A stretch of 57,394 bases of DNA from an uncultured Eubacteriales bacterium (GTDB lineage Bacteria > Bacillota > Clostridia > Oscillospirales > Ruminococcaceae). A program made the translations under genes and the position numbers. How positions within the stretch are numbered: the first letter of the stretch is position 1; each line of letters opens with the position of its first letter. The stretch covers positions 1-57,394 of the forward strand of contig ONMZ01000005.1 of assembly GCA_900319075.1 (NCBI GenBank). Direction: 5' to 3'. The notes under the pieces are model-generated. The model was not told the origin of the DNA. It did no database searches and saw nothing but the letters and a program-made list of their open reading frames with translations. Positions 1-57,394 of the stretch are shown here, one piece after another.

Positions 1-62
1 AGACCTACTCTTATTCTATCATAGGAGGTTTTGTTTTTCTACTCATAGCTAAAGCTTTTTGA
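1..62 (+). CDS. C-terminal end of a membrane protein (partial)
   Basis: Frame 3 is open from the window start to a TGA at 60-62. The last residues, ending SIIGGFVFLLIAKAF, are strongly hydrophobic, as in a final transmembrane helix. A strong terminator follows immediately, which supports this being the true end of an upstream gene. Too little is visible to name a family. Confidence 0.45.
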   Translation, partial: TYSYSIIGGFVFLLIAKAF

Positions 63-90
63 ACCCCCAGCATAGCTGGGGGTTTTCGTT
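63..90 (+). terminator. Rho-independent terminator
   Basis: CCCCCAGC, a 3-nt loop, GCTGGGGG, then TTTT. It directly follows the stop codon at 60-62. Confidence 0.85.
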
Positions 91-102
91 GCACAATAAA
101 TA

Positions 103-130
103 AACGAGAGGTTATCCTCTCGTTTTTTTA
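103..130 (+). terminator. Second tandem terminator
   Basis: AACGAGAGG / CCTCTCGTT hairpin with a 4-nt loop followed by seven T. It backs up the terminator 15 bp upstream. Confidence 0.85.
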
Positions 131-188
131 TTCTTCTCTCGGAATATTGCTATGTTCACTTTATGTTTTCAATATAACATACATAGCG

Positions 189-218
189 CAAAAAAAGCGA
201 GGCATAAAGCCTCGCTTT
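189..218 (-). terminator. Minus-strand terminator of the small 239-442 unit
   Basis: AAAGCGAGGC / GCCTCGCTTT hairpin with loop ATAAA. The A-run at 190-196 reads as a T-run on the minus strand, just past the minus-strand stop near 239. Confidence 0.8.
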
Positions 219-238
219 AACACATACCGTGTGGTACG

Positions 239-442
239 CTAAAATATTACCGCCTTGCCGTCGCACAGTTGATAAAACCCGCTCTCGCAGGTGGGTACCA
301 GCCCAATGACTTCTCGCTCCCAACATCCGTACATACACGGCACAAAGCCGGCGTATGCCGGGAGGTCTGCAATCCGTTTCTCGGAGACCCAGTTCCCTTT
401 TAATTGTGTGTTGGATTTATAATGACCGTGCTTAACGCACAA
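239..442 (-). CDS. Small unrecognised protein, possible
   Basis: A 67-codon minus-strand frame starting with TTG at 442. It is the only content of a compact unit: a promoter-like pair (TTGAAT, 17 bp, TATTAT) lies upstream, AGGAAAAG precedes the start by about 12 nt, and a strong terminator follows the stop. The product has four cysteines (PCMYGC, PTCE, QLCDG) besides Cys2 and an HGHY motif near the N-terminus, suggesting metal binding, but no family is recognised. The unit could equally make a small RNA. A dyad ATTGTAC/GTACAAT at 516-537 sits upstream of the -35. Confidence 0.35.
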   Translation of the reverse strand: MCVKHGHYKSNTQLKGNWVSEKRIADLPAYAGFVPCMYGCWEREVIGLVPTCESGFYQLCDGKAVIF

Positions 443-490
443 GGCAGAAATCTCTTTTCCTGTTATTATAATACCACAATCTCACCAATT

Positions 491-537
491 ATTCAAGTAT
501 GATTTTATACAAATTATTGTACGAATATTTGTACAAT
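491..537 (-). promoter_or_regulatory. Putative promoter and upstream dyad for the small minus-strand unit
   Basis: On the minus strand a -35 TTGAAT (491-496) precedes TATTAT by 17 bp. Upstream lies an inverted repeat, ATTGTAC 8 nt GTACAAT (516-522 / 531-537), which could bind a dimeric regulator. Read directly from sequence; its function is inferred. Confidence 0.4.
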
Positions 538-547
538 AAACCGGTCA

Positions 548-889
548 TCAGCTGAAATGCTTGTCCTCTGCGCCGCCGAGCTCTTCCTCGTCGTCAAAGT
601 CAAACATCTCCTCGATGCGCTTCATGAATATGTCGCCGATCCTCTCGTACTCTTCATCGTCATCTATGGACGCAAGGATCTCATCGTTGTTTTCATCAAA
701 CTCGGATCTTAATATAACTACCTCTCCGGGATCATCAAGCATATTCTCAAGATCATCCTCGTCGTAATAAGGAGTCAGCGCATAGTATTTCTCGCCCTCA
801 TATTCCATCACATCCAGAAGCTCAAAGCTCTGCTTGTTCCCCTGTTCGTCTTCTAGTTCATACAGATCCGGTGTGTATTCTTCGTTCAT
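548..889 (-). CDS. DUF1292 family protein (YrzB-like)
   Basis: A very acidic protein of 113 aa when started at ATG 889. The central part (ELLDVMEYEGEKYYAL, then DDPGEVVILR) fits the DUF1292 pattern of small Firmicutes proteins of unknown role. The frame stays open upstream to TTG 1015, giving 155 aa, but the added N-terminus is basic and atypical, and DUF1292 proteins are usually about 90-110 aa, so 889 is preferred. The SD near 889 is weak (GAGG too close), so the start is uncertain. A perfect SigA promoter at 1042-1070 would leave a leader of roughly 145 nt. Confidence 0.8.
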   Translation of the reverse strand: MNEEYTPDLYELEDEQGNKQSFELLDVMEYEGEKYYALTPYYDEDDLENMLDDPGEVVILRSEFDENNDEILASIDDDEEYERIGDIFMKRIEEMFDFDDEEELGGAEDKHFS

Positions 890-1041
890 GTCCTCATTCA
901 GCCCCCGTTTCGTGCGGAAGCCTCCCCCTTTCCTATATAAATCTCCGCCCGGTACTTTCCCCCGGTCAGAAACTACCCTATATACAGCAAAACGGCTAAA
1001 CAAAAAGGCTATCAAGCCAACTTGCCCGCCGCAACAACTTT

Positions 1042-1070
1042 ATTATACTACATCTTATAAGATATGTCAA
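1042..1070 (-). promoter_or_regulatory. SigA promoter of the DUF1292 gene
   Basis: Minus-strand TTGACA (1065-1070), 17-bp spacer, TATAAT (1042-1047). It is divergent from the ncRNA promoter at 1130. Confidence 0.8.
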
Positions 1071-1129
1071 GACTTTGTTTGTAAAAGTAATATTAAATAT
1101 AAATTTTTAGAAAATGTTGAAAAAAACTA

Positions 1130-1157
1130 TTGACAAGTAACAAAAAGTGTGCTATAT
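1130..1157 (+). promoter_or_regulatory. SigA promoter of the 1.4-kb putative ncRNA
   Basis: TTGACA (1130-1135), 17-bp spacer, TATATT (1152-1157). No start codon with a good SD follows within 200 bp. Confidence 0.8.
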
Positions 1158-1446
1158 TGTATACAAGAAATCAAGAACCGAACAGCTCACTTGGAGGTGA
1201 GGCTGAACGCAGGCGGAAAGAGCGGCACACCGGCGCAAGTGTACAGAGCGTTCGCAGGTGGTTTTGTATAGTAGGCAGACGGCTGCATACATCTGACCGA
1301 TGTTTCTGTAGCAAAGCCGAAGACAAGCGGTTTTAGATTACTTAGATCGAGAACTATACCGGATCAAAGTGAACACGCTGCGAGCTTTTGATTTTAATCG
1401 AGAGCTATGGATACAGCGAGGTACTCCGTGAAGTTTAATCAGACAC

Positions 1447-2480
1447 GAAAGGAGCGAGTCCCATGGGCGCACTGGATATTAAGAGCGGTAGCCATAGGCT
1501 CGGCGGTTTGGATAGGTAAGAGTGATCGGGACACGGACGTGAGAGCCGTCAGATCAGAAACAAATGATTTACATAAAACTTAACCGCCTTGCCTGATGGA
1601 ACACGAACTAATTTCAGACCTTCAAAGCAAGGCTGCCATATTTTACAACAGAATATTTACCGGCTTGGATGCCAAAAGTGAAACAACAATTATTATTTTA
1701 TCGGAATGGAGCTGTTTCCCATGCACACTTTTAAATATTTTGACGAGAAAGAAATATGATGAAAGAGTGATTCCGGTGGGATATGTATTTTAGCTTATAA
1801 GACCTCGTATATATGTTTTAGGGGTGATGCACTATGAAAATAGTTTGCACAAGGTTCTTAAACATCTGAAATGAAGGAGTGAGTCCGCCAAGACATTTAC
1901 GAGTTTGAAGCTCTATTTTAAAAGAATTCTGAACTGATTTTACAGACGGGAGTGGTGCACTATGAAAATTCCGTGCACAAAGTGTTTGAATATTTGACAG
2001 ACAGGGGTGAGACCGCCAGAAAGTTCAGTTTGATAAGCTTTAGTTGAAAGCTTTACTTGATTTGATATCATTCTATCCGAAAGGAAATTAAACCAATGGC
2101 TTGATTAAGACGCATTTGATAATGCACGTACTTTAAATTATTACTTTTACCATTGTCCGCAGATTTCATATTTCCACAGGTAATAAATCCGGAAGGTCGG
2201 TATTTTTCGATAGTCCGGACCTATTCGGAGATTGATCCGAGAGAAATAGCTGATTTCTGTCGACGAAATACAATGAAGGGCGTGAGTCCAAAGTACTATT
2301 TATAATTTCAATTTGACTTTACGATAATTTACCGAAAGGTGTGAGTCCGAAATTCTATTTTAAATGAATGATGTGAACAGCGTTTGTTCACTCACAGGAC
2401 GTTAATTTTACGAAAGGTGTAAAGTCCAATGGCTTAATTTGATTTCAAACCAATTATTCTTTTTGATTGGAGTGAGTTGC
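1447..2480 (+). repeat. Dispersed GAAAGGnGTGAGTCC motif, 8-9 copies
   Basis: Copies start at 1447 (GAAAGGAGCGAGTCC), 1761 (GAAAGAGTGATTCC), 1873 (GAAGGAGTGAGTCC), 2002 (CAGGGGTGAGACC), 2079 (GAAAGGAAATTAAACC, weak), 2275 (GAAGGGCGTGAGTCC), 2334 (GAAAGGTGTGAGTCC), 2412 (GAAAGGTGTAAAGTCC) and perhaps 2465 (GATTGGAGTGAGTT). Each could form a tiny GGn/nCC hairpin with a GTGAG loop. The copies at 2079 and 2412 also share the following CCAATGGCTT. Confidence 0.7.
1820..2018 (+). repeat. Tandem duplication, period 128 bp
   Basis: 1826-1889 and 1954-2017 align along their whole length: a TGCACTATGAAAAT block, a TGCACAA block, then the repeated motif ending GAGnCCGCCA. GTGCAC...GTGCAC in the second copy makes a 6-bp stem. 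Each copy contains an SD-like stretch and an 11-codon frame (MKIVCTRFLNI at 1834-1869; MKIPCTKCLNI at 1962-1997). A more diverged third relative lies at 1705-1776. Confidence 0.65.
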
Positions 2481-2531
2481 GATGTGCTAACCAAATTTAG
2501 TACATTATGCATTTAAATAGTTGAAATATAC

Positions 2532-2559
2532 AGAGAGCAGCTTTTTGCTGCTCTCTTTT
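2532..2559 (+). terminator. Terminator of the putative ncRNA
   Basis: AGAGAGCAGC / GCTGCTCTCT with a TTTTT loop, followed by TTTT. Confidence 0.9.
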
Positions 2560-2579
2560 GCTTTACCCGTTTCGCTTCT

Positions 2580-2609
2580 AAAAAAGCCGCTGCAAAGTAT
2601 CGCAGCGGC
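2580..2609 (-). terminator. Terminator of the aldo/keto reductase gene
   Basis: GCCGCTGC / GCAGCGGC hairpin; the A-run at 2580-2585 is a T-run on the minus strand. It faces the ncRNA terminator 20 bp away. Confidence 0.8.
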
Positions 2610-2711
2610 ATCAGTATGTCGATAAACTATAAAAAAGATTTTGTGACCAAAAGGGTTTTAAGCGGGCAGGCGCCTTGCATAACAAGCCCGGCAAAGCCCC
2701 CTAAATAAAGC

Positions 2712-3680
2712 TCATATCTTATTTTCAAGGAATGCTACCGTCTTTTCGTCATATCTGAGATCCTGAGCAGCCATATTTTCTTCGATCTGCCACGGCCTTG
2801 ATGCAGCAAATACCGACGTTACAAAAAACGGTTGACTGGAAAGATATCCAAAAGGTATCACCGCCGGAGATGATCCGGTCCTTGCGCTGAGCTCCTTGAC
2901 CCTTGCAAGCCTTGCAAGGTTCGCTGTGCTGGCATATTGTCCCTCAGGAAGATACTGCGCTGCATCACCCTTGGCAAGCTTTGCAAAAAAGCCTTTAGCC
3001 TGCGGCGAAAATGCCATAAGCGGAAATTTGTTCTCGCTGTACCAGCGAAATTCCTTTGTGTCCATGCAAACAAGTGTGGGGTCTCCGAGAATACTGCTGC
3101 TTGCGTGTGCAAGGCTGTAATAGATCTGGCTTATCCGGATCGGCTCCATTCCATTTTTAGCTGCAAAATCATTTGCCGCCTGTATCCTTTGGCATGACCA
3201 GTTTGATACGCCGATAAAATGTGCCTTTCCGCTTTGGTATATGTCGTTAAGCACAGGCATTATCTCCTCCACAGGGACCTTTGTATCATCACGGTGAAGG
3301 AAAAATATATCCACATAATCCGTGCCCAGACATTCAAGGCTGTCGTTTATATCCTTTTCAAGGTCTTCCCTGCTCAGGCGGTTCTTGTCCATGTGTCCCA
3401 TGGCAGGATGTCCGCCCTTTGTTGCCAGAACGATCTTATCACGGTTGTTTCGTGCTTTTATCCAGCGCCCGATCACTCCCTCGCTGGAGTTATGACCGTT
3501 TTCCAGCCAGTCGCAATATACCCTTGCAGTGTCTATAAACCAGCCTCCGCAGGAGCAATATGTATCAAGAAGTTCAAAATATACCTCGTCATTATCATGA
3601 CGCATGAAATCACTTGTTCCAAATGTAAGTGAGGGCAGCTTTATCTCATATTTATCATTTTTTAGTGTATAACTTATCAT
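2712..3680 (-). CDS. Aldo/keto reductase
   Basis: A 322-aa cytosolic NAD(P)H-dependent oxidoreductase of the aldo/keto reductase superfamily; the substrate is unknown. The barrel tetrad is visible: Asp50 and Tyr55 in FIDTARVY, Lys88 in VLATKGGHP, His129 in DIFFLHRDD. The later GVSNWS motif is also typical. The length is normal for the family. GGGAGA lies about 11 nt before ATG 3680. It is monocistronic with its own terminator at 2580-2609, so the neighbours do not suggest a pathway. Confidence 0.9.
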   Translation of the reverse strand: MISYTLKNDKYEIKLPSLTFGTSDFMRHDNDEVYFELLDTYCSCGGWFIDTARVYCDWLENGHNSSEGVIGRWIKARNNRDKIVLATKGGHPAMGHMDKNRLSREDLEKDINDSLECLGTDYVDIFFLHRDDTKVPVEEIMPVLNDIYQSGKAHFIGVSNWSCQRIQAANDFAAKNGMEPIRISQIYYSLAHASSSILGDPTLVCMDTKEFRWYSENKFPLMAFSPQAKGFFAKLAKGDAAQYLPEGQYASTANLARLARVKELSARTGSSPAVIPFGYLSSQPFFVTSVFAASRPWQIEENMAAQDLRYDEKTVAFLENKI

Positions 3681-3840
3681 ATCGTGAATCTCTCCCTTAG
3701 GTTATTCTTTCAGCTACAAAATGAGTATATCACAAATTTTACTGCAATTTCAAAATTTTTTGTTAAATTATTCACAACATATTGGTACAACATTTATATG
3801 CTGTACTGAGCAAGCATATGATTATAAGGAGGGCTTTATC

Positions 3841-4092
3841 ATGATAGAATACAGATACGATACTCAGCTTCTTATTGATGCCGAGAATCTCGACGAGGAC
3901 GAGGTAAGCGAATACTTTGAAAAGAACTTTAAGGGTGACTGCCTTCTTGCCATTGGTGATGAAGAGGTAATGAAGATCCATTATCACACCAACGAGCCGT
4001 GGAAGGTGCTTGAATATTGCGCTTCTCTCGGTGAGATCTATGACATAGTTGTTGAGGATATGGACAGACAGTCAAGAGGTCTGAAGGGTTGA
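3841..4092 (+). CDS. Stand-alone DAK2/FakA C-terminal-like domain
   Basis: An 83-aa protein. GDCLLAIGDEEVMKIHYHT, then a conserved-looking PWKVLEYCASLGEIYDI stretch, closely follows the domain found after DAK2 in fatty-acid kinase FakA-type proteins (GDSLLVVGDDDLVKVHVHT in typical members). Here the kinase part is absent and the domain is a gene of its own. The start is ATG 3841, with AAGGAGGG 8 nt upstream; the frame extends to 3721 but without an SD. The function is unknown; a regulatory or subunit role is possible. Confidence 0.75.
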   Translation: MIEYRYDTQLLIDAENLDEDEVSEYFEKNFKGDCLLAIGDEEVMKIHYHTNEPWKVLEYCASLGEIYDIVVEDMDRQSRGLKG

Positions 4093-4109
4093 ACCTTTCA
4101 GACTTTTTT
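4079..4109 (+). terminator. Terminator overlapping the stop of the 3841 gene
   Basis: GTCTGAA...TTCAGAC hairpin followed by TTTTTT. The TGA stop at 4090-4092 lies inside the hairpin. Confidence 0.85.
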
Positions 4110-4183
4110 AATGCCTGAGTGCATAGATGCACCCACCCGCAGATCCGCAATTCCGTTTTTTTGAAGAAAAATGAAAAAAGGGC

Positions 4184-4212
4184 TTGACAAGTAAGTTTAC
4201 TTGATATATAAT
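4184..4212 (+). promoter_or_regulatory. SigA promoter of the ylxM-ffh operon
   Basis: TTGACA (4184-4189), 17-bp spacer, TATAAT (4207-4212). Confidence 0.85.
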
Positions 4213-4265
4213 TAGATTTGTTGTAAAGGTAATAAACTTTACATTTCGAAAAGGAGACGGTCTTG

Positions 4266-4670
4266 ATGAGCAAGAATTTAGGTATGTGTCAGCTTCTTGA
4301 TCTGTATGGCGGTCTGCTTACCGAAAAACAGCGTGACATAATGGATATGTACTATAACGACGATTTTTCCCTTGGTGAGATCGCAGATCATTACGATATT
4401 TCCCGCCAGGGTGTCCATGATGCGATCAAGCGGGGAGATGAAGCCCTTGAGGAATACGAAAGCAAGCTGGGACTGTTAGGTGCAGACAACGCTCACAAGC
4501 AGGAGATACTTGAATACAAAAAGCTTGCCCTTGATGCATTCAACGAGTGCAATGCTCATCGTTCATTCCGGTCGGTCGCTGAAAAAATAGTGACCTTGCT
4601 GGAAACTTTCGATGCAAGGCTTGCGGATTATGAGAATCCTGACCCTCAGGAGGAAGAATCAAAGGATTAA
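4266..4670 (+). CDS. ylxM: YlxM family DNA-binding protein
   Basis: A 134-aa protein with a sigma-70 region 4-like helix-turn-helix: LLTEKQRDIMDMYYNDDFSLGEI, then HYDISRQGVHDAIKRG. YlxM proteins sit upstream of ffh across Firmicutes and are thought to affect the SRP pathway. ATG 4266 is chosen over the TTG at 4263 because AAAAGGAG lies 9 nt upstream. The gene is followed closely by ffh in the same operon. The C-terminus (after residue 75) is longer than in many members. Confidence 0.92.
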   Translation: MSKNLGMCQLLDLYGGLLTEKQRDIMDMYYNDDFSLGEIADHYDISRQGVHDAIKRGDEALEEYESKLGLLGADNAHKQEILEYKKLALDAFNECNAHRSFRSVAEKIVTLLETFDARLADYENPDPQEEESKD

Positions 4671-4682
4671 CGGAGGATATAT

Positions 4683-6086
<1,404 letters not shown>

Positions 6087-6152
6087 CAAATCGATAGATA
6101 TCGACCAAAGATATTTATTTATACAAGTAAGACAATCGGAGGTGAAAATATA

Positions 6153-6392
6153 ATGGCAGTAAAGATCAGACTGAGAAGGATCGGCGCAAAGAAAGCTCCT
6201 TTCTACAGAATCGTTGTAGCAGATTCAAGATATCCAAGAGATGGACGCTGCATCGAGGAGCTTGGCTACTACGATCCTACCAAGGAGCCTAACGTATTCA
6301 AGGTAGATGCTGAAAAGGCTAATGCCTGGATCGCAAAGGGTGCTCAGCCCACAGATACAGTTAAGGCACTTTTCAAGAAGAACAACATCTAA
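6153..6392 (+). CDS. rpsP: Ribosomal protein bS16
   Basis: A 79-aa small-subunit ribosomal protein needed for 30S assembly. The N-terminus [20 protein letters not shown] and the [14 protein letters not shown] segment are diagnostic. GGAGGTG precedes ATG 6153. Part of the ffh-rpsP-khpA operon. Confidence 0.98.
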
Positions 6393-6495
6393 GCTTGTGC
6401 TTCAAGACCAGTAAGGCACTTATCCCACCACCGCCTTACCGGTTTATCCGGTGGGGAGACCCACCGCTTTCTTTGTGGGAGAACGGAGTTCAGAT

Positions 6496-6729
6496 ATGAA
6501 AGAATTACTTGAAACTATAGTTTCAGAGCTTGTTGAAAACAAAGATGCTGTTGAAGTGGTCGTTGACGAGCCTAACGAGGAAGGTATCATCGTGTATCAT
6601 CTTCATGTTGCACCGGACGATATGGGAAGAGTTATCGGCAAGCAGGGTCGTATAGCAAAGGCTATCAGAGTTGTTATGAGAGCCAGCGCTTCAAGAAAAG
6701 ACCAGAAAATTATGGTCGAGATAGACTAA
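6496..6729 (+). CDS. khpA: KH-domain RNA-binding protein KhpA
   Basis: A 77-aa single KH-domain protein. The RNA-binding GxxG loop is GKQG within DDMGRVIGKQGRIAKAI. KhpA with KhpB binds many RNAs and affects cell division and envelope genes in other Firmicutes. ATG 6496 starts the typical KELLETIVSELVENKD N-terminus; an upstream in-frame extension to 6451 is not family-like. Genes for it normally follow rpsP, as here. Confidence 0.95.
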   Translation: MKELLETIVSELVENKDAVEVVVDEPNEEGIIVYHLHVAPDDMGRVIGKQGRIAKAIRVVMRASASRKDQKIMVEID

Positions 6730-6735
6730 AATATC

Positions 6736-6762
6736 AAGGCTTCGCTAAGGCGGAGCTTTTTT
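6736..6762 (+). terminator. Terminator of the ffh operon
   Basis: GCTTCGC / GCGGAGC with loop TAAG, then TTTTTT. Confidence 0.85.
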
Positions 6763-6765
6763 ATT

Positions 6766-6802
6766 GCAAAAAATACGGCGCATGGTAAATTATCATGCGC
6801 CG
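6766..6802 (-). terminator. Terminator of ruvX
   Basis: CGGCGCATG / CATGCGCCG hairpin with A-runs on the left that read as T on the minus strand, six bases past the ruvX stop. Confidence 0.75.
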
Positions 6803-6807
6803 TTATA

Positions 6808-7239
6808 TTATATTTCGGTCTGAGGATTCTTTCTTCGGTATTCAAGGTAAGATTCAAGGATTATCGTCGCCGCAACAGTATCAACAACAGCTTTTCTCGC
6901 CTTCCCCCGTACATTCGTTGTGTTGAGGATATTGTGTGCCGTAACGGTCGTTGAACGTTCGTCCCACATTTCAACAGGACAGTCAACAAGCTCTTTGAGC
7001 ATTTGTGCAAACTCCTCGCACCTTTCTGCCCTTGGTCCTTTTGTTCCGTTCATATTGATCGGCAGACCTACAACGATCAGCTTTGCTCCATGCTCCTGAG
7101 CCGTTTGAGAAATTTTCTGAGCAAGGCGCCGGGGATCACGTTCCGTCAGCGTTCCCACAGGCGACGCAAGAAACTCGGAGTTATCGCTTATGGCAAGCCC
7201 CGTGCGTACATCACCGTAATCAACAGCAAGTATTTTCAT
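6808..7239 (-). CDS. ruvX: Pre-16S rRNA nuclease / RuvX family (YqgF)
   Basis: A 143-aa RNase H-fold protein. The first catalytic Asp is in ILAVDYGDVRTG; VVGLPINMNG and WDERSTTVTA supply the other conserved blocks, and VDTVAATIILESYL has the last Asp. YqgF is linked to 16S rRNA 5'-end maturation. ATG 7239 is preferred over GTG 7248 because GGGAG lies 8 nt before it. Confidence 0.93.
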   Translation of the reverse strand: MKILAVDYGDVRTGLAISDNSEFLASPVGTLTERDPRRLAQKISQTAQEHGAKLIVVGLPINMNGTKGPRAERCEEFAQMLKELVDCPVEMWDERSTTVTAHNILNTTNVRGKARKAVVDTVAATIILESYLEYRRKNPQTEI

Positions 7240-7569
7240 CCTCTTCACTCCCGATATATTTCGCCATGCAGCAGATTATAGCACATCCGCTGTTCAAAGT
7301 CAAGCAAAAACAGATAAAAAAATCTAAAAATCAACGTTTTGTAACCCACTTTTTATTGACATAAAGGCATATAATGTGATATACTATTATTTGGTTTAAT
7401 AGGTGGTTTTGCCTTGTTATTTATACCGGACAAGACGCTGAGCTGTCGGTATAGCAGCAATTATATCGCTTGCAGGCATTTTGCTCGTTGTGCTATACCG
7501 AAAGACTGCTCTGCCTCACACGGCGGACAGCTCGCAAATTTTACGATCATCTGCAAAAGGAGAAGCTGA
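7240..7569 (+). other. Intergenic region and manA leader
   Basis: 330 bp without a recognisable gene. It holds a plus-strand promoter (7356-7385) and a leader of roughly 175 nt before manA. The leader contains a perfect 10-bp inverted repeat, CGGTATAGCA (7447-7456) / TGCTATACCG (7491-7500), around a 34-nt loop. A hydrophobic frame there (GIAAIISLAGILLVVLY) has no usable start and is not called a gene. Confidence 0.6.
7356..7385 (+). promoter_or_regulatory. Promoter of manA operon
   Basis: TTGACA (7356-7361), 18-bp spacer, TATACT (7380-7385). Confidence 0.7.
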
Positions 7570-8517
7570 ATGGCTGTTGTTAAACTCTCTCCCTGCTTTA
7601 AGGACTATCTCTGGGGAGGTACAAGACTGCGTGATGAATTTGGCAAGAACTGTTCTTTGGACAGGATAGCTGAAAGCTGGGAGCTTGCCTGTCACAAAGA
7701 CGGAAACTGCACCGTTGCAGGCGGCGAATACGACGGCATGACTCTTGAACAGTACATAAACACCAAAGGCAGTCAGGTCATGGGTACAAGCTGTGAACAT
7801 GACAAAGTCTTACCTTTGCTTGTAAAACTTATAGATGCAAAAAGCGACCTCTCGGTGCAGGTCCACCCGGACGATGAATACGCCATGAGGACCGAAGGCG
7901 AGCCGGGCAAGACCGAAATGTGGTATGTAATAGATTGTGCCCGGGGAGCCGAGCTTATCTACGGATTTAAAGAAAAGGTCACATCCGAGCAGTTTGCAAA
8001 AATGATAAAGGACAATACCCTTCTTGAATACGTAAACAGAGTCAGGGTAAAAAAAGGCGATGTGTTTTTTATCCCCTCAGGCACCCTTCACGCCATAGGC
8101 AAGGGCATACTTATTGCGGAGATCCAGCAAAACTCCAACACCACCTACCGGGTATATGATTATGGCAGAGTTGGCACCGACGGCAAGCCCAGAGAACTTC
8201 ACATCAACAAGGCCATAGATGTAACAAATACACGACCGGCAGCGATCCCCAAAATGCCGCAGGTCGAAAAACACCAGGGCTACTGCTGTACTTTGCTTGC
8301 TCAGTGCAAATATTTCACGGCGGTAAAGTACGATGTTGCGTCCCAGGCTGAACTTGATATTGACCACAGGAGCTTTGCACACCTTATGGTGATCGACGGC
8401 CAAGGGGAAATAGACGGATCAGCCGGCAAAAAGGGCGACAGCTTTTTTATAGACGCATCAAGCGGCAGCGTAAAGATCAACGGCAGATGCAGTTTCATTC
8501 TTTCACGCAAGCTTTAG
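7570..8517 (+). CDS. manA: Mannose-6-phosphate isomerase, class I
   Basis: A 315-aa zinc enzyme interconverting mannose-6-phosphate and fructose-6-phosphate. It has the cupin metal-site stretch VQVHPDDEYA, then KTEMWYVID, and the later motif GTLHAIGKGILIAEIQQNSNTTYRVYD. The length suits short Firmicutes class I enzymes. AAGGAG precedes ATG 7570. It leads a short run with a membrane protein and a ROK glucokinase, consistent with hexose entry into glycolysis. Confidence 0.95.
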   Translation: MAVVKLSPCFKDYLWGGTRLRDEFGKNCSLDRIAESWELACHKDGNCTVAGGEYDGMTLEQYINTKGSQVMGTSCEHDKVLPLLVKLIDAKSDLSVQVHPDDEYAMRTEGEPGKTEMWYVIDCARGAELIYGFKEKVTSEQFAKMIKDNTLLEYVNRVRVKKGDVFFIPSGTLHAIGKGILIAEIQQNSNTTYRVYDYGRVGTDGKPRELHINKAIDVTNTRPAAIPKMPQVEKHQGYCCTLLAQCKYFTAVKYDVASQAELDIDHRSFAHLMVIDGQGEIDGSAGKKGDSFFIDASSGSVKINGRCSFILSRKL

Positions 8518-8536
8518 AAAGGGATTGATATATTTG

Positions 8537-8851
8537 GTGAAAAATAACGGCAAGGAATACTTTATCAACTTTCTTGCTTCCATAGCTATAAATCTGGGGC
8601 TCATGGTGCTTTACTACTACCTTCATGCAAAGCAAGGCTTCCTGCCCGGTCTTGACATTCCCAGATTCACCACGGTAACTGTGGTCTTTACAGCGTTTTT
8701 TGCCGGTCTTATAAGTTATTTCAGACACAAGGAAAAAAGCGATGTCCACGGTGCAGTGTTTATTTGTACCGTTGTGGGTCTTTTAGGAGCTTTTATCGGC
8801 TCTGTGGGCGGCGCTGCAATCGCAGCAAATCTATTTGGAAAAATAAGCTGA
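8537..8851 (+). CDS. Small membrane protein, unknown function
   Basis: About 104 aa with three predicted membrane segments: NFLASIAINLGLMVLYYYL, FTTVTVVFTAFFAGLISYF and the glycine-rich C-terminal helix VVGLLGAFIGSVGGAAIAA. GAAAGGG lies upstream; GTG 8537 or TTG 8534 has the best spacing, while TTG 8525 is too close to it. It sits between manA and the glucokinase gene, so is probably cotranscribed. No family recognised. Confidence 0.75.
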   Translation: MKNNGKEYFINFLASIAINLGLMVLYYYLHAKQGFLPGLDIPRFTTVTVVFTAFFAGLISYFRHKEKSDVHGAVFICTVVGLLGAFIGSVGGAAIAANLFGKIS

Positions 8852-8876
8852 AAATAAACAAAACGGAGGGCTAACA

Positions 8877-9842
8877 ATGAAGTATTACATAGGAATCGAC
8901 CTGGGAGGAACAAACATCAAAGCAGGTGTGGTCAACGAAAATTATGAAATAATTTCAAAAGCAACCACAAAAACCATGCTGCCAAGACCTGCGGAGGAAA
9001 TATGCGCTGATATGGCAAAGGTTTCCCTGAAGGCTATGGAGCAGGCCGGACTGAAGCTTGAAAATATTGAGTCCATAGGTATCGGAACACCGGGAACTGC
9101 AAACTCTGAAACCGGCATCATCGAGTATTCAAACAACCTTGGATTTTTGAATCTTCCGGTGGTCGAGCTTATGCAAAAACACATAAACAAACCTTTCTAT
9201 GTTGAAAACGATGCCAATGCGGCTGCTTACGGCGAGTTTATCGCAGGAGCTGCAAAGGGCGCAAACGATGCAGTTTGCATCACCCTGGGAACAGGCGTAG
9301 GCGGCGGAATAATAATCAACGGAAAGATCTACTCCGGCTTCAACTTCGCAGGCGCTGAGATCGGTCACACCGTCATCGACCCTAACGGTCCTGAGTGTAC
9401 CTGCGGAAGAAAAGGATGCTTTGAGGTATTCTCTTCTGCAACAGGTCTTGTAAGAATGACCAAGGAGGCTATGCTGGAAGATAAGGCTTCCGTTATGTGG
9501 CAGATGAACGAAGAGGATGGCAAGGTTTCCGCAAGAACAGCCTTTAATGCCATGAGAGCAGGCGACAGAGCCGGCAAGGCTGTTGTCGATAAGTACATTC
9601 GTTACCTCGCTTGCGGTATCACAAACACCATAAACATCTTCCAGCCGGATATTCTTTGTATCGGCGGAGGAGTCTGCAACGAGGGAGACCCGCTGCTTTT
9701 GCCACTCAAAGAGCTGGTAGCTAAGGAAATATATACAAAGAACTCTGCAAAGAACACAGAGATAGTTATTGCAAAGCTGGGAAACGACGCAGGTATTATC
9801 GGTGCAGCGTTCCTGGGACAGGATCATAAAGGGGAAAACTGA
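8877..9842 (+). CDS. glcK: ROK family glucokinase
   Basis: A 321-aa sugar kinase. The ATP-binding DLGGTNIKAG is at the N-terminus, the substrate region ENDANAAAYGEF and phosphate motif GTGVGGGIIING follow, and the ROK zinc site CTCGRKGCFEVF lies near residues 174-184. Phosphorylation of glucose is the likely activity, given the short length and manA beside it; another hexose is possible. AACGGAGG precedes ATG 8877. The stop is 1 bp from the next start. Confidence 0.93.
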   Translation: MKYYIGIDLGGTNIKAGVVNENYEIISKATTKTMLPRPAEEICADMAKVSLKAMEQAGLKLENIESIGIGTPGTANSETGIIEYSNNLGFLNLPVVELMQKHINKPFYVENDANAAAYGEFIAGAAKGANDAVCITLGTGVGGGIIINGKIYSGFNFAGAEIGHTVIDPNGPECTCGRKGCFEVFSSATGLVRMTKEAMLEDKASVMWQMNEEDGKVSARTAFNAMRAGDRAGKAVVDKYIRYLACGITNTINIFQPDILCIGGGVCNEGDPLLLPLKELVAKEIYTKNSAKNTEIVIAKLGNDAGIIGAAFLGQDHKGEN

Positions 9843-9843
9843 T

Positions 9844-10428
9844 ATGGGATTTTTGGATAAAGTAAAAGATTTTCTTGACGACGGAAAGATCAACGGCTCG
9901 ACCAACAAACCCGAGCAGACACAGCCTGCACAGCAGGTACAGCCCGAGCAGCCCGTTCAGCCTGAAAATGACAGCGTGGCAAGGGCGGAGGAAAGTGTAA
10001 GGCATTTCAATGAATTGAAGGCACAGGCAGGTGTTGATACAAATGCCCCCGCCAATACAGCAGATGACAGAACAATTGAGGCGGGAGAAACAGTAACGAT
10101 AGATGTAGGATTTGACAGCCCCGTACCGTATGCTGACAAGGATATGGTGCCTGTAAGATTCACTGTAAAGGGTACAATCGTGGTTGAAATGGTGGACTAC
10201 ACGCAAAAATACAACAAGGTACAGGAGTTGCTGAATACATATATCAGGGGTGAAGTCTTTGGTAAAATCCCTGCCAAAAGACCAAAGGCAAATGAACTTG
10301 GAGCAATCGCAAAAGATGCAGAGAGTTCTTTACAGTATATTTCCAATTATATATCTTTCCTTAAATATAAGGATGCAAGTATACAGATCACCGGGTGGGA
10401 GGTTCCCGGCGAACAGCCTATGCTGTGA
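9844..10428 (+). CDS. SPFH-like domain protein, paralogue 1
   Basis: A 194-aa protein. It begins with an amphipathic helix (MGFLDKVKDFLDDGKINGST), then a Pro/Gln-rich linker to about residue 40, then a globular part from about residue 75 (SPVPYADKDMVPVRFTVKGT). The globular part resembles a fragment of the SPFH/virion-core-like fold (VPV-R-V-G-T pattern), but this is a weak call. ATG 9844 is 1 bp after glcK. Its first 47 nt are identical to those of the next gene. The function is unknown. Confidence 0.75.
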   Translation: MGFLDKVKDFLDDGKINGSTNKPEQTQPAQQVQPEQPVQPENDSVARAEESVRHFNELKAQAGVDTNAPANTADDRTIEAGETVTIDVGFDSPVPYADKDMVPVRFTVKGTIVVEMVDYTQKYNKVQELLNTYIRGEVFGKIPAKRPKANELGAIAKDAESSLQYISNYISFLKYKDASIQITGWEVPGEQPML

Positions 10429-10443
10429 CAGGAGGTTGGAAGT

Positions 10444-10956
10444 ATGGGATTTTTGGATAAAGTAAAAGATTTTCTTGACGACGGAAAGATAAACGGTTCA
10501 ACTCAGCAGCCGCAGCAGGTTAATTATCAGCCGCCGGTCCAGCCTGTACAGGCTTCGCAAAACCAGCCCCAGCAACAGGTGCAGCAGACACAGACAGCTA
10601 TGCCCAATACACTTGAGGTGGGAAAGACGATATTCGGCAAGTTCGGCACACCGTATCCCGTGGCATACAAAGAGCCCGAGGGCGATGTTTCGTATGTCCG
10701 TGCATCAGGAAGTATGACACTGGTCATTAAGGCGGAAGGTTTGACCGAAGAAATGCTGAGCAGCACTATTACTCCCATGGTTTCCGAGGAGCTTATCAAA
10801 GAGCTTGCACGATGCAGCTCAAACGGCATCCGTTCAAACCAGCTGCATACCCATCTTCGTGAAATTAGCGAGAATATGGTGAAGAACCTTGATCTAAGCT
10901 CGGTAGATGTACAAAGCATTTCGTTTGCAAATATAGTTGCTTCAAAAGAGCGCTGA
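10444..10956 (+). CDS. SPFH-like domain protein, paralogue 2
   Basis: 170 aa: the same 20-residue amphipathic N-terminus as its upstream neighbour, a Gln/Pro-rich linker (QPQQQVQQTQ), then IFGKFGTPYPVAYKEPEGDV with a following ASGSMTLVIKAEGL stretch. The pattern resembles SPFH-type domains that begin with an FGTP...R..G.Y element. AGGAGG precedes ATG 10444. The tandem arrangement suggests the two proteins share a location or a partner through the common N-terminus; this is inference. Confidence 0.75.
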   Translation: MGFLDKVKDFLDDGKINGSTQQPQQVNYQPPVQPVQASQNQPQQQVQQTQTAMPNTLEVGKTIFGKFGTPYPVAYKEPEGDVSYVRASGSMTLVIKAEGLTEEMLSSTITPMVSEELIKELARCSSNGIRSNQLHTHLREISENMVKNLDLSSVDVQSISFANIVASKER

Positions 10957-11073
10957 TGCTGCGTTGAGCAAACAAATCTCCCGAGCACATTTTTATTAGA
11001 TATAACAGGCGGCACATATCCCGGCTGACTGAAAGGCGGCGGTGAGCCGTAGATCTGAAAGAAGGTAATTATT

Positions 11074-12753
11074 ATGTCAGAATGTAAAGACTGTAAAAAC
11101 TATTTCTGTGAGGGTGTGGATAAAGCTCCCCAGAGGTCATTATTCAACGCACTTGGCTTCACAAAGCAGGAAATGGAAAAACCTCTGGTTGGTATCGTTT
11201 CTTCCTACAACGAGATAGTTCCCGGACACATGAACATCGACAAGATCACCGAGGCTGTGAAGCTGGGTGTGGCTATGGCAGGCGGTACTCCTGTGGTGTT
11301 CCCTGCTATTGCCGTATGTGACGGTATCGCTATGGGTCATGTTGGAATGAAGTATTCGCTGGTTACCCGTGACCTTATTGCAGACTCCACAGAATGTATG
11401 GCTCTGGCGCACCATTTTGACGCTCTTGTTATGATCCCCAACTGCGACAAGAACGTACCCGGACTGCTTATGGCTGCCGCAAGGGTCAATGTCCCAACGA
11501 TCTTCGTTTCGGGAGGTCCTATGCTGGCAGGTCACGTTAAAGGCTCTAAGACCTCTCTTTCAAGTATGTTTGAGGCGGTGGGAACTTACAACGCAGGCAA
11601 ATTCTCCCTGGAGGACGTTGAAGAATTTGAAAACAAAGCCTGTCCGACATGCGGTTCATGCTCGGGTATGTATACAGCTAACTCAATGAACTGTCTGACA
11701 GAGGTCCTTGGAATGGGTCTTAAAGGAAACGGCACTATCCCTGCGGTGTACTCGGAAAGAATAAAGCTTGCAAAGCTTGCAGGTATGCAGGTCATGGAGC
11801 TTTACCGCAAGAATATAAGACCACGTGATATTCTGACACAAAAGGCTTTTGAAAATGCTATCGCCGCTGATATGGCTCTTGGCTGCTCTACCAATTCAAT
11901 GCTCCACCTTCCTGCCATTGCACATGAGTGCGGCATAGAGCTGGATCTGGATATGGTCAACGAAATAAGCGAGAGAACGCCAAACCTCTGCCACCTTGCT
12001 CCTGCAGGTCACGCTTATATGGAGGATCTTAACGAGGCAGGCGGAGTTTATGCGGTGCTGGGTGAACTGGCAAAGAAAAATCTTATCAATACAGACTGTA
12101 TCACCTGCACAGGAAAAACAGTCGGCGAAAACATCAAGGGATGTATAAACAAAAACCACGATATAATCAGAGATATTGACGATCCGTATATGCCAAACGG
12201 CGGTATCGCTGTACTTAAAGGAAACCTTGCTCCGGACACATGCGTTGTAAAGAGAAGTGCAGTTGCTCCGGAAATGCTCAAGCATGAAGGCCCTGCAAGG
12301 GTATTTGACAGCGAGGAAGAGGCTATCGAGGCTATCAGGGGCGGAAAGATAAACCCGGGAGATGTTGTGGTTATCCGATACGAAGGACCAAAAGGCGGTC
12401 CGGGAATGAGAGAGATGCTCAATCCTACGTCTGCTATCTCCGGAATGGGGCTTGGCTCCACAGTCGCACTTATCACCGACGGCCGTTTCAGCGGTGCAAC
12501 AAGAGGCGCTTCTATCGGCCATGTTTCACCTGAAGCAGCTCTGGGCGGACCGATCGCTTTCGTCCATGAGGGCGACATCATCTCGATAGATATAAATGCT
12601 CACAGCATCCAGCTTAAAGTTTCAGACCAGGAGCTTGAGGAAAGAAAGAAAAACTGGGTGCCTAAGGAACCCAAGATCAAAACAGGTTATCTGGCAAGAT
12701 ACGCTTCTTTGGTAACATCGGCAAACAAAGGCGCAGTTCTTGAGACCAAATAA
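11074..12753 (+). CDS. ilvD: Dihydroxy-acid dehydratase
   Basis: A 559-aa iron-sulfur dehydratase of valine/isoleucine/pantothenate synthesis. It converts dihydroxy acids to 2-keto acids. Cluster-ligand and family motifs are visible: [55 protein letters not shown], and near the C-terminus [21 protein letters not shown]. Full length. GAAAGAAGG precedes ATG 11074. No other ilv gene is in the window. I see no T-box or leader peptide upstream. Confidence 0.98.
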
Positions 12754-12777
12754 ACATAATTATGGGAGGAAGATTAA

Positions 12778-13299
12778 ATGAAAAAGAAAAGTACAGCAAG
12801 AAAAGTTATCTCAAGCATTTTGGGTGTTATTTTCCTTTTGTTGGTTGTGATCGGCATAGTTATAGCGACTTACGTTTTCGGCTCGCCTTCAAAAGACGGT
12901 GACTCAAGACAGCTTATCATGGGTAACTGGGTAGACATCGAAAAACACACTAAATTCACCTTTAGCGAAGACGGCGACTTCAAAATGGTGGATACGGAAA
13001 ACGACAAGGTGCTTGGCAAGGGATATTTCAAAGTCAACGAAGATAAAAAAGCCATCAAGATCCTTTTGCTGCACAGTGAGCGTTCCGAAGACATCGATTT
13101 TGGTATCAGTCTCTGGTACTTCTGCACACTCTCCTACAAGGATCTGAAGTATCCTAACGAGGAAGATGTAAAGAACAAAAGAAATGTTACAAACGCTTCC
13201 TGCACATTCCTTTTCCAAAACGCTGACGGAAAGGTTTATAAGTGCGAGAGAGACGAAAATAAGGTTAACTTCTACGGTAAAGAGATAAGCGGAAAATAA
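12778..13299 (+). CDS. Membrane-anchored protein, unknown function
   Basis: 173 aa: a basic N-terminus, one membrane helix (ISSILGVIFLLLVVIGIVIA, residues 11-30), then an extracytoplasmic part beginning with GNWVDIEKHTKFTFSEDGDF. The last stretch resembles the lipocalin-like beta motif of small Firmicutes exported proteins (GxW-F-F-DG-F). TGGGAGGAAG precedes ATG 12778. It lies between ilvD and pyrC, with no evident link to either. Confidence 0.8.
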   Translation: MKKKSTARKVISSILGVIFLLLVVIGIVIATYVFGSPSKDGDSRQLIMGNWVDIEKHTKFTFSEDGDFKMVDTENDKVLGKGYFKVNEDKKAIKILLLHSERSEDIDFGISLWYFCTLSYKDLKYPNEEDVKNKRNVTNASCTFLFQNADGKVYKCERDENKVNFYGKEISGK

Positions 13300-13311
13300 G
13301 GTTGACGATCC

Positions 13312-14601
13312 ATGGATATACTTATAAAGAACGTTCTGGCTGTGGACCCGCAATGTGGACTTAACGAGATCACCGATATAGGTATTACAGCGGGTAAGAT
13401 AAGCTTTATAGGCAGGACAGACGAACCTGCCGAAAGGATCATCGACGGTCAGGGAAAACTTGCTGCTTTGCCGGGTCTGTTTGATATGCACGTGCATTTT
13501 CGTGACCCGGGACAGACACATAAAGAAGATATATTCACCGGAGCCGCCGCTGCAAAAGCAGGCGGCTTTACCGGCGTAGCTTGTATGCCTAACACAAAAC
13601 CGGTCATCGACAACGCAGAGCTTGTTAAGTATGTGCTGAACAAAGCACAAAAAACAGGCATAGATGTGCTGCCGATAGGCTGTGTTACCAAGGGTATGCA
13701 AAGCAAGGAGCTTTGTGATTACGACGAGCTTAAAGACGCAGGTGTCTGCGCTCTCTCAGACGACGGACGGCCTGTGGAAAATGCCGAGCTTATGCGCCAG
13801 GCTCTTGAAAAGTCCCTGGAAAACGGGCTGACCGTGCTGTCGCATTGCGAAGATCTTAACATCATAAACGGCGGCATCATCAATAAAGGTGAGGTTTCAA
13901 AAAAGCTGGGCGTTAAGGGCATGGACAGGGCAAGCGAGGATTCTATAACCGCCCGTGAGATTGCCCTTGCTATGAGCTGCGGCGCACATATCCATATATG
14001 CCACGTTTCCACAAGAGGCTCGGTGAACATCATCAGAGCCGCCAAGAAAGACGGTGTTAACGTTACCTGCGAGACAGGACCGCACTATTTCACATTCACC
14101 GATGAAAAGCTGCTCAGCCGTGATGCCGATTACAGAATGTCTCCGCCCCTGCGAACAGAGGACGACAGACAGGCGGTCGAGGAGGCTGTGCTTGACGGCA
14201 CTATCGACTGCATAATCACTGACCACGCTCCTCACAGCGCAGAGGAAAAGGCTGACTTTGAAACTGCTCCAAACGGCGTAGTGGGGCTTGAAACATCGCT
14301 GGCTGCAACACTTACAAAGCTGTATCACACAGGCAAGTGCGGACTTGACAAGATCGCAGAGCTTATGAGCATAAGACCTCGGCAGATACTTGGCCTGCCA
14401 ACTGCAAAGATAGCTGTCGGTGAGAGGGCTGACCTTGCTATAATCGACCCGGACTGCCAGTGGGAGGTCATTCCCGGGCGGCTTCATTCAAAGAGCAAAA
14501 ACAGCGTCTTTAAAGGCGAAAGGTTAAAGGGCAAAAACCTGTATACTATTTGCAAAGGTAAAGTAGTTTTTGAATATCAAAGCAATGCTAAAGGAGAATA
14601 G
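13312..14601 (+). CDS. pyrC: Dihydroorotase
   Basis: A 429-aa zinc enzyme of pyrimidine synthesis: carbamoyl-aspartate to dihydroorotate. Metal ligands are in FDMHVHFRDPGQTHKEDI, with further His in VLSHCED and IHICHVST and the catalytic Asp in CIITDHAPHS. Length fits class I bacterial enzymes. The SD before ATG 13312 is weak; it starts 12 bp after the previous stop. pyrF follows 2 bp downstream. Confidence 0.96.
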   Translation: MDILIKNVLAVDPQCGLNEITDIGITAGKISFIGRTDEPAERIIDGQGKLAALPGLFDMHVHFRDPGQTHKEDIFTGAAAAKAGGFTGVACMPNTKPVIDNAELVKYVLNKAQKTGIDVLPIGCVTKGMQSKELCDYDELKDAGVCALSDDGRPVENAELMRQALEKSLENGLTVLSHCEDLNIINGGIINKGEVSKKLGVKGMDRASEDSITAREIALAMSCGAHIHICHVSTRGSVNIIRAAKKDGVNVTCETGPHYFTFTDEKLLSRDADYRMSPPLRTEDDRQAVEEAVLDGTIDCIITDHAPHSAEEKADFETAPNGVVGLETSLAATLTKLYHTGKCGLDKIAELMSIRPRQILGLPTAKIAVGERADLAIIDPDCQWEVIPGRLHSKSKNSVFKGERLKGKNLYTICKGKVVFEYQSNAKGE

Positions 14602-14603
14602 AC

Positions 14604-15545
14604 ATGGGATTTGACAGACTTATCGAAAATATCGTGCGCACACAAAACCCTTCTGTTGTGGGACTTGACCCAAAGCTTGAATATGTACCCGAGTACATCA
14701 GGCGCAGGAATTTCAAAAAGTACGGCAAGGACTTAAAGGGCGCTGCTAAGGCGATACTTGAGTTCAACAAGGAGATAATCGACGAGATACACGACATATG
14801 CCCTGCTATCAAACCGCAGGCTGCATACTACGAGATGTACGGCTACCAGGGCGTTAAGACCCTTTACAAGACTATCCAGTACGCTCAGAGCAAGGGTATG
14901 TTCGTTATGACCGACGGCAAGCGCAACGACATCGGTGCAACTATGGAGGCTTATGCTACGGCACACCTGGGTCTTACCGACGTTGATGGGGAAAAGATCG
15001 CTGCTTTCGGAAGCGATGCGCTGACGGTAAACGGCTATCTGGGTACAGACGGTATCGACCCCCTGCTTGAACAGTGCAAGACGTTTGACAAGGGAATTTT
15101 CGTGCTGGTAAAGACCTCAAACAAGTCCTCGGGCGAGCTTCAGGATCTGATGATCGGTAATAAGAGCGTTTACGCAACAATGGGCGCTATGTGCGAAAGG
15201 TGGGGACGTGACAATATAGGCAAGTACGGCTATTCAGCAGTAGGTGCTGTTGTTGGTGCTACCTACCCCGAACAGCTGGAGGAGATGCGAAAGGCTCTGC
15301 CCCACACGTTCTTCCTCGTGCCCGGCTACGGCGCACAGGGCGGCGGCGCACAGGGCGTTGCCAAAGCCTTTGACGAAAACGGTCTTGGTGCGATAGTCAA
15401 CTCTTCAAGAGGCGTTATGTGCGCCTATAAGAAAGAGGAAGGCTGCGACGAAAAGGACTTTGCAAAGGCTGCACGCCGTGAGGTCATCAGAATGAAGGAG
15501 GACATCACCTCCCACATTCCGCCGATAAAGGCTGTTGAAAAGTAA
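14604..15545 (+). CDS. pyrF: Orotidine 5'-phosphate decarboxylase (type 2)
   Basis: A 313-aa enzyme making UMP from OMP. The catalytic block is MTDGKRNDIGATMEAYA; LTVNGYLGTDGIDPLL and FLVPGYGAQGGGAQGV follow. The longer type 2 form is usual here. AAGGAG precedes ATG 14604. It ends the pyrC-pyrF pair, followed by a terminator. Confidence 0.97.
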   Translation: MGFDRLIENIVRTQNPSVVGLDPKLEYVPEYIRRRNFKKYGKDLKGAAKAILEFNKEIIDEIHDICPAIKPQAAYYEMYGYQGVKTLYKTIQYAQSKGMFVMTDGKRNDIGATMEAYATAHLGLTDVDGEKIAAFGSDALTVNGYLGTDGIDPLLEQCKTFDKGIFVLVKTSNKSSGELQDLMIGNKSVYATMGAMCERWGRDNIGKYGYSAVGAVVGATYPEQLEEMRKALPHTFFLVPGYGAQGGGAQGVAKAFDENGLGAIVNSSRGVMCAYKKEEGCDEKDFAKAARREVIRMKEDITSHIPPIKAVEK

Positions 15546-15560
15546 AACACGCATAAAAAT

Positions 15561-15600
15561 AACCGCTTATTGTTTCACCGAATAATAGGCGGTCTTTTTC
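15561..15600 (+). terminator. Terminator of pyrC-pyrF
   Basis: ACCGCTTATT / AATAATAGGCGGT hairpin followed by CTTTTTC. Confidence 0.75.
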
Positions 15601-15601
15601 T

Positions 15602-15635
15602 GCTTTCTCCCTCGCCGCAGGCGAGGTGAGAAAGC
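15602..15635. repeat. Long imperfect palindrome
   Basis: GCTTTCTC (15602-15609) pairs with GAGAAAGC (15628-15635) and CTCGCC with GGCGAG around a 3-nt loop. There is no T-run, so it is not an obvious terminator; it could be a small REP-like element between the two pyr units. Confidence 0.55.
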
Positions 15636-15648
15636 TATACAGTTCAGC

Positions 15649-15690
15649 AAAAAATAACCGCTTATGTTTTAACTCAAACATAAGCGGTTT
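15649..15690 (-). terminator. Terminator of the XRE regulator gene
   Basis: A perfect 14-bp stem, AACCGCTTATGTTT / AAACATAAGCGGTT, with an A-run on the left that is a T-run on the minus strand. It starts at the regulator's stop codon. Its arm shares AACCGCTTAT with the pyrF terminator. Confidence 0.85.
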
Positions 15691-15910
15691 ACTTTTTGGG
15701 ATATGGTTTTTTGACGTCTGTGCGCCCGATAAGGTAATCAACGCTTGTGCCGTAAATATCGGCTATCTGCGAGAGGATCTCCAGCGGAAATGCTCGGCTG
15801 CCGTTTTCGTAGTTGGAATAGGCGCTGCGGGTGATAAAGAGTTTATCGGCGACCTGCTGCTGTGTAAGGTCATTATCTTCACGAAGATTTTTTACCCTGT
15901 CAATTTGCAC
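15689..15910 (-). CDS. XRE family helix-turn-helix regulator
   Basis: 73 aa, essentially one HTH_3 domain: LREDNDLTQQQVADKL, then TRSAYSNYENGSRAFPLEI and a C-terminal SVDYLIGRTD typical of Cro/CI-like repressors. GTG 15910 is chosen because GGAGG lies 8 nt upstream; the in-frame GTG at 15919 overlaps that SD. It is divergent from a SHOCT-domain remnant, with two dyads in the shared promoter region, so autoregulation is likely. Confidence 0.9.
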   Translation of the reverse strand: MQIDRVKNLREDNDLTQQQVADKLFITRSAYSNYENGSRAFPLEILSQIADIYGTSVDYLIGRTDVKKPYPKK

Positions 15911-15938
15911 AAAAATCACCTCCGAAATTATTATAGCA

Positions 15939-15984
15939 TGACACGCTATGTGTCATTGACATTTGACACAAACTGTGTCATAAT
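15939..15984. promoter_or_regulatory. Divergent promoter with two operator-like dyads
   Basis: Plus strand: TTGACA (15956-15961), 17 bp, CATAAT (15979-15984). The spacer holds a perfect dyad, TGACACA aac TGTGTCA (15964-15980). A second dyad, TGACAC gctat GTGTCA (15939-15955), lies toward the regulator gene, close to its minus-strand TATAAT. Both share TGACAC half-sites and are the likely targets of the XRE protein. Confidence 0.75.
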
Positions 15985-15994
15985 ATGGGTATAG

Positions 15995-16177
15995 AAAAAC
16001 TGTGGAAATCATAACCCATATCAAACCATTTCAGAGAAAAAGCCAAACTTAACAGATTCCATTGCGAATACAAAATCAATCAAATTGCAGCTCAATGAAC
16101 TAAAAGAATTACTTGAACAAGATCTTATAACCGAAGCTGATTATGATGCCAAGAAAAAACAGATACTCAAATTATAA
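15995..16177 (+). pseudogene. SHOCT-domain remnant without a start codon
   Basis: The frame from 15995 to TAA 16177 ends in a clear SHOCT (short C-terminal) motif, LKELLEQDLITEADYDAKK. The frame has no ATG, GTG or TTG after the preceding stop (TAG 15992-15994). A GTG at 16002 starts in another frame and stops soon. The N-terminal domain that normally precedes SHOCT is missing. The piece still has a promoter with operators and a terminator, so it is either a decayed gene or one with an unusual start. Confidence 0.65.
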
Positions 16178-16180
16178 TTC

Positions 16181-16208
16181 CAAAGCCCTCACCCCGAGGG
16201 CTTTTTTG
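16181..16208 (+). terminator. Terminator after the SHOCT remnant
   Basis: AAAGCCCTC / GAGGGCTTT hairpin followed by a T-run. Confidence 0.85.
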
Positions 16209-16215
16209 CGCCTTA

Positions 16216-16244
16216 TTGACAGTATAGGCAAAATAGGCTATAAT
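16216..16244 (+). promoter_or_regulatory. SigA promoter of pyrK-pyrD
   Basis: TTGACA (16216-16221), 17 bp, TATAAT (16239-16244), about 30 bp before pyrK. Confidence 0.85.
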
Positions 16245-16274
16245 TATTACAATATAGTATTCGGAGGTACAAAT

Positions 16275-17045
16275 ATGTACAAACAAGGTAAATTTATTAT
16301 TGCCGAAAAAAAGGCGATCGCCAAAGGCATTTTCGATATGACTGTGCTTTGTCCCGAGATCGCTGCCGTTACCCAGCCCGGACAGTTTGCACAGGTCGCT
16401 GCACAAGGCTTTTTCCTTCGCAGACCGATCTCGATCTGCGAGGTGGACAAGAACAAGGGGACTATCCGCCTTGTGTTTGAGGTGAGAGGTCACGGAACTG
16501 ACATGATCTCACAGCTTGCAAAGGGCGCTCTTGTGGATGTTATCGCTCCTCTGGGCAAAGGCTTTACGGTGCTTGAAAAGGGCAAAAAAGCTATTTGCAT
16601 CGGCGGCGGTATCGGCACCCCCCCGATGGTGGAGATCGCAAAGCAGTACGGGGAGAACGCAACTGTGATAAGCGGTTTCAGAAACGCACAGGCAGTTATT
16701 TTGCAGGAGGATTTCAAGTCAAATGGGAACAGGACTATCCTTTGCACCGATGACGGCACGGCAGGGATAAAGGGCTTTGTGACCGATGCGCTTGCAGGTG
16801 AGCTTGCAAAAGAAAAGCCAGATATAATCTACGCCTGCGGTCCGATGATGATGCTCAAAAACGTGACAAAGATCGCTGCCGAAAACGGAATATACTGCGA
16901 GGTATCCCTCGAACAGCGAATGGCCTGCGGCGTGGGTGCCTGCCTGGTGTGTGTGTGCAGGACCGTGAAAAACGGTGAGGAGTTCAACTCCCACGTTTGC
17001 AAGGACGGACCTGTATTTGACAGCAAGGAGGTGGTTTTTGAATGA
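16275..17045 (+). CDS. pyrK: Dihydroorotate dehydrogenase B electron transfer subunit
   Basis: A 256-aa FAD/[2Fe-2S] protein passing electrons from PyrD to NAD+. The FAD-binding FLRRPISICEV and NAD-site CIGGGIGTPPM are visible. The cluster ligands are in MACGVGACLVCVC plus a later HVCKDGP. ATG 16275 has GGAGG 7 nt upstream; the longer frame from 16143 lacks an SD and would overlap the preceding terminator. It overlaps pyrD by 4 bp (ATGA). Confidence 0.96.
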   Translation: MYKQGKFIIAEKKAIAKGIFDMTVLCPEIAAVTQPGQFAQVAAQGFFLRRPISICEVDKNKGTIRLVFEVRGHGTDMISQLAKGALVDVIAPLGKGFTVLEKGKKAICIGGGIGTPPMVEIAKQYGENATVISGFRNAQAVILQEDFKSNGNRTILCTDDGTAGIKGFVTDALAGELAKEKPDIIYACGPMMMLKNVTKIAAENGIYCEVSLEQRMACGVGACLVCVCRTVKNGEEFNSHVCKDGPVFDSKEVVFE

Positions 17046-17953
17046 ACAGGCTGAGCATTGATTTCTGCGGTGTGACTTTCAAAAACCCGGTCATCCCCGC
17101 AAGCGGAACATTTGGCTACGGCAGAGAATACGAGCAGTTCTACCCCCTTTCACGGCTGGGCGGAATATCCGTCAAGGGGACGACCCTTAACAGACGTGAG
17201 GGCAACCCGGGACCGAGAGTAGCAGAAACTCCCAGCGGTATGCTCAACTCGGTAGGTCTGCAAAACGGCGGAGTTAAAAAGTTCCTTGAATACGAGATGC
17301 CAAACCTTGTGACCAAGGACACTCGCATAATCGCAAATATCGCAGGTGCGACAGTTGAGGAGTGCGCCGAGCTTGCTTCCATGCTTGAGGGCAGCGCTGT
17401 TGACCTGATCGAGCTGAACATTTCCTGCCCCAATGTCAAGGCAGGGGGTGCGGCTTTCGGAACCGACTGCACCATCGCAGGACAGGTCACAAGAGCTGTT
17501 AAGGACGCTACGAGCAAACCGCTTATGGTCAAGCTCTCGCCCAATGTGACGAGCATAACCGACATCGCAAAAAGCGTTGAGGCAAACGGTGCCGACGCAG
17601 TATCTCTGATAAACACACTGCTGGGTATGCGGATCGATATAAAAACAGGCAGACCCATACTCAAAAACAACGTAGGCGGTCTTTCGGGTCCTGCGGTATT
17701 CCCTGTTGCCGTGAGAATGGTATGGCAGGTGGCAAACGCTGTGAATATCCCCGTTATGGGTATGGGCGGCGTTGCCACATGGGAGGACGCTGTGGAGATA
17801 ATGATGGCAGGAGCCAGCGCTGTACAAGTAGGTGCGGCTATCTTCAACGACCCGTATGCACCCATAAAGATCATCGACGGGCTTGAACAGTACTGCATTG
17901 ATAATAACATCGACAACATCTCACAGATCGTCGGCACTGTAAAGCCGTGGTAG
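17042..17953 (+). CDS. pyrD: Dihydroorotate dehydrogenase, class 1B catalytic subunit
   Basis: A 303-aa FMN enzyme oxidising dihydroorotate to orotate, functioning with PyrK. NPVIPASGTFGYG, LIELNISCPNVKAGGAAFG (class 1B uses a catalytic Cys in the active-site loop), KLSPNVT and GMGGVATWEDAVEIMMAGA are present. Start ATG overlaps the pyrK stop. Confidence 0.97.
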   Translation: MNRLSIDFCGVTFKNPVIPASGTFGYGREYEQFYPLSRLGGISVKGTTLNRREGNPGPRVAETPSGMLNSVGLQNGGVKKFLEYEMPNLVTKDTRIIANIAGATVEECAELASMLEGSAVDLIELNISCPNVKAGGAAFGTDCTIAGQVTRAVKDATSKPLMVKLSPNVTSITDIAKSVEANGADAVSLINTLLGMRIDIKTGRPILKNNVGGLSGPAVFPVAVRMVWQVANAVNIPVMGMGGVATWEDAVEIMMAGASAVQVGAAIFNDPYAPIKIIDGLEQYCIDNNIDNISQIVGTVKPW

Positions 17954-17981
17954 TGTCCAAAATATTGTACTGATATTAAAA

Positions 17982-18022
17982 AGCGCATATGTACAGAAAA
18001 TTGTACATATGTGCTTTGCTTT
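17982..18022 (+). terminator. Terminator of pyrK-pyrD
   Basis: A 14-bp stem, AGCGCATATGTACA / TGTACATATGTGCT, followed by TTGCTTTAT. The T-run is interrupted, but the stem is long. Confidence 0.65.
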
Positions 18023-18137
18023 ATATGAAGTGTTCAAACTCATAGATCGGACTTTTCTTGACAGTATAGTTGTATTGTGAAAATCCTTTGGAAAGCGTTT
18101 CTCCGGAATCTCACTCAAAATCAGAGGTTTAGGAAAA

Positions 18138-19958
18138 CTAAGCTGTCTGGTCGAACTGGGAGTTGTAAAGCTCGCTGTAAAATCCGCCCATCGCCATAAG
18201 CTCGTCGTGGCTTCCCTGCTCGACGATATCTCCGTCACGCATTACAAGGATAACATCTGCATCTCTGATAGTAGAAAGCCTGTGTGCGATGATAAAGCTG
18301 GTCCTTCCCTTCATCAGATTGTCCATTGCCTTTTGTATACGTATCTCCGTTCTGGTGTCCACGGACGATGTAGCCTCATCAAGAATAAGTATCTTGTTGT
18401 TGGCAAGTATAGCTCTTGCAATGGTTAGCAGCTGCTTTTGTCCCTGTGAAACATTTGACGCTTCCTCGTTAAGCACCATATTGTATCCGCCGGGGAGCGT
18501 TTCAATGAACCTGTGAACGTGTGCCGCCTTAGCTGCTGCGATGACCTCTTCATCGGTGGCATCCAGCCGCCCATAGCGGATGTTCTCCATTATTGTTCCG
18601 TTAAACAGCCATGTGTCCTGCAATACCATGCCGAACGCCTCACGCAGCTCACTTCGGTCAAAGGAAGTTATGTCGTGCCCGTCGATCTTTATGCTGCCGC
18701 CGTTAAGGTCGTAAAAGCGCATCAGCAGCTTCACCAATGTGGTCTTTCCTGCACCTGTCGGACCTACGATAGCGATCTTCTGTCCGTTTTTCACCTGTGC
18801 AGAGAAATCGTGAATGATTATCTTTTCCGGGTCATAACCGAACTTTACATGGTCAAAGGTCACATTTGCATCAACATCACCGATCGCAACAGGAGCATGG
18901 TTTTCAGCTTTCTGTGGTTCCTCTTCTTCCTCAAGGAACTCAAAGACTCTTTCGGCTGCCGCAGCAGCAGACTGAACCATTGATGATACCTGTGCCATCT
19001 GGGATATAGGCTGGGTGAAGTTTTTGACATACTGTATAAATGCCTGGATATCGCCCACCGACATTGTTCCGTTCATTGCCTTTACTGCGCCCAGTACAGC
19101 AACTGCAACATATCCCAGGTTTCCAACGAACATCATAACAGGCATCATCATTCCGGAAAAGAACTGTGAGCGCCATGCGGACTTATAAAGCACCTCATTG
19201 GCTTTGTCAAATTCTTCAACGCTGGCTTGTTCACGGTTGAACGCCTTGACGACCATATGTCCGCCGTAGATCTCCTCGACCTGACCGTTAACATGACCAA
19301 GGTATTCCTGCTGCTGTTTAAAATATTTCTGAGAGTGCTTCATGACAAATCCCATGATAATACCGGAAACAGGCAGTATAGCTATTGCCACAAGTGTAAG
19401 GACAGGTGAGATGGTAAGCATCATTATCAGCACACCGATTATAGTTGTGACAGATGTAATAAGCTGAGTCACCGACTGGTTAAGGGACATTCCCAGCGTA
19501 TCAACATCGTTAGTTACCCTTGAAAGGACCTCACCGTTGGTTTTTCTGTCAAAGTAATTCATTGGCAGACGGTTTATCTTTGCGGCAATATCCTTTCTCA
19601 GACGGTAAGACACGTTCTGGGAAACGTTTGCCATAATAAGACCCTGTAAAAGCTGCATAGCTGCGGAAACAACATAAAGCCCCAACAGTATCACAAGTAT
19701 GGTGCCTATTTTCTCAAAATCTATGCCGCCTACGCCCTGTATCTTTTTAGTAAGACCTTCAAAGAGGGCATCTGTGGCTTTGGCAAGCACCTTTGGTCCC
19801 ACAATTGCAAACACTGTGCTGCCCACAGCAAAAAAGAACACAAAGAAAATTCCAAGCTTATATCTTGCAATATACTTTATAAGCTTGCCCATCGACTTTT
19901 TAAAGTTCTTAGGCTTTTCAGTAACTACGCCCGGAGGTCCGTGTCTTCGTGCTGCCAT
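18138..19958 (-). CDS. ABC exporter half, canonical ATPase site
   Basis: 606 aa: a six-helix membrane domain (residues about 20-330) fused to an ATPase. Walker A GPTGAGKTT, signature NVSQGQKQ (Q replaces the usual second G of LSGGQ), Walker B ILILDEATS with the catalytic Glu, and the switch His in IIAHRLSTI. ATG 19958 follows the upstream partner's stop by 1 bp, with AAAGGGGG as SD. The partner has a degenerate site, so the two form a heterodimeric multidrug/peptide-type exporter; substrate unknown. Confidence 0.93.
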   Translation of the reverse strand: MAARRHGPPGVVTEKPKNFKKSMGKLIKYIARYKLGIFFVFFFAVGSTVFAIVGPKVLAKATDALFEGLTKKIQGVGGIDFEKIGTILVILLGLYVVSAAMQLLQGLIMANVSQNVSYRLRKDIAAKINRLPMNYFDRKTNGEVLSRVTNDVDTLGMSLNQSVTQLITSVTTIIGVLIMMLTISPVLTLVAIAILPVSGIIMGFVMKHSQKYFKQQQEYLGHVNGQVEEIYGGHMVVKAFNREQASVEEFDKANEVLYKSAWRSQFFSGMMMPVMMFVGNLGYVAVAVLGAVKAMNGTMSVGDIQAFIQYVKNFTQPISQMAQVSSMVQSAAAAAERVFEFLEEEEEPQKAENHAPVAIGDVDANVTFDHVKFGYDPEKIIIHDFSAQVKNGQKIAIVGPTGAGKTTLVKLLMRFYDLNGGSIKIDGHDITSFDRSELREAFGMVLQDTWLFNGTIMENIRYGRLDATDEEVIAAAKAAHVHRFIETLPGGYNMVLNEEASNVSQGQKQLLTIARAILANNKILILDEATSSVDTRTEIRIQKAMDNLMKGRTSFIIAHRLSTIRDADVILVMRDGDIVEQGSHDELMAMGGFYSELYNSQFDQTA

Positions 19959-19959
19959 A

Positions 19960-22239
19960 TCATTCGTCCCCCTTTCTGCCTGCAAGAGCAAGCTGCTTTT
20001 TGTATTCTTCCTCTGAAAGCTGCGACTTTACGATCTGGTCGTAAACTTCACAGTTTCCGATAAGCTCAAGGTGTGTTCCCTTTCCTGCGATCCTGCCGTC
20101 GTCAAGGACGATTATCTCATCGGCATTCATTATAGTAACTATACGCTGGGCAACAATTATTATCGTTGCATCCGTTACGTTTTCTCCCAGCGCTTTACGC
20201 AGAGCAACATCGGTTTTGAAATCAAGTGCAGAGAATGAATCATCAAAAATAAGCACCTTTGGCTTCTTTGCAATAGCCCTTGCAATAGACAGTCTTTGTT
20301 TCTGTCCGCCTGATACGTTTGTACCTCCCTGGGAAATCTCCGACTTAAATCCATCAGGTTTTGCGGTAATGAACTCGGTCGCCTGAGCTATCTGTGCAGC
20401 TTTTTCAAGCTGTTCATGGGGAGCATCGGGACAGCCAAAGGCAAGATTTGAATCTATATCGCCGCTGAAAAGTACACCCTTTTGCGGAACAAATCCTATG
20501 GCCTCACGCAGGTTTTTCTGGGTGTAATCACGTACATCTACTCCATCAATGGTTATCTTACCGGCGGTAACATCATAAAACCTCGGTATAAGATGTACAA
20601 GGGTGGATTTACCGCTTCCCGTACTTCCGATAATGGCGGTAGTCTTACCCTTTTGCGCTGTGAAATCAATATCTTCAAGCACATCTGCGTCTGCATTGTT
20701 ATATCTGAAATTAACGTGCTCGAATCTGACAACGCCCTGTGTTATCTTTTTATCCGGATCCGCATCTTCTTTATCCTTTATAGTACCCTCGCTTGAAAGT
20801 ACCTCGTCCACACGTTCTGCTGCAACGGCAGCTCTTGGCAGGAACACGGATATCATGGTCAGCATAAGGAACGACATAATTATCATCATTGCGTATGTAA
20901 TAAATGCAGTCATGCTTCCGACCTGGAGCTTTCCAAGGTCGATCTGCTTGGAGGCTATCCATACGATGAGTATAGATACTCCGTTCATGACCAATGTCAT
21001 TGCCGGGAACATAAAGCTCATGGTCCTGTGTGTAAACAGCATTGTCTTTGTCAGATCGCTGTTTGAAACGTCAAAGCGCTTCTCCTCATGCTTTTCTCTG
21101 GAAAAAGCTCTTATAACAGGCAGACCTGTAAGTATCTCTCTTGTAACAAGATTAAGGTTATCCACCTTTTTCTGCATGATCTTGAACTTAGGCATAGCTA
21201 TGAACATAAGCAGACCGATGATAAGCGATACAGCCACCACAGCAACTCCGATTATCCATGTCATGCCTGAGTTCGTGTTGAGCACCCTTATCATTCCGCC
21301 AATACCCAGTATAGGTGCATACATACACATTCTCAGCATTATTGTCAGCACCATCTGTATCTGCTGGATATCGTTAGTTGAACGTGTAATCAGGCTTGAG
21401 GTAGAAAAGCTGTCCATTTCCTGATTGGAAAAGCTTATGACCTTTTTGAAAACGCCCTTACGCAGGTCAAGTCCTATGCCTGCACCGATCTTTGCCGCAA
21501 GAAATCCCACAAGTATAGTACAAAGCATTATTATTCCTGCCATGCCCAGCATTTTCAGTCCTGCTTTCCAAAGATAGCTTTTTTCAAAACTGTTCAGATC
21601 AACTCCAAGCCTTTCATATTCGCCTTGTACAAATGCTTTTGCTGACTGCTCAACGGTCATCTGAGACATTTCATCCATTTTTTTTGAAAAGTCCTCTCTG
21701 ATCTTCAGACCCGTTCCGCCCATTTTCACAAGCTCAAGCATGGTCATATCTTTTGCGTTTTCAGCCGCCCGGGGAGGCATCTTCTCAGCTCCGCCTGCAT
21801 TTTCTCCCCCGCCCTGCTGTGGGTTCTCAAGCATTGTGTGGCTTGCAAAAAGGTAAACTGCCACAGGCGTCTGAAGCGCCTTGTCAAGCTCTTCAAGCTT
21901 TTTGCTGTCGTCTGTGGTAAGCTTGTATACCTTTTCTTTCGACACATTGTCCTTCAGGGGAAGAATGTCCGTATCTTTTATAGAGTCAATAAGCCGGTAA
22001 CACTCCCGGGTGAGCTTTTGCTCATCGCTGTTCATAAATAACTCTATATCCTCCAGGCTCTGCTGCGATATGACCTTAGGAGTGATCCTGTCCACGCCCT
22101 TTTGCATTATTCCCGTATCAACTATGTCAGCAGTATAATCGGGAAGAGCAAGGTCACAAAGTGCCTGCACCACCAACAGCACCAGTACCGCAAGGCACTG
22201 AAGCTTATATCGGTTCAGATATTTCAATAGTTTGCCCAT
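19960..22239 (-). CDS. ABC exporter half, degenerate ATPase site
   Basis: 759 aa. The first membrane helix (CLAVLVLLVVQALCDLAL) is followed by an unusually long, polar, Gly/Ala-containing loop of about 190 residues before the second helix near residue 235. The ATPase has Walker A GSTGSGKST, signature NVSGGQKQR, but FDDSFSALD (Asp in place of the catalytic Glu) and VAQRIVTI (Gln in place of the switch His). This is the pattern of the non-catalytic half of a heterodimer. A promoter lies at 22353-22382. Confidence 0.93.
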   Translation of the reverse strand: MGKLLKYLNRYKLQCLAVLVLLVVQALCDLALPDYTADIVDTGIMQKGVDRITPKVISQQSLEDIELFMNSDEQKLTRECYRLIDSIKDTDILPLKDNVSKEKVYKLTTDDSKKLEELDKALQTPVAVYLFASHTMLENPQQGGGENAGGAEKMPPRAAENAKDMTMLELVKMGGTGLKIREDFSKKMDEMSQMTVEQSAKAFVQGEYERLGVDLNSFEKSYLWKAGLKMLGMAGIIMLCTILVGFLAAKIGAGIGLDLRKGVFKKVISFSNQEMDSFSTSSLITRSTNDIQQIQMVLTIMLRMCMYAPILGIGGMIRVLNTNSGMTWIIGVAVVAVSLIIGLLMFIAMPKFKIMQKKVDNLNLVTREILTGLPVIRAFSREKHEEKRFDVSNSDLTKTMLFTHRTMSFMFPAMTLVMNGVSILIVWIASKQIDLGKLQVGSMTAFITYAMMIIMSFLMLTMISVFLPRAAVAAERVDEVLSSEGTIKDKEDADPDKKITQGVVRFEHVNFRYNNADADVLEDIDFTAQKGKTTAIIGSTGSGKSTLVHLIPRFYDVTAGKITIDGVDVRDYTQKNLREAIGFVPQKGVLFSGDIDSNLAFGCPDAPHEQLEKAAQIAQATEFITAKPDGFKSEISQGGTNVSGGQKQRLSIARAIAKKPKVLIFDDSFSALDFKTDVALRKALGENVTDATIIIVAQRIVTIMNADEIIVLDDGRIAGKGTHLELIGNCEVYDQIVKSQLSEEEYKKQLALAGRKGDE

Positions 22240-22352
22240 TTTTACTCTCCTTACTGAATGTCGCTGTTATCGCAAGGGCTGGGATATCCAAAAATCGTTC
22301 ATCACAGCAAAGTGCCCTTAACAGCTTATAAAACCATATTTACACACACTTT

Positions 22353-22382
22353 AATGCTACACTATTTTATAAATTAAGTCAA
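22353..22382 (-). promoter_or_regulatory. Promoter of the ABC exporter operon
   Basis: Minus-strand TTGACT (22377-22382), 18 bp, TAGCAT (22353-22358). The -10 is weak. Confidence 0.5.
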
Positions 22383-22528
22383 CAATTTCACTGACGAATT
22401 TCCACAACAGGGAAAGCATACTTTTTGTGTATAATTCACATATAAGCCGCAGCCATGCGATTTATGTGATTTTCACCCCCTTTCAGGTCTCCGCCCCGGG
22501 CAGTCAAATGACGTTATGAAAAATATGT

Positions 22529-22761
22529 CGAGGGGAATTGCGGACCGCCGCTGCGAAAGGATGGGTATATCGCCCACAGAAACCCAGCCCCCGAGCCAAA
22601 CTAAATAAAAGCTAATATCGATCCCTTGGGCGAGGGGAATTGAGGACCGCCGCTGCGGAAGGACGAGTATATCGCCCGCAGAAATCCAGCCCCCGAGCCA
22701 AACTAAATAAAAGCCAATATCGATCCCTTGGGCGAGGGGAATTGCGGACCGCCGCTGCGGT
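22529..22761. repeat. 102-bp tandem repeat, 2.3 copies
   Basis: Units start at 22529, 22631 and 22733 (the third partial). Each begins CGAGGGGAATTG followed by GGACCGCCGCTGCG, which holds a GCGG/CCGC inverted repeat, and ends ATCGATCCCTTGGG. The period is a multiple of three and differences are few. Confidence 0.9.
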
Positions 22762-22763
22762 AC

Positions 22764-22792
22764 TTGATTATTTTTAAGAAATGCTGTATAAT
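22764..22792 (+). promoter_or_regulatory. SigA promoter of the 22827 gene
   Basis: TTGATT (22764-22769), 17 bp, TATAAT (22787-22792), directly after the last repeat unit. Confidence 0.75.
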
Positions 22793-22826
22793 AGTATAAG
22801 TATACCATCTTGAACGGAGGGATCGT

Positions 22827-23558
22827 ATGGATCTGAATTTTCAACCGGATGTTGACTACAAGCTGCCGAAAATAAAAGTCCCCGGCGGATACCTGATGTA
22901 TGCCATATTGCTTCCTGCAATAGGACTTTTTCTGGAAAGATATGCTTATTCCGCAAAGATAGCTATGATACACTGGGCTTTGGTGCTGATACTGATGCCT
23001 GTCAGCTGTGCCCTTGATAAACGTATGCTGGAAAAATATGAAGTTGACACCATAACGCTTGGTAAGACCTACCTTTTCCCGCCCCTTTATATTTTCAAAA
23101 GACAAGCCCTGGTCCACAAAGAAACGGCGCTGTGCATTGCCTGCATTGTTCTTTGTGTGGGAGCGATCTTTACCAACGGATTTGTTAAGGGTATGAGGGT
23201 AAACAATGATATAATGCCGGAAGTTGTCCAAAACAGCAGCTTCAGCCAGCTGAATAACTTTTCCGGAACAACGCTGACGACCATTGGCGAATGTCTTAAA
23301 GCCTATTCCAGCGAAGAGCTGAAATGGACCTCTGAAAAAGCGGATTACGGCTTTAAAGTTACCGCTCAGGGAAAACATGACGACAAAAGCTTCTCCATGA
23401 TCTTTGCAGTGGAGTTTGACGGATTTACCTATCACGATTTCTATATTACGGACATACTGGAAAACGATAAGGAGCTTGACAAGGACAGCAAAACAGAAAT
23501 ACTTGACCAGTGCTTCATAAAGTATGAAAAAGACAAAAAGGGCAGCAAAGGGAATTGA
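22827..23558 (+). CDS. Membrane protein, unknown function
   Basis: 243 aa. Three hydrophobic segments lie in the first half (YLMYAILLPAIGLFL, IHWALVLILMPVSCAL and TALCIACIVLCVGAIF). A soluble C-terminal half of mixed charge (from about residue 130) follows and is predicted extracytoplasmic if the count of three helices is right. GGAGG precedes ATG 22827. No family recognised. It is monocistronic. Confidence 0.8.
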   Translation: MDLNFQPDVDYKLPKIKVPGGYLMYAILLPAIGLFLERYAYSAKIAMIHWALVLILMPVSCALDKRMLEKYEVDTITLGKTYLFPPLYIFKRQALVHKETALCIACIVLCVGAIFTNGFVKGMRVNNDIMPEVVQNSSFSQLNNFSGTTLTTIGECLKAYSSEELKWTSEKADYGFKVTAQGKHDDKSFSMIFAVEFDGFTYHDFYITDILENDKELDKDSKTEILDQCFIKYEKDKKGSKGN

Positions 23559-23720
23559 TATACCGCAGATCATCCGTTTTGAGTATGGCAAACCTGCCGG
23601 TTTGGGCGCATGCTCACTCTAAACATGGCTTTACAAAAGGATCATCCTGAAATAATGCGCTGCAGCGGCTTTATGTGACAGTGTATACTTTCAGATGATA
23701 GAAATGTAATGCTTTATAAA

Positions 23721-23749
23721 TTGACTTATAAGATTTTATGTGATATAAT
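23721..23749 (+). promoter_or_regulatory. SigA promoter of the phosphatase gene
   Basis: TTGACT (23721-23726), 17 bp, TATAAT (23744-23749). Confidence 0.8.
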
Positions 23750-23796
23750 TTATTATACGCCTGTATAGTAGGTATTTTTGTTGAGGGGAACAATCT

Positions 23797-25623
23797 ATGA
23801 TCGGTAAAGCCAAAAAAAAGATACACCATAAGCTTCTGATCCAGATCGGTATCTTATTGACGCTGATCTGCTCGCTCTCGGTGTTTGTAAATATATATGC
23901 TATCTACGGCGGAAGTGTAAAAATGTATCTTCAAGCAAAAAACGACATGATCTCCGCCGATCTTGAGCGTATCAAAAAACCGTTCGATTATGACGATAAA
24001 AGGGTGATCTCCTGGCTCTTTAAGGAGTGGGAGAGGCTCGGAGACAAAATTTCCGATCCTGTTGACGTAGATGAAAAAGCCGATGAAGAAATAAATAAAA
24101 AGCTGTTCGCAAGCAGCGATGAGTCTATATTTTCATCATTTAAAAAGGTCAGATACCCAAGGCTGGAAAGGCTTACCGATAAGGAAAAAGAACGAGTAGC
24201 CAAAATGATCTATTATTCAACGATGCTTGACTTTGCCTACTCAAATAAAGAGTACAACTATGACTCTCTTTATTGTATAGATATCGGTAAGGCTTCACAA
24301 GGGTTCACCTTCTTCTCTTTCAAATTTGATGATCTGGAAGGCGACGACTATATCTTTTATGATGAAAGTAAGCTCGAAGAATACAAGGAAGAATATAAGC
24401 TCGGAAAAATGTCTGACTACACCATCTCCGACCACCCTGCCATAGAAACCATACTGGCTCAGGAAGAGCCTGAAATCGTCTATGAGACGGTTGAGGGCAG
24501 CGGAGAAAAAGATAAACATTACATCGGATATATCACCGTGGCTAAAACCGATGATATGTGCGTAACGGTTTGTATATCATATAACTGGAGTGAGTTTGCC
24601 TCAAGCTTATCAGGCAATCTCAGGATCATGGCTGTTTTATCACTTGGCGGATCGTTCGTGTCCAGCGCACTTGTCCTGTTCTCGATCTACACATTTGCCA
24701 TCAAGCCCCTTAGAAAAGTTAAACACGGCGTCCAGACATATATGAAAAACAAAGATAAAGATGAAGTTGTCCGGAGCATGAGCGAAATAAGAACTCAAAA
24801 TGAATTTGGCATACTTGCCAACGACATTTCACAGCTTGCAGTTGAGATCGACAGGTACACCAACGAAAACGTGCAGCTTGCAACGGAAAAAGAAAGAGTT
24901 TCCGCCGAGCTTGACCTTGCTGCAAGGATCCAGTCCGGGTCACTTCCAAAGGAATTCCCCGAAATGGAGAATTACGATCTTTATGCATATATTAAGCCTG
25001 CTAAGGAAGTTGGCGGAGATTTCTACGACTTTTTCTTTATTGACGAGGATCATCTGGGAATGGTCATCGCCGATGTTTCCGGAAAGGGTATCCCCGCAGC
25101 ATTGTTTATGATGATGACAAAGATCCTTTTGAAAAACTACATCATGGCAAATCTTCCCCCTGCACAAGCTCTCTACTGCGCTAACAACAAGATCTGTGAA
25201 AATAACCCCAACAATATGTTCGTTACAGCATGGCTGGGCATCATTGACCTGAAAACAGGCCATGTAGTTGCATCAAACGCAGGTCATGAATATCCCATAC
25301 TGCGTACAGGCGACGGCAAATATGACATTATGAAGGATAAACACGGATTTGTTCTTGGCGGCATAGAGGATAAGAAATACGACGAATATGAGTTTGATCT
25401 GGAAAAGAACGGTGCTATTTTCCTGTACACCGATGGTGTGGCTGAGGCAACTAATACCAAGGACGAACTCTTTGGTACATCAAGGATAGTTGATGCGCTC
25501 AACAACGCACCTGATGCATCTCCTAAGGAGATCCTCGATATGGTCAATAAAGAGGTGGATAAGTTTGTTGGAGATGCAGCACAGTTTGACGATCTTACTA
25601 TGCTTTGCATAAAAAACAAATGA
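23797..25623 (+). CDS. Membrane PP2C-type (SpoIIE/RsbU) serine phosphatase
   Basis: 608 aa. TM helix 1 is at residues 14-36 and an extracytoplasmic sensor domain of about 240 residues follows. TM helix 2 is near 275-300, then a HAMP-like linker (IKPLRKVKHGVQTYM) and a coiled stretch. The phosphatase domain includes ELDLAARIQSGSLP, KEVGGDFYDFF and MVIADVSGKGIPAALFM, with the metal-binding Asp residues of the RsbU family. Such proteins dephosphorylate anti-anti-sigma factors; no partner gene is adjacent. GAGGGG precedes ATG 23797. Confidence 0.93.
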   Translation: MIGKAKKKIHHKLLIQIGILLTLICSLSVFVNIYAIYGGSVKMYLQAKNDMISADLERIKKPFDYDDKRVISWLFKEWERLGDKISDPVDVDEKADEEINKKLFASSDESIFSSFKKVRYPRLERLTDKEKERVAKMIYYSTMLDFAYSNKEYNYDSLYCIDIGKASQGFTFFSFKFDDLEGDDYIFYDESKLEEYKEEYKLGKMSDYTISDHPAIETILAQEEPEIVYETVEGSGEKDKHYIGYITVAKTDDMCVTVCISYNWSEFASSLSGNLRIMAVLSLGGSFVSSALVLFSIYTFAIKPLRKVKHGVQTYMKNKDKDEVVRSMSEIRTQNEFGILANDISQLAVEIDRYTNENVQLATEKERVSAELDLAARIQSGSLPKEFPEMENYDLYAYIKPAKEVGGDFYDFFFIDEDHLGMVIADVSGKGIPAALFMMMTKILLKNYIMANLPPAQALYCANNKICENNPNNMFVTAWLGIIDLKTGHVVASNAGHEYPILRTGDGKYDIMKDKHGFVLGGIEDKKYDEYEFDLEKNGAIFLYTDGVAEATNTKDELFGTSRIVDALNNAPDASPKEILDMVNKEVDKFVGDAAQFDDLTMLCIKNK

Positions 25624-25635
25624 TGATCTAAACGA

Positions 25636-25676
25636 CAAAAAGCAGACAGCTAAGTAAAATGCTGTCTGCTTTTTTT
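25636..25676. terminator. Bidirectional terminator between convergent genes
   Basis: A-rich left arm, AAAAAGCAGACAGC / GCTGTCTGCTTTTT with T-runs on both strands. It serves the phosphatase gene and the minus-strand rhodanese-TtcA gene. Confidence 0.9.
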
Positions 25677-26761
25677 CAGTCATTATATCCATCAAGGAAA
25701 TGTGTTATCTCACCGTTTTTCTTATAGGAGATTATGGTGCTCAGATTAACGTTTTCAACGCTGCGAAAAATATTAGCCTCTATCTGCGGGTTGCGCTGTT
25801 TAAGCTGTGCAATAAGATGTTTGATCTCAAGTCGTTTTGAGTCCGACTCGCCTGTTTGTCCCACCGATGTATTTTCCTCTGTAAAACGGCAGGCACACTG
25901 TAAAAAGTGAAGGTCATTGTAATCACGCCAGCGTTTTATCTCCGCCTCCCTTATGAGATACATAGGTCTTATAAGCTGCATACCCTCAAAATTCGCACTA
26001 TGAAGTTTTGGCATCATAGTCTGTACCTGTCCGCCGTAGATCATTCCCATAAGGATCGTTTCAATCACGTCATCATAGTGATGACCAAGTGCGATCTTGT
26101 TACAGCCTATTTCTTTGGCTTTGTTGTAAAGATGTCCCCTTCGCATCCTTGCACAAAGGTAGCATGGATTATTCTTTACATTGAACACCGAGTTGAAGAT
26201 ATTTGTTTCAAATATTTCTATTGGTATACCAAGTATGCCGGCGTTTTTCTCAATAAGGCTGCGGTTCACAGGACTGTATCCCGGATCCATAACAAGAAAC
26301 CTAAGCTCAAAATCAAACTTATTATGAGCTTTCAGCTCCTGAAAAAGTTTTGCAAGAAGCATCGAATCCTTACCGCCGGAAATACAAACGGCTATCCTGT
26401 CTTCCGGCTTGACAAGTTCATATTTTATTATTGCCCTTGCAAACCTGCTCCATATGGGCCGTGCAAACTTTTTGCGTATGCTCTGCTCTATCTCCCGACT
26501 ACGGTCGCTTCCGTCGATGCTTTCGTACAGCCATTTTGAATAGCCCCCATCAAGGGCATGAGCATCCACTCCCCTTTCACGAAGCTGTTTTGCAGCCTGT
26601 TCGCTTGATCTTCCGTTGCGGCAGACTACCTCAACCTTACAGCCCTTTTCAAACTCATGCTCCAGCAGCTGCCTGACAGTCATATTCACAGACCCGGGCA
26701 GATGTCCGTTGTCAAAATCCGAGCTATCACGTATATCCGCAGTAAAGACCTTTTGTACCAT
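25676..26761 (-). CDS. Rhodanese-TtcA family fusion, tRNA-thiolation-like
   Basis: 361 aa. Residues 1-85 are a rhodanese domain with active Cys in VVCRNGRSS. The rest is a PP-loop ATPase of the TtcA/TtuA class: SGGKDSMLL, the CxxC of NPCYLCARMRR, LGHHYDDVIETILMGM, and a late Cys pair in QCACRF. TtcA-type enzymes 2-thiolate tRNA using an Fe-S cluster; a rhodanese can supply sulfur, so the fusion is logical. ATG 26761 follows AAAGGAAAAG; the upstream ATG at 26785 lacks an SD. Confidence 0.85.
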   Translation of the reverse strand: MVQKVFTADIRDSSDFDNGHLPGSVNMTVRQLLEHEFEKGCKVEVVCRNGRSSEQAAKQLRERGVDAHALDGGYSKWLYESIDGSDRSREIEQSIRKKFARPIWSRFARAIIKYELVKPEDRIAVCISGGKDSMLLAKLFQELKAHNKFDFELRFLVMDPGYSPVNRSLIEKNAGILGIPIEIFETNIFNSVFNVKNNPCYLCARMRRGHLYNKAKEIGCNKIALGHHYDDVIETILMGMIYGGQVQTMMPKLHSANFEGMQLIRPMYLIREAEIKRWRDYNDLHFLQCACRFTEENTSVGQTGESDSKRLEIKHLIAQLKQRNPQIEANIFRSVENVNLSTIISYKKNGEITHFLDGYND

Positions 26762-26778
26762 ATCTCTTTTCCTTTCCC

Positions 26779-26807
26779 TTGACATTTTTTATAAAATGTG
26801 ATATATT
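26779..26807 (+). promoter_or_regulatory. SigA promoter of the pnuC-like gene
   Basis: TTGACA (26779-26784), 17 bp, TATATT (26802-26807). The start would be near 26814, leaving a leader of about 100 nt. Confidence 0.8.
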
Positions 26808-26827
26808 TCTTTTCAGAATATTTTTAC

Positions 26828-26907
26828 TGCCACCGGGTAGGCGGTGCATCGGCACTCGTTACACATCGTTAGGTCTTTGAAGATGTGTAAGGGGTGTTAT
26901 TTTTTTG
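26828..26907 (+). promoter_or_regulatory. Structured leader, candidate riboswitch/attenuator
   Basis: Hairpin CACCG/CGGTG (26831-26846). Then a longer one has an inner 9-bp stem TTACACATC (26859-26867) / GATGTGTAA (26882-26890) and an outer CACTC (26853-26857) / GGGTG (26892-26896). TTATTTTTTT follows, as in an intrinsic terminator placed just before the SD. No FMN or TPP motif is seen. Confidence 0.5.
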
Positions 26908-26916
26908 GAGGGCATA

Positions 26917-27612
26917 ATGAAATCAAAGCTAAGATCATTAAACAGCTATTTTACAGGATTTGAAAAAACACTTCTGACATCTTCTCTTTTGATCCTGACC
27001 ATGTCATATATTATTTTCCCAGAATCCGGGACCCTTTCCTTTATAGCCTCGCTTATCGGAGCATTTTCCCTTATTTTCTGTGCAAAGGGAAACCCCGTGG
27101 GACAGCTTTTGATCATTATTTTCAGTATTATCTATGCTGTCGTATCCTACGGTATGTGCTATTACGGCGAAATGATAACATACGCAGGAATGACCGCTCC
27201 AATGGCGGCAGCTTCCCTTTATACATGGCTCAGAAATCCCTATGGCAGATCACGCTCTCAGGTAAAAATACGCAGTGCAGGCGGCAAGGAACTTGCTGTG
27301 ATAATACTTCTGACCATTCCGGTGACGGTATTGTTTTACTTTATTCTGAGGCATTTTGGCACCGCAAACATAATACCGAGCACCCTTTCTGTTGCAACAA
27401 GTTTTCTTGCGGTGACATTCACCCTGCGAAGATGTGCGCTTTATGCTCTGGCTTATGCGATGAACGACCTTATTCTTATTGTACTGTGGCTGCTTGCAAG
27501 CGTGGAAAATACCGTATATATCCCCATGCTTACCTGCTTTGCAGTATTTCTTGTAAATGATATATACGGCTTTATCAACTGGAACAGGCTGATGAAGCAG
27601 CAAAGCTCTTAA
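26917..27612 (+). CDS. pnuC: PnuC-like nicotinamide riboside/vitamin transporter
   Basis: 231 aa, seven hydrophobic segments. AASLYTWLRNPYG followed later by LAYAMNDLILIVLWLLAS and VFLVNDIYGFINW are the conserved PnuC blocks. The family moves nicotinamide riboside or, in other branches, thiamine, riboflavin or nucleosides by facilitated diffusion. The substrate is not decidable from sequence alone; the leader may inform it. GGAGGG precedes ATG 26917. A rhodanese-TtcA gene diverges from it. Confidence 0.85.
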   Translation: MKSKLRSLNSYFTGFEKTLLTSSLLILTMSYIIFPESGTLSFIASLIGAFSLIFCAKGNPVGQLLIIIFSIIYAVVSYGMCYYGEMITYAGMTAPMAAASLYTWLRNPYGRSRSQVKIRSAGGKELAVIILLTIPVTVLFYFILRHFGTANIIPSTLSVATSFLAVTFTLRRCALYALAYAMNDLILIVLWLLASVENTVYIPMLTCFAVFLVNDIYGFINWNRLMKQQSS

Positions 27613-27623
27613 CAGATAACTTC

Positions 27624-27648
27624 GCTCTGCTTTATGCAGAGCTTTTTT
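27624..27648 (+). terminator. Terminator of the pnuC-like gene
   Basis: GCTCTGC / GCAGAGC with loop TTTAT, then TTTTTT. Confidence 0.85.
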
Positions 27649-28132
27649 ATTTCAGCTCAACGTGAGAGCAGAATATTCCGCCGCCTTCAAGCAGATCTAT
27701 AAAAGCATAGCTGGGTGCAAGTCCATCTCGTGGCTGACCGGCGCTTCCGGGATTTAGCATATACATTTGCTCATCATAAGACAGAAACCTGCAATGGGTA
27801 TGCCCAAAAAGGACCACCGACGCCCCAAGTTCCCTGCCTTTGTAAAAAAGCCGTGTCTTTGTGGTATTCACGCTATATGTATTGCCGTGGCAGGCAAAAA
27901 TTTTCCTTCCGTCAGGGGCGGTATACAAAAGCTCTTTTGGAGCCCGGCTTATAATATCGCAGTTGCCCTTGACACATAATATTTGTTTTTGCGGGTAAAC
28001 AGCCGAGATAGTATCTATTTCCCTGGCGCCATCACCGAGAAAAATAAAAAGATCTGCGTCCTGATTTTGCTTGAATATCCTCTCCACCGCTGTGAAATTG
28101 CCATGAGAATCGGAAAAAACCACAATACGCAT
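27647..28132 (-). CDS. YfcE/MJ0936 family phosphodiesterase
   Basis: 161 aa, calcineurin-like metallophosphoesterase. Metal motifs: VFSDSHGN, FLGDGAREID, VKGNCD, FACHGNTY and FGHTHCR. Small enzymes of this type hydrolyse phosphodiesters; the substrate is unknown. ATG 28132 begins the family N-terminus; the upstream extension to 28297 is not family-like and would overlap the divergent gene's leader. Confidence 0.93.
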   Translation of the reverse strand: MRIVVFSDSHGNFTAVERIFKQNQDADLFIFLGDGAREIDTISAVYPQKQILCVKGNCDIISRAPKELLYTAPDGRKIFACHGNTYSVNTTKTRLFYKGRELGASVVLFGHTHCRFLSYDEQMYMLNPGSAGQPRDGLAPSYAFIDLLEGGGIFCSHVELK

Positions 28133-28229
28133 ATTTTTCTTTTCACTCAACCTTTTTCCCCTCCTCACATATAATAGTAAAGTATAACATAAATATTTTA
28201 TAAACACAACGGTAAAAGGAGATCTTTTT

Positions 28230-28472
28230 ATGAACGGCAATATGGATAAGAAAAAATTAGAGCTGCTTCTGGCAATGGCATCAAAAAAGCTGGGCACCTC
28301 TCCGCAAACGCTTAAAGATCAGCTTGAACGAGGTGATATCAGCGGTGCATTATCAAATCTTCCCAAGGAACAGGCAAGTTCTCTGAAAAAAGCGATAAAT
28401 GACAAAAATTCCGCAGAAAGTCTGTTATCATCCCCTCAGGCTCAGCAGATCTACAAAAAGCTTGGCAAGTAG
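28230..28472 (+). CDS. Small protein, unknown function, first of three
   Basis: 80 aa, charged and helical (LELLLAMASKKLGTSPQTLKDQLE). AAAAGGAG precedes ATG 28230. The stop is 11 bp from the next gene. Not recognised; the three genes 28230-29231 form a compact operon divergent from the phosphodiesterase. Confidence 0.85.
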   Translation: MNGNMDKKKLELLLAMASKKLGTSPQTLKDQLERGDISGALSNLPKEQASSLKKAINDKNSAESLLSSPQAQQIYKKLGK

Positions 28473-28483
28473 GTGAATAAGCT

Positions 28484-28912
28484 ATGGACGACCTTATGGC
28501 AAAACTCCAGAGCGTGCTTAATGACGAGCAAAGTATGAAACAGCTTTCACAGCTGGCGGGAGCACTTTCCGGTGACAGCGCCCCACAGGCACAGCCTGCC
28601 GCTGACCAGGCATCTGCAAACGATTTTTCTCAGCTGCTCAAAAGTCTTGATCTTAATACTCAGACCCAGCAGCCTGCTCCCCCGGCTGCGCCAGGTATAG
28701 ACGTTGCAAAGCTTATGCAGCTTCAGGCAATTTTACAACAGGCAAACAAGCACGACAAAAACGTCGACCTGCTGCTGGCTTTGCGACCACTTCTGAAAGA
28801 GGAGAACCAGGTGAAAATAGACAGACTTATAAAAATATTCAAGCTGTTTTCCGTTTATCCCGCATTAAAGCAGAGCGGACTTCTGGGAGGTGACCTGTTT
28901 GGAATACTCTGA
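28484..28912 (+). CDS. Helical protein with Ala/Gln/Pro linker, unknown function
   Basis: 142 aa. The N-terminal helix (LMAKLQSVLNDEQSMKQL) is followed by a low-complexity Pro/Ala/Gln segment. The C-terminal helical region is NVDLLLALRPLLKEENQVK and then DRLIKIFKLFSVYPAL. TAGGTGA precedes ATG 28484. It overlaps the following gene by 14 bp. Not recognised. Confidence 0.85.
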   Translation: MDDLMAKLQSVLNDEQSMKQLSQLAGALSGDSAPQAQPAADQASANDFSQLLKSLDLNTQTQQPAPPAAPGIDVAKLMQLQAILQQANKHDKNVDLLLALRPLLKEENQVKIDRLIKIFKLFSVYPALKQSGLLGGDLFGIL

Positions 28913-29231
28913 CGATTTCAACACCATGAAACAGGAGGCTATCCGCCGTGTGAAACAGATGCAGATGCGTTCTCAAAGCGCTTTGGAGGGCCAGCAGGAG
29001 CCGTCCTCTGCCCCTGACAGCGGAACTGCCGATAAAAGTGCAAAAAGCCCCGATCTGAGTTCCCTGATCGGCGGTCTGATCGGGGGCTCACGCTCCGACG
29101 GAAAGCTTTTTGATATTGCAGGCATACCAATTGACGAGGAAAAAGCCCTTATTGGTATGCTCATTTACATATTATACAAACAGGGTGCAGATATAAAGCT
29201 TCTTTTGGGGCTGGGCTACCTATTGCTATAA
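28899..29231 (+). CDS. Small protein with hydrophobic C-terminus, unknown function
   Basis: 110 aa from TTG 28899, chosen because GGGAGG lies 9 nt upstream; the GTG at 28890 overlaps that SD. The middle is polar (GQQEPSSAPDSGTADKS). The end has a Gly-rich segment (SSLIGGLIGGSRSDG) and a C-terminal hydrophobic stretch (LIGMLIYILY, then LLLGLGYLLL) that could be a membrane hairpin. Third gene of the operon. Confidence 0.85.
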   Translation: MEYSDDFNTMKQEAIRRVKQMQMRSQSALEGQQEPSSAPDSGTADKSAKSPDLSSLIGGLIGGSRSDGKLFDIAGIPIDEEKALIGMLIYILYKQGADIKLLLGLGYLLL

Positions 29232-29290
29232 ATACCATAAGAAACAGGTTTCAAAATGGGCATCGGTGCCTGAAACAGCTTAGAAAGCAC

Positions 29291-29327
29291 AAAAAGAGCG
29301 GATAGAAAGCCTATCCGCTCTTTTATT
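29291..29327. terminator. Bidirectional terminator
   Basis: AAAAAGAGCGGATAG / CTATCCGCTCTTTT with T-runs on both strands, between the three-gene operon and rpmE. Confidence 0.9.
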
Positions 29328-29334
29328 TTCATGA

Positions 29335-29535
29335 TCAGTCAAGGTTAAACTTCTTCTTGAATCTGTCAACACGTCCGCCTGTATCAACAAGCTTCTGCTT
29401 TCCTGTGTAGAAAGGATGACATTTTGAGCAGATTTCTACCTTGATGTCCTTCTTTGTGGAACGAGTCTTGATAACGTTACCGCAAGCGCAGGTGATAGTT
29501 GTCTCCTCGTAGTTCGGGTGGATGCCCTCTCTCAT
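29335..29535 (-). CDS. rpmE: Ribosomal protein bL31, zinc form
   Basis: 66 aa. [19 protein letters not shown], then [13 protein letters not shown]: the Cys ligands (CACG, CSKC) mark the zinc-binding C+ form. AAAAGGAGG precedes ATG 29535. It has its own promoter and a leader of about 107 nt. Confidence 0.97.
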
Positions 29536-29642
29536 TGCAAAAACCTCCTTTTAAACTAAAATTATGACTCATAGAAGCCCATCATTTCAGTTTAGACAGT
29601 AGTTCTATGTAGCTATCATTGTACGCTGTCCATTCCGACAGC
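29536..29642 (-). promoter_or_regulatory. rpmE leader with alternative pairings
   Basis: On the transcript GCTGTC/GACAGC makes a first hairpin. CATAGAA/TTCTATG makes a second one. The pairing TAAACT/AGTTTA reaches the edge of the SD (AAAAGGAGG) and competes with the second. L31 leaders that bind the protein are known in several phyla; here this is inference. Confidence 0.4.
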
Positions 29643-29648
29643 CTTGTA

Positions 29649-29677
29649 ATTATAACACAACTTTCCCTTGTTGTCAA
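29649..29677 (-). promoter_or_regulatory. SigA promoter of rpmE
   Basis: Minus-strand TTGACA (29672-29677), 17 bp, TATAAT (29649-29654). Confidence 0.85.
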
Positions 29678-29714
29678 GACCTTTTGCCTCATTTTATCAA
29701 ACGGATGCCGCAGC

Positions 29715-30323
29715 TTATTTCTCCTGCCTGCCGAAATGCACGAACGCAAGTATACCGATAGGCAGGAAGTATACACACCAAGCAACAAGTGCGAGCCTTC
29801 CGCCGAGACCGTTGCCGCCTGACGATATTTTTGTGAACATTCCCGTCATCGGCATAAAAGTACAGCTTAGGTAGAAAACTCCGTGTATCATCATAAGTGC
29901 CCTTAGCCACTTGTCCGATTTGTTCTTCGGCTTGATCGCAAGCCCTGTGAAGAAGGTGGAAAGCGCCATCACACCGTAGCCGAGCAGGTCAAAGTTGAAG
30001 ATAAGTCCGTAGCTGTTGAACTTTAACAGCTTTGATGCCTGTTCGTTCAGCTGTTCGTTGTTTACCGTGGTCAGCTGTGTAAAGTAGACGAGCATGATAA
30101 ACACGGCGTACACCGCAGCAAGCACCATGCCGATATTCGCAGCGACTTTGCGGTCGCTTTCACACTCGCTTTGCAGACCTGCCGTCATCATGATGAAACC
30201 TACCGGCAGGATGATGCAGACGAAGTAACTGCCCAAAGAATAGTCGACAAGCAGAAACAGTGCGAACAGAAATACTGTCACCGTAACTGCCGCCGAGCCG
30301 ACTTTTGCTATTGTTCTGTTCAT
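29715..30323 (-). CDS. Multi-pass membrane protein, unknown function
   Basis: 202 aa with about six hydrophobic segments (for example VTVTVFLFALFLLVDYSL, FVCIILPVGFIMMTAGL and LALVAWCVYFLPIGILAFV). GGGGAG precedes ATG 30323. No family recognised; neighbours give no hint. Confidence 0.8.
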   Translation of the reverse strand: MNRTIAKVGSAAVTVTVFLFALFLLVDYSLGSYFVCIILPVGFIMMTAGLQSECESDRKVAANIGMVLAAVYAVFIMLVYFTQLTTVNNEQLNEQASKLLKFNSYGLIFNFDLLGYGVMALSTFFTGLAIKPKNKSDKWLRALMMIHGVFYLSCTFMPMTGMFTKISSGGNGLGGRLALVAWCVYFLPIGILAFVHFGRQEK

Positions 30324-30480
30324 TTTATTTTTCTCCCCTGTATTTTCTCACATAGTCTTACCATGCAGATAAATGCACCTTTAGCGACTTGATTGCAGCA
30401 CCGCACAGCCGAGCTGTCAATACGAAAAGTGCCGTAAAAGTCCTGCAAGCAGGCAGCTAAGATCTTTCATAACGATATTT

Positions 30481-31005
30481 TCAGTATTTTTTCAGCCGCC
30501 TGATGTAAGCAAACGTCCTGTCCTCGCCCTTTTGCGCAAGCATAGTCAGCAGCTTTTCGATAAGTGCCGCAGTTTCGGGGTGGATGACCCTGATGCCCTT
30601 TGCCCTGCTGTAATACTCCAAAGGACTTGCATCGGTGTAGCTTTCTTTCATGTATATCTTGCTTGCTGCAACTCTGTCGCAGAACATCTCCTTGACGTAG
30701 CGAAGGGGCATCTTGACTGGCTCCATTTTTCTTGTTGTGGGGTTATAATCTGTCCAGTATTCAAAGTGGTGCTTGTTTCTGCCTTTGTGGTGCATCCACG
30801 CATAGGAAAAGCCGTGATCCTCACGTTCGCCCTCGTTGGGGGAGCGAGTGCCCTGATAGAATTTGCAGCCGTAGAAAAACTCGCTGGGCATATACTTTGA
30901 TAGGTCGTGGAAAAGCCCCTGAAAGCCGATACCTGCCTTGAAGCAGTTTCTGATAACGGCGTGGCGGTGGGTGGTGATTGTTTTGAAATGTCCGATGATG
31001 TTCAT
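30481..31005 (-). CDS. DUF5662 family protein
   Basis: 174 aa. GLFHDLSKYMPSEF and MHHKGRNKHHFEYW carry many His/Asp residues, like a small metal-dependent HD-type hydrolase; the family is DUF5662 by recollection, with no assigned activity. ATG 31005 has GGAG 9 nt upstream; the ATG at 31014 overlaps that SD. Confidence 0.8.
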   Translation of the reverse strand: MNIIGHFKTITTHRHAVIRNCFKAGIGFQGLFHDLSKYMPSEFFYGCKFYQGTRSPNEGEREDHGFSYAWMHHKGRNKHHFEYWTDYNPTTRKMEPVKMPLRYVKEMFCDRVAASKIYMKESYTDASPLEYYSRAKGIRVIHPETAALIEKLLTMLAQKGEDRTFAYIRRLKKY

Positions 31006-31058
31006 GGGTATCATCTCCTTGCTGAAAGCATTATAACATATTTTCAGCAGATTTGCAA

Positions 31059-31091
31059 CAAAAAAGAGACTGCTTTTTACGGCAGTCTCTT
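31059..31091 (-). terminator. Terminator of gdhA
   Basis: GAGACTGC / GCAGTCTC hairpin; the A-run at 31059-31065 is a T-run on the minus strand. Confidence 0.85.
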
Positions 31092-31113
31092 ATATTATAG
31101 ATAGAAGTTTTTA

Positions 31114-32463
31114 TTAAACAACGCCCTGAGCCTTCATAGCCTCAGCTACCTTCAGGAAGCCTGCGATGTTTGCGCCTGCGATGAGGTCATCACCAAGACC
31201 GTACTCGTGAGCAGCCTCTACGGAAGCGGAGAAGATGTTCTTCATGATCTGGTGCAGTTTAGCATCAACCTCTTCAGCTGTCCAGTTGTATCTCATGGAG
31301 TTCTGGCTCATCTCAAGACCTGAAACTGCAACGCCGCCTGCGTTAACAGCCTTAGAAGGACAAACGATTGCGCCGTTCTCTCTGAGGTATGTAACAGCCT
31401 CAGCAGTTGTAGGCATATTTGAAACCTCAACATAGTACTTAACGCCGTTAGCGATGATGTTCTTAGCGTCCTCAAGAGTTACCTCGTTCTGAGTAGCGCA
31501 AGGCATTACGATGTCGACCTTCTGCTCCCAAGGCTTCTTGCCTGCAAAGAAAGGAACACCGAACTTATCAGCGTAATCCTGAGCTCTGTTTCTGCATGAA
31601 GCTCTCATCTCCAGCAGGTAATCAACCTTTTCGCCTGTGATACCAGTCTCATCATAGATGTAACCGTCAGGACCGGAAATAGTAACTACCTTACCGCCAA
31701 GCTCGTTTACCTTCTTGATAGTACCCCAAGCAACGTTACCGAAGCCTGATACTGCAAAGGTCTTGCCCTTGATGCTGTCGCCGAAATGCTCGAGCATCTC
31801 AACTGTGTAGTAAACAGCACCGAAGCCTGTTGCCTCAGGTCTGATAAGTGATCCGCCGTACTGCATACCCTTACCTGTGAGAACGCCTACGAACTCGTTT
31901 CTGAGTCTCTTGTACTGACCGAACAGGTAGCCGATCTCTCTTGCGCCTACACCGATGTCACCTGCAGGAACGTCTGTGTCAGCACCGATGTGCTTGCAAA
32001 GCTCTGTCATAAAGCTCTGGCAGAATCTCATAACCTCAGCGTCGGACTTGCCCTGTGGGTCAAAGTCGGAACCGCCCTTGCCGCCGCCCATAGGAAGGCT
32101 TGTAAGGCTGTTCTTGAAGATCTGCTCAAAACCAAGGAACTTGATAACAGATGCACATACTGTCGGGTGGAATCTCAGACCGCCCTTGTAAGGACCGATA
32201 GCTGAGTTGAACTGTACTCTGAAACCTCTGTTTACCTGTACCTTGCCGTTGTCGTCAACCCAAGGAACTCTGAACATTACCTGTCTCTCAGGCTCAACGA
32301 TCCTGTCGAAAACGCCTGCATCAATAAGATCCTGTCTCTTGTCTGCCACAGGAACAAGGCTCTCAAGAACCTCATAAACTGCCTGGAGGAACTCTTTCTC
32401 TCCGGGGTTTCTCTTCTCAACGTTCTCGTACACTTTCTGAAGGTACTCGTTTTTCAATGCCAT
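31114..32463 (-). CDS. gdhA: NADP-type glutamate dehydrogenase
   Basis: 449 aa from ATG 32463. It catalyses ammonium assimilation: 2-oxoglutarate plus ammonia to glutamate. KGGLRFHPTV, the catalytic-Lys region GGGKGGSDFDPQGKS, PAGDIGVGAREIGYL and the Rossmann VSGFGNVAWG are present. The upstream frame to 32502 adds 13 residues that are not family-like. The SD is poor, which may reflect regulation or a different start. Confidence 0.95.
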   Translation of the reverse strand: MALKNEYLQKVYENVEKRNPGEKEFLQAVYEVLESLVPVADKRQDLIDAGVFDRIVEPERQVMFRVPWVDDNGKVQVNRGFRVQFNSAIGPYKGGLRFHPTVCASVIKFLGFEQIFKNSLTSLPMGGGKGGSDFDPQGKSDAEVMRFCQSFMTELCKHIGADTDVPAGDIGVGAREIGYLFGQYKRLRNEFVGVLTGKGMQYGGSLIRPEATGFGAVYYTVEMLEHFGDSIKGKTFAVSGFGNVAWGTIKKVNELGGKVVTISGPDGYIYDETGITGEKVDYLLEMRASCRNRAQDYADKFGVPFFAGKKPWEQKVDIVMPCATQNEVTLEDAKNIIANGVKYYVEVSNMPTTAEAVTYLRENGAIVCPSKAVNAGGVAVSGLEMSQNSMRYNWTAEEVDAKLHQIMKNIFSASVEAAHEYGLGDDLIAGANIAGFLKVAEAMKAQGVV

Positions 32464-32632
32464 CTTAAATATAACATAAGGCTTTAGATTTTGCAAGAGC
32501 AAATCGTGAAAATTTCAAAATTTTATACATAACACGAAAATATGCAGCTGAAATATGTCTGTTTTGGCGGATTTGCAAAAAACAGTTGCATTATTGCCTG
32601 CATCAGCCTGCAAAAATGAAAGAAAACCGCCG

Positions 32633-32661
32633 TTGACGAAACTGCAAAAAAAGTGTATAAT
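32633..32661 (+). promoter_or_regulatory. SigA promoter of nth
   Basis: TTGACG (32633-32638), 17 bp, TATAAT (32656-32661). Confidence 0.75.
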
Positions 32662-32704
32662 GATATCGTAAAATCGGATTATTCATAAAAAAGGGCGTGA
32701 CAGC

Positions 32705-33355
32705 ATGAATAAAAACGAGTTGACCGCTGAGATAATCAGGCGGCTTGAGCAGGTTTATCCCGATGCGCTTTGCTCGCTTACATATGAAAAACCACACGAG
32801 CTGATGATAGCGGGACGCTTGTCCGCACAATGCACCGATGCACGGGTGAATATAGTCACCAAGGAGCTTTTTGCAAGGTACAAGTCTATCGAGGATTTTG
32901 CAAACGCAGATGTAGACGAGATCGCCGAGATAGTCAAGCCCTGCGGCTTATACAAAACAAAGGCGAAGTCCATAGTGGGTATGTGCAGGCAGATAATGCA
33001 GGACTTTGGCGGCGAGATACCCGACACGATCGAGCAGCTGACAAAGCTTGAGGGCATCGGCAGAAAGACAGCAAACCTTGTGCTTGGGGATGTGTTCCAC
33101 AAGCCTGCGGTGGTGTGCGATACCCATTGTATCCGCATCTGCGGAAGACTTGGGCTGACAAAGAACAAGGAGCCGCAGAAGGTAGAAACAGACCTGCGAA
33201 AGATACTGCCGCCCGAAAAGTCATCGGATTTTTGTCACCGTATGGTGCTTTTCGGCAGAGAGTTCTGTAAAGCAAGAGGCGAGCGCTGCGGCGAGTGTCC
33301 CCTTTCGGATATATGTAAAAGCTGCAAAAAAGCAAAACCTAAGGAGTATAAATGA
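32705..33355 (+). CDS. nth: Endonuclease III
   Basis: 216-aa DNA glycosylase/AP lyase that removes oxidised pyrimidines. The helix-hairpin-helix is LEGIGRKTANLVLGD with the catalytic Lys in GRKTA; the catalytic Asp follows in VVCDTHCIRIC. The [4Fe-4S] ligands Cx6Cx2Cx5C are in CKARGERCGECPLSDIC. Overlaps the next start by 4 bp. Confidence 0.96.
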   Translation: MNKNELTAEIIRRLEQVYPDALCSLTYEKPHELMIAGRLSAQCTDARVNIVTKELFARYKSIEDFANADVDEIAEIVKPCGLYKTKAKSIVGMCRQIMQDFGGEIPDTIEQLTKLEGIGRKTANLVLGDVFHKPAVVCDTHCIRICGRLGLTKNKEPQKVETDLRKILPPEKSSDFCHRMVLFGREFCKARGERCGECPLSDICKSCKKAKPKEYK

Positions 33356-33972
33356 GCTATAAAACCATTTACGAACAGGCACAGGCAAGCTTTGTGGAGA
33401 AAAAAAGCGAATTTATCGGGCACATCGCCCCGGTAAAGACCCCCGAAGAGGCTGTGGCGTTCATAGAAAAAATAAAGGCTGAAAACCGCAAAGCAAGACA
33501 TAATGTCTATGCTTATATTCTGCGTGATAAGAATACCTCCCGGTATTCTGACGACGGTGAGCCCCAGGGAACCGGAGGAATCCCTGTTCTTGATGTGCTG
33601 CAAAAAGCAGGATTGACCGATGTCTGCGTGGTGGTCACAAGATATTTCGGCGGTGTGCTGCTTGGTGCCAACGGACTTGTGAGGGCTTACTCTCAGGGCT
33701 GCAAGCTTGCTGTAAACGCTGCAAGGATCATGCAGATGCATGAATGCTCCCGGTTTGAGTTCTCCTGTGATTATAATTTGTACGGCAAGGTAAGCTACAT
33801 TTTTCCCGACTTTGAGGTCATCAAGGAAAAAGAGGACTTTGCGGACGTTGTGAATATCGCCGTTCTTGTAAAATCAGAGCTTTGCAAACAGTTCAGAGAT
33901 AAGATCACAGATATCTCAAACGGTCAGATCAGGCTGTCGGAAGAAACAAATCTTGAGGCTGATTTCGCATGA
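33352..33972 (+). CDS. YigZ/IMPACT (UPF0029) family protein
   Basis: 206 aa. SFVEKKSEFIGHI, RHNVYAYILRD, DDGEPQGTGGIPVLDVL and VVVTRYFGGVLLGANGLVRAY are family signatures. The role is unclear; the fold links to translation-associated IMPACT. AAGGAG lies inside the end of nth, which it overlaps by 4 bp. Confidence 0.93.
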   Translation: MSYKTIYEQAQASFVEKKSEFIGHIAPVKTPEEAVAFIEKIKAENRKARHNVYAYILRDKNTSRYSDDGEPQGTGGIPVLDVLQKAGLTDVCVVVTRYFGGVLLGANGLVRAYSQGCKLAVNAARIMQMHECSRFEFSCDYNLYGKVSYIFPDFEVIKEKEDFADVVNIAVLVKSELCKQFRDKITDISNGQIRLSEETNLEADFA

Positions 33973-33998
33973 TGATTGTGCAAATATACAAAAGTGTG

Positions 33999-34028
33999 AA
34001 AACCTTTATGAAAAATAAAGGTTTTTAT
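33999..34028 (+). terminator. Terminator after the YigZ-family gene
   Basis: AAAACCTTTAT / ATAAAGGTTTT hairpin with a T-rich tail. Confidence 0.8.
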
Positions 34029-34083
34029 TATTTTATAAAGTATAATGTCTTATGGAGACGTTATGACAGGAGGTGGGTTTCGG

Positions 34084-35079
34084 GTGGAGCCGAGAGAGTA
34101 TACAGAAAAGCTTGAAAAGGATACGCTGTGTGAATTTGCCTGCCTCAGCAGTCAGACAAAGGGGCGTAAAGAACCCAATGAAAAATGCCGGCTTCGCACA
34201 GAGTTCCAGCGAGACAGGGACAGGATACTGCACTGTAATTCCTTCAGGCGCTTAAAGCATAAAACACAGGTTTTCCTCTCCCCCATGGGCGACCATTACA
34301 GAACAAGACTTACCCATACCCTCGAGGTGTCGCAGATAGCAAGAACAATGGCACGTGCCATGCGGCTGAACGAGGATCTTACAGAAGCCATCGCTTTGGG
34401 GCACGACCTTGGTCACACTCCATTCGGACACGCAGGTGAAAGAATGCTGGACAAGCTCAACCCAAACGGATTTCACCACTACGAGCAAAGCCTCCGTGTG
34501 GTGGATTACCTTGAAAACAACGGTAAAGGGCTTAACCTTACCTATGAGGTCAGAGACGGCATTGTCAAACACACCAACCAGTGGGCAGAAACTAAAGAGG
34601 GACAGATAGTTCGCTATGCCGACGTTATTGCTTACATAAACCACGACATAGACGATTCGGTCCGTGCAGGGATACTTCGTGAAGAGGATATTCCAAAAAG
34701 CATCACAGATGTTCTTGGGACCTCAAAATCCCGCAGGATAACCACCCTTATAAGCTCTATTATCAATAACGGCGCACAAGACCTGCATATGGATGACCGT
34801 GTGGCACAGGCATATCACGCCCTGCACAAATTCATGTTTGATTTTGTGTATACAAATCCCAAATGCAAGGCCGAAGAGGGTAAGGCGCAGGAAATGATAG
34901 GCGCCTTGTACGACTATTATACCTCACACATAGAGGCACTGCCCCAGGTCTATCTGAGCGCTGCGTACAAATTCGGAGCTGATACCGCTGTGTGTGATTA
35001 TATCGCAGGAATGACAGACGGATTTGCTGTGGAGGCGTTCAAGGAGCTGTTTATCCCCAAGGGCTGGACAAAGTATTAA
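34084..35079 (+). CDS. dgt: dGTP triphosphohydrolase-like HD protein
   Basis: 331 aa. The HD metal site is visible in LTHTLEVSQIARTMARAM and IALGHDLGHTPFGHAGE; an N-terminal RDRDRILHCNSFRRLKHKTQ precedes it. It probably hydrolyses dNTPs. GTG 34084 has AGGAGG 10 nt upstream; the frame from 34045 lacks an SD. dgt upstream of dnaG-rpoD is a common clostridial order. Confidence 0.92.
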   Translation: MEPREYTEKLEKDTLCEFACLSSQTKGRKEPNEKCRLRTEFQRDRDRILHCNSFRRLKHKTQVFLSPMGDHYRTRLTHTLEVSQIARTMARAMRLNEDLTEAIALGHDLGHTPFGHAGERMLDKLNPNGFHHYEQSLRVVDYLENNGKGLNLTYEVRDGIVKHTNQWAETKEGQIVRYADVIAYINHDIDDSVRAGILREEDIPKSITDVLGTSKSRRITTLISSIINNGAQDLHMDDRVAQAYHALHKFMFDFVYTNPKCKAEEGKAQEMIGALYDYYTSHIEALPQVYLSAAYKFGADTAVCDYIAGMTDGFAVEAFKELFIPKGWTKY

Positions 35080-35107
35080 GGGACATAAATACAGGGGAGA
35101 TCAAACT

Positions 35108-35536
35108 ATGGATACTGTAAAAAAAGGATTGAAGATCGTCGGGATCATCTTTGGCTCGCTTATGCTGATACAGTTTATTTTTGTGGAGATCTTTCTTCTC
35201 AAAGGGGACGAAACAAGCTTTGGCGACATAACAGCTGTTATCAGAGTTTCATTTGGCGCCCAGTATGTTGAGCTGTCCAATACCACAGATAAAGACGGCA
35301 ACCCGGAACAGACCATAATGGTAAAGGAAGAATCAGATCTGAAAAAGATCTTTGCCGACAATAAATGTGTGATGACAGGTCATTTGGAGGACCATTATTA
35401 CAACTATAAGACCGCAAGCGGAAAAGAGTTTATTCTTTATCCTATGACCAGAGTTCCCGGCGGAGTATACGCAACCTTCATCCTCAGCGGAGCCACTATG
35501 GACGATGTTAAAAGCAAGCCGTCAGCTCTGAACTGA
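35108..35536 (+). CDS. Membrane-anchored protein, unknown function
   Basis: 142 aa with one N-terminal membrane helix (IVGIIFGSLMLIQFIFVEIFL) and a soluble domain with GNPEQTIMVKEESDLKKIF. GGGGAG precedes ATG 35108. It lies between dgt and dnaG and is probably cotranscribed. No family recognised. Confidence 0.8.
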   Translation: MDTVKKGLKIVGIIFGSLMLIQFIFVEIFLLKGDETSFGDITAVIRVSFGAQYVELSNTTDKDGNPEQTIMVKEESDLKKIFADNKCVMTGHLEDHYYNYKTASGKEFILYPMTRVPGGVYATFILSGATMDDVKSKPSALN

Positions 35537-35572
35537 CATATATAAACCACAAAACCGAAAGGAGAAAATGCA

Positions 35573-37351
35573 ATGCCTCTGCCGCAGGATTTTATAGACC
35601 GGCTGAAGGCTGCCAATCCGATTGATGAAGTCATGGGCAGCTATGTTACATTAAAACGTGCAGGCAGGGATTATGTTTGCCTATGCCCTTTCCATAACGA
35701 AAAGACACCGTCCTGCCATGTTCATACCGATAAGGAATTTTTCCACTGTTTCGGATGCGGAGCCGGCGGAGATGTCATAACCTTTGTGATGAAGTATCAC
35801 AACCTTGACTACTGGGAAGCTGTAAAAATGCTGGCAGAAAGAGGTAATGTGCCTTTGCCCGAAACAACTCCGGGATACAGCGACAGGACCGGTCAGACAA
35901 GAAAACGAATGTATGAAATGAACAAGGACGCTGCACGCTTTTTTTATTCTCAGCTTAAAACACAGGGCGGTAAGGTGTGCCTTGATTATCTTATCAGACA
36001 GCGAAAGCTGACGGTGGAAACCATAAAAAAATACGGTATGGGTTTTGCACCAAACAGCTGGAGCGCTTTAAAGACACATATGCTCTCCCTTGGCTACTCG
36101 GAACAGGAGCTTATTGACGGTTCGCTGATCTCTGTATCGGCCAAGACCGGGCGCACGTTTGACTTTTTTGTAAACCGTGCCATGTTCCCTTTTATTGACC
36201 TTACGGGACATATAGTGGGCTTTGGCGGAAGAGCTCTTTCAGCCGACGATAAAAGAAAATATCTTAACTCCAAGGACACGGCAGTATATAACAAAGAGCG
36301 TTTTCTGTTTTCACTGAACTTTGCAAAAAATGCTGCGGTCAAAAGCAGACAGATAATTCTTTGCGAGGGAAACCTCGATGTTATATCCATGCACCAGGCA
36401 GGCTTTGAAAATGCTGTGGCATCCTGCGGAACTGCACTTACAGACAAGCAGGCAAGGTCGCTTAACCAGTACGCAGACCATATCCTTATCTGCTATGATG
36501 CAGATGAAGCAGGTCAGAAAGCTACATCAAAAGCCATCGGCATATTGGAAAATACAGGTTTCAAAACAACGGTGGTGAAAATCAAGGGCGCAAAGGACCC
36601 GGATGAGTATTTAAAGCTTTACGGACCCCTCAAATTCAAGCAGCTTCTGAAAGAATCGGAAGGCTCTGTGGAATACGAGCTGAAAAAGCGCCGTGAGGGG
36701 ATAGACACCGACACGGATATAGGTAAAATAGATTACCTTAAAAAAGCTTACGGCGTGCTGGCAGGTCTTAACTCCCCTGTTGAGCGTGATATTTATATAT
36801 CAAAGCTTTCAAGAGAGTTCGGCGTGAGCAAGGAAGCCATAAAGCAAGAAGTGGAAATGCGGCGCAAAAACACCAGAAAACAGCTGGAAAAGCGTGAATG
36901 GCAGCGCACAGTAACATTTACCGATAAAAAGCGGGACGAGCTGAACCCACAGGCTTTTGAGCACCCAAAGGAAGATTACGCCGAACAGGGCATCATCTAT
37001 TATCTTTTCACAAATCCCGATCAGCGGGAAAAGGTGTGTGCAAAAATAGATCCCTCAGAGTTCGTCACCGATCTTAACAGACGGATATTTGAAAGCCTTA
37101 CGGCTAAGATAAAGGAAAATGAAGATTTCTCGGTGGCTGCTTTCAATGCTGAATTCTCACCTGACGAGGTGGGGCGTATCGTGGGACTGCTGGACAAGTA
37201 CAAAGATCTTTCTGTTGACGAAAAGGTATGCAGCGATTATATTGAGGTACTTAAAAAATATCACGAGAACAGCGAAAAGAAAGATGTTACAGCAGATAAC
37301 GAAAGCTTTTTGAAGGAGCTTGAACGACTGAGAAATAAAAATAACGGGTAG
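35573..37351 (+). CDS. dnaG: DNA primase
   Basis: 592 aa; makes RNA primers at the fork. The zinc finger is Cys38-x2-His41-x17-Cys59-x2-Cys62 (CPFHNEKTPSC, FHCFGCGAGGD). The TOPRIM domain has LCEGNLDVISMHQAGF and CYDADEAGQKA. The C-terminal DnaB-binding region is present. AAAGGAG precedes ATG 35573. It is followed by rpoD, the conserved macromolecular synthesis arrangement. Confidence 0.97.
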   Translation: MPLPQDFIDRLKAANPIDEVMGSYVTLKRAGRDYVCLCPFHNEKTPSCHVHTDKEFFHCFGCGAGGDVITFVMKYHNLDYWEAVKMLAERGNVPLPETTPGYSDRTGQTRKRMYEMNKDAARFFYSQLKTQGGKVCLDYLIRQRKLTVETIKKYGMGFAPNSWSALKTHMLSLGYSEQELIDGSLISVSAKTGRTFDFFVNRAMFPFIDLTGHIVGFGGRALSADDKRKYLNSKDTAVYNKERFLFSLNFAKNAAVKSRQIILCEGNLDVISMHQAGFENAVASCGTALTDKQARSLNQYADHILICYDADEAGQKATSKAIGILENTGFKTTVVKIKGAKDPDEYLKLYGPLKFKQLLKESEGSVEYELKKRREGIDTDTDIGKIDYLKKAYGVLAGLNSPVERDIYISKLSREFGVSKEAIKQEVEMRRKNTRKQLEKREWQRTVTFTDKKRDELNPQAFEHPKEDYAEQGIIYYLFTNPDQREKVCAKIDPSEFVTDLNRRIFESLTAKIKENEDFSVAAFNAEFSPDEVGRIVGLLDKYKDLSVDEKVCSDYIEVLKKYHENSEKKDVTADNESFLKELERLRNKNNG

Positions 37352-37416
37352 GGCTTCCCTTTGGTGCAAGCCGTTTAACAGGTCAATTATTATATTTCAG
37401 ATAGGAGATCATTTTT

Positions 37417-38517
37417 ATGACTGACAAGAAGCAGATAATGGACAACCTTATGGAGCACGGCAAGGCTGCCGGCAAGCTGACCACAAAGGAGATCACAGAC
37501 GCTCTGGAAAAGCTTGACTATGACGTTGAACAGATGGATAATTTCTATGACAACTGTGCAAGCCTTAACATCGAGATCATAGACGATATCGTTGTGGACG
37601 ACAACCTTGATATATCCAATCCCGAGGAGGATATCGAACAGACCGATGTGGATATCTCACTTTCCACAGACGGCGTGGCTATCGACGACCCCGTAAAGAT
37701 ATATCTTAAAGAGATCGGCCGTGTGCCGCTGCTTACCTCCGAGGAAGAGATACAGCTAGCTGAAAGCATGGCAAGCAACAACGAAAAGGACGCTTCAAAG
37801 GCACGAAAAAGACTTGCCGAGGCAAATCTGCGACTTGTGGTATCTATCGCAAAAAGATATGTGGGCAGAGGTATGAGCTTTCTGGATCTTATCCAGGAGG
37901 GAAATATGGGTCTTATCAAAGCCGTTGAAAAGTTTGACTATACAAAGGGCTTTAAGTTCTCCACATATGCAACATGGTGGATAAGACAGGCTATCACCAG
38001 AGCCATAGCTGACCAGGCAAGAACAATACGTATACCTGTGCACATGGTGGAAACAATAACTAAGGTGAAAAAGGCATCTTCTCAGCTGCTGCATAAAAAC
38101 GGCCACGATCCCTCACCGGAGGAGATCGCTCAGGAGCTGGACATGAGCGTTGAGAGAGTGCGTGAGATAATGCGTATCGCACAGGATCCTGTTTCTCTGG
38201 AAACACCTATCGGCGAGGAGGAGGATTCCCACCTTGGAGACTTTATCCCGGACGATGACGCTCCCGCACCGGCTGAGGCTGCATCACTTGTGCTTTTGAA
38301 AGAACAGATCAACCAGGTCCTGTCCACTCTTACCGAGCGTGAAGAGCAGGTGCTCAGACTCAGATTCGGACTTGAGGACGGAAGATCAAGGACACTTGAA
38401 GAGGTGGGCAAAAAATTCAATGTCACCCGTGAAAGAATAAGACAGATCGAAGCCAAAGCTCTGAGAAAGCTTCGTCACCCTAACAGAAGCAACAAAGTCA
38501 GAGATTATCTTGATTGA
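37417..38517 (+). CDS. rpoD: Primary sigma factor SigA/RpoD
   Basis: 366 aa. Region 1.2 ([17 protein letters not shown]), region 2 ([40 protein letters not shown]) and region 4 ([20 protein letters not shown]) are intact. A shortened region 1.1 is typical of Firmicutes. Its recognised promoters match the many TTGACA/TATAAT pairs here. TAGGAG precedes ATG 37417. Confidence 0.98.
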
Positions 38518-38539
38518 TAAAAAAGGACAGGTACCGCAA

Positions 38540-38989
38540 ATGTATATAACACTTGAAACAGATTACGCCGTTCGCATCGTTTCAACGCTATGCAAGAAAA
38601 ATGAAAAGATCGATGCAAAGACACTTTCGGCAAATACGGGAGTCCCCCTTCGGTTTGCTGTTAAAATACTCCGCAAGCTTGTAGCACTTGATATAGTCAA
38701 GTCATATCAGGGTGTTCAGGGCGGATACAAGATAAACATGGCTCCCAGGGATATTTCTCTTAAAACCATTGTGGAAGCTATTGAAGGTACATACTGCTTT
38801 TCACGCTGCCTTGCACCCGACGGAGAATGTAACCGTGGCGCAAGCGGTAAATGCTGCAACCAGCGTGCGTTTGCAGAAATAACGAAGCAGGTGAACAAGC
38901 TTTTGGAAAGCTATAATTTTGAGTTGCTTTCCAAGGATCAGGAAGCCATAGACAAGGAACTTGCGGAGAATGAGAAGAAGACCGGATAA
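38540..38989 (+). CDS. Rrf2 family transcriptional regulator
   Basis: 149 aa. A winged helix (TDYAVRIVSTLCKKNEKIDA, VPLRFAVKILRKLV, SYQGVQGGYKI) is followed by a Cys-rich stretch, CFSRCLAPDGEC, then KCC, which could bind an Fe-S cluster as in IscR/NsrR-like members. ATG 38540 is chosen; the frame upstream to 38510 overlaps rpoD. It overlaps the next gene by 20 bp. Confidence 0.9.
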   Translation: MYITLETDYAVRIVSTLCKKNEKIDAKTLSANTGVPLRFAVKILRKLVALDIVKSYQGVQGGYKINMAPRDISLKTIVEAIEGTYCFSRCLAPDGECNRGASGKCCNQRAFAEITKQVNKLLESYNFELLSKDQEAIDKELAENEKKTG

Positions 38990-39842
38990 TAACCAGCCAG
39001 AATATTCCATACCCATTGACCAGTACGGATACCCCATCGAGGAGGAGCCCGAAGACCTGCCCGAGTCGCAGCAGGAACGTAAGAAAACAGGAAGATTTGT
39101 CAGAAAGCTTTTGCTGAGACTTTGCATCGTCGGAATTATTTTGCTGATGATAGAATTTGCAATACTGCTGTATTCAGGGCAGATATGGTTCAACGAACCG
39201 AAGAAAAAAGATTACCCGGTACGTGGTCCTGTTATGGATGACAAGGGCGGAGAGATATACTGGTCCAAGTTTTCAAAGCTGAATATCCAGATGTGCTACC
39301 TTCGTGCCACCAAGTCCACTTCATATGTGGACGAAAGCTTTGAAAAAAACAAAGAAGGCGCTTTTCACTCCCGTATACCCGTTGGGGCAATACACATCTT
39401 TGACATCAGAACCGACGGAAAAGCTCAAGCTGAGAACTTTCTTTCCGCTGTGGGTGACATGGATGGCTGGCTTGTTCCTGCGGTGGAGGTAAGTCCGGGA
39501 TTGTTTGACAGGCTTTTCGCTCCGGATGTTAACAAGGTGGGCACAAATCTGCGGGACTTTGTAAACACCGTAAAGGAAAAAACAGGGGTCTGCCCGGTTA
39601 TTAAATGTTCCTCCGGAGCATATGACAAATACATCAAAGGCGAGTTCTCCGACTGTATGTTATGGTATGAGAGCCTTTACTCAGAGCCGGATGACAGCAT
39701 CGACTGGACTTTCTGGGAATACACCAGCCGCACCAAGCTTTCAAGCTATGAACACGACTCTCACAGGCTGCATATGAGCGTCTACCGATACGGTGAGGAC
39801 GAGTTCGGAAAACTTATAGTAAACAGAAAAGATACCTTATGA
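38970..39842 (+). CDS. Membrane-anchored GH25 (lysozyme)-like protein
   Basis: 290 aa. A cytoplasmic, acidic N-terminus is followed by one TM helix (LCIVGIILLMIEFAILLYS, about residues 52-70), then a GH25 lysozyme-like domain (YWSKFSKLNIQMCYLRATKS, RIPVGAIHIFD, WTFWEYTSR). The first catalytic Asp of the family (DVSxxQG) has no clear counterpart and the usual DVE is AVE, so muramidase activity is doubtful. ATG 38970 overlaps the regulator gene. Confidence 0.82.
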   Translation: MRRRPDNNQPEYSIPIDQYGYPIEEEPEDLPESQQERKKTGRFVRKLLLRLCIVGIILLMIEFAILLYSGQIWFNEPKKKDYPVRGPVMDDKGGEIYWSKFSKLNIQMCYLRATKSTSYVDESFEKNKEGAFHSRIPVGAIHIFDIRTDGKAQAENFLSAVGDMDGWLVPAVEVSPGLFDRLFAPDVNKVGTNLRDFVNTVKEKTGVCPVIKCSSGAYDKYIKGEFSDCMLWYESLYSEPDDSIDWTFWEYTSRTKLSSYEHDSHRLHMSVYRYGEDEFGKLIVNRKDTL

Positions 39843-39860
39843 AAGGTATCTTTCTTTTTT
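39831..39860 (+). terminator. Terminator of the dgt-dnaG-rpoD cluster
   Basis: GATACCTT / AAGGTATC hairpin with TTTCTTTTTT. The TGA stop lies in the loop. Confidence 0.85.
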
Positions 39861-39870
39861 ATGCACATAT

Positions 39871-39903
39871 AAATAAAACAGGGCAGGTCAAAAACCTACC
39901 CTG
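39871..39903 (-). terminator. Terminator of the abrB-like gene
   Basis: CAGGGCAGGT / ACCTACCCTG, with TTTTATTT on the minus strand. Confidence 0.8.
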
Positions 39904-39930
39904 TAAAGCAATCAATCTCCATGAACTGAA

Positions 39931-40173
39931 TTACTTTTTGCCAAGCTCAGCTGCACACTTTTCACACACAGTCCTGCCCTTGAATTCAACTACGTTCTCA
40001 GCCTCGCCGCAAAAGATACAAGCTCTCTGAAACTTTTTGAGAACGATCTTATCGTCATCGGTATAGATCTCAACTGCATCTTTTACAGCAAGATCGTAAG
40101 TCCTTCTGAGTTCGATAGGAAGTACGATCCTTCCCAACTCATCTATTTTTCTGACGATACCTGTAGATTTCAT
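39931..40173 (-). CDS. AbrB family regulator with C-terminal zinc-ribbon
   Basis: 80 aa. The SpoVT-AbrB swapped-hairpin domain (STGIVRKIDELGRIVLPIEL) is followed by CIFCGEAENVV, then VCEKCAAEL, a CxxC/CxxC zinc site. Transition-state regulators of this type act on many growth-phase genes in Firmicutes. ATG 40173 has GGGG upstream; the frame to 40218 lacks an SD. Confidence 0.93.
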   Translation of the reverse strand: MKSTGIVRKIDELGRIVLPIELRRTYDLAVKDAVEIYTDDDKIVLKKFQRACIFCGEAENVVEFKGRTVCEKCAAELGKK

Positions 40174-40413
40174 AATATGCATCCCCTTATTTAGATATAA
40201 AACCTTTTTATCCAACATCCTTCATGGCTACATTATATCAGAAAGATTGCAAAAAGTCAAGAATTTTTTGCTGTTTTTTTATTACCGGTAATGAATGTGC
40301 GCTGAGATCGGCCGTGTATTATCAACACATAAACCCCGGGTATGTATGTATATACGACCGGGCATTTTCAAGGAGCAAATAAGCTATAACCTTTTACAAA
40401 GGCGGTGAAAAAC

Positions 40414-40986
40414 GTGATAGGAGTAATTACAGCTGTGCTTTGCGGCGTGTCTTTATGGGCAGCGGCAGTTCAGGGCAGGATGTCCGAGCTTTCAAAGGCT
40501 GCGGTAGAATCCTGCTCGGACGCTGTCAATCTTGCTGTGAGTCTTTGCGGAACAATGGCACTTTGGAGCGGACTTATGCAAATCGCCCGCAGATCAGGCA
40601 TGATCCATCTTTTTTCAAGATCGCTTCAGCCTGTTTTAAGACACATTTTCAAAGGCTGCTCTCCAAAGGCAATGGAATATATAACCATGAACCTGAGCGC
40701 CAATATGCTGGGCATATCCAATGCTGCCACGCCTATGGGCATTCAGGCGGTAAAGGAGATGGATAGGCAAAACGGGAAATATACACCCAGATGCATTGCA
40801 ATGCTCACCGTTCTCAATACAGCCTCGATCCAGCTGCTGCCCACAACCATCGGTAGTTTGCGGGCTGCTCACGGAGCAAAGTCCCCTTTGGACATCTCCG
40901 TTCCGATACTTTTTGTTTCCCTTGTTTCCGCCGCCGCAGGGTGCGCTGTGGTATACGTTTTGAGCTTGGGCAGGAAAAACACATGA
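40414..40986 (+). CDS. spmA: Spore maturation protein A
   Basis: 190 aa, membrane protein with a nucleoside-recognition-like domain, needed for spore core dehydration in Bacillus. AVNLAVSLCGTMALWSGLMQ, then YITMNLSANMLGISNAATPM and STASIQLL-type segments (here NTASIQLLPTTIG) are family features. GTG 40414 is favoured, with AAAGGCGGTGA about 7 nt upstream; GTG 40405 is inside that SD. It overlaps spmB by 4 bp. Confidence 0.94.
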   Translation: MIGVITAVLCGVSLWAAAVQGRMSELSKAAVESCSDAVNLAVSLCGTMALWSGLMQIARRSGMIHLFSRSLQPVLRHIFKGCSPKAMEYITMNLSANMLGISNAATPMGIQAVKEMDRQNGKYTPRCIAMLTVLNTASIQLLPTTIGSLRAAHGAKSPLDISVPILFVSLVSAAAGCAVVYVLSLGRKNT

Positions 40987-41495
40987 GCGAGATGCTGATA
41001 CCACTGGTCATTACCATTATATTGCTGTGGGGAGTTATAAAAAAGGTGGACATAGCCCGGGAGTTTGCCGAAGGGGCAAAAGAGGGCATAATAAATCTTT
41101 TTGAGGTCCTCCCCTCACTTATACTGATGATGACCGCTGTGGGGATGTTTACCCGCTCCGGAGCGGTGGAGATGCTATCCTCTCTTTTGCTTCCCTTCAC
41201 CCAGGCACTGGGATTCCCACAGGAATGTCTGAGCCTTGCAATGATAAGACCCTTTTCAGGCAGCGGCGCCCTTGCCGCTTTTGATAAGCTTCTGGGAAAC
41301 ATAAGCCCCGACAGCTTTCAGGGGCGAGTGGCAAGTGTTATAATGGGCTCCACCGAAACGACCTTTTATACAATCTCTGTGTACTTTGCAGCCATCAAAA
41401 AGAAAGCCTACCCTATGGTATTTGCAGGTGCATGCTTTGCAGATCTGTGCGGATTTGTCCTTTCGGCGCTTGCAGTAAGGTTATACTTTCAATAA
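40983..41495 (+). CDS. spmB: Spore maturation protein B
   Basis: 170 aa, five hydrophobic segments. LIPLVITIILLWGVIKKVD, then LFEVLPSLILMMTAVGMF and the conserved RPFSGSGALAAFD, then STETTFYTISVYF. Pairs with SpmA; together they indicate a spore-forming lineage. ATG overlaps the spmA stop (ATGA). Confidence 0.95.
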   Translation: MSEMLIPLVITIILLWGVIKKVDIAREFAEGAKEGIINLFEVLPSLILMMTAVGMFTRSGAVEMLSSLLLPFTQALGFPQECLSLAMIRPFSGSGALAAFDKLLGNISPDSFQGRVASVIMGSTETTFYTISVYFAAIKKKAYPMVFAGACFADLCGFVLSALAVRLYFQ

Positions 41496-41499
41496 ACAG

Positions 41500-41534
41500 C
41501 CATCTTCAAAATCTGGTGAAGGTGGCGTTTTCTG
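41500..41534 (+). terminator. Terminator of spmA-spmB
   Basis: GCCATCTTCA / TGAAGGTGGC stem then GTTTTCTG. Confidence 0.65.
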
Positions 41535-41580
41535 TATATAAAAGTACAGCATAAACTGTGGTTTTTCGTTAAAATTGCCC

Positions 41581-41609
41581 TTGACTTTAATATGTATGTA
41601 TGTTAAAAT
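41581..41609 (+). promoter_or_regulatory. SigA promoter of the amino acid ABC operon
   Basis: TTGACT (41581-41586), 17 bp, TAAAAT (41604-41609). Confidence 0.7.
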
Positions 41610-41675
41610 ATCCATTGTGACATGTTATAATTGTATAATAATGCATAAATTGATCAGATTTTAGGAGTAGTTGCT

Positions 41676-42380
41676 ATGTATATGGTCACGGCTTTCTCTT
41701 GGTTTTCGGATTTTCAGGAATCCTTTGAAAAGACCTTCATCCGTGAAGACAGATATAAGCTTTTTGTTGATGGTATACTGCTGACGCTGAAGGTATCCCT
41801 TCTGGCTGTGGCAATAGGTATAATCATCGGATTTATAATCGCACTTTTCAACCTTTCAAAGCATTTTCCGCTGAGACTTATCGGAAAGGTCTACACGGAT
41901 GTTATCCGTGGAACGCCCTCGGTAACGCAACTGATGATAATTTACTTTGTTATATTCGCATCGGTCAACCTTGAAAAATGGATCATTGCCGCTATTGCAT
42001 TCGGTATAAACTCGGGTGCATATGTGTCGGAAATAATACGAGCGGGAATAATGTCTATCGACAAGGGACAGACCGAAGCAGGCCGCTCGCTTGGTCTTAA
42101 CGGACGTCAGACTATGATGAAGATAGTTCTGCCCCAGGCGCTTAAAAATATTTTCCCTGCGCTGTGCAACGAGTTCATCGTTCTTATCAAAGAAACGGCG
42201 ATCGTGGGATATGTAGGTCTTATGGATATACAAAAAGCCAGCGATTTCGTTAAAAGTGCCACATTTGAAGCAGCAATGCCTCTTCTGGCAACAGCCGTCA
42301 TCTATTTTGTGATAATCAAAATCCTCACCATATGTCTCGGACTCTTGGAAAAGAAGCTGAGAAAATCGGACGTAAAGTAA
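41676..42380 (+). CDS. Polar amino acid ABC transporter permease
   Basis: 234 aa; membrane subunit of a His/Glu/Gln-type importer. Family motifs: DGILLTLKVSLLAVAIG, YTDVIRGTPSVTQLMIIY, the EAA loop EAGRSLGLNGRQTMMKIVLP. TAGGAG precedes ATG 41676. It is the first of a complete three-gene importer operon. Confidence 0.94.
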   Translation: MYMVTAFSWFSDFQESFEKTFIREDRYKLFVDGILLTLKVSLLAVAIGIIIGFIIALFNLSKHFPLRLIGKVYTDVIRGTPSVTQLMIIYFVIFASVNLEKWIIAAIAFGINSGAYVSEIIRAGIMSIDKGQTEAGRSLGLNGRQTMMKIVLPQALKNIFPALCNEFIVLIKETAIVGYVGLMDIQKASDFVKSATFEAAMPLLATAVIYFVIIKILTICLGLLEKKLRKSDVK

Positions 42381-42399
42381 GAAAGGCGGCTGACGGTTT

Positions 42400-43122
42400 A
42401 TGATTAAGGTAAAAAATCTGAAAAAGACCTTTGGCGATCTTGAAGTGCTTTGCGGGATAAACGAGCATATCAAAAAAGGCGAGGTCGTTGTGGTCATAGG
42501 TCCTTCCGGTTCCGGAAAGAGCACCTTCCTGCGATGTCTTAATCTGCTTGAGACTCCTACCGAGGGAGAAATATTCATAGATGACGAAAAAATAAATGAC
42601 CCAAAAGTAAATGTAAATAAAATAAGACAGAAAATGGGTATGGTTTTTCAGCACTTCAATTTGTTCCCTCACCTGACGATACATGACAATATAACCCTTG
42701 CACCTGTTCTTTTAAAAAAAATGACAAAGCAGCAGGCGCACGACAAGGCTATCGAACTACTGGGCAAGGTCGGACTTGCGGATAAGGCTGATGCTTATCC
42801 CGCACAGCTCTCAGGCGGACAAAAACAGCGTGTTGCCATTGCAAGAGCACTTGCTATGGAGCCTGAGATAATGCTTTTTGACGAGCCAACATCTGCTCTT
42901 GACCCGGAAATGGTTGGTGAGGTGCTTGACGTTATGAAAAGCCTTGCAGACAGCGGAATGACCATGGTTGTGGTAACACACGAAATGGGCTTTGCAAAAG
43001 AAGTGGGGACAAGGCTGCTTTTTATGGACCAGGGAATTGTTATGGAAAGCGGAGTTCCAAAGGATATTTTTGAAAACCCACAGAACGAGCGTACACAAAA
43101 GTTCCTTAGCAAGGTGCTGTGA
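42400..43122 (+). CDS. Polar amino acid ABC transporter ATPase
   Basis: 240 aa. Walker [11 protein letters not shown]-loop [12 protein letters not shown], signature [15 protein letters not shown], Walker [14 protein letters not shown], switch His in VVTHEMGFA. It powers the importer whose permease and binding protein flank it. Confidence 0.96.
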
Positions 43123-43183
43123 CACGGTGTTGTTTATCAGGCATATCTGCCTTATAAAAAAAATATAAAAGGAGAAGATTTAG

Positions 43184-43969
43184 ATGAAAAAGTTTGTAAA
43201 GATCCTTAGCATGACTGTTGCTGCGGCTATTATGGCTGTAACATTTACGGCTTGTGCAGATTCCAGCAGTTCATCCGATTCAAAGAGCGGCGGCTCTATC
43301 AAGTTTGGAACAAACGCAGAGTTCCCTCCGTTTGAGTATGTTGTATCAAAAGGCGTTATCGGTGAATTTGACGGCATCGATATGGCTATCGCAAAGCAGA
43401 TCGGAGAGGATAACAACAAGGAAGCCAAGATCGAAAATATGGAGTTCGATTCTCTGCTGGTAGCACTTGACAACGGCAAGATAGACGCTGCCATCGCAGG
43501 TATGACAGTTACCGACGAGAGAAAAGAAAAGGTGGATTTCTCCGAGCCGTATTACAATGCTAAACAGGTAATGATCGTTAAAGAAGACTCAAATATTGCA
43601 AAGGCATCAGATATGTCCGACAAGAAGATCGTAGTTATCCAGGGCTACACAGGCGAGACCTGTGTAAAGAAACTCGGCTTCAGCTACCAGTCCTTTAAAA
43701 AGGGTACCGAGGCGATCATGGAACTTGTTAACGGCAAGTGTGATGTGGTTGTTATAGATTCAGCTACTGCTGATAAGTACGTTAAGGACAACAAGGGTCT
43801 GAAGGTCGTTGAGGACAATAAGGAGTTTGAGAACGAAGAGTATGCTATTGCTGTTAAGAAGGGCAATAAGGAGCTGCTGGACGAGATCAACAAGTCTATC
43901 AAGAAGATGAAGGAAGACGGAAAGATCAACGAGCTTGCTGCTAAGTATGCTGACGCTACCAACTCCTAA
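43184..43969 (+). CDS. Amino acid-binding lipoprotein
   Basis: 261 aa. Signal peptide with lipobox TACA (Cys at about residue 25), Ser-rich linker, then the SBP_bac_3 fold: FGTNAEFPPFEYV, GEFDGIDMAIAKQIGE, DAAIAGMTVTDERKEKVDFS. It delivers a polar amino acid to the permease. AAAGGAG precedes ATG 43184. Confidence 0.95.
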   Translation: MKKFVKILSMTVAAAIMAVTFTACADSSSSSDSKSGGSIKFGTNAEFPPFEYVVSKGVIGEFDGIDMAIAKQIGEDNNKEAKIENMEFDSLLVALDNGKIDAAIAGMTVTDERKEKVDFSEPYYNAKQVMIVKEDSNIAKASDMSDKKIVVIQGYTGETCVKKLGFSYQSFKKGTEAIMELVNGKCDVVVIDSATADKYVKDNKGLKVVEDNKEFENEEYAIAVKKGNKELLDEINKSIKKMKEDGKINELAAKYADATNS

Positions 43970-44015
43970 GGCTTCTTCACATTCAATGTGACAGCAGATA
44001 ATAATTGAATTACAT

Positions 44016-44055
44016 TAAAGCTGGTGTTTTCAAAAAGAAAGCATCAGCTTTTTTT
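44016..44055 (+). terminator. Terminator of the amino acid ABC operon
   Basis: AAAGCTGGTG / CATCAGCTTT followed by a T-run. Confidence 0.85.
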
Positions 44056-44064
44056 GATGTTTTA

Positions 44065-44093
44065 TTGACCTGACCTTGTTTTTATGGTATATT
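44065..44093 (+). promoter_or_regulatory. Promoter upstream of the acetyltransferase remnant
   Basis: TTGACC (44065-44070), 17 bp, TATATT (44088-44093). Confidence 0.65.
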
Positions 44094-44121
44094 AAGATCA
44101 TAAAACTTATGGGGGATCAAT

Positions 44122-44521
44122 ATGAAAAACGACCTGTCGAGGGCGATAATATAAAGAGCGACTTCGGCGAATACAGGACCGCCGCTGAAAAGGGACAGTC
44201 GTTCGTGTTCGCAGGCGGCAAGTGGAAGGACATGACCGACAACGACGTAAAGAACATTTTAAAGACAGATTTTGAGCCGGGCAACTGCTGCAATAAAAGC
44301 ACTGTACGTAAAACAGGGGGAAAGGCTATGCGATGCAGGCAATAAGACTGGCGGAAAACTTGCACGGTGAGCACGGCTGGGCTCTGGAAACTATCCTGCA
44401 GGAGGACGGGAACTGCCGTCTTTACGAGAGGCTCGGCTACAAGAGGACAGGCAGGACTGAAAAGATCAATGAGTATATGGATCTTGTTTACTATAAAAAA
44501 GAATTGACACAGGAGGTTTAA
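44122..44521 (+). pseudogene. Chimeric remnant ending in a GNAT acetyltransferase C-terminus
   Basis: The last 62 codons (44333-44521) match the C-terminal end of a GNAT acetyltransferase: AIRLAENLHGEHGWALETI, CRLYERLGYKRTGRTEKINE. The N-terminal two thirds are missing. A different frame upstream (44109-44345) encodes VFAGGKWKDMTDNDVKNIL, which looks like the end of another protein. ATG 44122, with the best SD, stops after ten codons. A promoter is present, so a fused or decayed gene is transcribed before the macro-domain gene. Confidence 0.65.
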
Positions 44522-44524
44522 CAA

Positions 44525-45601
44525 ATGCCTTTCAGAATCATTACCGGTGACATTACCAAAGTCACCGCAGACGCTATCGTCAATGCTGCGAACTCTTCGC
44601 TGCTGGGCGGAGGCGGAGTTGACGGAGCGATACACCGTGCAGCAGGCAGCGGACTTTTGGCAGAGTGCCGCACGCTTGGCGGCTGCAAAACAGGCGAGGC
44701 TAAAATAACAGGCGGCTACGATCTGCCCGGCAAGCACGTTATACACACCGTAGGTCCCGTCTGGCAGGGGGGCACAAACGGCGAGAGCGAACTGCTGTAT
44801 TCCTGCTACAAAAATTCCCTTGAACTTGCAAAGCAAAACGGCTGCGAGAGCATTGCGTTCCCGCTGATCTCCTCGGGCATTTACGGCTACCCAAAGGACA
44901 AGGCTTTGCAGGTTGCTGTGAAGGCAATAAGCGATTTTCTTTCGGCAAGTGACATGGACGTTACGCTGGTTATGTTCAGCAAGAGCTCCTTTGAGCTGGA
45001 TCATGCTCTTAAAACGAGCATCAGCAGTTTCATTGGTGAAAACTCTGCTGTCTTTGCCCAGGCATCGCAAGCTGCGGTATGTTCCGCTCGCCCCGAGCCG
45101 GACTTTAAGGCAGAGCGAAAAGGTCTTAAAAAGCTTTTCAGGGCAGCGGAAAAATGCGGATCTGCCTCTGCCGGTACTGCTGCTTTCATGCAGGCTCAAG
45201 CTGAGAAATGCAGCGTTTGCGATGAAGCGCCGTATGACCTTGACCAATTCATAAAAAGCCGTGACGAGTCGTTTTCACAGTCCCTTCTCAGACTTATAGA
45301 CCAAAGCGGCATGAGCGATGTTCAGACCTACCGCAAGGCTAACATCGACCGAAAGCTTTTTTCAAAAATACGCAGCGATGTGAATTACAAACCTAAGAAA
45401 CAGACTGTGATCGCTTTTGCACTCGCCCTTGAACTTGATCTTGAGGGCGTAAAAGATCTTCTTGCCAAGGCAGGCTACACCCTTTCAGACAGTCTTAAAT
45501 TTGATCTGATAGTAAAATACTTTATTTTGCACAACAATTATGATATTTTTGAAATAAACCAAGCGCTTTTCGCTTTTGACCAGTCCTTGATAGGCTGCTG
45601 A
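44525..45601 (+). CDS. Macro-domain protein with C-terminal helical domain
   Basis: 358 aa. Residues 1-155 are a macro domain ([64 protein letters not shown]) of the kind that binds or hydrolyses ADP-ribose. A linker with two Cys (KCSVC) leads to a C-terminal domain from about residue 235 ([51 protein letters not shown]). The last resembles XRE-type helices often fused to macro domains in Firmicutes. AGGAGG precedes ATG 44525. A VWA gene follows. Confidence 0.9.
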
Positions 45602-45605
45602 GATG

Positions 45606-45640
45606 ATCTGCGTACCGTAATGGGTACGCAGATTTTTTAT
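45606..45640 (+). terminator. Terminator of the macro-domain gene
   Basis: ATCTGCGTACC / GGTACGCAGAT followed by TTTTT. Confidence 0.9.
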
Positions 45641-45734
45641 TTGTCGCTTTTCAGGCGACCAATTCTTCCCCGGGGTGTGATATATTATAGCTGTAAACAA
45701 AACACAACACCAAGACCCACAAGGAGGAATCACT

Positions 45735-46388
45735 ATGAAAAAGAACGCAGAAAACAAAACAAACAACCTTACAGAGCTGGTATTCATCATTGATAAAAGC
45801 GGCTCCATGTCACCTTTAAGGGACGACACTATCGGCGGATTCAACACCATGATACAGCAGCAGAAAAGCAGCGGCGGACAGATACTTGTTTCAACGGTTA
45901 TGTTCAGCGAAACATCAGACGTTGTTCACGACAGGATCGATATTTCAAATATCAAAGACCTCACCCGGGATGATTACGCACCAATGGGCTGTACAGCTCT
46001 GCTTGATGCTGTGGGGAACGCTGTAAAGCACATAGGCAATATACACAAATATGCCCGAAAGGAAGATATACCCCAAAAGACTTTATTTGTTATCACCACC
46101 GACGGAATGGAAAACGCCAGTACTCAATACACCCAGCCCCAGATCAAAAAGCTGATTGAAAAGCAAAAAGAAAAATACGGCTGGGAGTTCCTTTTCATCG
46201 GGGCTAACATTGACTCGGTGGAAACTGCGGGCTCTATGGGAATTGACGCTCGCAGGGCGGTCAATTACACAGCAAGCAAAGAGGGCACAAGAAGGCTGTT
46301 CAAAGGCGTGGGCAGAGCCGTTATGGAAGCTTGCTGCTGCGAAAGCGGTGCAGACATAAGCGACGAGTGGAAAAAAGGGATCAAATAA
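45735..46388 (+). CDS. von Willebrand factor A domain protein (TerY-like)
   Basis: 217 aa, one VWA domain. The MIDAS motif is IIDKSGSMSPL, with conserved Thr in APMGCTALLDAVGNA and Asp in VITTDGMENAS. The C-terminus (ARRAVNYTASKEGTRRLFKG) fits cytosolic TerY/YwmC-type proteins. AGGAGG precedes ATG 45735. No tellurite genes are adjacent. The macro-domain neighbour suggests a stress or defence role, by inference. Confidence 0.9.
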   Translation: MKKNAENKTNNLTELVFIIDKSGSMSPLRDDTIGGFNTMIQQQKSSGGQILVSTVMFSETSDVVHDRIDISNIKDLTRDDYAPMGCTALLDAVGNAVKHIGNIHKYARKEDIPQKTLFVITTDGMENASTQYTQPQIKKLIEKQKEKYGWEFLFIGANIDSVETAGSMGIDARRAVNYTASKEGTRRLFKGVGRAVMEACCCESGADISDEWKKGIK

Positions 46389-46399
46389 CGATAGGGGCA

Positions 46400-46426
46400 G
46401 AGCTGCAATTTTTGCAGCTCTTTTTC
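46400..46426 (+). terminator. Terminator of the VWA gene
   Basis: GAGCTGCAA / TTGCAGCTC followed by TTTTTCTT. Confidence 0.85.
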
Positions 46427-46456
46427 TTGACAACAACAGCTTTGCTCTGCTATAAT
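46427..46456 (+). promoter_or_regulatory. SigA promoter of the DUF4405-flavodoxin gene
   Basis: TTGACA (46427-46432), 18 bp, TATAAT (46451-46456), overlapping the previous terminator tail. Confidence 0.75.
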
Positions 46457-46478
46457 TCAGTAAAAGGAGTGAAGATCA

Positions 46479-47594
46479 GTGGACAAAGCAAAAGTTAAGA
46501 GAAAAATAGGCATTTTTATAGATATTATTATGTTTGCACTGCTTGCGGCGCAGATGCTTTATATTTTTACCGGCAACATTGCCCACGAGATCATGGGAAT
46601 AGCCTTTTTTATAAGCCTTGTTGGACATATTATCATTAAAAGCTCATGGATAAAGGCTCTTTTAAAAGGAAAGATAAAATTTGATTCCAAGGCAAGAGTT
46701 TTTTCCACGATCGTTACTATACTTCTTTTTTTGTGTATAATCGCTTTGGCTCTGAGCAGTATGGGCGTATCGAGATTTCTTTTTCCCGATATTACGTTTT
46801 TGGGATACACCGATCTGCATAGATACCTTGCAACTGCCGTTTTGACGCTTGCAGTCGTTCACGGTGGTATGCACGGATATTTCAAAGCAAAGAAAAAGAA
46901 AAAAGCTGTGGTGCTCATATGCCTTGGTGCGGTATTGTCAATGGTTATCAGTCTTGTAGCAGTGCCTTATATAAACAGACATTTTCGTAAGGTAGATGTG
47001 AATTACTCTCAGGCTGTTGAAGGGGAAAAGATAAATACCGGCAGTAAAAAGCCGCTGGTAGTATATTTCACATGGCTTGAAAACTCACAGGTAAGTCAGG
47101 ACGCAGATGCGGTCTCCGGCGCTTCCCTGCTTCGTGCTGACGGGAAACTGATGGGCAGCAACCAGCTTATTGCGGATATGCTCACAGATATGCTCTCCTG
47201 CCCCAAGGCATCCATCACAGTCACAGGAGATAAATATCCGGGAACTTACTCAAAAACCGTTTCCGCAGCAGGTGATGAGCTTAAAGAAAAAGCCCGCCCG
47301 GACATTGAAAAGATAGACATTTCAGGCTATGACAGCATTATTCTTGTGTATCCCCTGTGGTGGGGCAATATCCCTATGCCTGTGGCAAGCTTCCTTGAAG
47401 GTGCTCAAACCAAAGGGTTGGATATCTACCTGGTTGCAACTCAGGGCAGCACCGGCTATGGCAGCAGCGTAAAGGAAATAAAAGAGCTTGCAGAGGGTGC
47501 AGATGTTCACGAGGTGGTAAGTATTTACTGCGAGGATATTCCAAAGGCTCGAAAGGTCCTCTTTGAAAAATTCAAGGAAATTTACAAAGATTAA
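46479..47594 (+). CDS. DUF4405-like membrane domain fused to flavodoxin
   Basis: 371 aa from GTG 46479 (SD AAAGGAG). Residues 1-165 hold about four TM helices with conserved His (FTGNIAHEIMGIAFFISLVG, VVHGGMHGYF), as in DUF4405 haem-type membrane proteins. From residue 185 a flavodoxin domain follows (KKPLVVYFTWLENSQ, LVYPLWWGNIPMPVASFLE, VATQGSTGYGSS). Together it could carry electrons across the membrane; partner unknown. Confidence 0.85.
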   Translation: MDKAKVKRKIGIFIDIIMFALLAAQMLYIFTGNIAHEIMGIAFFISLVGHIIIKSSWIKALLKGKIKFDSKARVFSTIVTILLFLCIIALALSSMGVSRFLFPDITFLGYTDLHRYLATAVLTLAVVHGGMHGYFKAKKKKKAVVLICLGAVLSMVISLVAVPYINRHFRKVDVNYSQAVEGEKINTGSKKPLVVYFTWLENSQVSQDADAVSGASLLRADGKLMGSNQLIADMLTDMLSCPKASITVTGDKYPGTYSKTVSAAGDELKEKARPDIEKIDISGYDSIILVYPLWWGNIPMPVASFLEGAQTKGLDIYLVATQGSTGYGSSVKEIKELAEGADVHEVVSIYCEDIPKARKVLFEKFKEIYKD

Positions 47595-47637
47595 GCTTTG
47601 CTGCGTAAAAACAGTCCAAAAAACATATTTAGCATTC

Positions 47638-47670
47638 AAAAGCCCCTTAAAATGTAAAAAGGGGCTTTTT
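47638..47670 (+). terminator. Terminator after the flavodoxin fusion
   Basis: AAAAGCCCCTT / AAGGGGCTTTT. Confidence 0.85.
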
Positions 47671-47674
47671 GCTA

Positions 47675-47703
47675 TTGAAATCTTTTTCTGAATATGTTAC
47701 AAT
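47675..47703 (+). promoter_or_regulatory. Promoter of the 47740-51568 operon
   Basis: TTGAAA (47675-47680), 17 bp, TACAAT (47698-47703). Confidence 0.7.
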
Positions 47704-47739
47704 AGTTAATAATAAATTATAGGGACGAGGAGGGTCGAT

Positions 47740-48411
47740 ATGAAAGAACGCATCTCCTTTAAAATTACAAAGCAAAATGTAATAATCATGGTCACCCTTG
47801 TGCTGCTGAATTTTTTTGGCAACTGGCTGTCCGGAACGCTTAATCTGCCCTGGTGGCTTGATACTGCCGGGACAATGGCAGCTTCAATACTTATGGGGCC
47901 GATCGCAGGCATGATCGTTGCCATACCGTCAACGCTTATCCCTACTCTCATTCACGGTCAGACTATCGCTTATACGCTTATAGGCGTATCCGTTGCGCTG
48001 GTGGTCGGATTTTTGTTCCCCAAGCGTCACAAGGAAGATCTTTTTGGCATTGTTTCCGTGGCAATTCTTTCAGCTGTTATATCATCGGCGATCTCTGTGC
48101 CTCTGAACAGTCTTTATTTTGACGGATATACCGGCAACATATGGGGCGACGCACTTTATGATATGCTTTCTGATTTTATAAGCTCGGACACGTTCAACAT
48201 TTTCCTTTCTCAGTTCTTTATTGATATGCCTGACAGGGTAATATGTATACTTTTGGCGCTGGTAATAGCGGACATGACAGATATAAGGATCGTCAGGAAA
48301 AAAAAGAAAAAAGGTGCAATGTCGGCAGCAGCGATGCCTTATTTGTACCGCTCTTGCTTTATCCCAGCTTGGGATAGCTGCCCATGCGGAGGAATATGGT
48401 GCAGATTATGA
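47740..48411 (+). CDS. Membrane protein, ECF S-component-like
   Basis: 223 aa. Five to six hydrophobic segments (VIIMVTLVLLNFFGNWLSG, TAGTMAASILMGPIAGMIVA, AYTLIGVSVALVVGFLF) resemble substrate-binding S components of ECF transporters. After RKKKKK (residue 191) the remaining tail reads out of frame over the next gene and ends CGGIWCRL, unlike a natural C-terminus. A one-base change in the A8/A6 runs (48298-48312) may have extended it. GAGGAGG precedes ATG 47740. Confidence 0.8.
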   Translation: MKERISFKITKQNVIIMVTLVLLNFFGNWLSGTLNLPWWLDTAGTMAASILMGPIAGMIVAIPSTLIPTLIHGQTIAYTLIGVSVALVVGFLFPKRHKEDLFGIVSVAILSAVISSAISVPLNSLYFDGYTGNIWGDALYDMLSDFISSDTFNIFLSQFFIDMPDRVICILLALVIADMTDIRIVRKKKKKGAMSAAAMPYLYRSCFIPAWDSCPCGGIWCRL

Positions 48412-51400
48412 GGCTGCTCCTTTTACAAGCAGGGACGGCTTGCCATCTGCCGAGGTCAATGCCATTGCACAGACAAATGACGGTTCAATCTGGGTAGGTA
48501 CATATTCGGGACTTTTCTTCTATGACGGTATTAAGTTTGAACGGACAAATCTGAATGATAAGATCAAAAATGTAACCGTTCTTTTTGTGGACTCAAAAGG
48601 CAGACTCTGGGTAGGCACAAACGACAGCGGCATAGTGTGTTATGACCCTGGAAGCGGAAATACCCAGCTCTACGATTATGACAAAGGTATGCCTTCAGAT
48701 TCCATAAGGTCGATCAAAGAGGACAATGACGGCAATATCTTTGTGGGAACGGTACTTTCCCTTGCAAAGATCAAGCCTGACGGTACAATAAAAAGCTATT
48801 CCCAGTGGGAAAAGATCTCTTATGCCCAGTCTCTTGAGCTTATGCCCGACGGAAGCATCTCCGGTGTTACCAACAGCGGAATACTGTTTACGGTAAAAAA
48901 CGATCTTTTATCCTTCACCGGCAACTATACAAAGGGCAATAACATTATTTACAGAAATGTTGTACTCACGGACGAATATCTGCTTGTGGGGACAAGCTCA
49001 AACTTTATCGACAGATACAAACAAAACGGTGAATCCCTTGAATATGTAGATCAGCTTTCTTTGAGCAACGGTTCGGCTTTTAACAAAATGGTCTATGATA
49101 AAAATCAAGACGGTGTGTTCTATTGCTGCGAAAAGGGCCTTGGGTTTTTGGATCTGAAAACCAAAAGGTCTCAGGATATGTCAAGAAACTCCTTTAGCGA
49201 TGCCATCAGCGATATATGTATAGACAAGCAAAATAACATCTGGGTGTCTTCCAGCAAACAGGGACTTTTAAAATATGCCCGCACACCTTTTTACAATGTG
49301 CTCGCAAGCACCTCTGCCTCGGGCAAGGTCGTCAACACAGTGATCATAAACAATAATACCCTTTACGTTGGTACAGACAACGGACTGGATCTGATAGATC
49401 TGAGAACCGGCAAGGAGCTCAGAAACGGCTACCAGGGACTGCTGGAAAAAGAAAGGATCAGAAATATATATGTTGACTCCAAGAATAATACATGGATAAG
49501 CACATATGGCAGCCACGGCCTTATCCGTGTGGATAATCTTGGGCAGGTCAAAAATCTTATCGAGCTGAACCCTTCCCTTAAAGGCTATAGATTCAGATCG
49601 GTCAAAGAATTGAAAGACGGCCGCATAGTTGCAGCAAGCAACGCAGGTCTTACTTTTATAAAAGACGATAAAGCTGTCAGCTCAATAGGCAGAACAAACG
49701 GGCTCAACAGCCAGTTCATCCTTACCATGGAGGAAAAAGAGGACGGAACTATCCTTGCAGGCTCAGACGGTGACGGCATCTATATTATCAAAAACGATAC
49801 CGTTATAGGTCACATCGGCAAGAACGAAGGGCTTGATACCCTTGTGGTCATGAGGATAGTAAAGTGCAGCGGCGGTTATCTTTATGTTACCAGCAACGCC
49901 CTTTATTACGACAACGGAGAAAAGATAAAGAAACTGAATAACTTTCCTTATTTCAACAACTACGATATTTTTATCACACAGGATAAAGAGTGCTGGATAA
50001 CCTCAAGCGCAGGCCTTTATATCGTGAGCGAGGAAAAGCTTTTAAAAGATGAAAAATACAGCTGCACTCTGCTCAACGACAGCTGGGGACTGAATACCAC
50101 CTTCACCGCCAATTCATGGAACACTTCAAAGGACGATATGCTGTACCTTTGCTGTACGGACGGCGTAAGAAGAATATCTACCAAAAACTATGATTCTGTA
50201 AACTCAGAATTCCAGATGAGCCTTCGTTCAATAGATGCAGGCGGAGAGCTCATAAGGGAGAATGACGGAAAGTGGATAATTCCCGCAACATCCGAACGTA
50301 TACAATTTAATATTGCGGTAAACAACTATTCTCTTTCAAACCCACGTATTCACTACTATCTTGAAGGGTCAAAGGATCAGGGAATAACCTGTTATCAAAA
50401 CGAGATAACTCCTCTTTCCTACACCTATCTGCCATTTGGCGAATACAAGCTTCATATCCAGGTGCTCGATGAGCTTACAGGAAATGTCCAGCGCCAGGAA
50501 ATTATCGAAATAGAGAAAAAAGCCATGATGTACGAGCGTTTGTATTTCAGAATGTATCTGCTGCTCGTTTGTGTGTTCTTTATAATGTACATAATCTGGC
50601 TTTTCTACACGATAAACAAAAGGACCCTGAGAATGAGAGGTCTTCAGATGGAGATCTCCACAGACCCTATGACCGGCATACTTAATAAAGAAGGCTCAAA
50701 AAAAGCTCTTGAAATGGCGTGCAGCGAGGAAACGGGTACACTTATGATGATAGACCTTGACAGCTTCAAGCTGGTCAACGACCTATACGGTCACGATATG
50801 GGCGATAAGATACTTATCAGATTTTCTCAGCTGCTGACACAATCCCTGGGAGAGGATAATATTGCCGGAAGGATCGGCGGTGACGAGTTTATTGGATTTA
50901 TAAAAGATTCCACCGACGAGGACAGAGTGGAAGAGATAACCAAAACCCTGAACCGTGAAATAACCAAGTCCGCCAAGGAATATATGGGAGATGACATGAC
51001 CATTCCTCTGGGCACCTCTATCGGAGCAATAAGGGTACCTGAAGAAGGACAGGATTATCACGAGCTTGCCAAACTTGCCGACAAGGCGCTTTACATTGTA
51101 AAACAAAACGGCAAGCATGGCTATGCATTCTACCAAAGCAAAAACAAAAACGATGAGGTAAAGAAAGATACACGTGACCTTGGGCAGATAAAGGTTATAA
51201 TCGCAGAGCGAAACGAAGGTAAGGGCGCATATCTTGTGAACTTCGACAAGCTCCAGGTCATTTACAAATTCCTTTGCAGAAACGTTCACGTAAACAATAC
51301 CTATGTGGGCTTTTTAAGGTTTACTCCGCAAAGCGAGAACGGCAAAGGGGTACCGGACGAAATAATGGATTCTTTTGAGAATTATCTGATAATCAACCTT

Positions 51401-51568
51401 AAAAGAAACGACGTGGTAAGCAGATACGCAGGCAGCTTCTTTGTGCTTTGTACTTATGCGGTATCCGACGACTACCATGGTATTGCGAAGCGTTTGATAA
51501 AAGGCTGGAAAGGCACAAAAGAAAGCTCGGGGTATACACTTACCTACGAGGTAGAATCGGTAGATTAA
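48314..51568 (+). CDS. Two-component-type propeller / GGDEF membrane protein
   Basis: 1084 aa. A signal peptide (ICTALALSQLGIAAHA) leads to an exported beta-propeller with repeated Reg_prop units (IAQTNDGSIWVGTYSGL, VDSKGRLWVGTNDSG, IDKQNNIWVSSSKQG, VDSKNNTWISTYGSHG), a Y_Y_Y-like domain and one TM helix near residues 745-768. A cytoplasmic GGDEF domain follows with motif GGDEF at 855-859, so diguanylate cyclase activity is likely; an RxxD inhibition site is not seen. The last 165 residues look like a degenerate second GGDEF (SRYAGSFFVL). Start GTG 48314; SD weak, within the A-rich overlap. Confidence 0.88.
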   Translation: MQCRQQRCLICTALALSQLGIAAHAEEYGADYEAAPFTSRDGLPSAEVNAIAQTNDGSIWVGTYSGLFFYDGIKFERTNLNDKIKNVTVLFVDSKGRLWVGTNDSGIVCYDPGSGNTQLYDYDKGMPSDSIRSIKEDNDGNIFVGTVLSLAKIKPDGTIKSYSQWEKISYAQSLELMPDGSISGVTNSGILFTVKNDLLSFTGNYTKGNNIIYRNVVLTDEYLLVGTSSNFIDRYKQNGESLEYVDQLSLSNGSAFNKMVYDKNQDGVFYCCEKGLGFLDLKTKRSQDMSRNSFSDAISDICIDKQNNIWVSSSKQGLLKYARTPFYNVLASTSASGKVVNTVIINNNTLYVGTDNGLDLIDLRTGKELRNGYQGLLEKERIRNIYVDSKNNTWISTYGSHGLIRVDNLGQVKNLIELNPSLKGYRFRSVKELKDGRIVAASNAGLTFIKDDKAVSSIGRTNGLNSQFILTMEEKEDGTILAGSDGDGIYIIKNDTVIGHIGKNEGLDTLVVMRIVKCSGGYLYVTSNALYYDNGEKIKKLNNFPYFNNYDIFITQDKECWITSSAGLYIVSEEKLLKDEKYSCTLLNDSWGLNTTFTANSWNTSKDDMLYLCCTDGVRRISTKNYDSVNSEFQMSLRSIDAGGELIRENDGKWIIPATSERIQFNIAVNNYSLSNPRIHYYLEGSKDQGITCYQNEITPLSYTYLPFGEYKLHIQVLDELTGNVQRQEIIEIEKKAMMYERLYFRMYLLLVCVFFIMYIIWLFYTINKRTLRMRGLQMEISTDPMTGILNKEGSKKALEMACSEETGTLMMIDLDSFKLVNDLYGHDMGDKILIRFSQLLTQSLGEDNIAGRIGGDEFIGFIKDSTDEDRVEEITKTLNREITKSAKEYMGDDMTIPLGTSIGAIRVPEEGQDYHELAKLADKALYIVKQNGKHGYAFYQSKNKNDEVKKDTRDLGQIKVIIAERNEGKGAYLVNFDKLQVIYKFLCRNVHVNNTYVGFLRFTPQSENGKGVPDEIMDSFENYLIINLKRNDVVSRYAGSFFVLCTYAVSDDYHGIAKRLIKGWKGTKESSGYTLTYEVESVD

Positions 51569-51574
51569 AAAACA

Positions 51575-51614
51575 AAGTCCTTATCCCGCAAAAGTGGGGT
51601 AAGGACTATTTTTG
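51575..51614 (+). terminator. Terminator of the propeller-GGDEF gene
   Basis: AGTCCTTA / TAAGGACT plus CCC/GGG, then ATTTTTG. Confidence 0.85.
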
Positions 51615-51674
51615 TTGAAATTACCCCAGGGCAGCCCCGGGCTGTTTATCCTGACTTTGCCTTATTCTTCAAAA

Positions 51675-52067
51675 TCAGAATTTTACCGTTCTTGGCGCAT
51701 CTGTAAACGAGGAGAATGTGGCGGTGGCATTTTTAAAGTAAAGCACCTGGGTATTGTCGTCCTGTGCAGAGTACATTCCCTTCAGCTCGGGATAGTTATC
51801 AAGCATATGCTCCTTTGCCTCTACCCTGTCATCGTTTACAAGTTCGCCTGCTACTCTGAGCCATACGCCGTCTTTAAATGCACATATCTCAGCCTTTGGA
51901 TTGCTTGCAAGCTGCTTAGAGATATCCTTGGACTTTCCTGTCTGGATATAAAGCTTGTCCTCAAAAATATCGACTGTGCCAAAAGGCCTTACCCTTGGCT
52001 GGTCGCCCTCAACGGTGGCAAGATAATAGGTCCCTGCGCTTTTCAAAAAATCAAATACTTCTTTCAT
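51675..52067 (-). CDS. Pyridoxamine 5'-phosphate oxidase-like flavoprotein
   Basis: 130 aa, split-barrel fold. YYLATVEGDQPRVRPFGTV, then KLYIQTGKSKDISKQL are typical of small FMN-binding PNPOx-like proteins; the function is unknown and a true PNPOx role is unlikely. AAAGGAGG precedes ATG 52067. Monocistronic. Confidence 0.88.
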   Translation of the reverse strand: MKEVFDFLKSAGTYYLATVEGDQPRVRPFGTVDIFEDKLYIQTGKSKDISKQLASNPKAEICAFKDGVWLRVAGELVNDDRVEAKEHMLDNYPELKGMYSAQDDNTQVLYFKNATATFSSFTDAPRTVKF

Positions 52068-52150
52068 GAAAGATCCTCCTTTGTAAGCTTTTATTATTCT
52101 TTATGAGTATTATAACATCTTTTTGAGCTTTTTACAAGCATTTTTTGGCC

Positions 52151-52179
52151 TTGACAGGGCACACTTTTTTATATATAAT
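52151..52179 (+). promoter_or_regulatory. SigA promoter of the metallophosphoesterase gene
   Basis: TTGACA (52151-52156), 17 bp, TATAAT (52174-52179). Confidence 0.8.
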
Positions 52180-52220
52180 AAAAAACATCAAAACTCAGCT
52201 CCGGCGAAAGGATATAAAGA

Positions 52221-52985
52221 TTGAAAGAAACATTTTACAGCTTTGACTTCCCTTTGAAAATATGCCTGCTGGCAGATATTCATAACAGGCCGTTTGATGA
52301 GATAAGCCGTTCCCTGGAGCGGCAGCAGCCTGACATGATAGCTGTTGCAGGCGATTTTTTATACACATATGCCCCCACCGACGACACTCCCGTTATGTTA
52401 CGCACACAGTATTCTCTGAGCTTCCTTGCGGACTGTGCAAAGCACGCTCCTACCTTTGTTTCCCTGGGCAACCACGAATGGATGCTTTCGGATAAGGACA
52501 AACAGATCATCACAGATACAGGTGTCAAGCTGCTGGATAACACCTGGACAGAGTTTAACGGGGTTTTTATCGGGGCGCTCACATCCTCAGGGGTAAGTGC
52601 TTATGCACAGTTCCGAAAGGGAAAAGACCGGGTATACCCCAAGTGGCAGCACTTTAACTCCCCTCAGAGGAACGAACCCATTATCGGATGGCTGGACGAG
52701 TTTGAAAAACAAAGCGGCAAAAAGCTGCTTTTGTGTCATCATCCGGAATACCGGGACAAGTACCTTAAAGACAAAAAAATAGATCTTATACTCAGCGGAC
52801 ACGCCCACGGCGGACAGATAAGGCTTTTCGGCCGTGGTCTATATGCCCCGGGACAGGGTATATTCCCAAAGTACACAAGCGGCATACACGCAAATATGAT
52901 TATTTCACGTGGTCTTTCCAACACAGCAGGATTTATACCACGTCTTTTCAATCCAAGAGAGATAGTTTATATCGTTCCAAAATAA
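52221..52985 (+). CDS. Calcineurin-like metallophosphoesterase
   Basis: 254 aa from TTG 52221 (GAAAGGAT upstream). Metal motifs: LLADIHNRPFD, AVAGDFLY, SLGNHEWML, LCHHPEYRD and LSGHAHGGQIRLFG. The last matches YkuE-type phosphoesterases. Lacks a signal peptide. Convergent with the PPTase gene. Confidence 0.92.
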   Translation: MKETFYSFDFPLKICLLADIHNRPFDEISRSLERQQPDMIAVAGDFLYTYAPTDDTPVMLRTQYSLSFLADCAKHAPTFVSLGNHEWMLSDKDKQIITDTGVKLLDNTWTEFNGVFIGALTSSGVSAYAQFRKGKDRVYPKWQHFNSPQRNEPIIGWLDEFEKQSGKKLLLCHHPEYRDKYLKDKKIDLILSGHAHGGQIRLFGRGLYAPGQGIFPKYTSGIHANMIISRGLSNTAGFIPRLFNPREIVYIVPK

Positions 52986-52986
52986 A

Positions 52987-53037
52987 AAAGCAGTTCCCAA
53001 AAAGCATTAACTTTCGGGGGCTGCTTTGATCTTTTTT
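52987..53037. terminator. Terminator-like hairpin between convergent genes
   Basis: AGCAGTTCCC pairs with GGGGGCTGCT across an 18-nt loop, followed by TTTGATCTTTTTT on the plus strand and A-runs (T on minus) on the left. It includes the end of the PPTase gene. Confidence 0.6.
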
Positions 53038-53699
53038 AGTATCATCTGCGGTGTAAGCACTGTTGGACGAGGTACAAAAACCTTATGTTCGGAACAAACG
53101 GTAATATGCCGTTTTTCAAAGTCAAATTCCGTGAACTTCACGCCGCTCAGATCATATCTCTCGCACCTTGCATTAACAGGGTCATCAAGGCTTATATCTA
53201 TTTTTCCCGGGTCAAGACCAAGACCGGTGCCAAGATATTTCATCACGCTTTCCTTAACCGTCCAAAGCCGCAAAAATGCCCTGTCCTTTTCCTCAGGTGA
53301 GCCAAAAGAATTGACCCACTTTATCTCATCGGGCAAAAGCACCCTTTGGATAAGTCCGTCAGAAACGGTGCGTATCCCCTCTGCATCAACGCCTACACAT
53401 CTGTCTGATACTGCACACACCCCGATCCCATCACAATGAGAAAGGTTAAAGTGCAGCTTTCCGCTTACAATATACGGCTTTCCGTGACTTCCAAGCGCGA
53501 TCTCCCTGCTGTTTTTTTCAACGCCGGACAATGCATATTCCAAAAGTGCTCCGGCTGCAAGAGAAAGATACTTGTCCTTTGCAAAACGGAAAGAATCAAT
53601 TTTTTGTTTTCTGTATTGGGGCATTGATTCATACAGCTGTGTGAAAAGGCCGCTGTTTTGAATATCTGACGTTTTGACCACGAATAAGTGATTTTCCAT
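53007..53699 (-). CDS. 4'-phosphopantetheinyl transferase, Sfp family
   Basis: 230 aa. GKPYIVSGKLHFNLSHCDG, then CVGVDAEGIRTV and FLRLWTVKESVMKYLGTGL are the Sfp-type motifs, with Mg-binding Asp and Glu in GVDAE and WTVKE. It loads phosphopantetheine on carrier proteins. ATG 53699 lies 2 bp after the upstream esterase stop, so it is cotranscribed with it. No NRPS/PKS is in the window. Confidence 0.93.
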   Translation of the reverse strand: MENHLFVVKTSDIQNSGLFTQLYESMPQYRKQKIDSFRFAKDKYLSLAAGALLEYALSGVEKNSREIALGSHGKPYIVSGKLHFNLSHCDGIGVCAVSDRCVGVDAEGIRTVSDGLIQRVLLPDEIKWVNSFGSPEEKDRAFLRLWTVKESVMKYLGTGLGLDPGKIDISLDDPVNARCERYDLSGVKFTEFDFEKRHITVCSEHKVFVPRPTVLTPQMILKKIKAAPES

Positions 53700-53701
53700 T
53701 T

Positions 53702-54928
53702 TTACCAGCCCATATCTGTCTTTATCTTCTGCGCTATTATATCCGCATCTTTTGAGTGGGTCTTCTCCGACGGATGTCCTTGGACAACTATACCATCAAG
53801 CATCTGATCCTGGACAGGAAGCTCAAAAGATGTTATATTCTTATCGCCTGTGAGCATTGTATAACGCTGCACTGCGTCATTCATTGCGTTATACAGGGTG
53901 TTGCCCATTATACCCAGAGTGCAGAATATCCTTGCCTTTGGATTTTTGCTCCTCACAGTTTTCAAAAATTCAACGTATTTCTCCGTGTACTCACCCAACC
54001 TCTGAGGGTCTGTGCCCGTATAGGTCGAATCATTAGTCCCAAGGTTGATTACGATAGCATCGGGCTGAAATCCGTGATCGTAGGCAATGGTCTGGGGTTT
54101 TATCCCGTCAAAGCCGTCCGCTGCGGTATAACAGTATTTTTCGTAATAGTTTGCAACAAGGTCATCTGTATTTTTGCTGCCGTCTGCGGAATATCCTGAA
54201 ACAATACCGTAACCGCTGTAACAAACAAGACTGTAATCTGCATCAAGAAGCTTTGCTGTCTTAACACCAAAGGCTTTACAGCAGTTCTCGCTGGCGGTGG
54301 AAAAGTTATGGGTAAGATCGCTGTCTTCAACGCCGTAACCGCAGGTCATGGAGTCACCGATAAACTCTATCTTATGAGCCTTTTCAGCTGTGGGGACTAT
54401 TGTCCCTTCCATTACGGTGATGTTGTCAATACTGCAGCATGAGTTCTGAGCCTCTGAAAGCTTGATTATTTTCACGTTTACAGATTTATCTGTCTTGCCC
54501 TCAATATCCACAGCCGTGCTTTTTGAAGTAAGCATAACATCTTTTACAAGCTCGTCGTCAACATATATACCAACTCTTGAAAGTGAATCCTCGTCCGTAT
54601 CATTACCGGACATAGTCACACTAAGCTTTTTCCCAGTAAACTCAAATTCCGCACCTGTTCCCGAAAGTCCCAACCAAAGCTTTTCCCCGGACTTATATGT
54701 CCTTCCCAGAAGCTTAACGTTTTCCATCTGTGACACCCGGGGCTCAGGCTCGGTTTTTACGATCCCAGGAGGTTCCGAACTCTGCTCCTGTGAACTGCTG
54801 CCGGGTTCGGAAGAGTCTTTTGGCAAGGATGTATCTGCTTTTGAAGTGCTGCTGTCACTGCACGATACCGCAGCCAAAACGACTATCGACAGGCAAACCG
54901 CCGCTGTAATAAGCTTTTTCACCTTCAT
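53702..54928 (-). CDS. Secreted CE2/SGNH-type esterase lipoprotein
   Basis: 408 aa. Lipoprotein signal (LSIVVLAAVSC), Ser/Glu/Pro linker to about residue 60, then a jelly-roll-like domain and an SGNH hydrolase: catalytic Ser in EFIGDSMTCGYG, VINLGTNDSTYTG, and His in GHPSEKTHS. The layout fits CE2 carbohydrate acetylesterases of gut/rumen clostridia, acting on plant polysaccharides. ATG 54928 has AGGAG upstream; the frame to 54961 is not needed. Confidence 0.9.
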   Translation of the reverse strand: MKVKKLITAAVCLSIVVLAAVSCSDSSTSKADTSLPKDSSEPGSSSQEQSSEPPGIVKTEPEPRVSQMENVKLLGRTYKSGEKLWLGLSGTGAEFEFTGKKLSVTMSGNDTDEDSLSRVGIYVDDELVKDVMLTSKSTAVDIEGKTDKSVNVKIIKLSEAQNSCCSIDNITVMEGTIVPTAEKAHKIEFIGDSMTCGYGVEDSDLTHNFSTASENCCKAFGVKTAKLLDADYSLVCYSGYGIVSGYSADGSKNTDDLVANYYEKYCYTAADGFDGIKPQTIAYDHGFQPDAIVINLGTNDSTYTGTDPQRLGEYTEKYVEFLKTVRSKNPKARIFCTLGIMGNTLYNAMNDAVQRYTMLTGDKNITSFELPVQDQMLDGIVVQGHPSEKTHSKDADIIAQKIKTDMGW

Positions 54929-54951
54929 AAAAGCTCCTCCCTTTCTTTGAT

Positions 54952-54980
54952 ATTTTATCATATATTCTCACGAAAGTCAA
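54952..54980 (-). promoter_or_regulatory. SigA promoter of the esterase-PPTase operon
   Basis: Minus-strand TTGACT (54975-54980), 17 bp, TAAAAT (54952-54957). Confidence 0.75.
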
Positions 54981-55133
54981 CGAACCGGCTCAAGGAACGT
55001 TTGCAGCTTCCCCTCTCATACATTTTTCACTTGTTCTGACTGCGATCATTTTACACTAAGCCATTTCTCCCCGCTTCCCTGCCGGCAGTCTTGGGGCAAA
55101 TGTGAAATAAATGTTAAAACAAATTTGTCCCCC

Positions 55134-55162
55134 TTGAAAAGAGTACTGATATGTTATATAAT
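55134..55162 (+). promoter_or_regulatory. SigA promoter of fba
   Basis: TTGAAA (55134-55139), 17 bp, TATAAT (55157-55162). Confidence 0.8.
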
Positions 55163-55208
55163 TATAAAGGTTAATACCCATATTTTTAATGTATTGGAGG
55201 ATTTATAA

Positions 55209-56072
55209 ATGTTAGTTAACGCTAAGGAAATGCTTGATAAGGCAAGAGCAGGCAAGTATGCAGTAGGTCAGTTCAACATCAACAACCTTGAGTGGACAAA
55301 GGCTGTTCTGCTCACTGCACAGGAGCTTAATTCACCTGTTATCCTGGGAGTATCCGAGGGTGCAGGCAAGTACATGACAGGTTTTGAGACAGTTTCCGCT
55401 ATGGTCGCTGCAATGGACAAGTCTTTGGGTATCACTGTTCCTGTTGCACTTCACCTTGACCACGGCACATATGAGGGCTGCTACAAGTGCATCAAGGCCG
55501 GCTTCACATCCATCATGTTCGACGGCTCACACTTTGCTATTGACGAGAACATTGCAAAGACAACTGAGCTTGTAAGCGTTGCTCACGGTCTTGGTCTTTC
55601 CATCGAGGCTGAAGTTGGTTCTATCGGCGGCGAAGAGGACGGCGTTATCGGCAGGGGCGAATGTGCAGATCCTGACGAGTGCAAGATGATCGCTGATCTT
55701 GGAGTTGACTTCCTTGCAGCAGGTATAGGCAACATTCACGGCAAATATCCTGACAACTGGGAAGGTCTGAGCTTTGAGACTCTGGCTGCTGTAAACGAAA
55801 AGGTCGGTGAGCTTCCTTTGGTTCTCCATGGCGGTACAGGTATCCCTGCTGACATGATAAAGAAGGCTATCTCTCTTGGCGTTGCAAAGATAAATGTTAA
55901 TACAGAGTGCCAGCTTTCATTTGCAGATGCAACAAGAAAGTATATCGAGGCAGGCAAGGATCTTCAGGGCAAGGGCTTTGACCCAAGAAAACTTCTTGCA
56001 CCGGGCTTTGAGGCTATCAAGGCTACCGTTAAAGAGAAGATGGAGCTGTTCGGATCTATCGGCAAGGCATAA
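55209..56072 (+). CDS. fba: Fructose-bisphosphate aldolase, class II
   Basis: 287-aa zinc aldolase of glycolysis: fructose-1,6-bisphosphate to triose phosphates. Zinc and catalytic motifs: VALHLDHGTYEGC, SIMFDGSHFAIDENI, EAEVGSIGGEEDGV, LVLHGGTGIP and NVNTECQL. TTGGAGG precedes ATG 55209. A small unknown gene follows 3 bp later. Confidence 0.97.
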   Translation: MLVNAKEMLDKARAGKYAVGQFNINNLEWTKAVLLTAQELNSPVILGVSEGAGKYMTGFETVSAMVAAMDKSLGITVPVALHLDHGTYEGCYKCIKAGFTSIMFDGSHFAIDENIAKTTELVSVAHGLGLSIEAEVGSIGGEEDGVIGRGECADPDECKMIADLGVDFLAAGIGNIHGKYPDNWEGLSFETLAAVNEKVGELPLVLHGGTGIPADMIKKAISLGVAKINVNTECQLSFADATRKYIEAGKDLQGKGFDPRKLLAPGFEAIKATVKEKMELFGSIGKA

Positions 56073-56075
56073 TAA

Positions 56076-56405
56076 ATGGGACTGATTTCTGATAAAAGCT
56101 GTCGTGTTGATCTGGCTTACTGCCGTGACATAAACTATGTTTACAATGCAGTCGGCTATGCGGCGCAGATGTGCGGTTTCAATATCGAATTGGCTGACAG
56201 GAACAACTATATCATAAACCTCAGCAAAAGCATTTCGCTATTTACCTGGGGCGAAAGGATATATATAGCAATGGGCGTTATTCCCGACGGAAGAACAGGC
56301 GTTACTATAATCAGTCAGCCAAATCTCGGTACGGAGATAGGCGCAAGGAAACAAAATCAGAAGAACGTTGAAATGCTTGTAAATATGATAAACCAATATA
56401 TGTAG
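56076..56405 (+). CDS. Small protein, unknown function
   Basis: 109 aa, mixed alpha/beta (DLAYCRDINYVYNAVGYAAQ, ISLFTWGERIYIAMGVIPDG). It has no signal or TM helix. The SD before ATG 56076 is poor, and translational coupling with fba is likely because only 3 bp separate them. Not recognised. Confidence 0.75.
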   Translation: MGLISDKSCRVDLAYCRDINYVYNAVGYAAQMCGFNIELADRNNYIINLSKSISLFTWGERIYIAMGVIPDGRTGVTIISQPNLGTEIGARKQNQKNVEMLVNMINQYM

Positions 56406-56505
56406 CCTGCTGCAGTTGAGCAGCAGGCTGCTCGTTTATCTGATAATAGTTTAAACGGAGCATTTTCGGCAAAACCACTATGTCAATAAACAAGGAGGGT
56501 CGGAC
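56406..56505 (+). promoter_or_regulatory. queT leader, candidate pseudoknotted riboswitch
   Basis: First a hairpin AGCCTGCTGC / GCAGCAGGCT (possible terminator of fba unit). Then interleaved pairings: CGTTTA (56433-56438) with TAAACG (56452-56457), and ATAGT (56446-56450) with ACTAT (56477-56481), an H-type pseudoknot. GTTTAT can instead pair ATAAAC (56486-56491), next to the SD at 56492. preQ1 riboswitches commonly precede queT; assignment is inference. Confidence 0.4.
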
Positions 56506-57021
56506 ATGGAGTATTTTAACTCCCGCCGTGTAACACGTATCGGGGTCGCCGCAGCGCTGTACTTTGTGCTGACTGTTGCACCGTACACGCTTTCTTATAA
56601 CGATCTGCAATTCAGACTCTCTGAAGCGCTGATGCTCCTGTGTTTTTTCAACAAGGATTACATTATTGCAATGTCCATGGGATGTTTCATTGCAAATCTA
56701 TTCAGTCCGATGCCTATTGATATACTGTTTGGTACCGTGGCAACTGTTGTAGCAGCAATACCTATGTATTTGCTGAGTAAACGAGGAAGCCTGATAAGAA
56801 TGGTGATCTGTTCGCTCTTCCCTGTTATATCCAACACATTTATAATTGCCCTTGAAATGAAAATATTTATGAATATGCCATACTGGATCAGTGCGGCTGG
56901 AATTGCCGTTGGGGAATTTGTATGTGTCACCTTGATCGGCGTTGCTTTGTTCAGCATATTACAAAAAAGCGAGGCCTTTATGAAATATGTGGCATCCGAA
57001 AAGCCGCAGGCAAAGGCATAG
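56506..57021 (+). CDS. queT: QueT family transporter (queuosine precursor)
   Basis: 171 aa, five to six TM helices. RIGVAAALYFVLTVAPYTLS, DLQFRLSEALMLLCFF and GCFIANLFSPMPIDILFGT are diagnostic of QueT, an ECF S component for queuosine precursors. AAGGAGGG precedes ATG 56506. Confidence 0.93.
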   Translation: MEYFNSRRVTRIGVAAALYFVLTVAPYTLSYNDLQFRLSEALMLLCFFNKDYIIAMSMGCFIANLFSPMPIDILFGTVATVVAAIPMYLLSKRGSLIRMVICSLFPVISNTFIIALEMKIFMNMPYWISAAGIAVGEFVCVTLIGVALFSILQKSEAFMKYVASEKPQAKA

Positions 57022-57063
57022 TACTCCTGCTGATTCTTTAACAGCGTTTTTTGACTAATACTC

Positions 57064-57092
57064 TTGACAAGCGCATCAGAATATGTTATAAT
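57064..57092 (+). promoter_or_regulatory. SigA promoter of the terminal RNA region
   Basis: TTGACA (57064-57069), 17 bp, TATAAT (57087-57092); start near 57099. Ideal match. Confidence 0.85.
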
Positions 57093-57205
57093 GTTAAAGC
57101 TGTGATGAAAACAGCCAAAACGTGGCTCAGTGTGTAAAACCATAAAGCATGGCAGCACCCACCTCGCCGATCTGAGGCGTGTAAAAATATCAGATATTTA
57201 TATTT

Positions 57206-57286
57206 GCAGGTGTGTGCAGACAAGCTTGCTTCGCAAGCTGGGCAGACGCGCTAGCTTCGGGTAGCGCTACGACAGTGTATTTATCA
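57206..57286 (+). repeat. Altered tRNA-Leu-like 5' half, copy 1
   Basis: Starts GCAGGTGTG like copy 2, then a 26-nt segment holding the hairpin AGCTTGC TTC GCAAGCT. A 46-nt block (57241-57286) follows that matches copy 2 (57349-57394) except for one base. The D-arm start is replaced, so this copy cannot be a normal tRNA. No T-arm follows (57287-57331). Confidence 0.65.
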
Positions 57287-57331
57287 CCACCGGCGGACTT
57301 CAAGCAAGTCAAGTTTCATATTTTTATATTT

Positions 57332-57394
57332 GCAGGTGTGGCGGAATTGGCAGACGCGCTAGCTTCGGGTAGCGCTACGACAGTGTTTTTATCA
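57332..57394 (+). tRNA. tRNA-Leu-like sequence, cut by window end
   Basis: GCAGGTGTGGCGGAATTGG, then CAGACGCGCTAGCTTC match a bacterial tRNA-Leu from acceptor through D-arm to the anticodon stem. The anticodon arm is odd: GCGCTA..TAGCGC closes on a C(TTCG)G-type loop instead of a 5-bp stem with a Leu anticodon. The following bases do not resemble a Leu variable arm or T-arm. It may be a tRNA-derived element or an assembly artefact at a contig edge. Confidence 0.35.

What the first reader, a model, noticed from the sequence alone, without database searches (positions are those of the whole stretch)
1130..2559. 1.4-kb promoter-to-terminator unit with no recognisable protein
A perfect SigA promoter and a strong terminator bracket about 1,400 nt that lack a convincing gene. 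The first 400 nt can fold into several hairpins, and the rest carries a recurring motif. Large, structured bacterial RNAs of this size are rare and mostly of unknown function. It is the best candidate here for an undescribed element.
Basis: partly seen in the sequence, partly recalled or inferred. Interest (0 to 1): 0.85.

Follow-up and report, generated by a model that had tools for sequence, protein, structure and literature searches.

The report
Structured RNA packed with micro-genes
Ruminococcus and its relatives carry a 1.4-kb stand-alone RNA that looks noncoding but is studded with ribosome-binding sites, many driving genes of only 2 to about 20 codons and some driving none, which suggests an RNA built to catch ribosomes rather than to make a protein.

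Summary
In detail: a promoter (window 1130-1158) and a terminator (2532-2556) bracket a unit without a conventional gene. It is found in 27 of 29 genomes of its genus (Ruminococcus, by named matches) and in 22 of 126 sampled genera of the family, usually divergent from DUF1292. No Rfam, phage or plasmid match was found. The "recurring motif" is an extended Shine-Dalgarno (SD) box. Most boxes precede an AUG opening a micro-ORF: one of 13-23 codons, several of 10-13, many of 2-3. Selection for translation is visible: frame-specific synonymous bias in the longer two classes, frame kept in 50 of 50 length-variable units, and stops by the fourth codon in 82 of 87 SD-AUGGC sites, using all three stop codons. 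Other boxes lack a start codon; many follow a micro-ORF stop by 6 nt (38 of 48). Covarying helices show structure too. So: a large structured RNA, but not noncoding. Favoured mechanism, inferred: ribosome capture. Main rival: a multi-micropeptide mRNA. No transcript, ribosome or peptide was measured. I found no described RNA class with this architecture.

The parts
1130..1158 (+). Promoter, TTGACA-17-TATATT with extended -10
   Evidence: present in all 8 close homologs aligned; resembles rRNA promoters of the genus
1165..2556 (+). Predicted transcript (start inferred about 7 nt after the -10; end at the terminator)
1183..1205 (+). 5' hairpin CAGCUCAC..GUGAGGCUG
   Evidence: consensus fold of 8 homologs
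1447..1461 (+). Extended SD box of ORF1 (GAAAGGAGCGAGUCC)
   Evidence: 16S tail read in L054, L055, L057
1463..1519 (+). ORF1, 18 aa (MGALDIKSGSHRLGGLDR); counterparts of 13-23 aa in 43 of 44 loci (the other, L048, is cut by a contig end)
   Evidence: frame-specific synonymous bias
1492..1599 (+). Closed domain: helices 1492-1499/1591-1599 and 1502-1508/1582-1588, with the 3' end and stop of ORF1 inside
   Evidence: compensatory changes
1721..1759 (+). Micro-ORF MHTFKYFDEKEI with GGAG at 1708-1711
   Evidence: a nucleotide-invariant stretch is read in another frame in L032, so coding selection is not claimed here
1776..1793 (+). GTG micro-ORF (5 codons); GTG-TAA or ATG-TAA in the 7 close relatives
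1834..1869 (+). Micro-ORF MKIVCTRFLNI; AUG within a predicted hairpin
1876..1884 (+). SD box without start codon, 6 nt after the stop ending at 1869
1901..1913 (+). Hairpin GAGUUUGAAGCUC
1962..1997 (+). Micro-ORF MKIPCTKCLNI; AUG within a predicted hairpin
2004..2014 (+). SD box without start codon, 6 nt after the stop ending at 1997
2035..2053 (+). Hairpin whose stem differs in sequence but can pair in relatives (by eye)
2079..2104 (+). SD box and two-codon ORF Met-Ala-stop (ATG GCT TGA at 2096)
2275..2289 (+). SD box without start codon (AAG in the AUG position)
2334..2348 (+). SD box without start codon (AAA in the AUG position)
2412..2437 (+). SD box and two-codon ORF Met-Ala-stop (ATG GCT TAA at 2429)
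2469..2490 (+). SD and two-codon ORF Met-Cys-stop (ATG TGC TAA at 2482)
2532..2556 (+). Intrinsic terminator
548..1015 (-). Divergent DUF1292 gene, usual neighbour of the unit
   Evidence: Pfam PF06949; found beside the unit in 22 of 23 genus loci and 18 of 20 family loci
243..453 (-). 6S RNA, downstream of DUF1292
   Evidence: Rfam RF00013

Best explanation
The unit is a stand-alone structured transcript that works as an array of ribosome landing sites. Shown by sequence: extended SD boxes at initiation spacing before micro-ORFs whose frame and early stop are kept by selection; further SD boxes without a start codon, many of them fixed about 6 nt after a micro-ORF stop; helices with compensatory changes. 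Inferred: the RNA is abundant; ribosomes load on many sites at once; they terminate within 2 to about 20 codons, and the start-less boxes hold 30S subunits after termination or directly. The transcript thereby sequesters ribosomes (and, through Met-Ala-stop units, initiator and alanine tRNA), or reports how many are free through translation-dependent refolding, instead of producing a protein. That translation occurs I hold at about 0.9; that ribosome capture is the function is the weaker step and sets the confidence.
For: SD-preceded AUGs: 237 against 72.6 +/- 8.6 (max 93) in 200 Markov simulations over 24 loci; 200 of the 237 have 12 or 13 nt from the first G of GG to AUG. SD plus AUGGC, 44 loci: 72 of 87 stop at the third codon and 10 more at the fourth, with TAA 37, TGA 20, TAG 15; AUGGC without SD stops that early in 5 of 35. 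SD-AUG ORFs of 20 chosen loci cluster at 2-3 codons (70 of 175) and 10-13 codons (57 of 175); other AUGs show 57 of 400 at 2-3. Ten-aa units selected by nucleotide box alone (50 units, 36 distinct blocks): synonymous fraction 0.442 against 0.205 expected in frame, 0.104 and 0.105 in the other frames (expected 0.153 and 0.148); the AUG-to-block distance is 12, 15, 18 or 27 nt, in frame in 50 of 50. ORF1: 0.431 against 0.185; other frames 0.197 (expected 0.19) and 0.106 (expected 0.194). Start-less boxes: 48 of 48 units have an SD-like GG 3-6 nt after the stop (6 nt in 38), none with an AUG at initiation spacing. Box density. Two-codon ORFs are too short for their peptide to be the likely product (reasoning).
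Against: No RNA-seq, ribosome profiling or binding data were available. ORF1 and the 10-aa units show amino-acid-level selection, which pure ribosome capture would not need. Five of eight start boxes of the window are of ordinary strength, -8.0 to -10.4 kcal/mol, against a median of -10.1 for the best candidate start of 54 window ORFs (the GTG site was measured 2 nt off). The AUGs of the 10-aa units lie in predicted local hairpins (38 of 38 distinct units), which could lower initiation, although these are only mildly more stable than shuffled sequence (mean z -1.25). Six further nucleotide boxes of this type in the 24 genus loci have no AUG. PMC8708949 (passages) says very short minigenes with strong SD can be toxic, though its own natural minigene was not; high expression would need explaining.
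Confidence: 0.45

Rival explanations
1. A polycistronic mRNA for a family of micropeptides, comparable in layout to Drosophila tarsal-less: ORF1 (M-D-x-x-E) and repeated [R/K]-x-L-N-I or F-H-D-x-N peptides are the products, and the 2-3-codon ORFs are decayed or regulatory units.
For: Frame-specific synonymous bias; Glu or Asp at position 5 of ORF1 in 42 of 43 loci, with GAG, GAA and GAT codons; 10-aa units multiplied in several relatives.
Against: Many ORFs have 2-3 codons and are themselves under selection to stop there; start-less SD boxes are conserved; no gene other than DUF1292 and 6S RNA was seen to be constantly linked, but only seven window proteins and 6S were searched for.
Confidence: 0.25
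2. A translation-dependent RNA switch: ribosome transit through the micro-ORFs decides how the covarying domains fold, and the folded RNA (not ribosome capture) acts on a protein or RNA target.
For: ORF1's 3' end and stop lie inside a covarying domain; AUGs of 10-aa units lie in predicted hairpins; a covarying, pseudoknot-compatible stem follows start-less boxes in the R. albus-type loci.
Against: No target known; much of the RNA between boxes is poorly conserved even among close relatives.
Confidence: 0.2
3. Noncoding scaffold: the boxes are protein- or RNA-binding motifs that only resemble Shine-Dalgarno sequences, such as sites for CsrA.
For: Some boxes have no start codon; the motif also has local self-complementarity (GGN..NCC, seen by eye).
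Against: Start-codon spacing, stop selection and codon bias; several boxes lack the GGA core expected of CsrA sites (2275, 2334, 2412; sequence, motif recalled).
Confidence: 0.07
4. An untranslated or decaying relic, conserved by neutral inheritance.
For: The 5' third is highly variable between relatives.
Against: Architecture persists in genera that BLASTN did not link; covariation.
Confidence: 0.03

Closest known systems
Two-codon minigenes / mini-ORFs (for example in the axe-txe operon and the EHEC LEE1 leader, as described in PMC8708949, passages)
   Same: SD plus ATG-codon-stop units; the passages note that binding to a strong SD alone may stabilise mRNA, and that short minigenes with strong SD can be toxic.
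   Different: There single minigenes act in cis upstream of a gene; here several to many lie in a stand-alone terminated transcript with no downstream gene on the same strand before the terminator.
STAB-SD mRNA stabiliser (cry3A; PMC4113751, passages)
   Same: SD-like box that can pair with 16S rRNA without starting translation.
   Different: A single 5' element protecting an mRNA; here repeated, internal, and coupled to micro-ORF stops.
Large ornate RNAs OLE, ROOL, GOLLD and the raiA motif (PMC12286853, passages)
   Same: Large structured bacterial RNAs of poorly understood function; the solved ROOL came from cow rumen.
   Different: No covariance match; ROOL and GOLLD are described as prophage or phage encoded, often near tRNA islands; this is a fixed chromosomal locus. 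The passages seen describe no micro-ORF array.
tarsal-less polycistronic micropeptide RNA of Drosophila (recalled; papers only listed)
   Same: One long 'noncoding' RNA with repeated ORFs of about 11 aa.
   Different: Here bacterial, SD-driven, with 2-3-codon ORFs and start-less boxes.
Peptide-coding bacterial sRNAs (PMC5521070, abstract)
   Same: Transcripts thought noncoding that carry short ORFs under selection.
   Different: The abstract speaks of ORFs of 10-50 aa in sRNAs; it describes no array.

Membership tests
ROOL, GOLLD, OLE, raiA motif | Match to the family's covariance model | tested here: not met
   Rfam 15 gathering search of the window gives only 6S; evalue search of 1020-2720 lists none of them; 9 relatives give only 6S and RNase P. 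PMC12286853 (passages) took GOLLD, ROOL and OLE profiles from Rfam but built its own for raiA; whether raiA is in this Rfam copy was not checked.
ROOL, GOLLD | Phage or prophage location, often near tRNA genes | tested here: not met
   No tRNA in the 57-kb window; no match in phage records; one 21-nt pattern absent from viral contigs; usually beside DUF1292
tmRNA | tRNA-like domain and tag ORF | tested here: not met
   ARAGORN finds none in the window
Two-codon minigene regulator | SD + AUG + one codon + stop | tested here: met
   72 of 87 SD-AUGGC sites
Two-codon minigene regulator | Lies upstream of and acts in cis on a gene | tested here: not met
   Position only: terminator at 2532-2556 and next gene on the opposite strand in the window
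STAB-SD element | SD-like sequence that does not direct initiation | tested here: inconclusive
   Boxes without AUG at initiation spacing, by sequence only; initiation was not assayed
STAB-SD element | 30S binding blocks RNase J1 and stabilises the RNA | not testable with these tools
   Needs biochemistry
CsrB/RsmZ-like CsrA sponge | Repeated GGA-core sites | tested here: not met
   Boxes at 2275, 2334 and 2412 have GGGCG or GGUG; motif recalled; presence of CsrA was not searched
Polycistronic micropeptide mRNA | Several ORFs under amino-acid-level selection | tested here: met
   ORF1 and the 10-aa units; not the 2-3-codon ORFs
Polycistronic micropeptide mRNA | Peptides made and active | not testable with these tools
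   No proteomics
Leader or attenuator RNA | Controls a downstream gene on the same strand | tested here: not met
   Position only: own terminator; the downstream aldo/keto reductase is on the other strand and was matched in 9 of the 23 fetched genus loci, some of the rest being cut by contig ends

The most novel reading that the evidence does not exclude
A ribosome-trap RNA: an abundant structured transcript that titrates ribosomes (and initiator or alanine tRNA) by offering many SD boxes with dead-end micro-ORFs or no start codon, near 6S RNA, which does the analogous job on RNA polymerase (function of 6S recalled).
Probability: 0.35. Interest if true: 0.95.

Novelty: categorically new. Interest (0 to 1): 0.85.

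Why it matters
Bacteria are known to regulate ribosome availability through protein factors and ppGpp (recalled); an RNA that loads many ribosomes onto two-codon ORFs would be a different principle, and would turn minigene toxicity into an evolved device. If instead the peptides act, it would be an unusual bacterial multi-micropeptide RNA. Either way, an intergenic region without a conventional gene appears to hold a densely translated locus. Matches include named Ruminococcus albus and R. bicirculans strains, so it can be tested in culture.

Tried and rejected
Rfam at gathering and permissive thresholds: nothing convincing; the permissive hits (15, best SSRC38) are all far below their cut-offs and mostly lie over the terminators. 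Phage, plasmid and viral collections: nothing. A helix between the ORF1 SD spacer (CGAGUC) and GGCUCG inside ORF1 looked attractive: 92.7% of cells pair, but the covariation score is not beyond shuffles (58 of 500), so it is not claimed. RNAalifold found no pair in alignment A2. Hairpins after the start-less boxes (44 segments) and around the AUGs of the 10-aa units are not individually exceptional (mean z -0.80 and -1.25). Consensus folds of several 200-column windows are no better than shuffled (z +0.4 and +0.6 for alignment columns 600-800 and 900-1100). For the two helices with covariation, two of the five measures, pairs with a change on both sides and further pair types, did not exceed shuffles; the other three did (0 of 500). 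ORF1's C-terminal part is not conserved as protein: some relatives carry a frame-shifted version with another early stop. The MHTF ORF has a 20-nt invariant stretch read in another frame in L032. An rRNA-like promoter was considered as a sign of growth control; the resemblance is only partly specific, since other window promoters share TTGACA with a similar -10. My first codon test used 10-aa units that I had selected partly by their amino-acid ending, which biases it; I repeated it with units selected by nucleotide box alone, and the result stood (0.442 instead of 0.467). The 48 units carry the same selection. Other families of the order: 23 genomes examined upstream of DUF1292, none with an array (0-3 scattered SD-ORFs each; two of the stretches were 500 nt or less).

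Several lists were capped, and most subscription journals are not in that library.

Full report
What is there. The window's 1130-2559 unit has a near-consensus promoter (TTGACA, 17 nt, TATATT, 11 of 12 matches, TG before the -10) and a 10-pair terminator at 2532-2556. It lies between a divergent DUF1292 gene (548-1015, minus strand) and an aldo/keto reductase on the minus strand. At gathering thresholds Rfam finds only the 6S RNA at 243-453 in the whole window; permissive thresholds add nothing credible. No tRNA or tmRNA is in the window.

Conservation. BLASTN finds the unit in 24 of 61 genomes (own genome included), all 24 among the 29 of its own genus, and once in its own genome. A sequence-only model of a repeated 87-nt unit (R1) finds it in 26 of 29 genus genomes. 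Together that is 27 of 29; in the other two no DUF1292 gene was found either. In the family, 39 of 247 genomes and 22 of 126 genera match, own genus included, with filters that lose weak matches. The true share is probably higher: two family genomes without a match (G029, G032) show the array on inspection, while G031, G034 and G036 do not. DUF1292 lies beside the unit in 22 of 23 genus loci (L048 begins at a contig end) and in 18 of 20 family loci. In the order, 8 of 394 genomes match, six of them in the same family and two weakly in other families. Of 23 genomes of other families inspected upstream of DUF1292, none carries an array. A 21-nt pattern hits 27 stretches of the species-genome collection, titled Ruminococcus (including R. 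albus 8, AR67 and KH2T6, R. bicirculans 80/3, FC2018 and YE71), uncultured Ruminococcus, Clostridia or Clostridiales. No viral, phage or plasmid match was found. In 17 of the 18 other-family genomes of this sample in which both were found, 6S RNA lies within a few hundred nt of DUF1292 on the same strand (coordinates; the exception is G037), so the new unit was probably added beside an older neighbourhood (inference).

The recurring motif is a Shine-Dalgarno box. The 16S tail of the genus reads GGATCACCTCCTTTCT (L054, L055, L057); boxes such as GAAAGGAGCGAGUCC are close to its extended complement (inspection). The transcript holds 10 sites of -12 kcal/mol or better; 60 Markov controls average 1.5 (sd 1.4, max 7), the antisense strand has 0, nine coding stretches of equal length average 1.0. 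Over 24 loci, 237 AUGs have an SD box against 72.6 (sd 8.6, max 93, 200 simulations), and 200 of the 237 sit 12 or 13 nt from the first G of GG.

The AUGs open micro-ORFs. ORF1 (window 1463-1519) has counterparts of 13-23 aa in 43 of 44 loci. Units of 10-13 codons, mostly ending in L-N-I, recur one to several times per locus. Two- and three-codon ORFs recur throughout; among 122 listed ORFs of at most three codons, 62 are Met-Ala-stop, and 23 of 24 genus loci have at least one (the exception, L038, is cut short). Evidence that these are translated: synonymous changes are enriched only in the right frame for the 10-aa units (0.442 against 0.205 expected; other frames 0.104 and 0.105; 50 units, 36 distinct blocks, selected by nucleotide box alone) and for ORF1 (0.431 against 0.185; other frames 0.197 and 0.106); in the 50 units the distance from AUG to the conserved 3' block varies (12, 15, 18, 27 nt) but is in frame in 50 of 50, and that block is followed by TGA in 42 and TAA in 6; SD-AUGGC sites stop at the third codon in 72 of 87 cases and at the fourth in 10, using TAA 37, TGA 20 and TAG 15, whereas AUGGC without SD does so in 5 of 35. 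Six further boxes of the 10-aa type have no AUG; three of them have TTG in about its place (by eye). Pairs of related sequences are not independent, so these are effect sizes, not P values.

Start-less boxes. Each 10-aa unit examined (48 of 48) has an SD-like GG 3-6 nt after its stop codon (6 nt in 38), with no AUG at initiation spacing; in the 46 with a complete box the triplet in that place is AAG in 21, CCA in 15, CCG in 5 and CCT in 5. In the window two more such boxes, at 2275 and 2334, which do not follow a micro-ORF stop, have AAG or AAA where AUG would be, and the same is seen in the seven close relatives.

Structure. The ORF1 domain (window 1492-1599) has 8 of 30 consensus pairs in which at least one sequence changed both sides (10 sequences); its inner helix has 6 cells changed on both sides and a covariation score that no shuffle reached (0 of 500), though the number of such pairs (2) and of pair types did not exceed shuffles. 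In the R. albus-type loci the start-less box is followed by a pseudoknot-compatible pair of stems: 98% of cells paired, 35 cells changed on both sides, all in stem 2, 0 of 500 shuffles as high, slid controls at most 8; again the numbers of changed pairs (4) and pair types did not exceed shuffles, and stem 1 hardly varies and is unproven. Against: the spacer helix of ORF1 does not exceed shuffles, and some consensus-fold windows are unremarkable.

Function. Shown by sequence: transcription signals, conserved SD boxes, selection on frames and stops, covarying helices. Inferred: expression, ribosome occupancy and the function. I favour ribosome capture because two-codon ORFs are unlikely to act through a peptide, because start-less boxes sit at a nearly fixed place behind stops, and because box density far exceeds chance. 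PMC4113751 (passages) describes STAB-SD, an SD-like box that binds 30S without initiation and blocks RNase J1; PMC8708949 (passages) describes two-codon minigenes, their cis effects, and toxicity by peptidyl-tRNA release that grows with a strong SD. These are precedents for the parts, not for the whole. The rival that the peptides themselves act is real, because ORF1 and the 10-aa units show amino-acid-level selection.

Novelty. In the lists returned, none of my ten literature searches named such an element, and no Rfam family matched. I rate the architecture categorically new, with the caution that subscription journals are mostly not searchable here and nothing was measured.

Noticed in passing
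window 243-453 (-) and 548-1015 (-): 6S RNA lies downstream of the DUF1292 gene; in 17 of 18 sampled genomes of other families with both, the two are likewise close and on one strand.
   Followed up: partly
L182 (G002:C30) and G002:C42: Genome G002 shows the unit and DUF1292 on two contigs, either a duplication or a redundant assembly.
   Followed up: no
window 3841-4092 (+): An 83-aa protein made of a stand-alone FakA-like middle domain (PF21645) precedes YlxM and Ffh.
   Followed up: no
L047, L048, L050: In R. albus-type loci the 10-aa unit, start-less box, pseudoknot-like stems and Met-Ala-stop ORF form a repeat of roughly 215-225 nt, expanded in tandem.
   Followed up: partly
L087, L088, L089, L090: Upstream of 16S genes of the genus lie one to four tandem promoter-like sites with TTGACAA and often an AAAAGTGTGGTATAAT-like -10 region, similar to this unit's promoter.
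   Followed up: no
L121: In this relative the array is followed closely by the RNase P RNA gene.
   Followed up: no
L110, L116, L120, L121, L122, L123: Several family loci have micro-ORFs with a shared F/Y-H-D-x-N motif near their end (for example MFMRLLKRTFHDMNI) in place of RLLNI (by eye).
   Followed up: no
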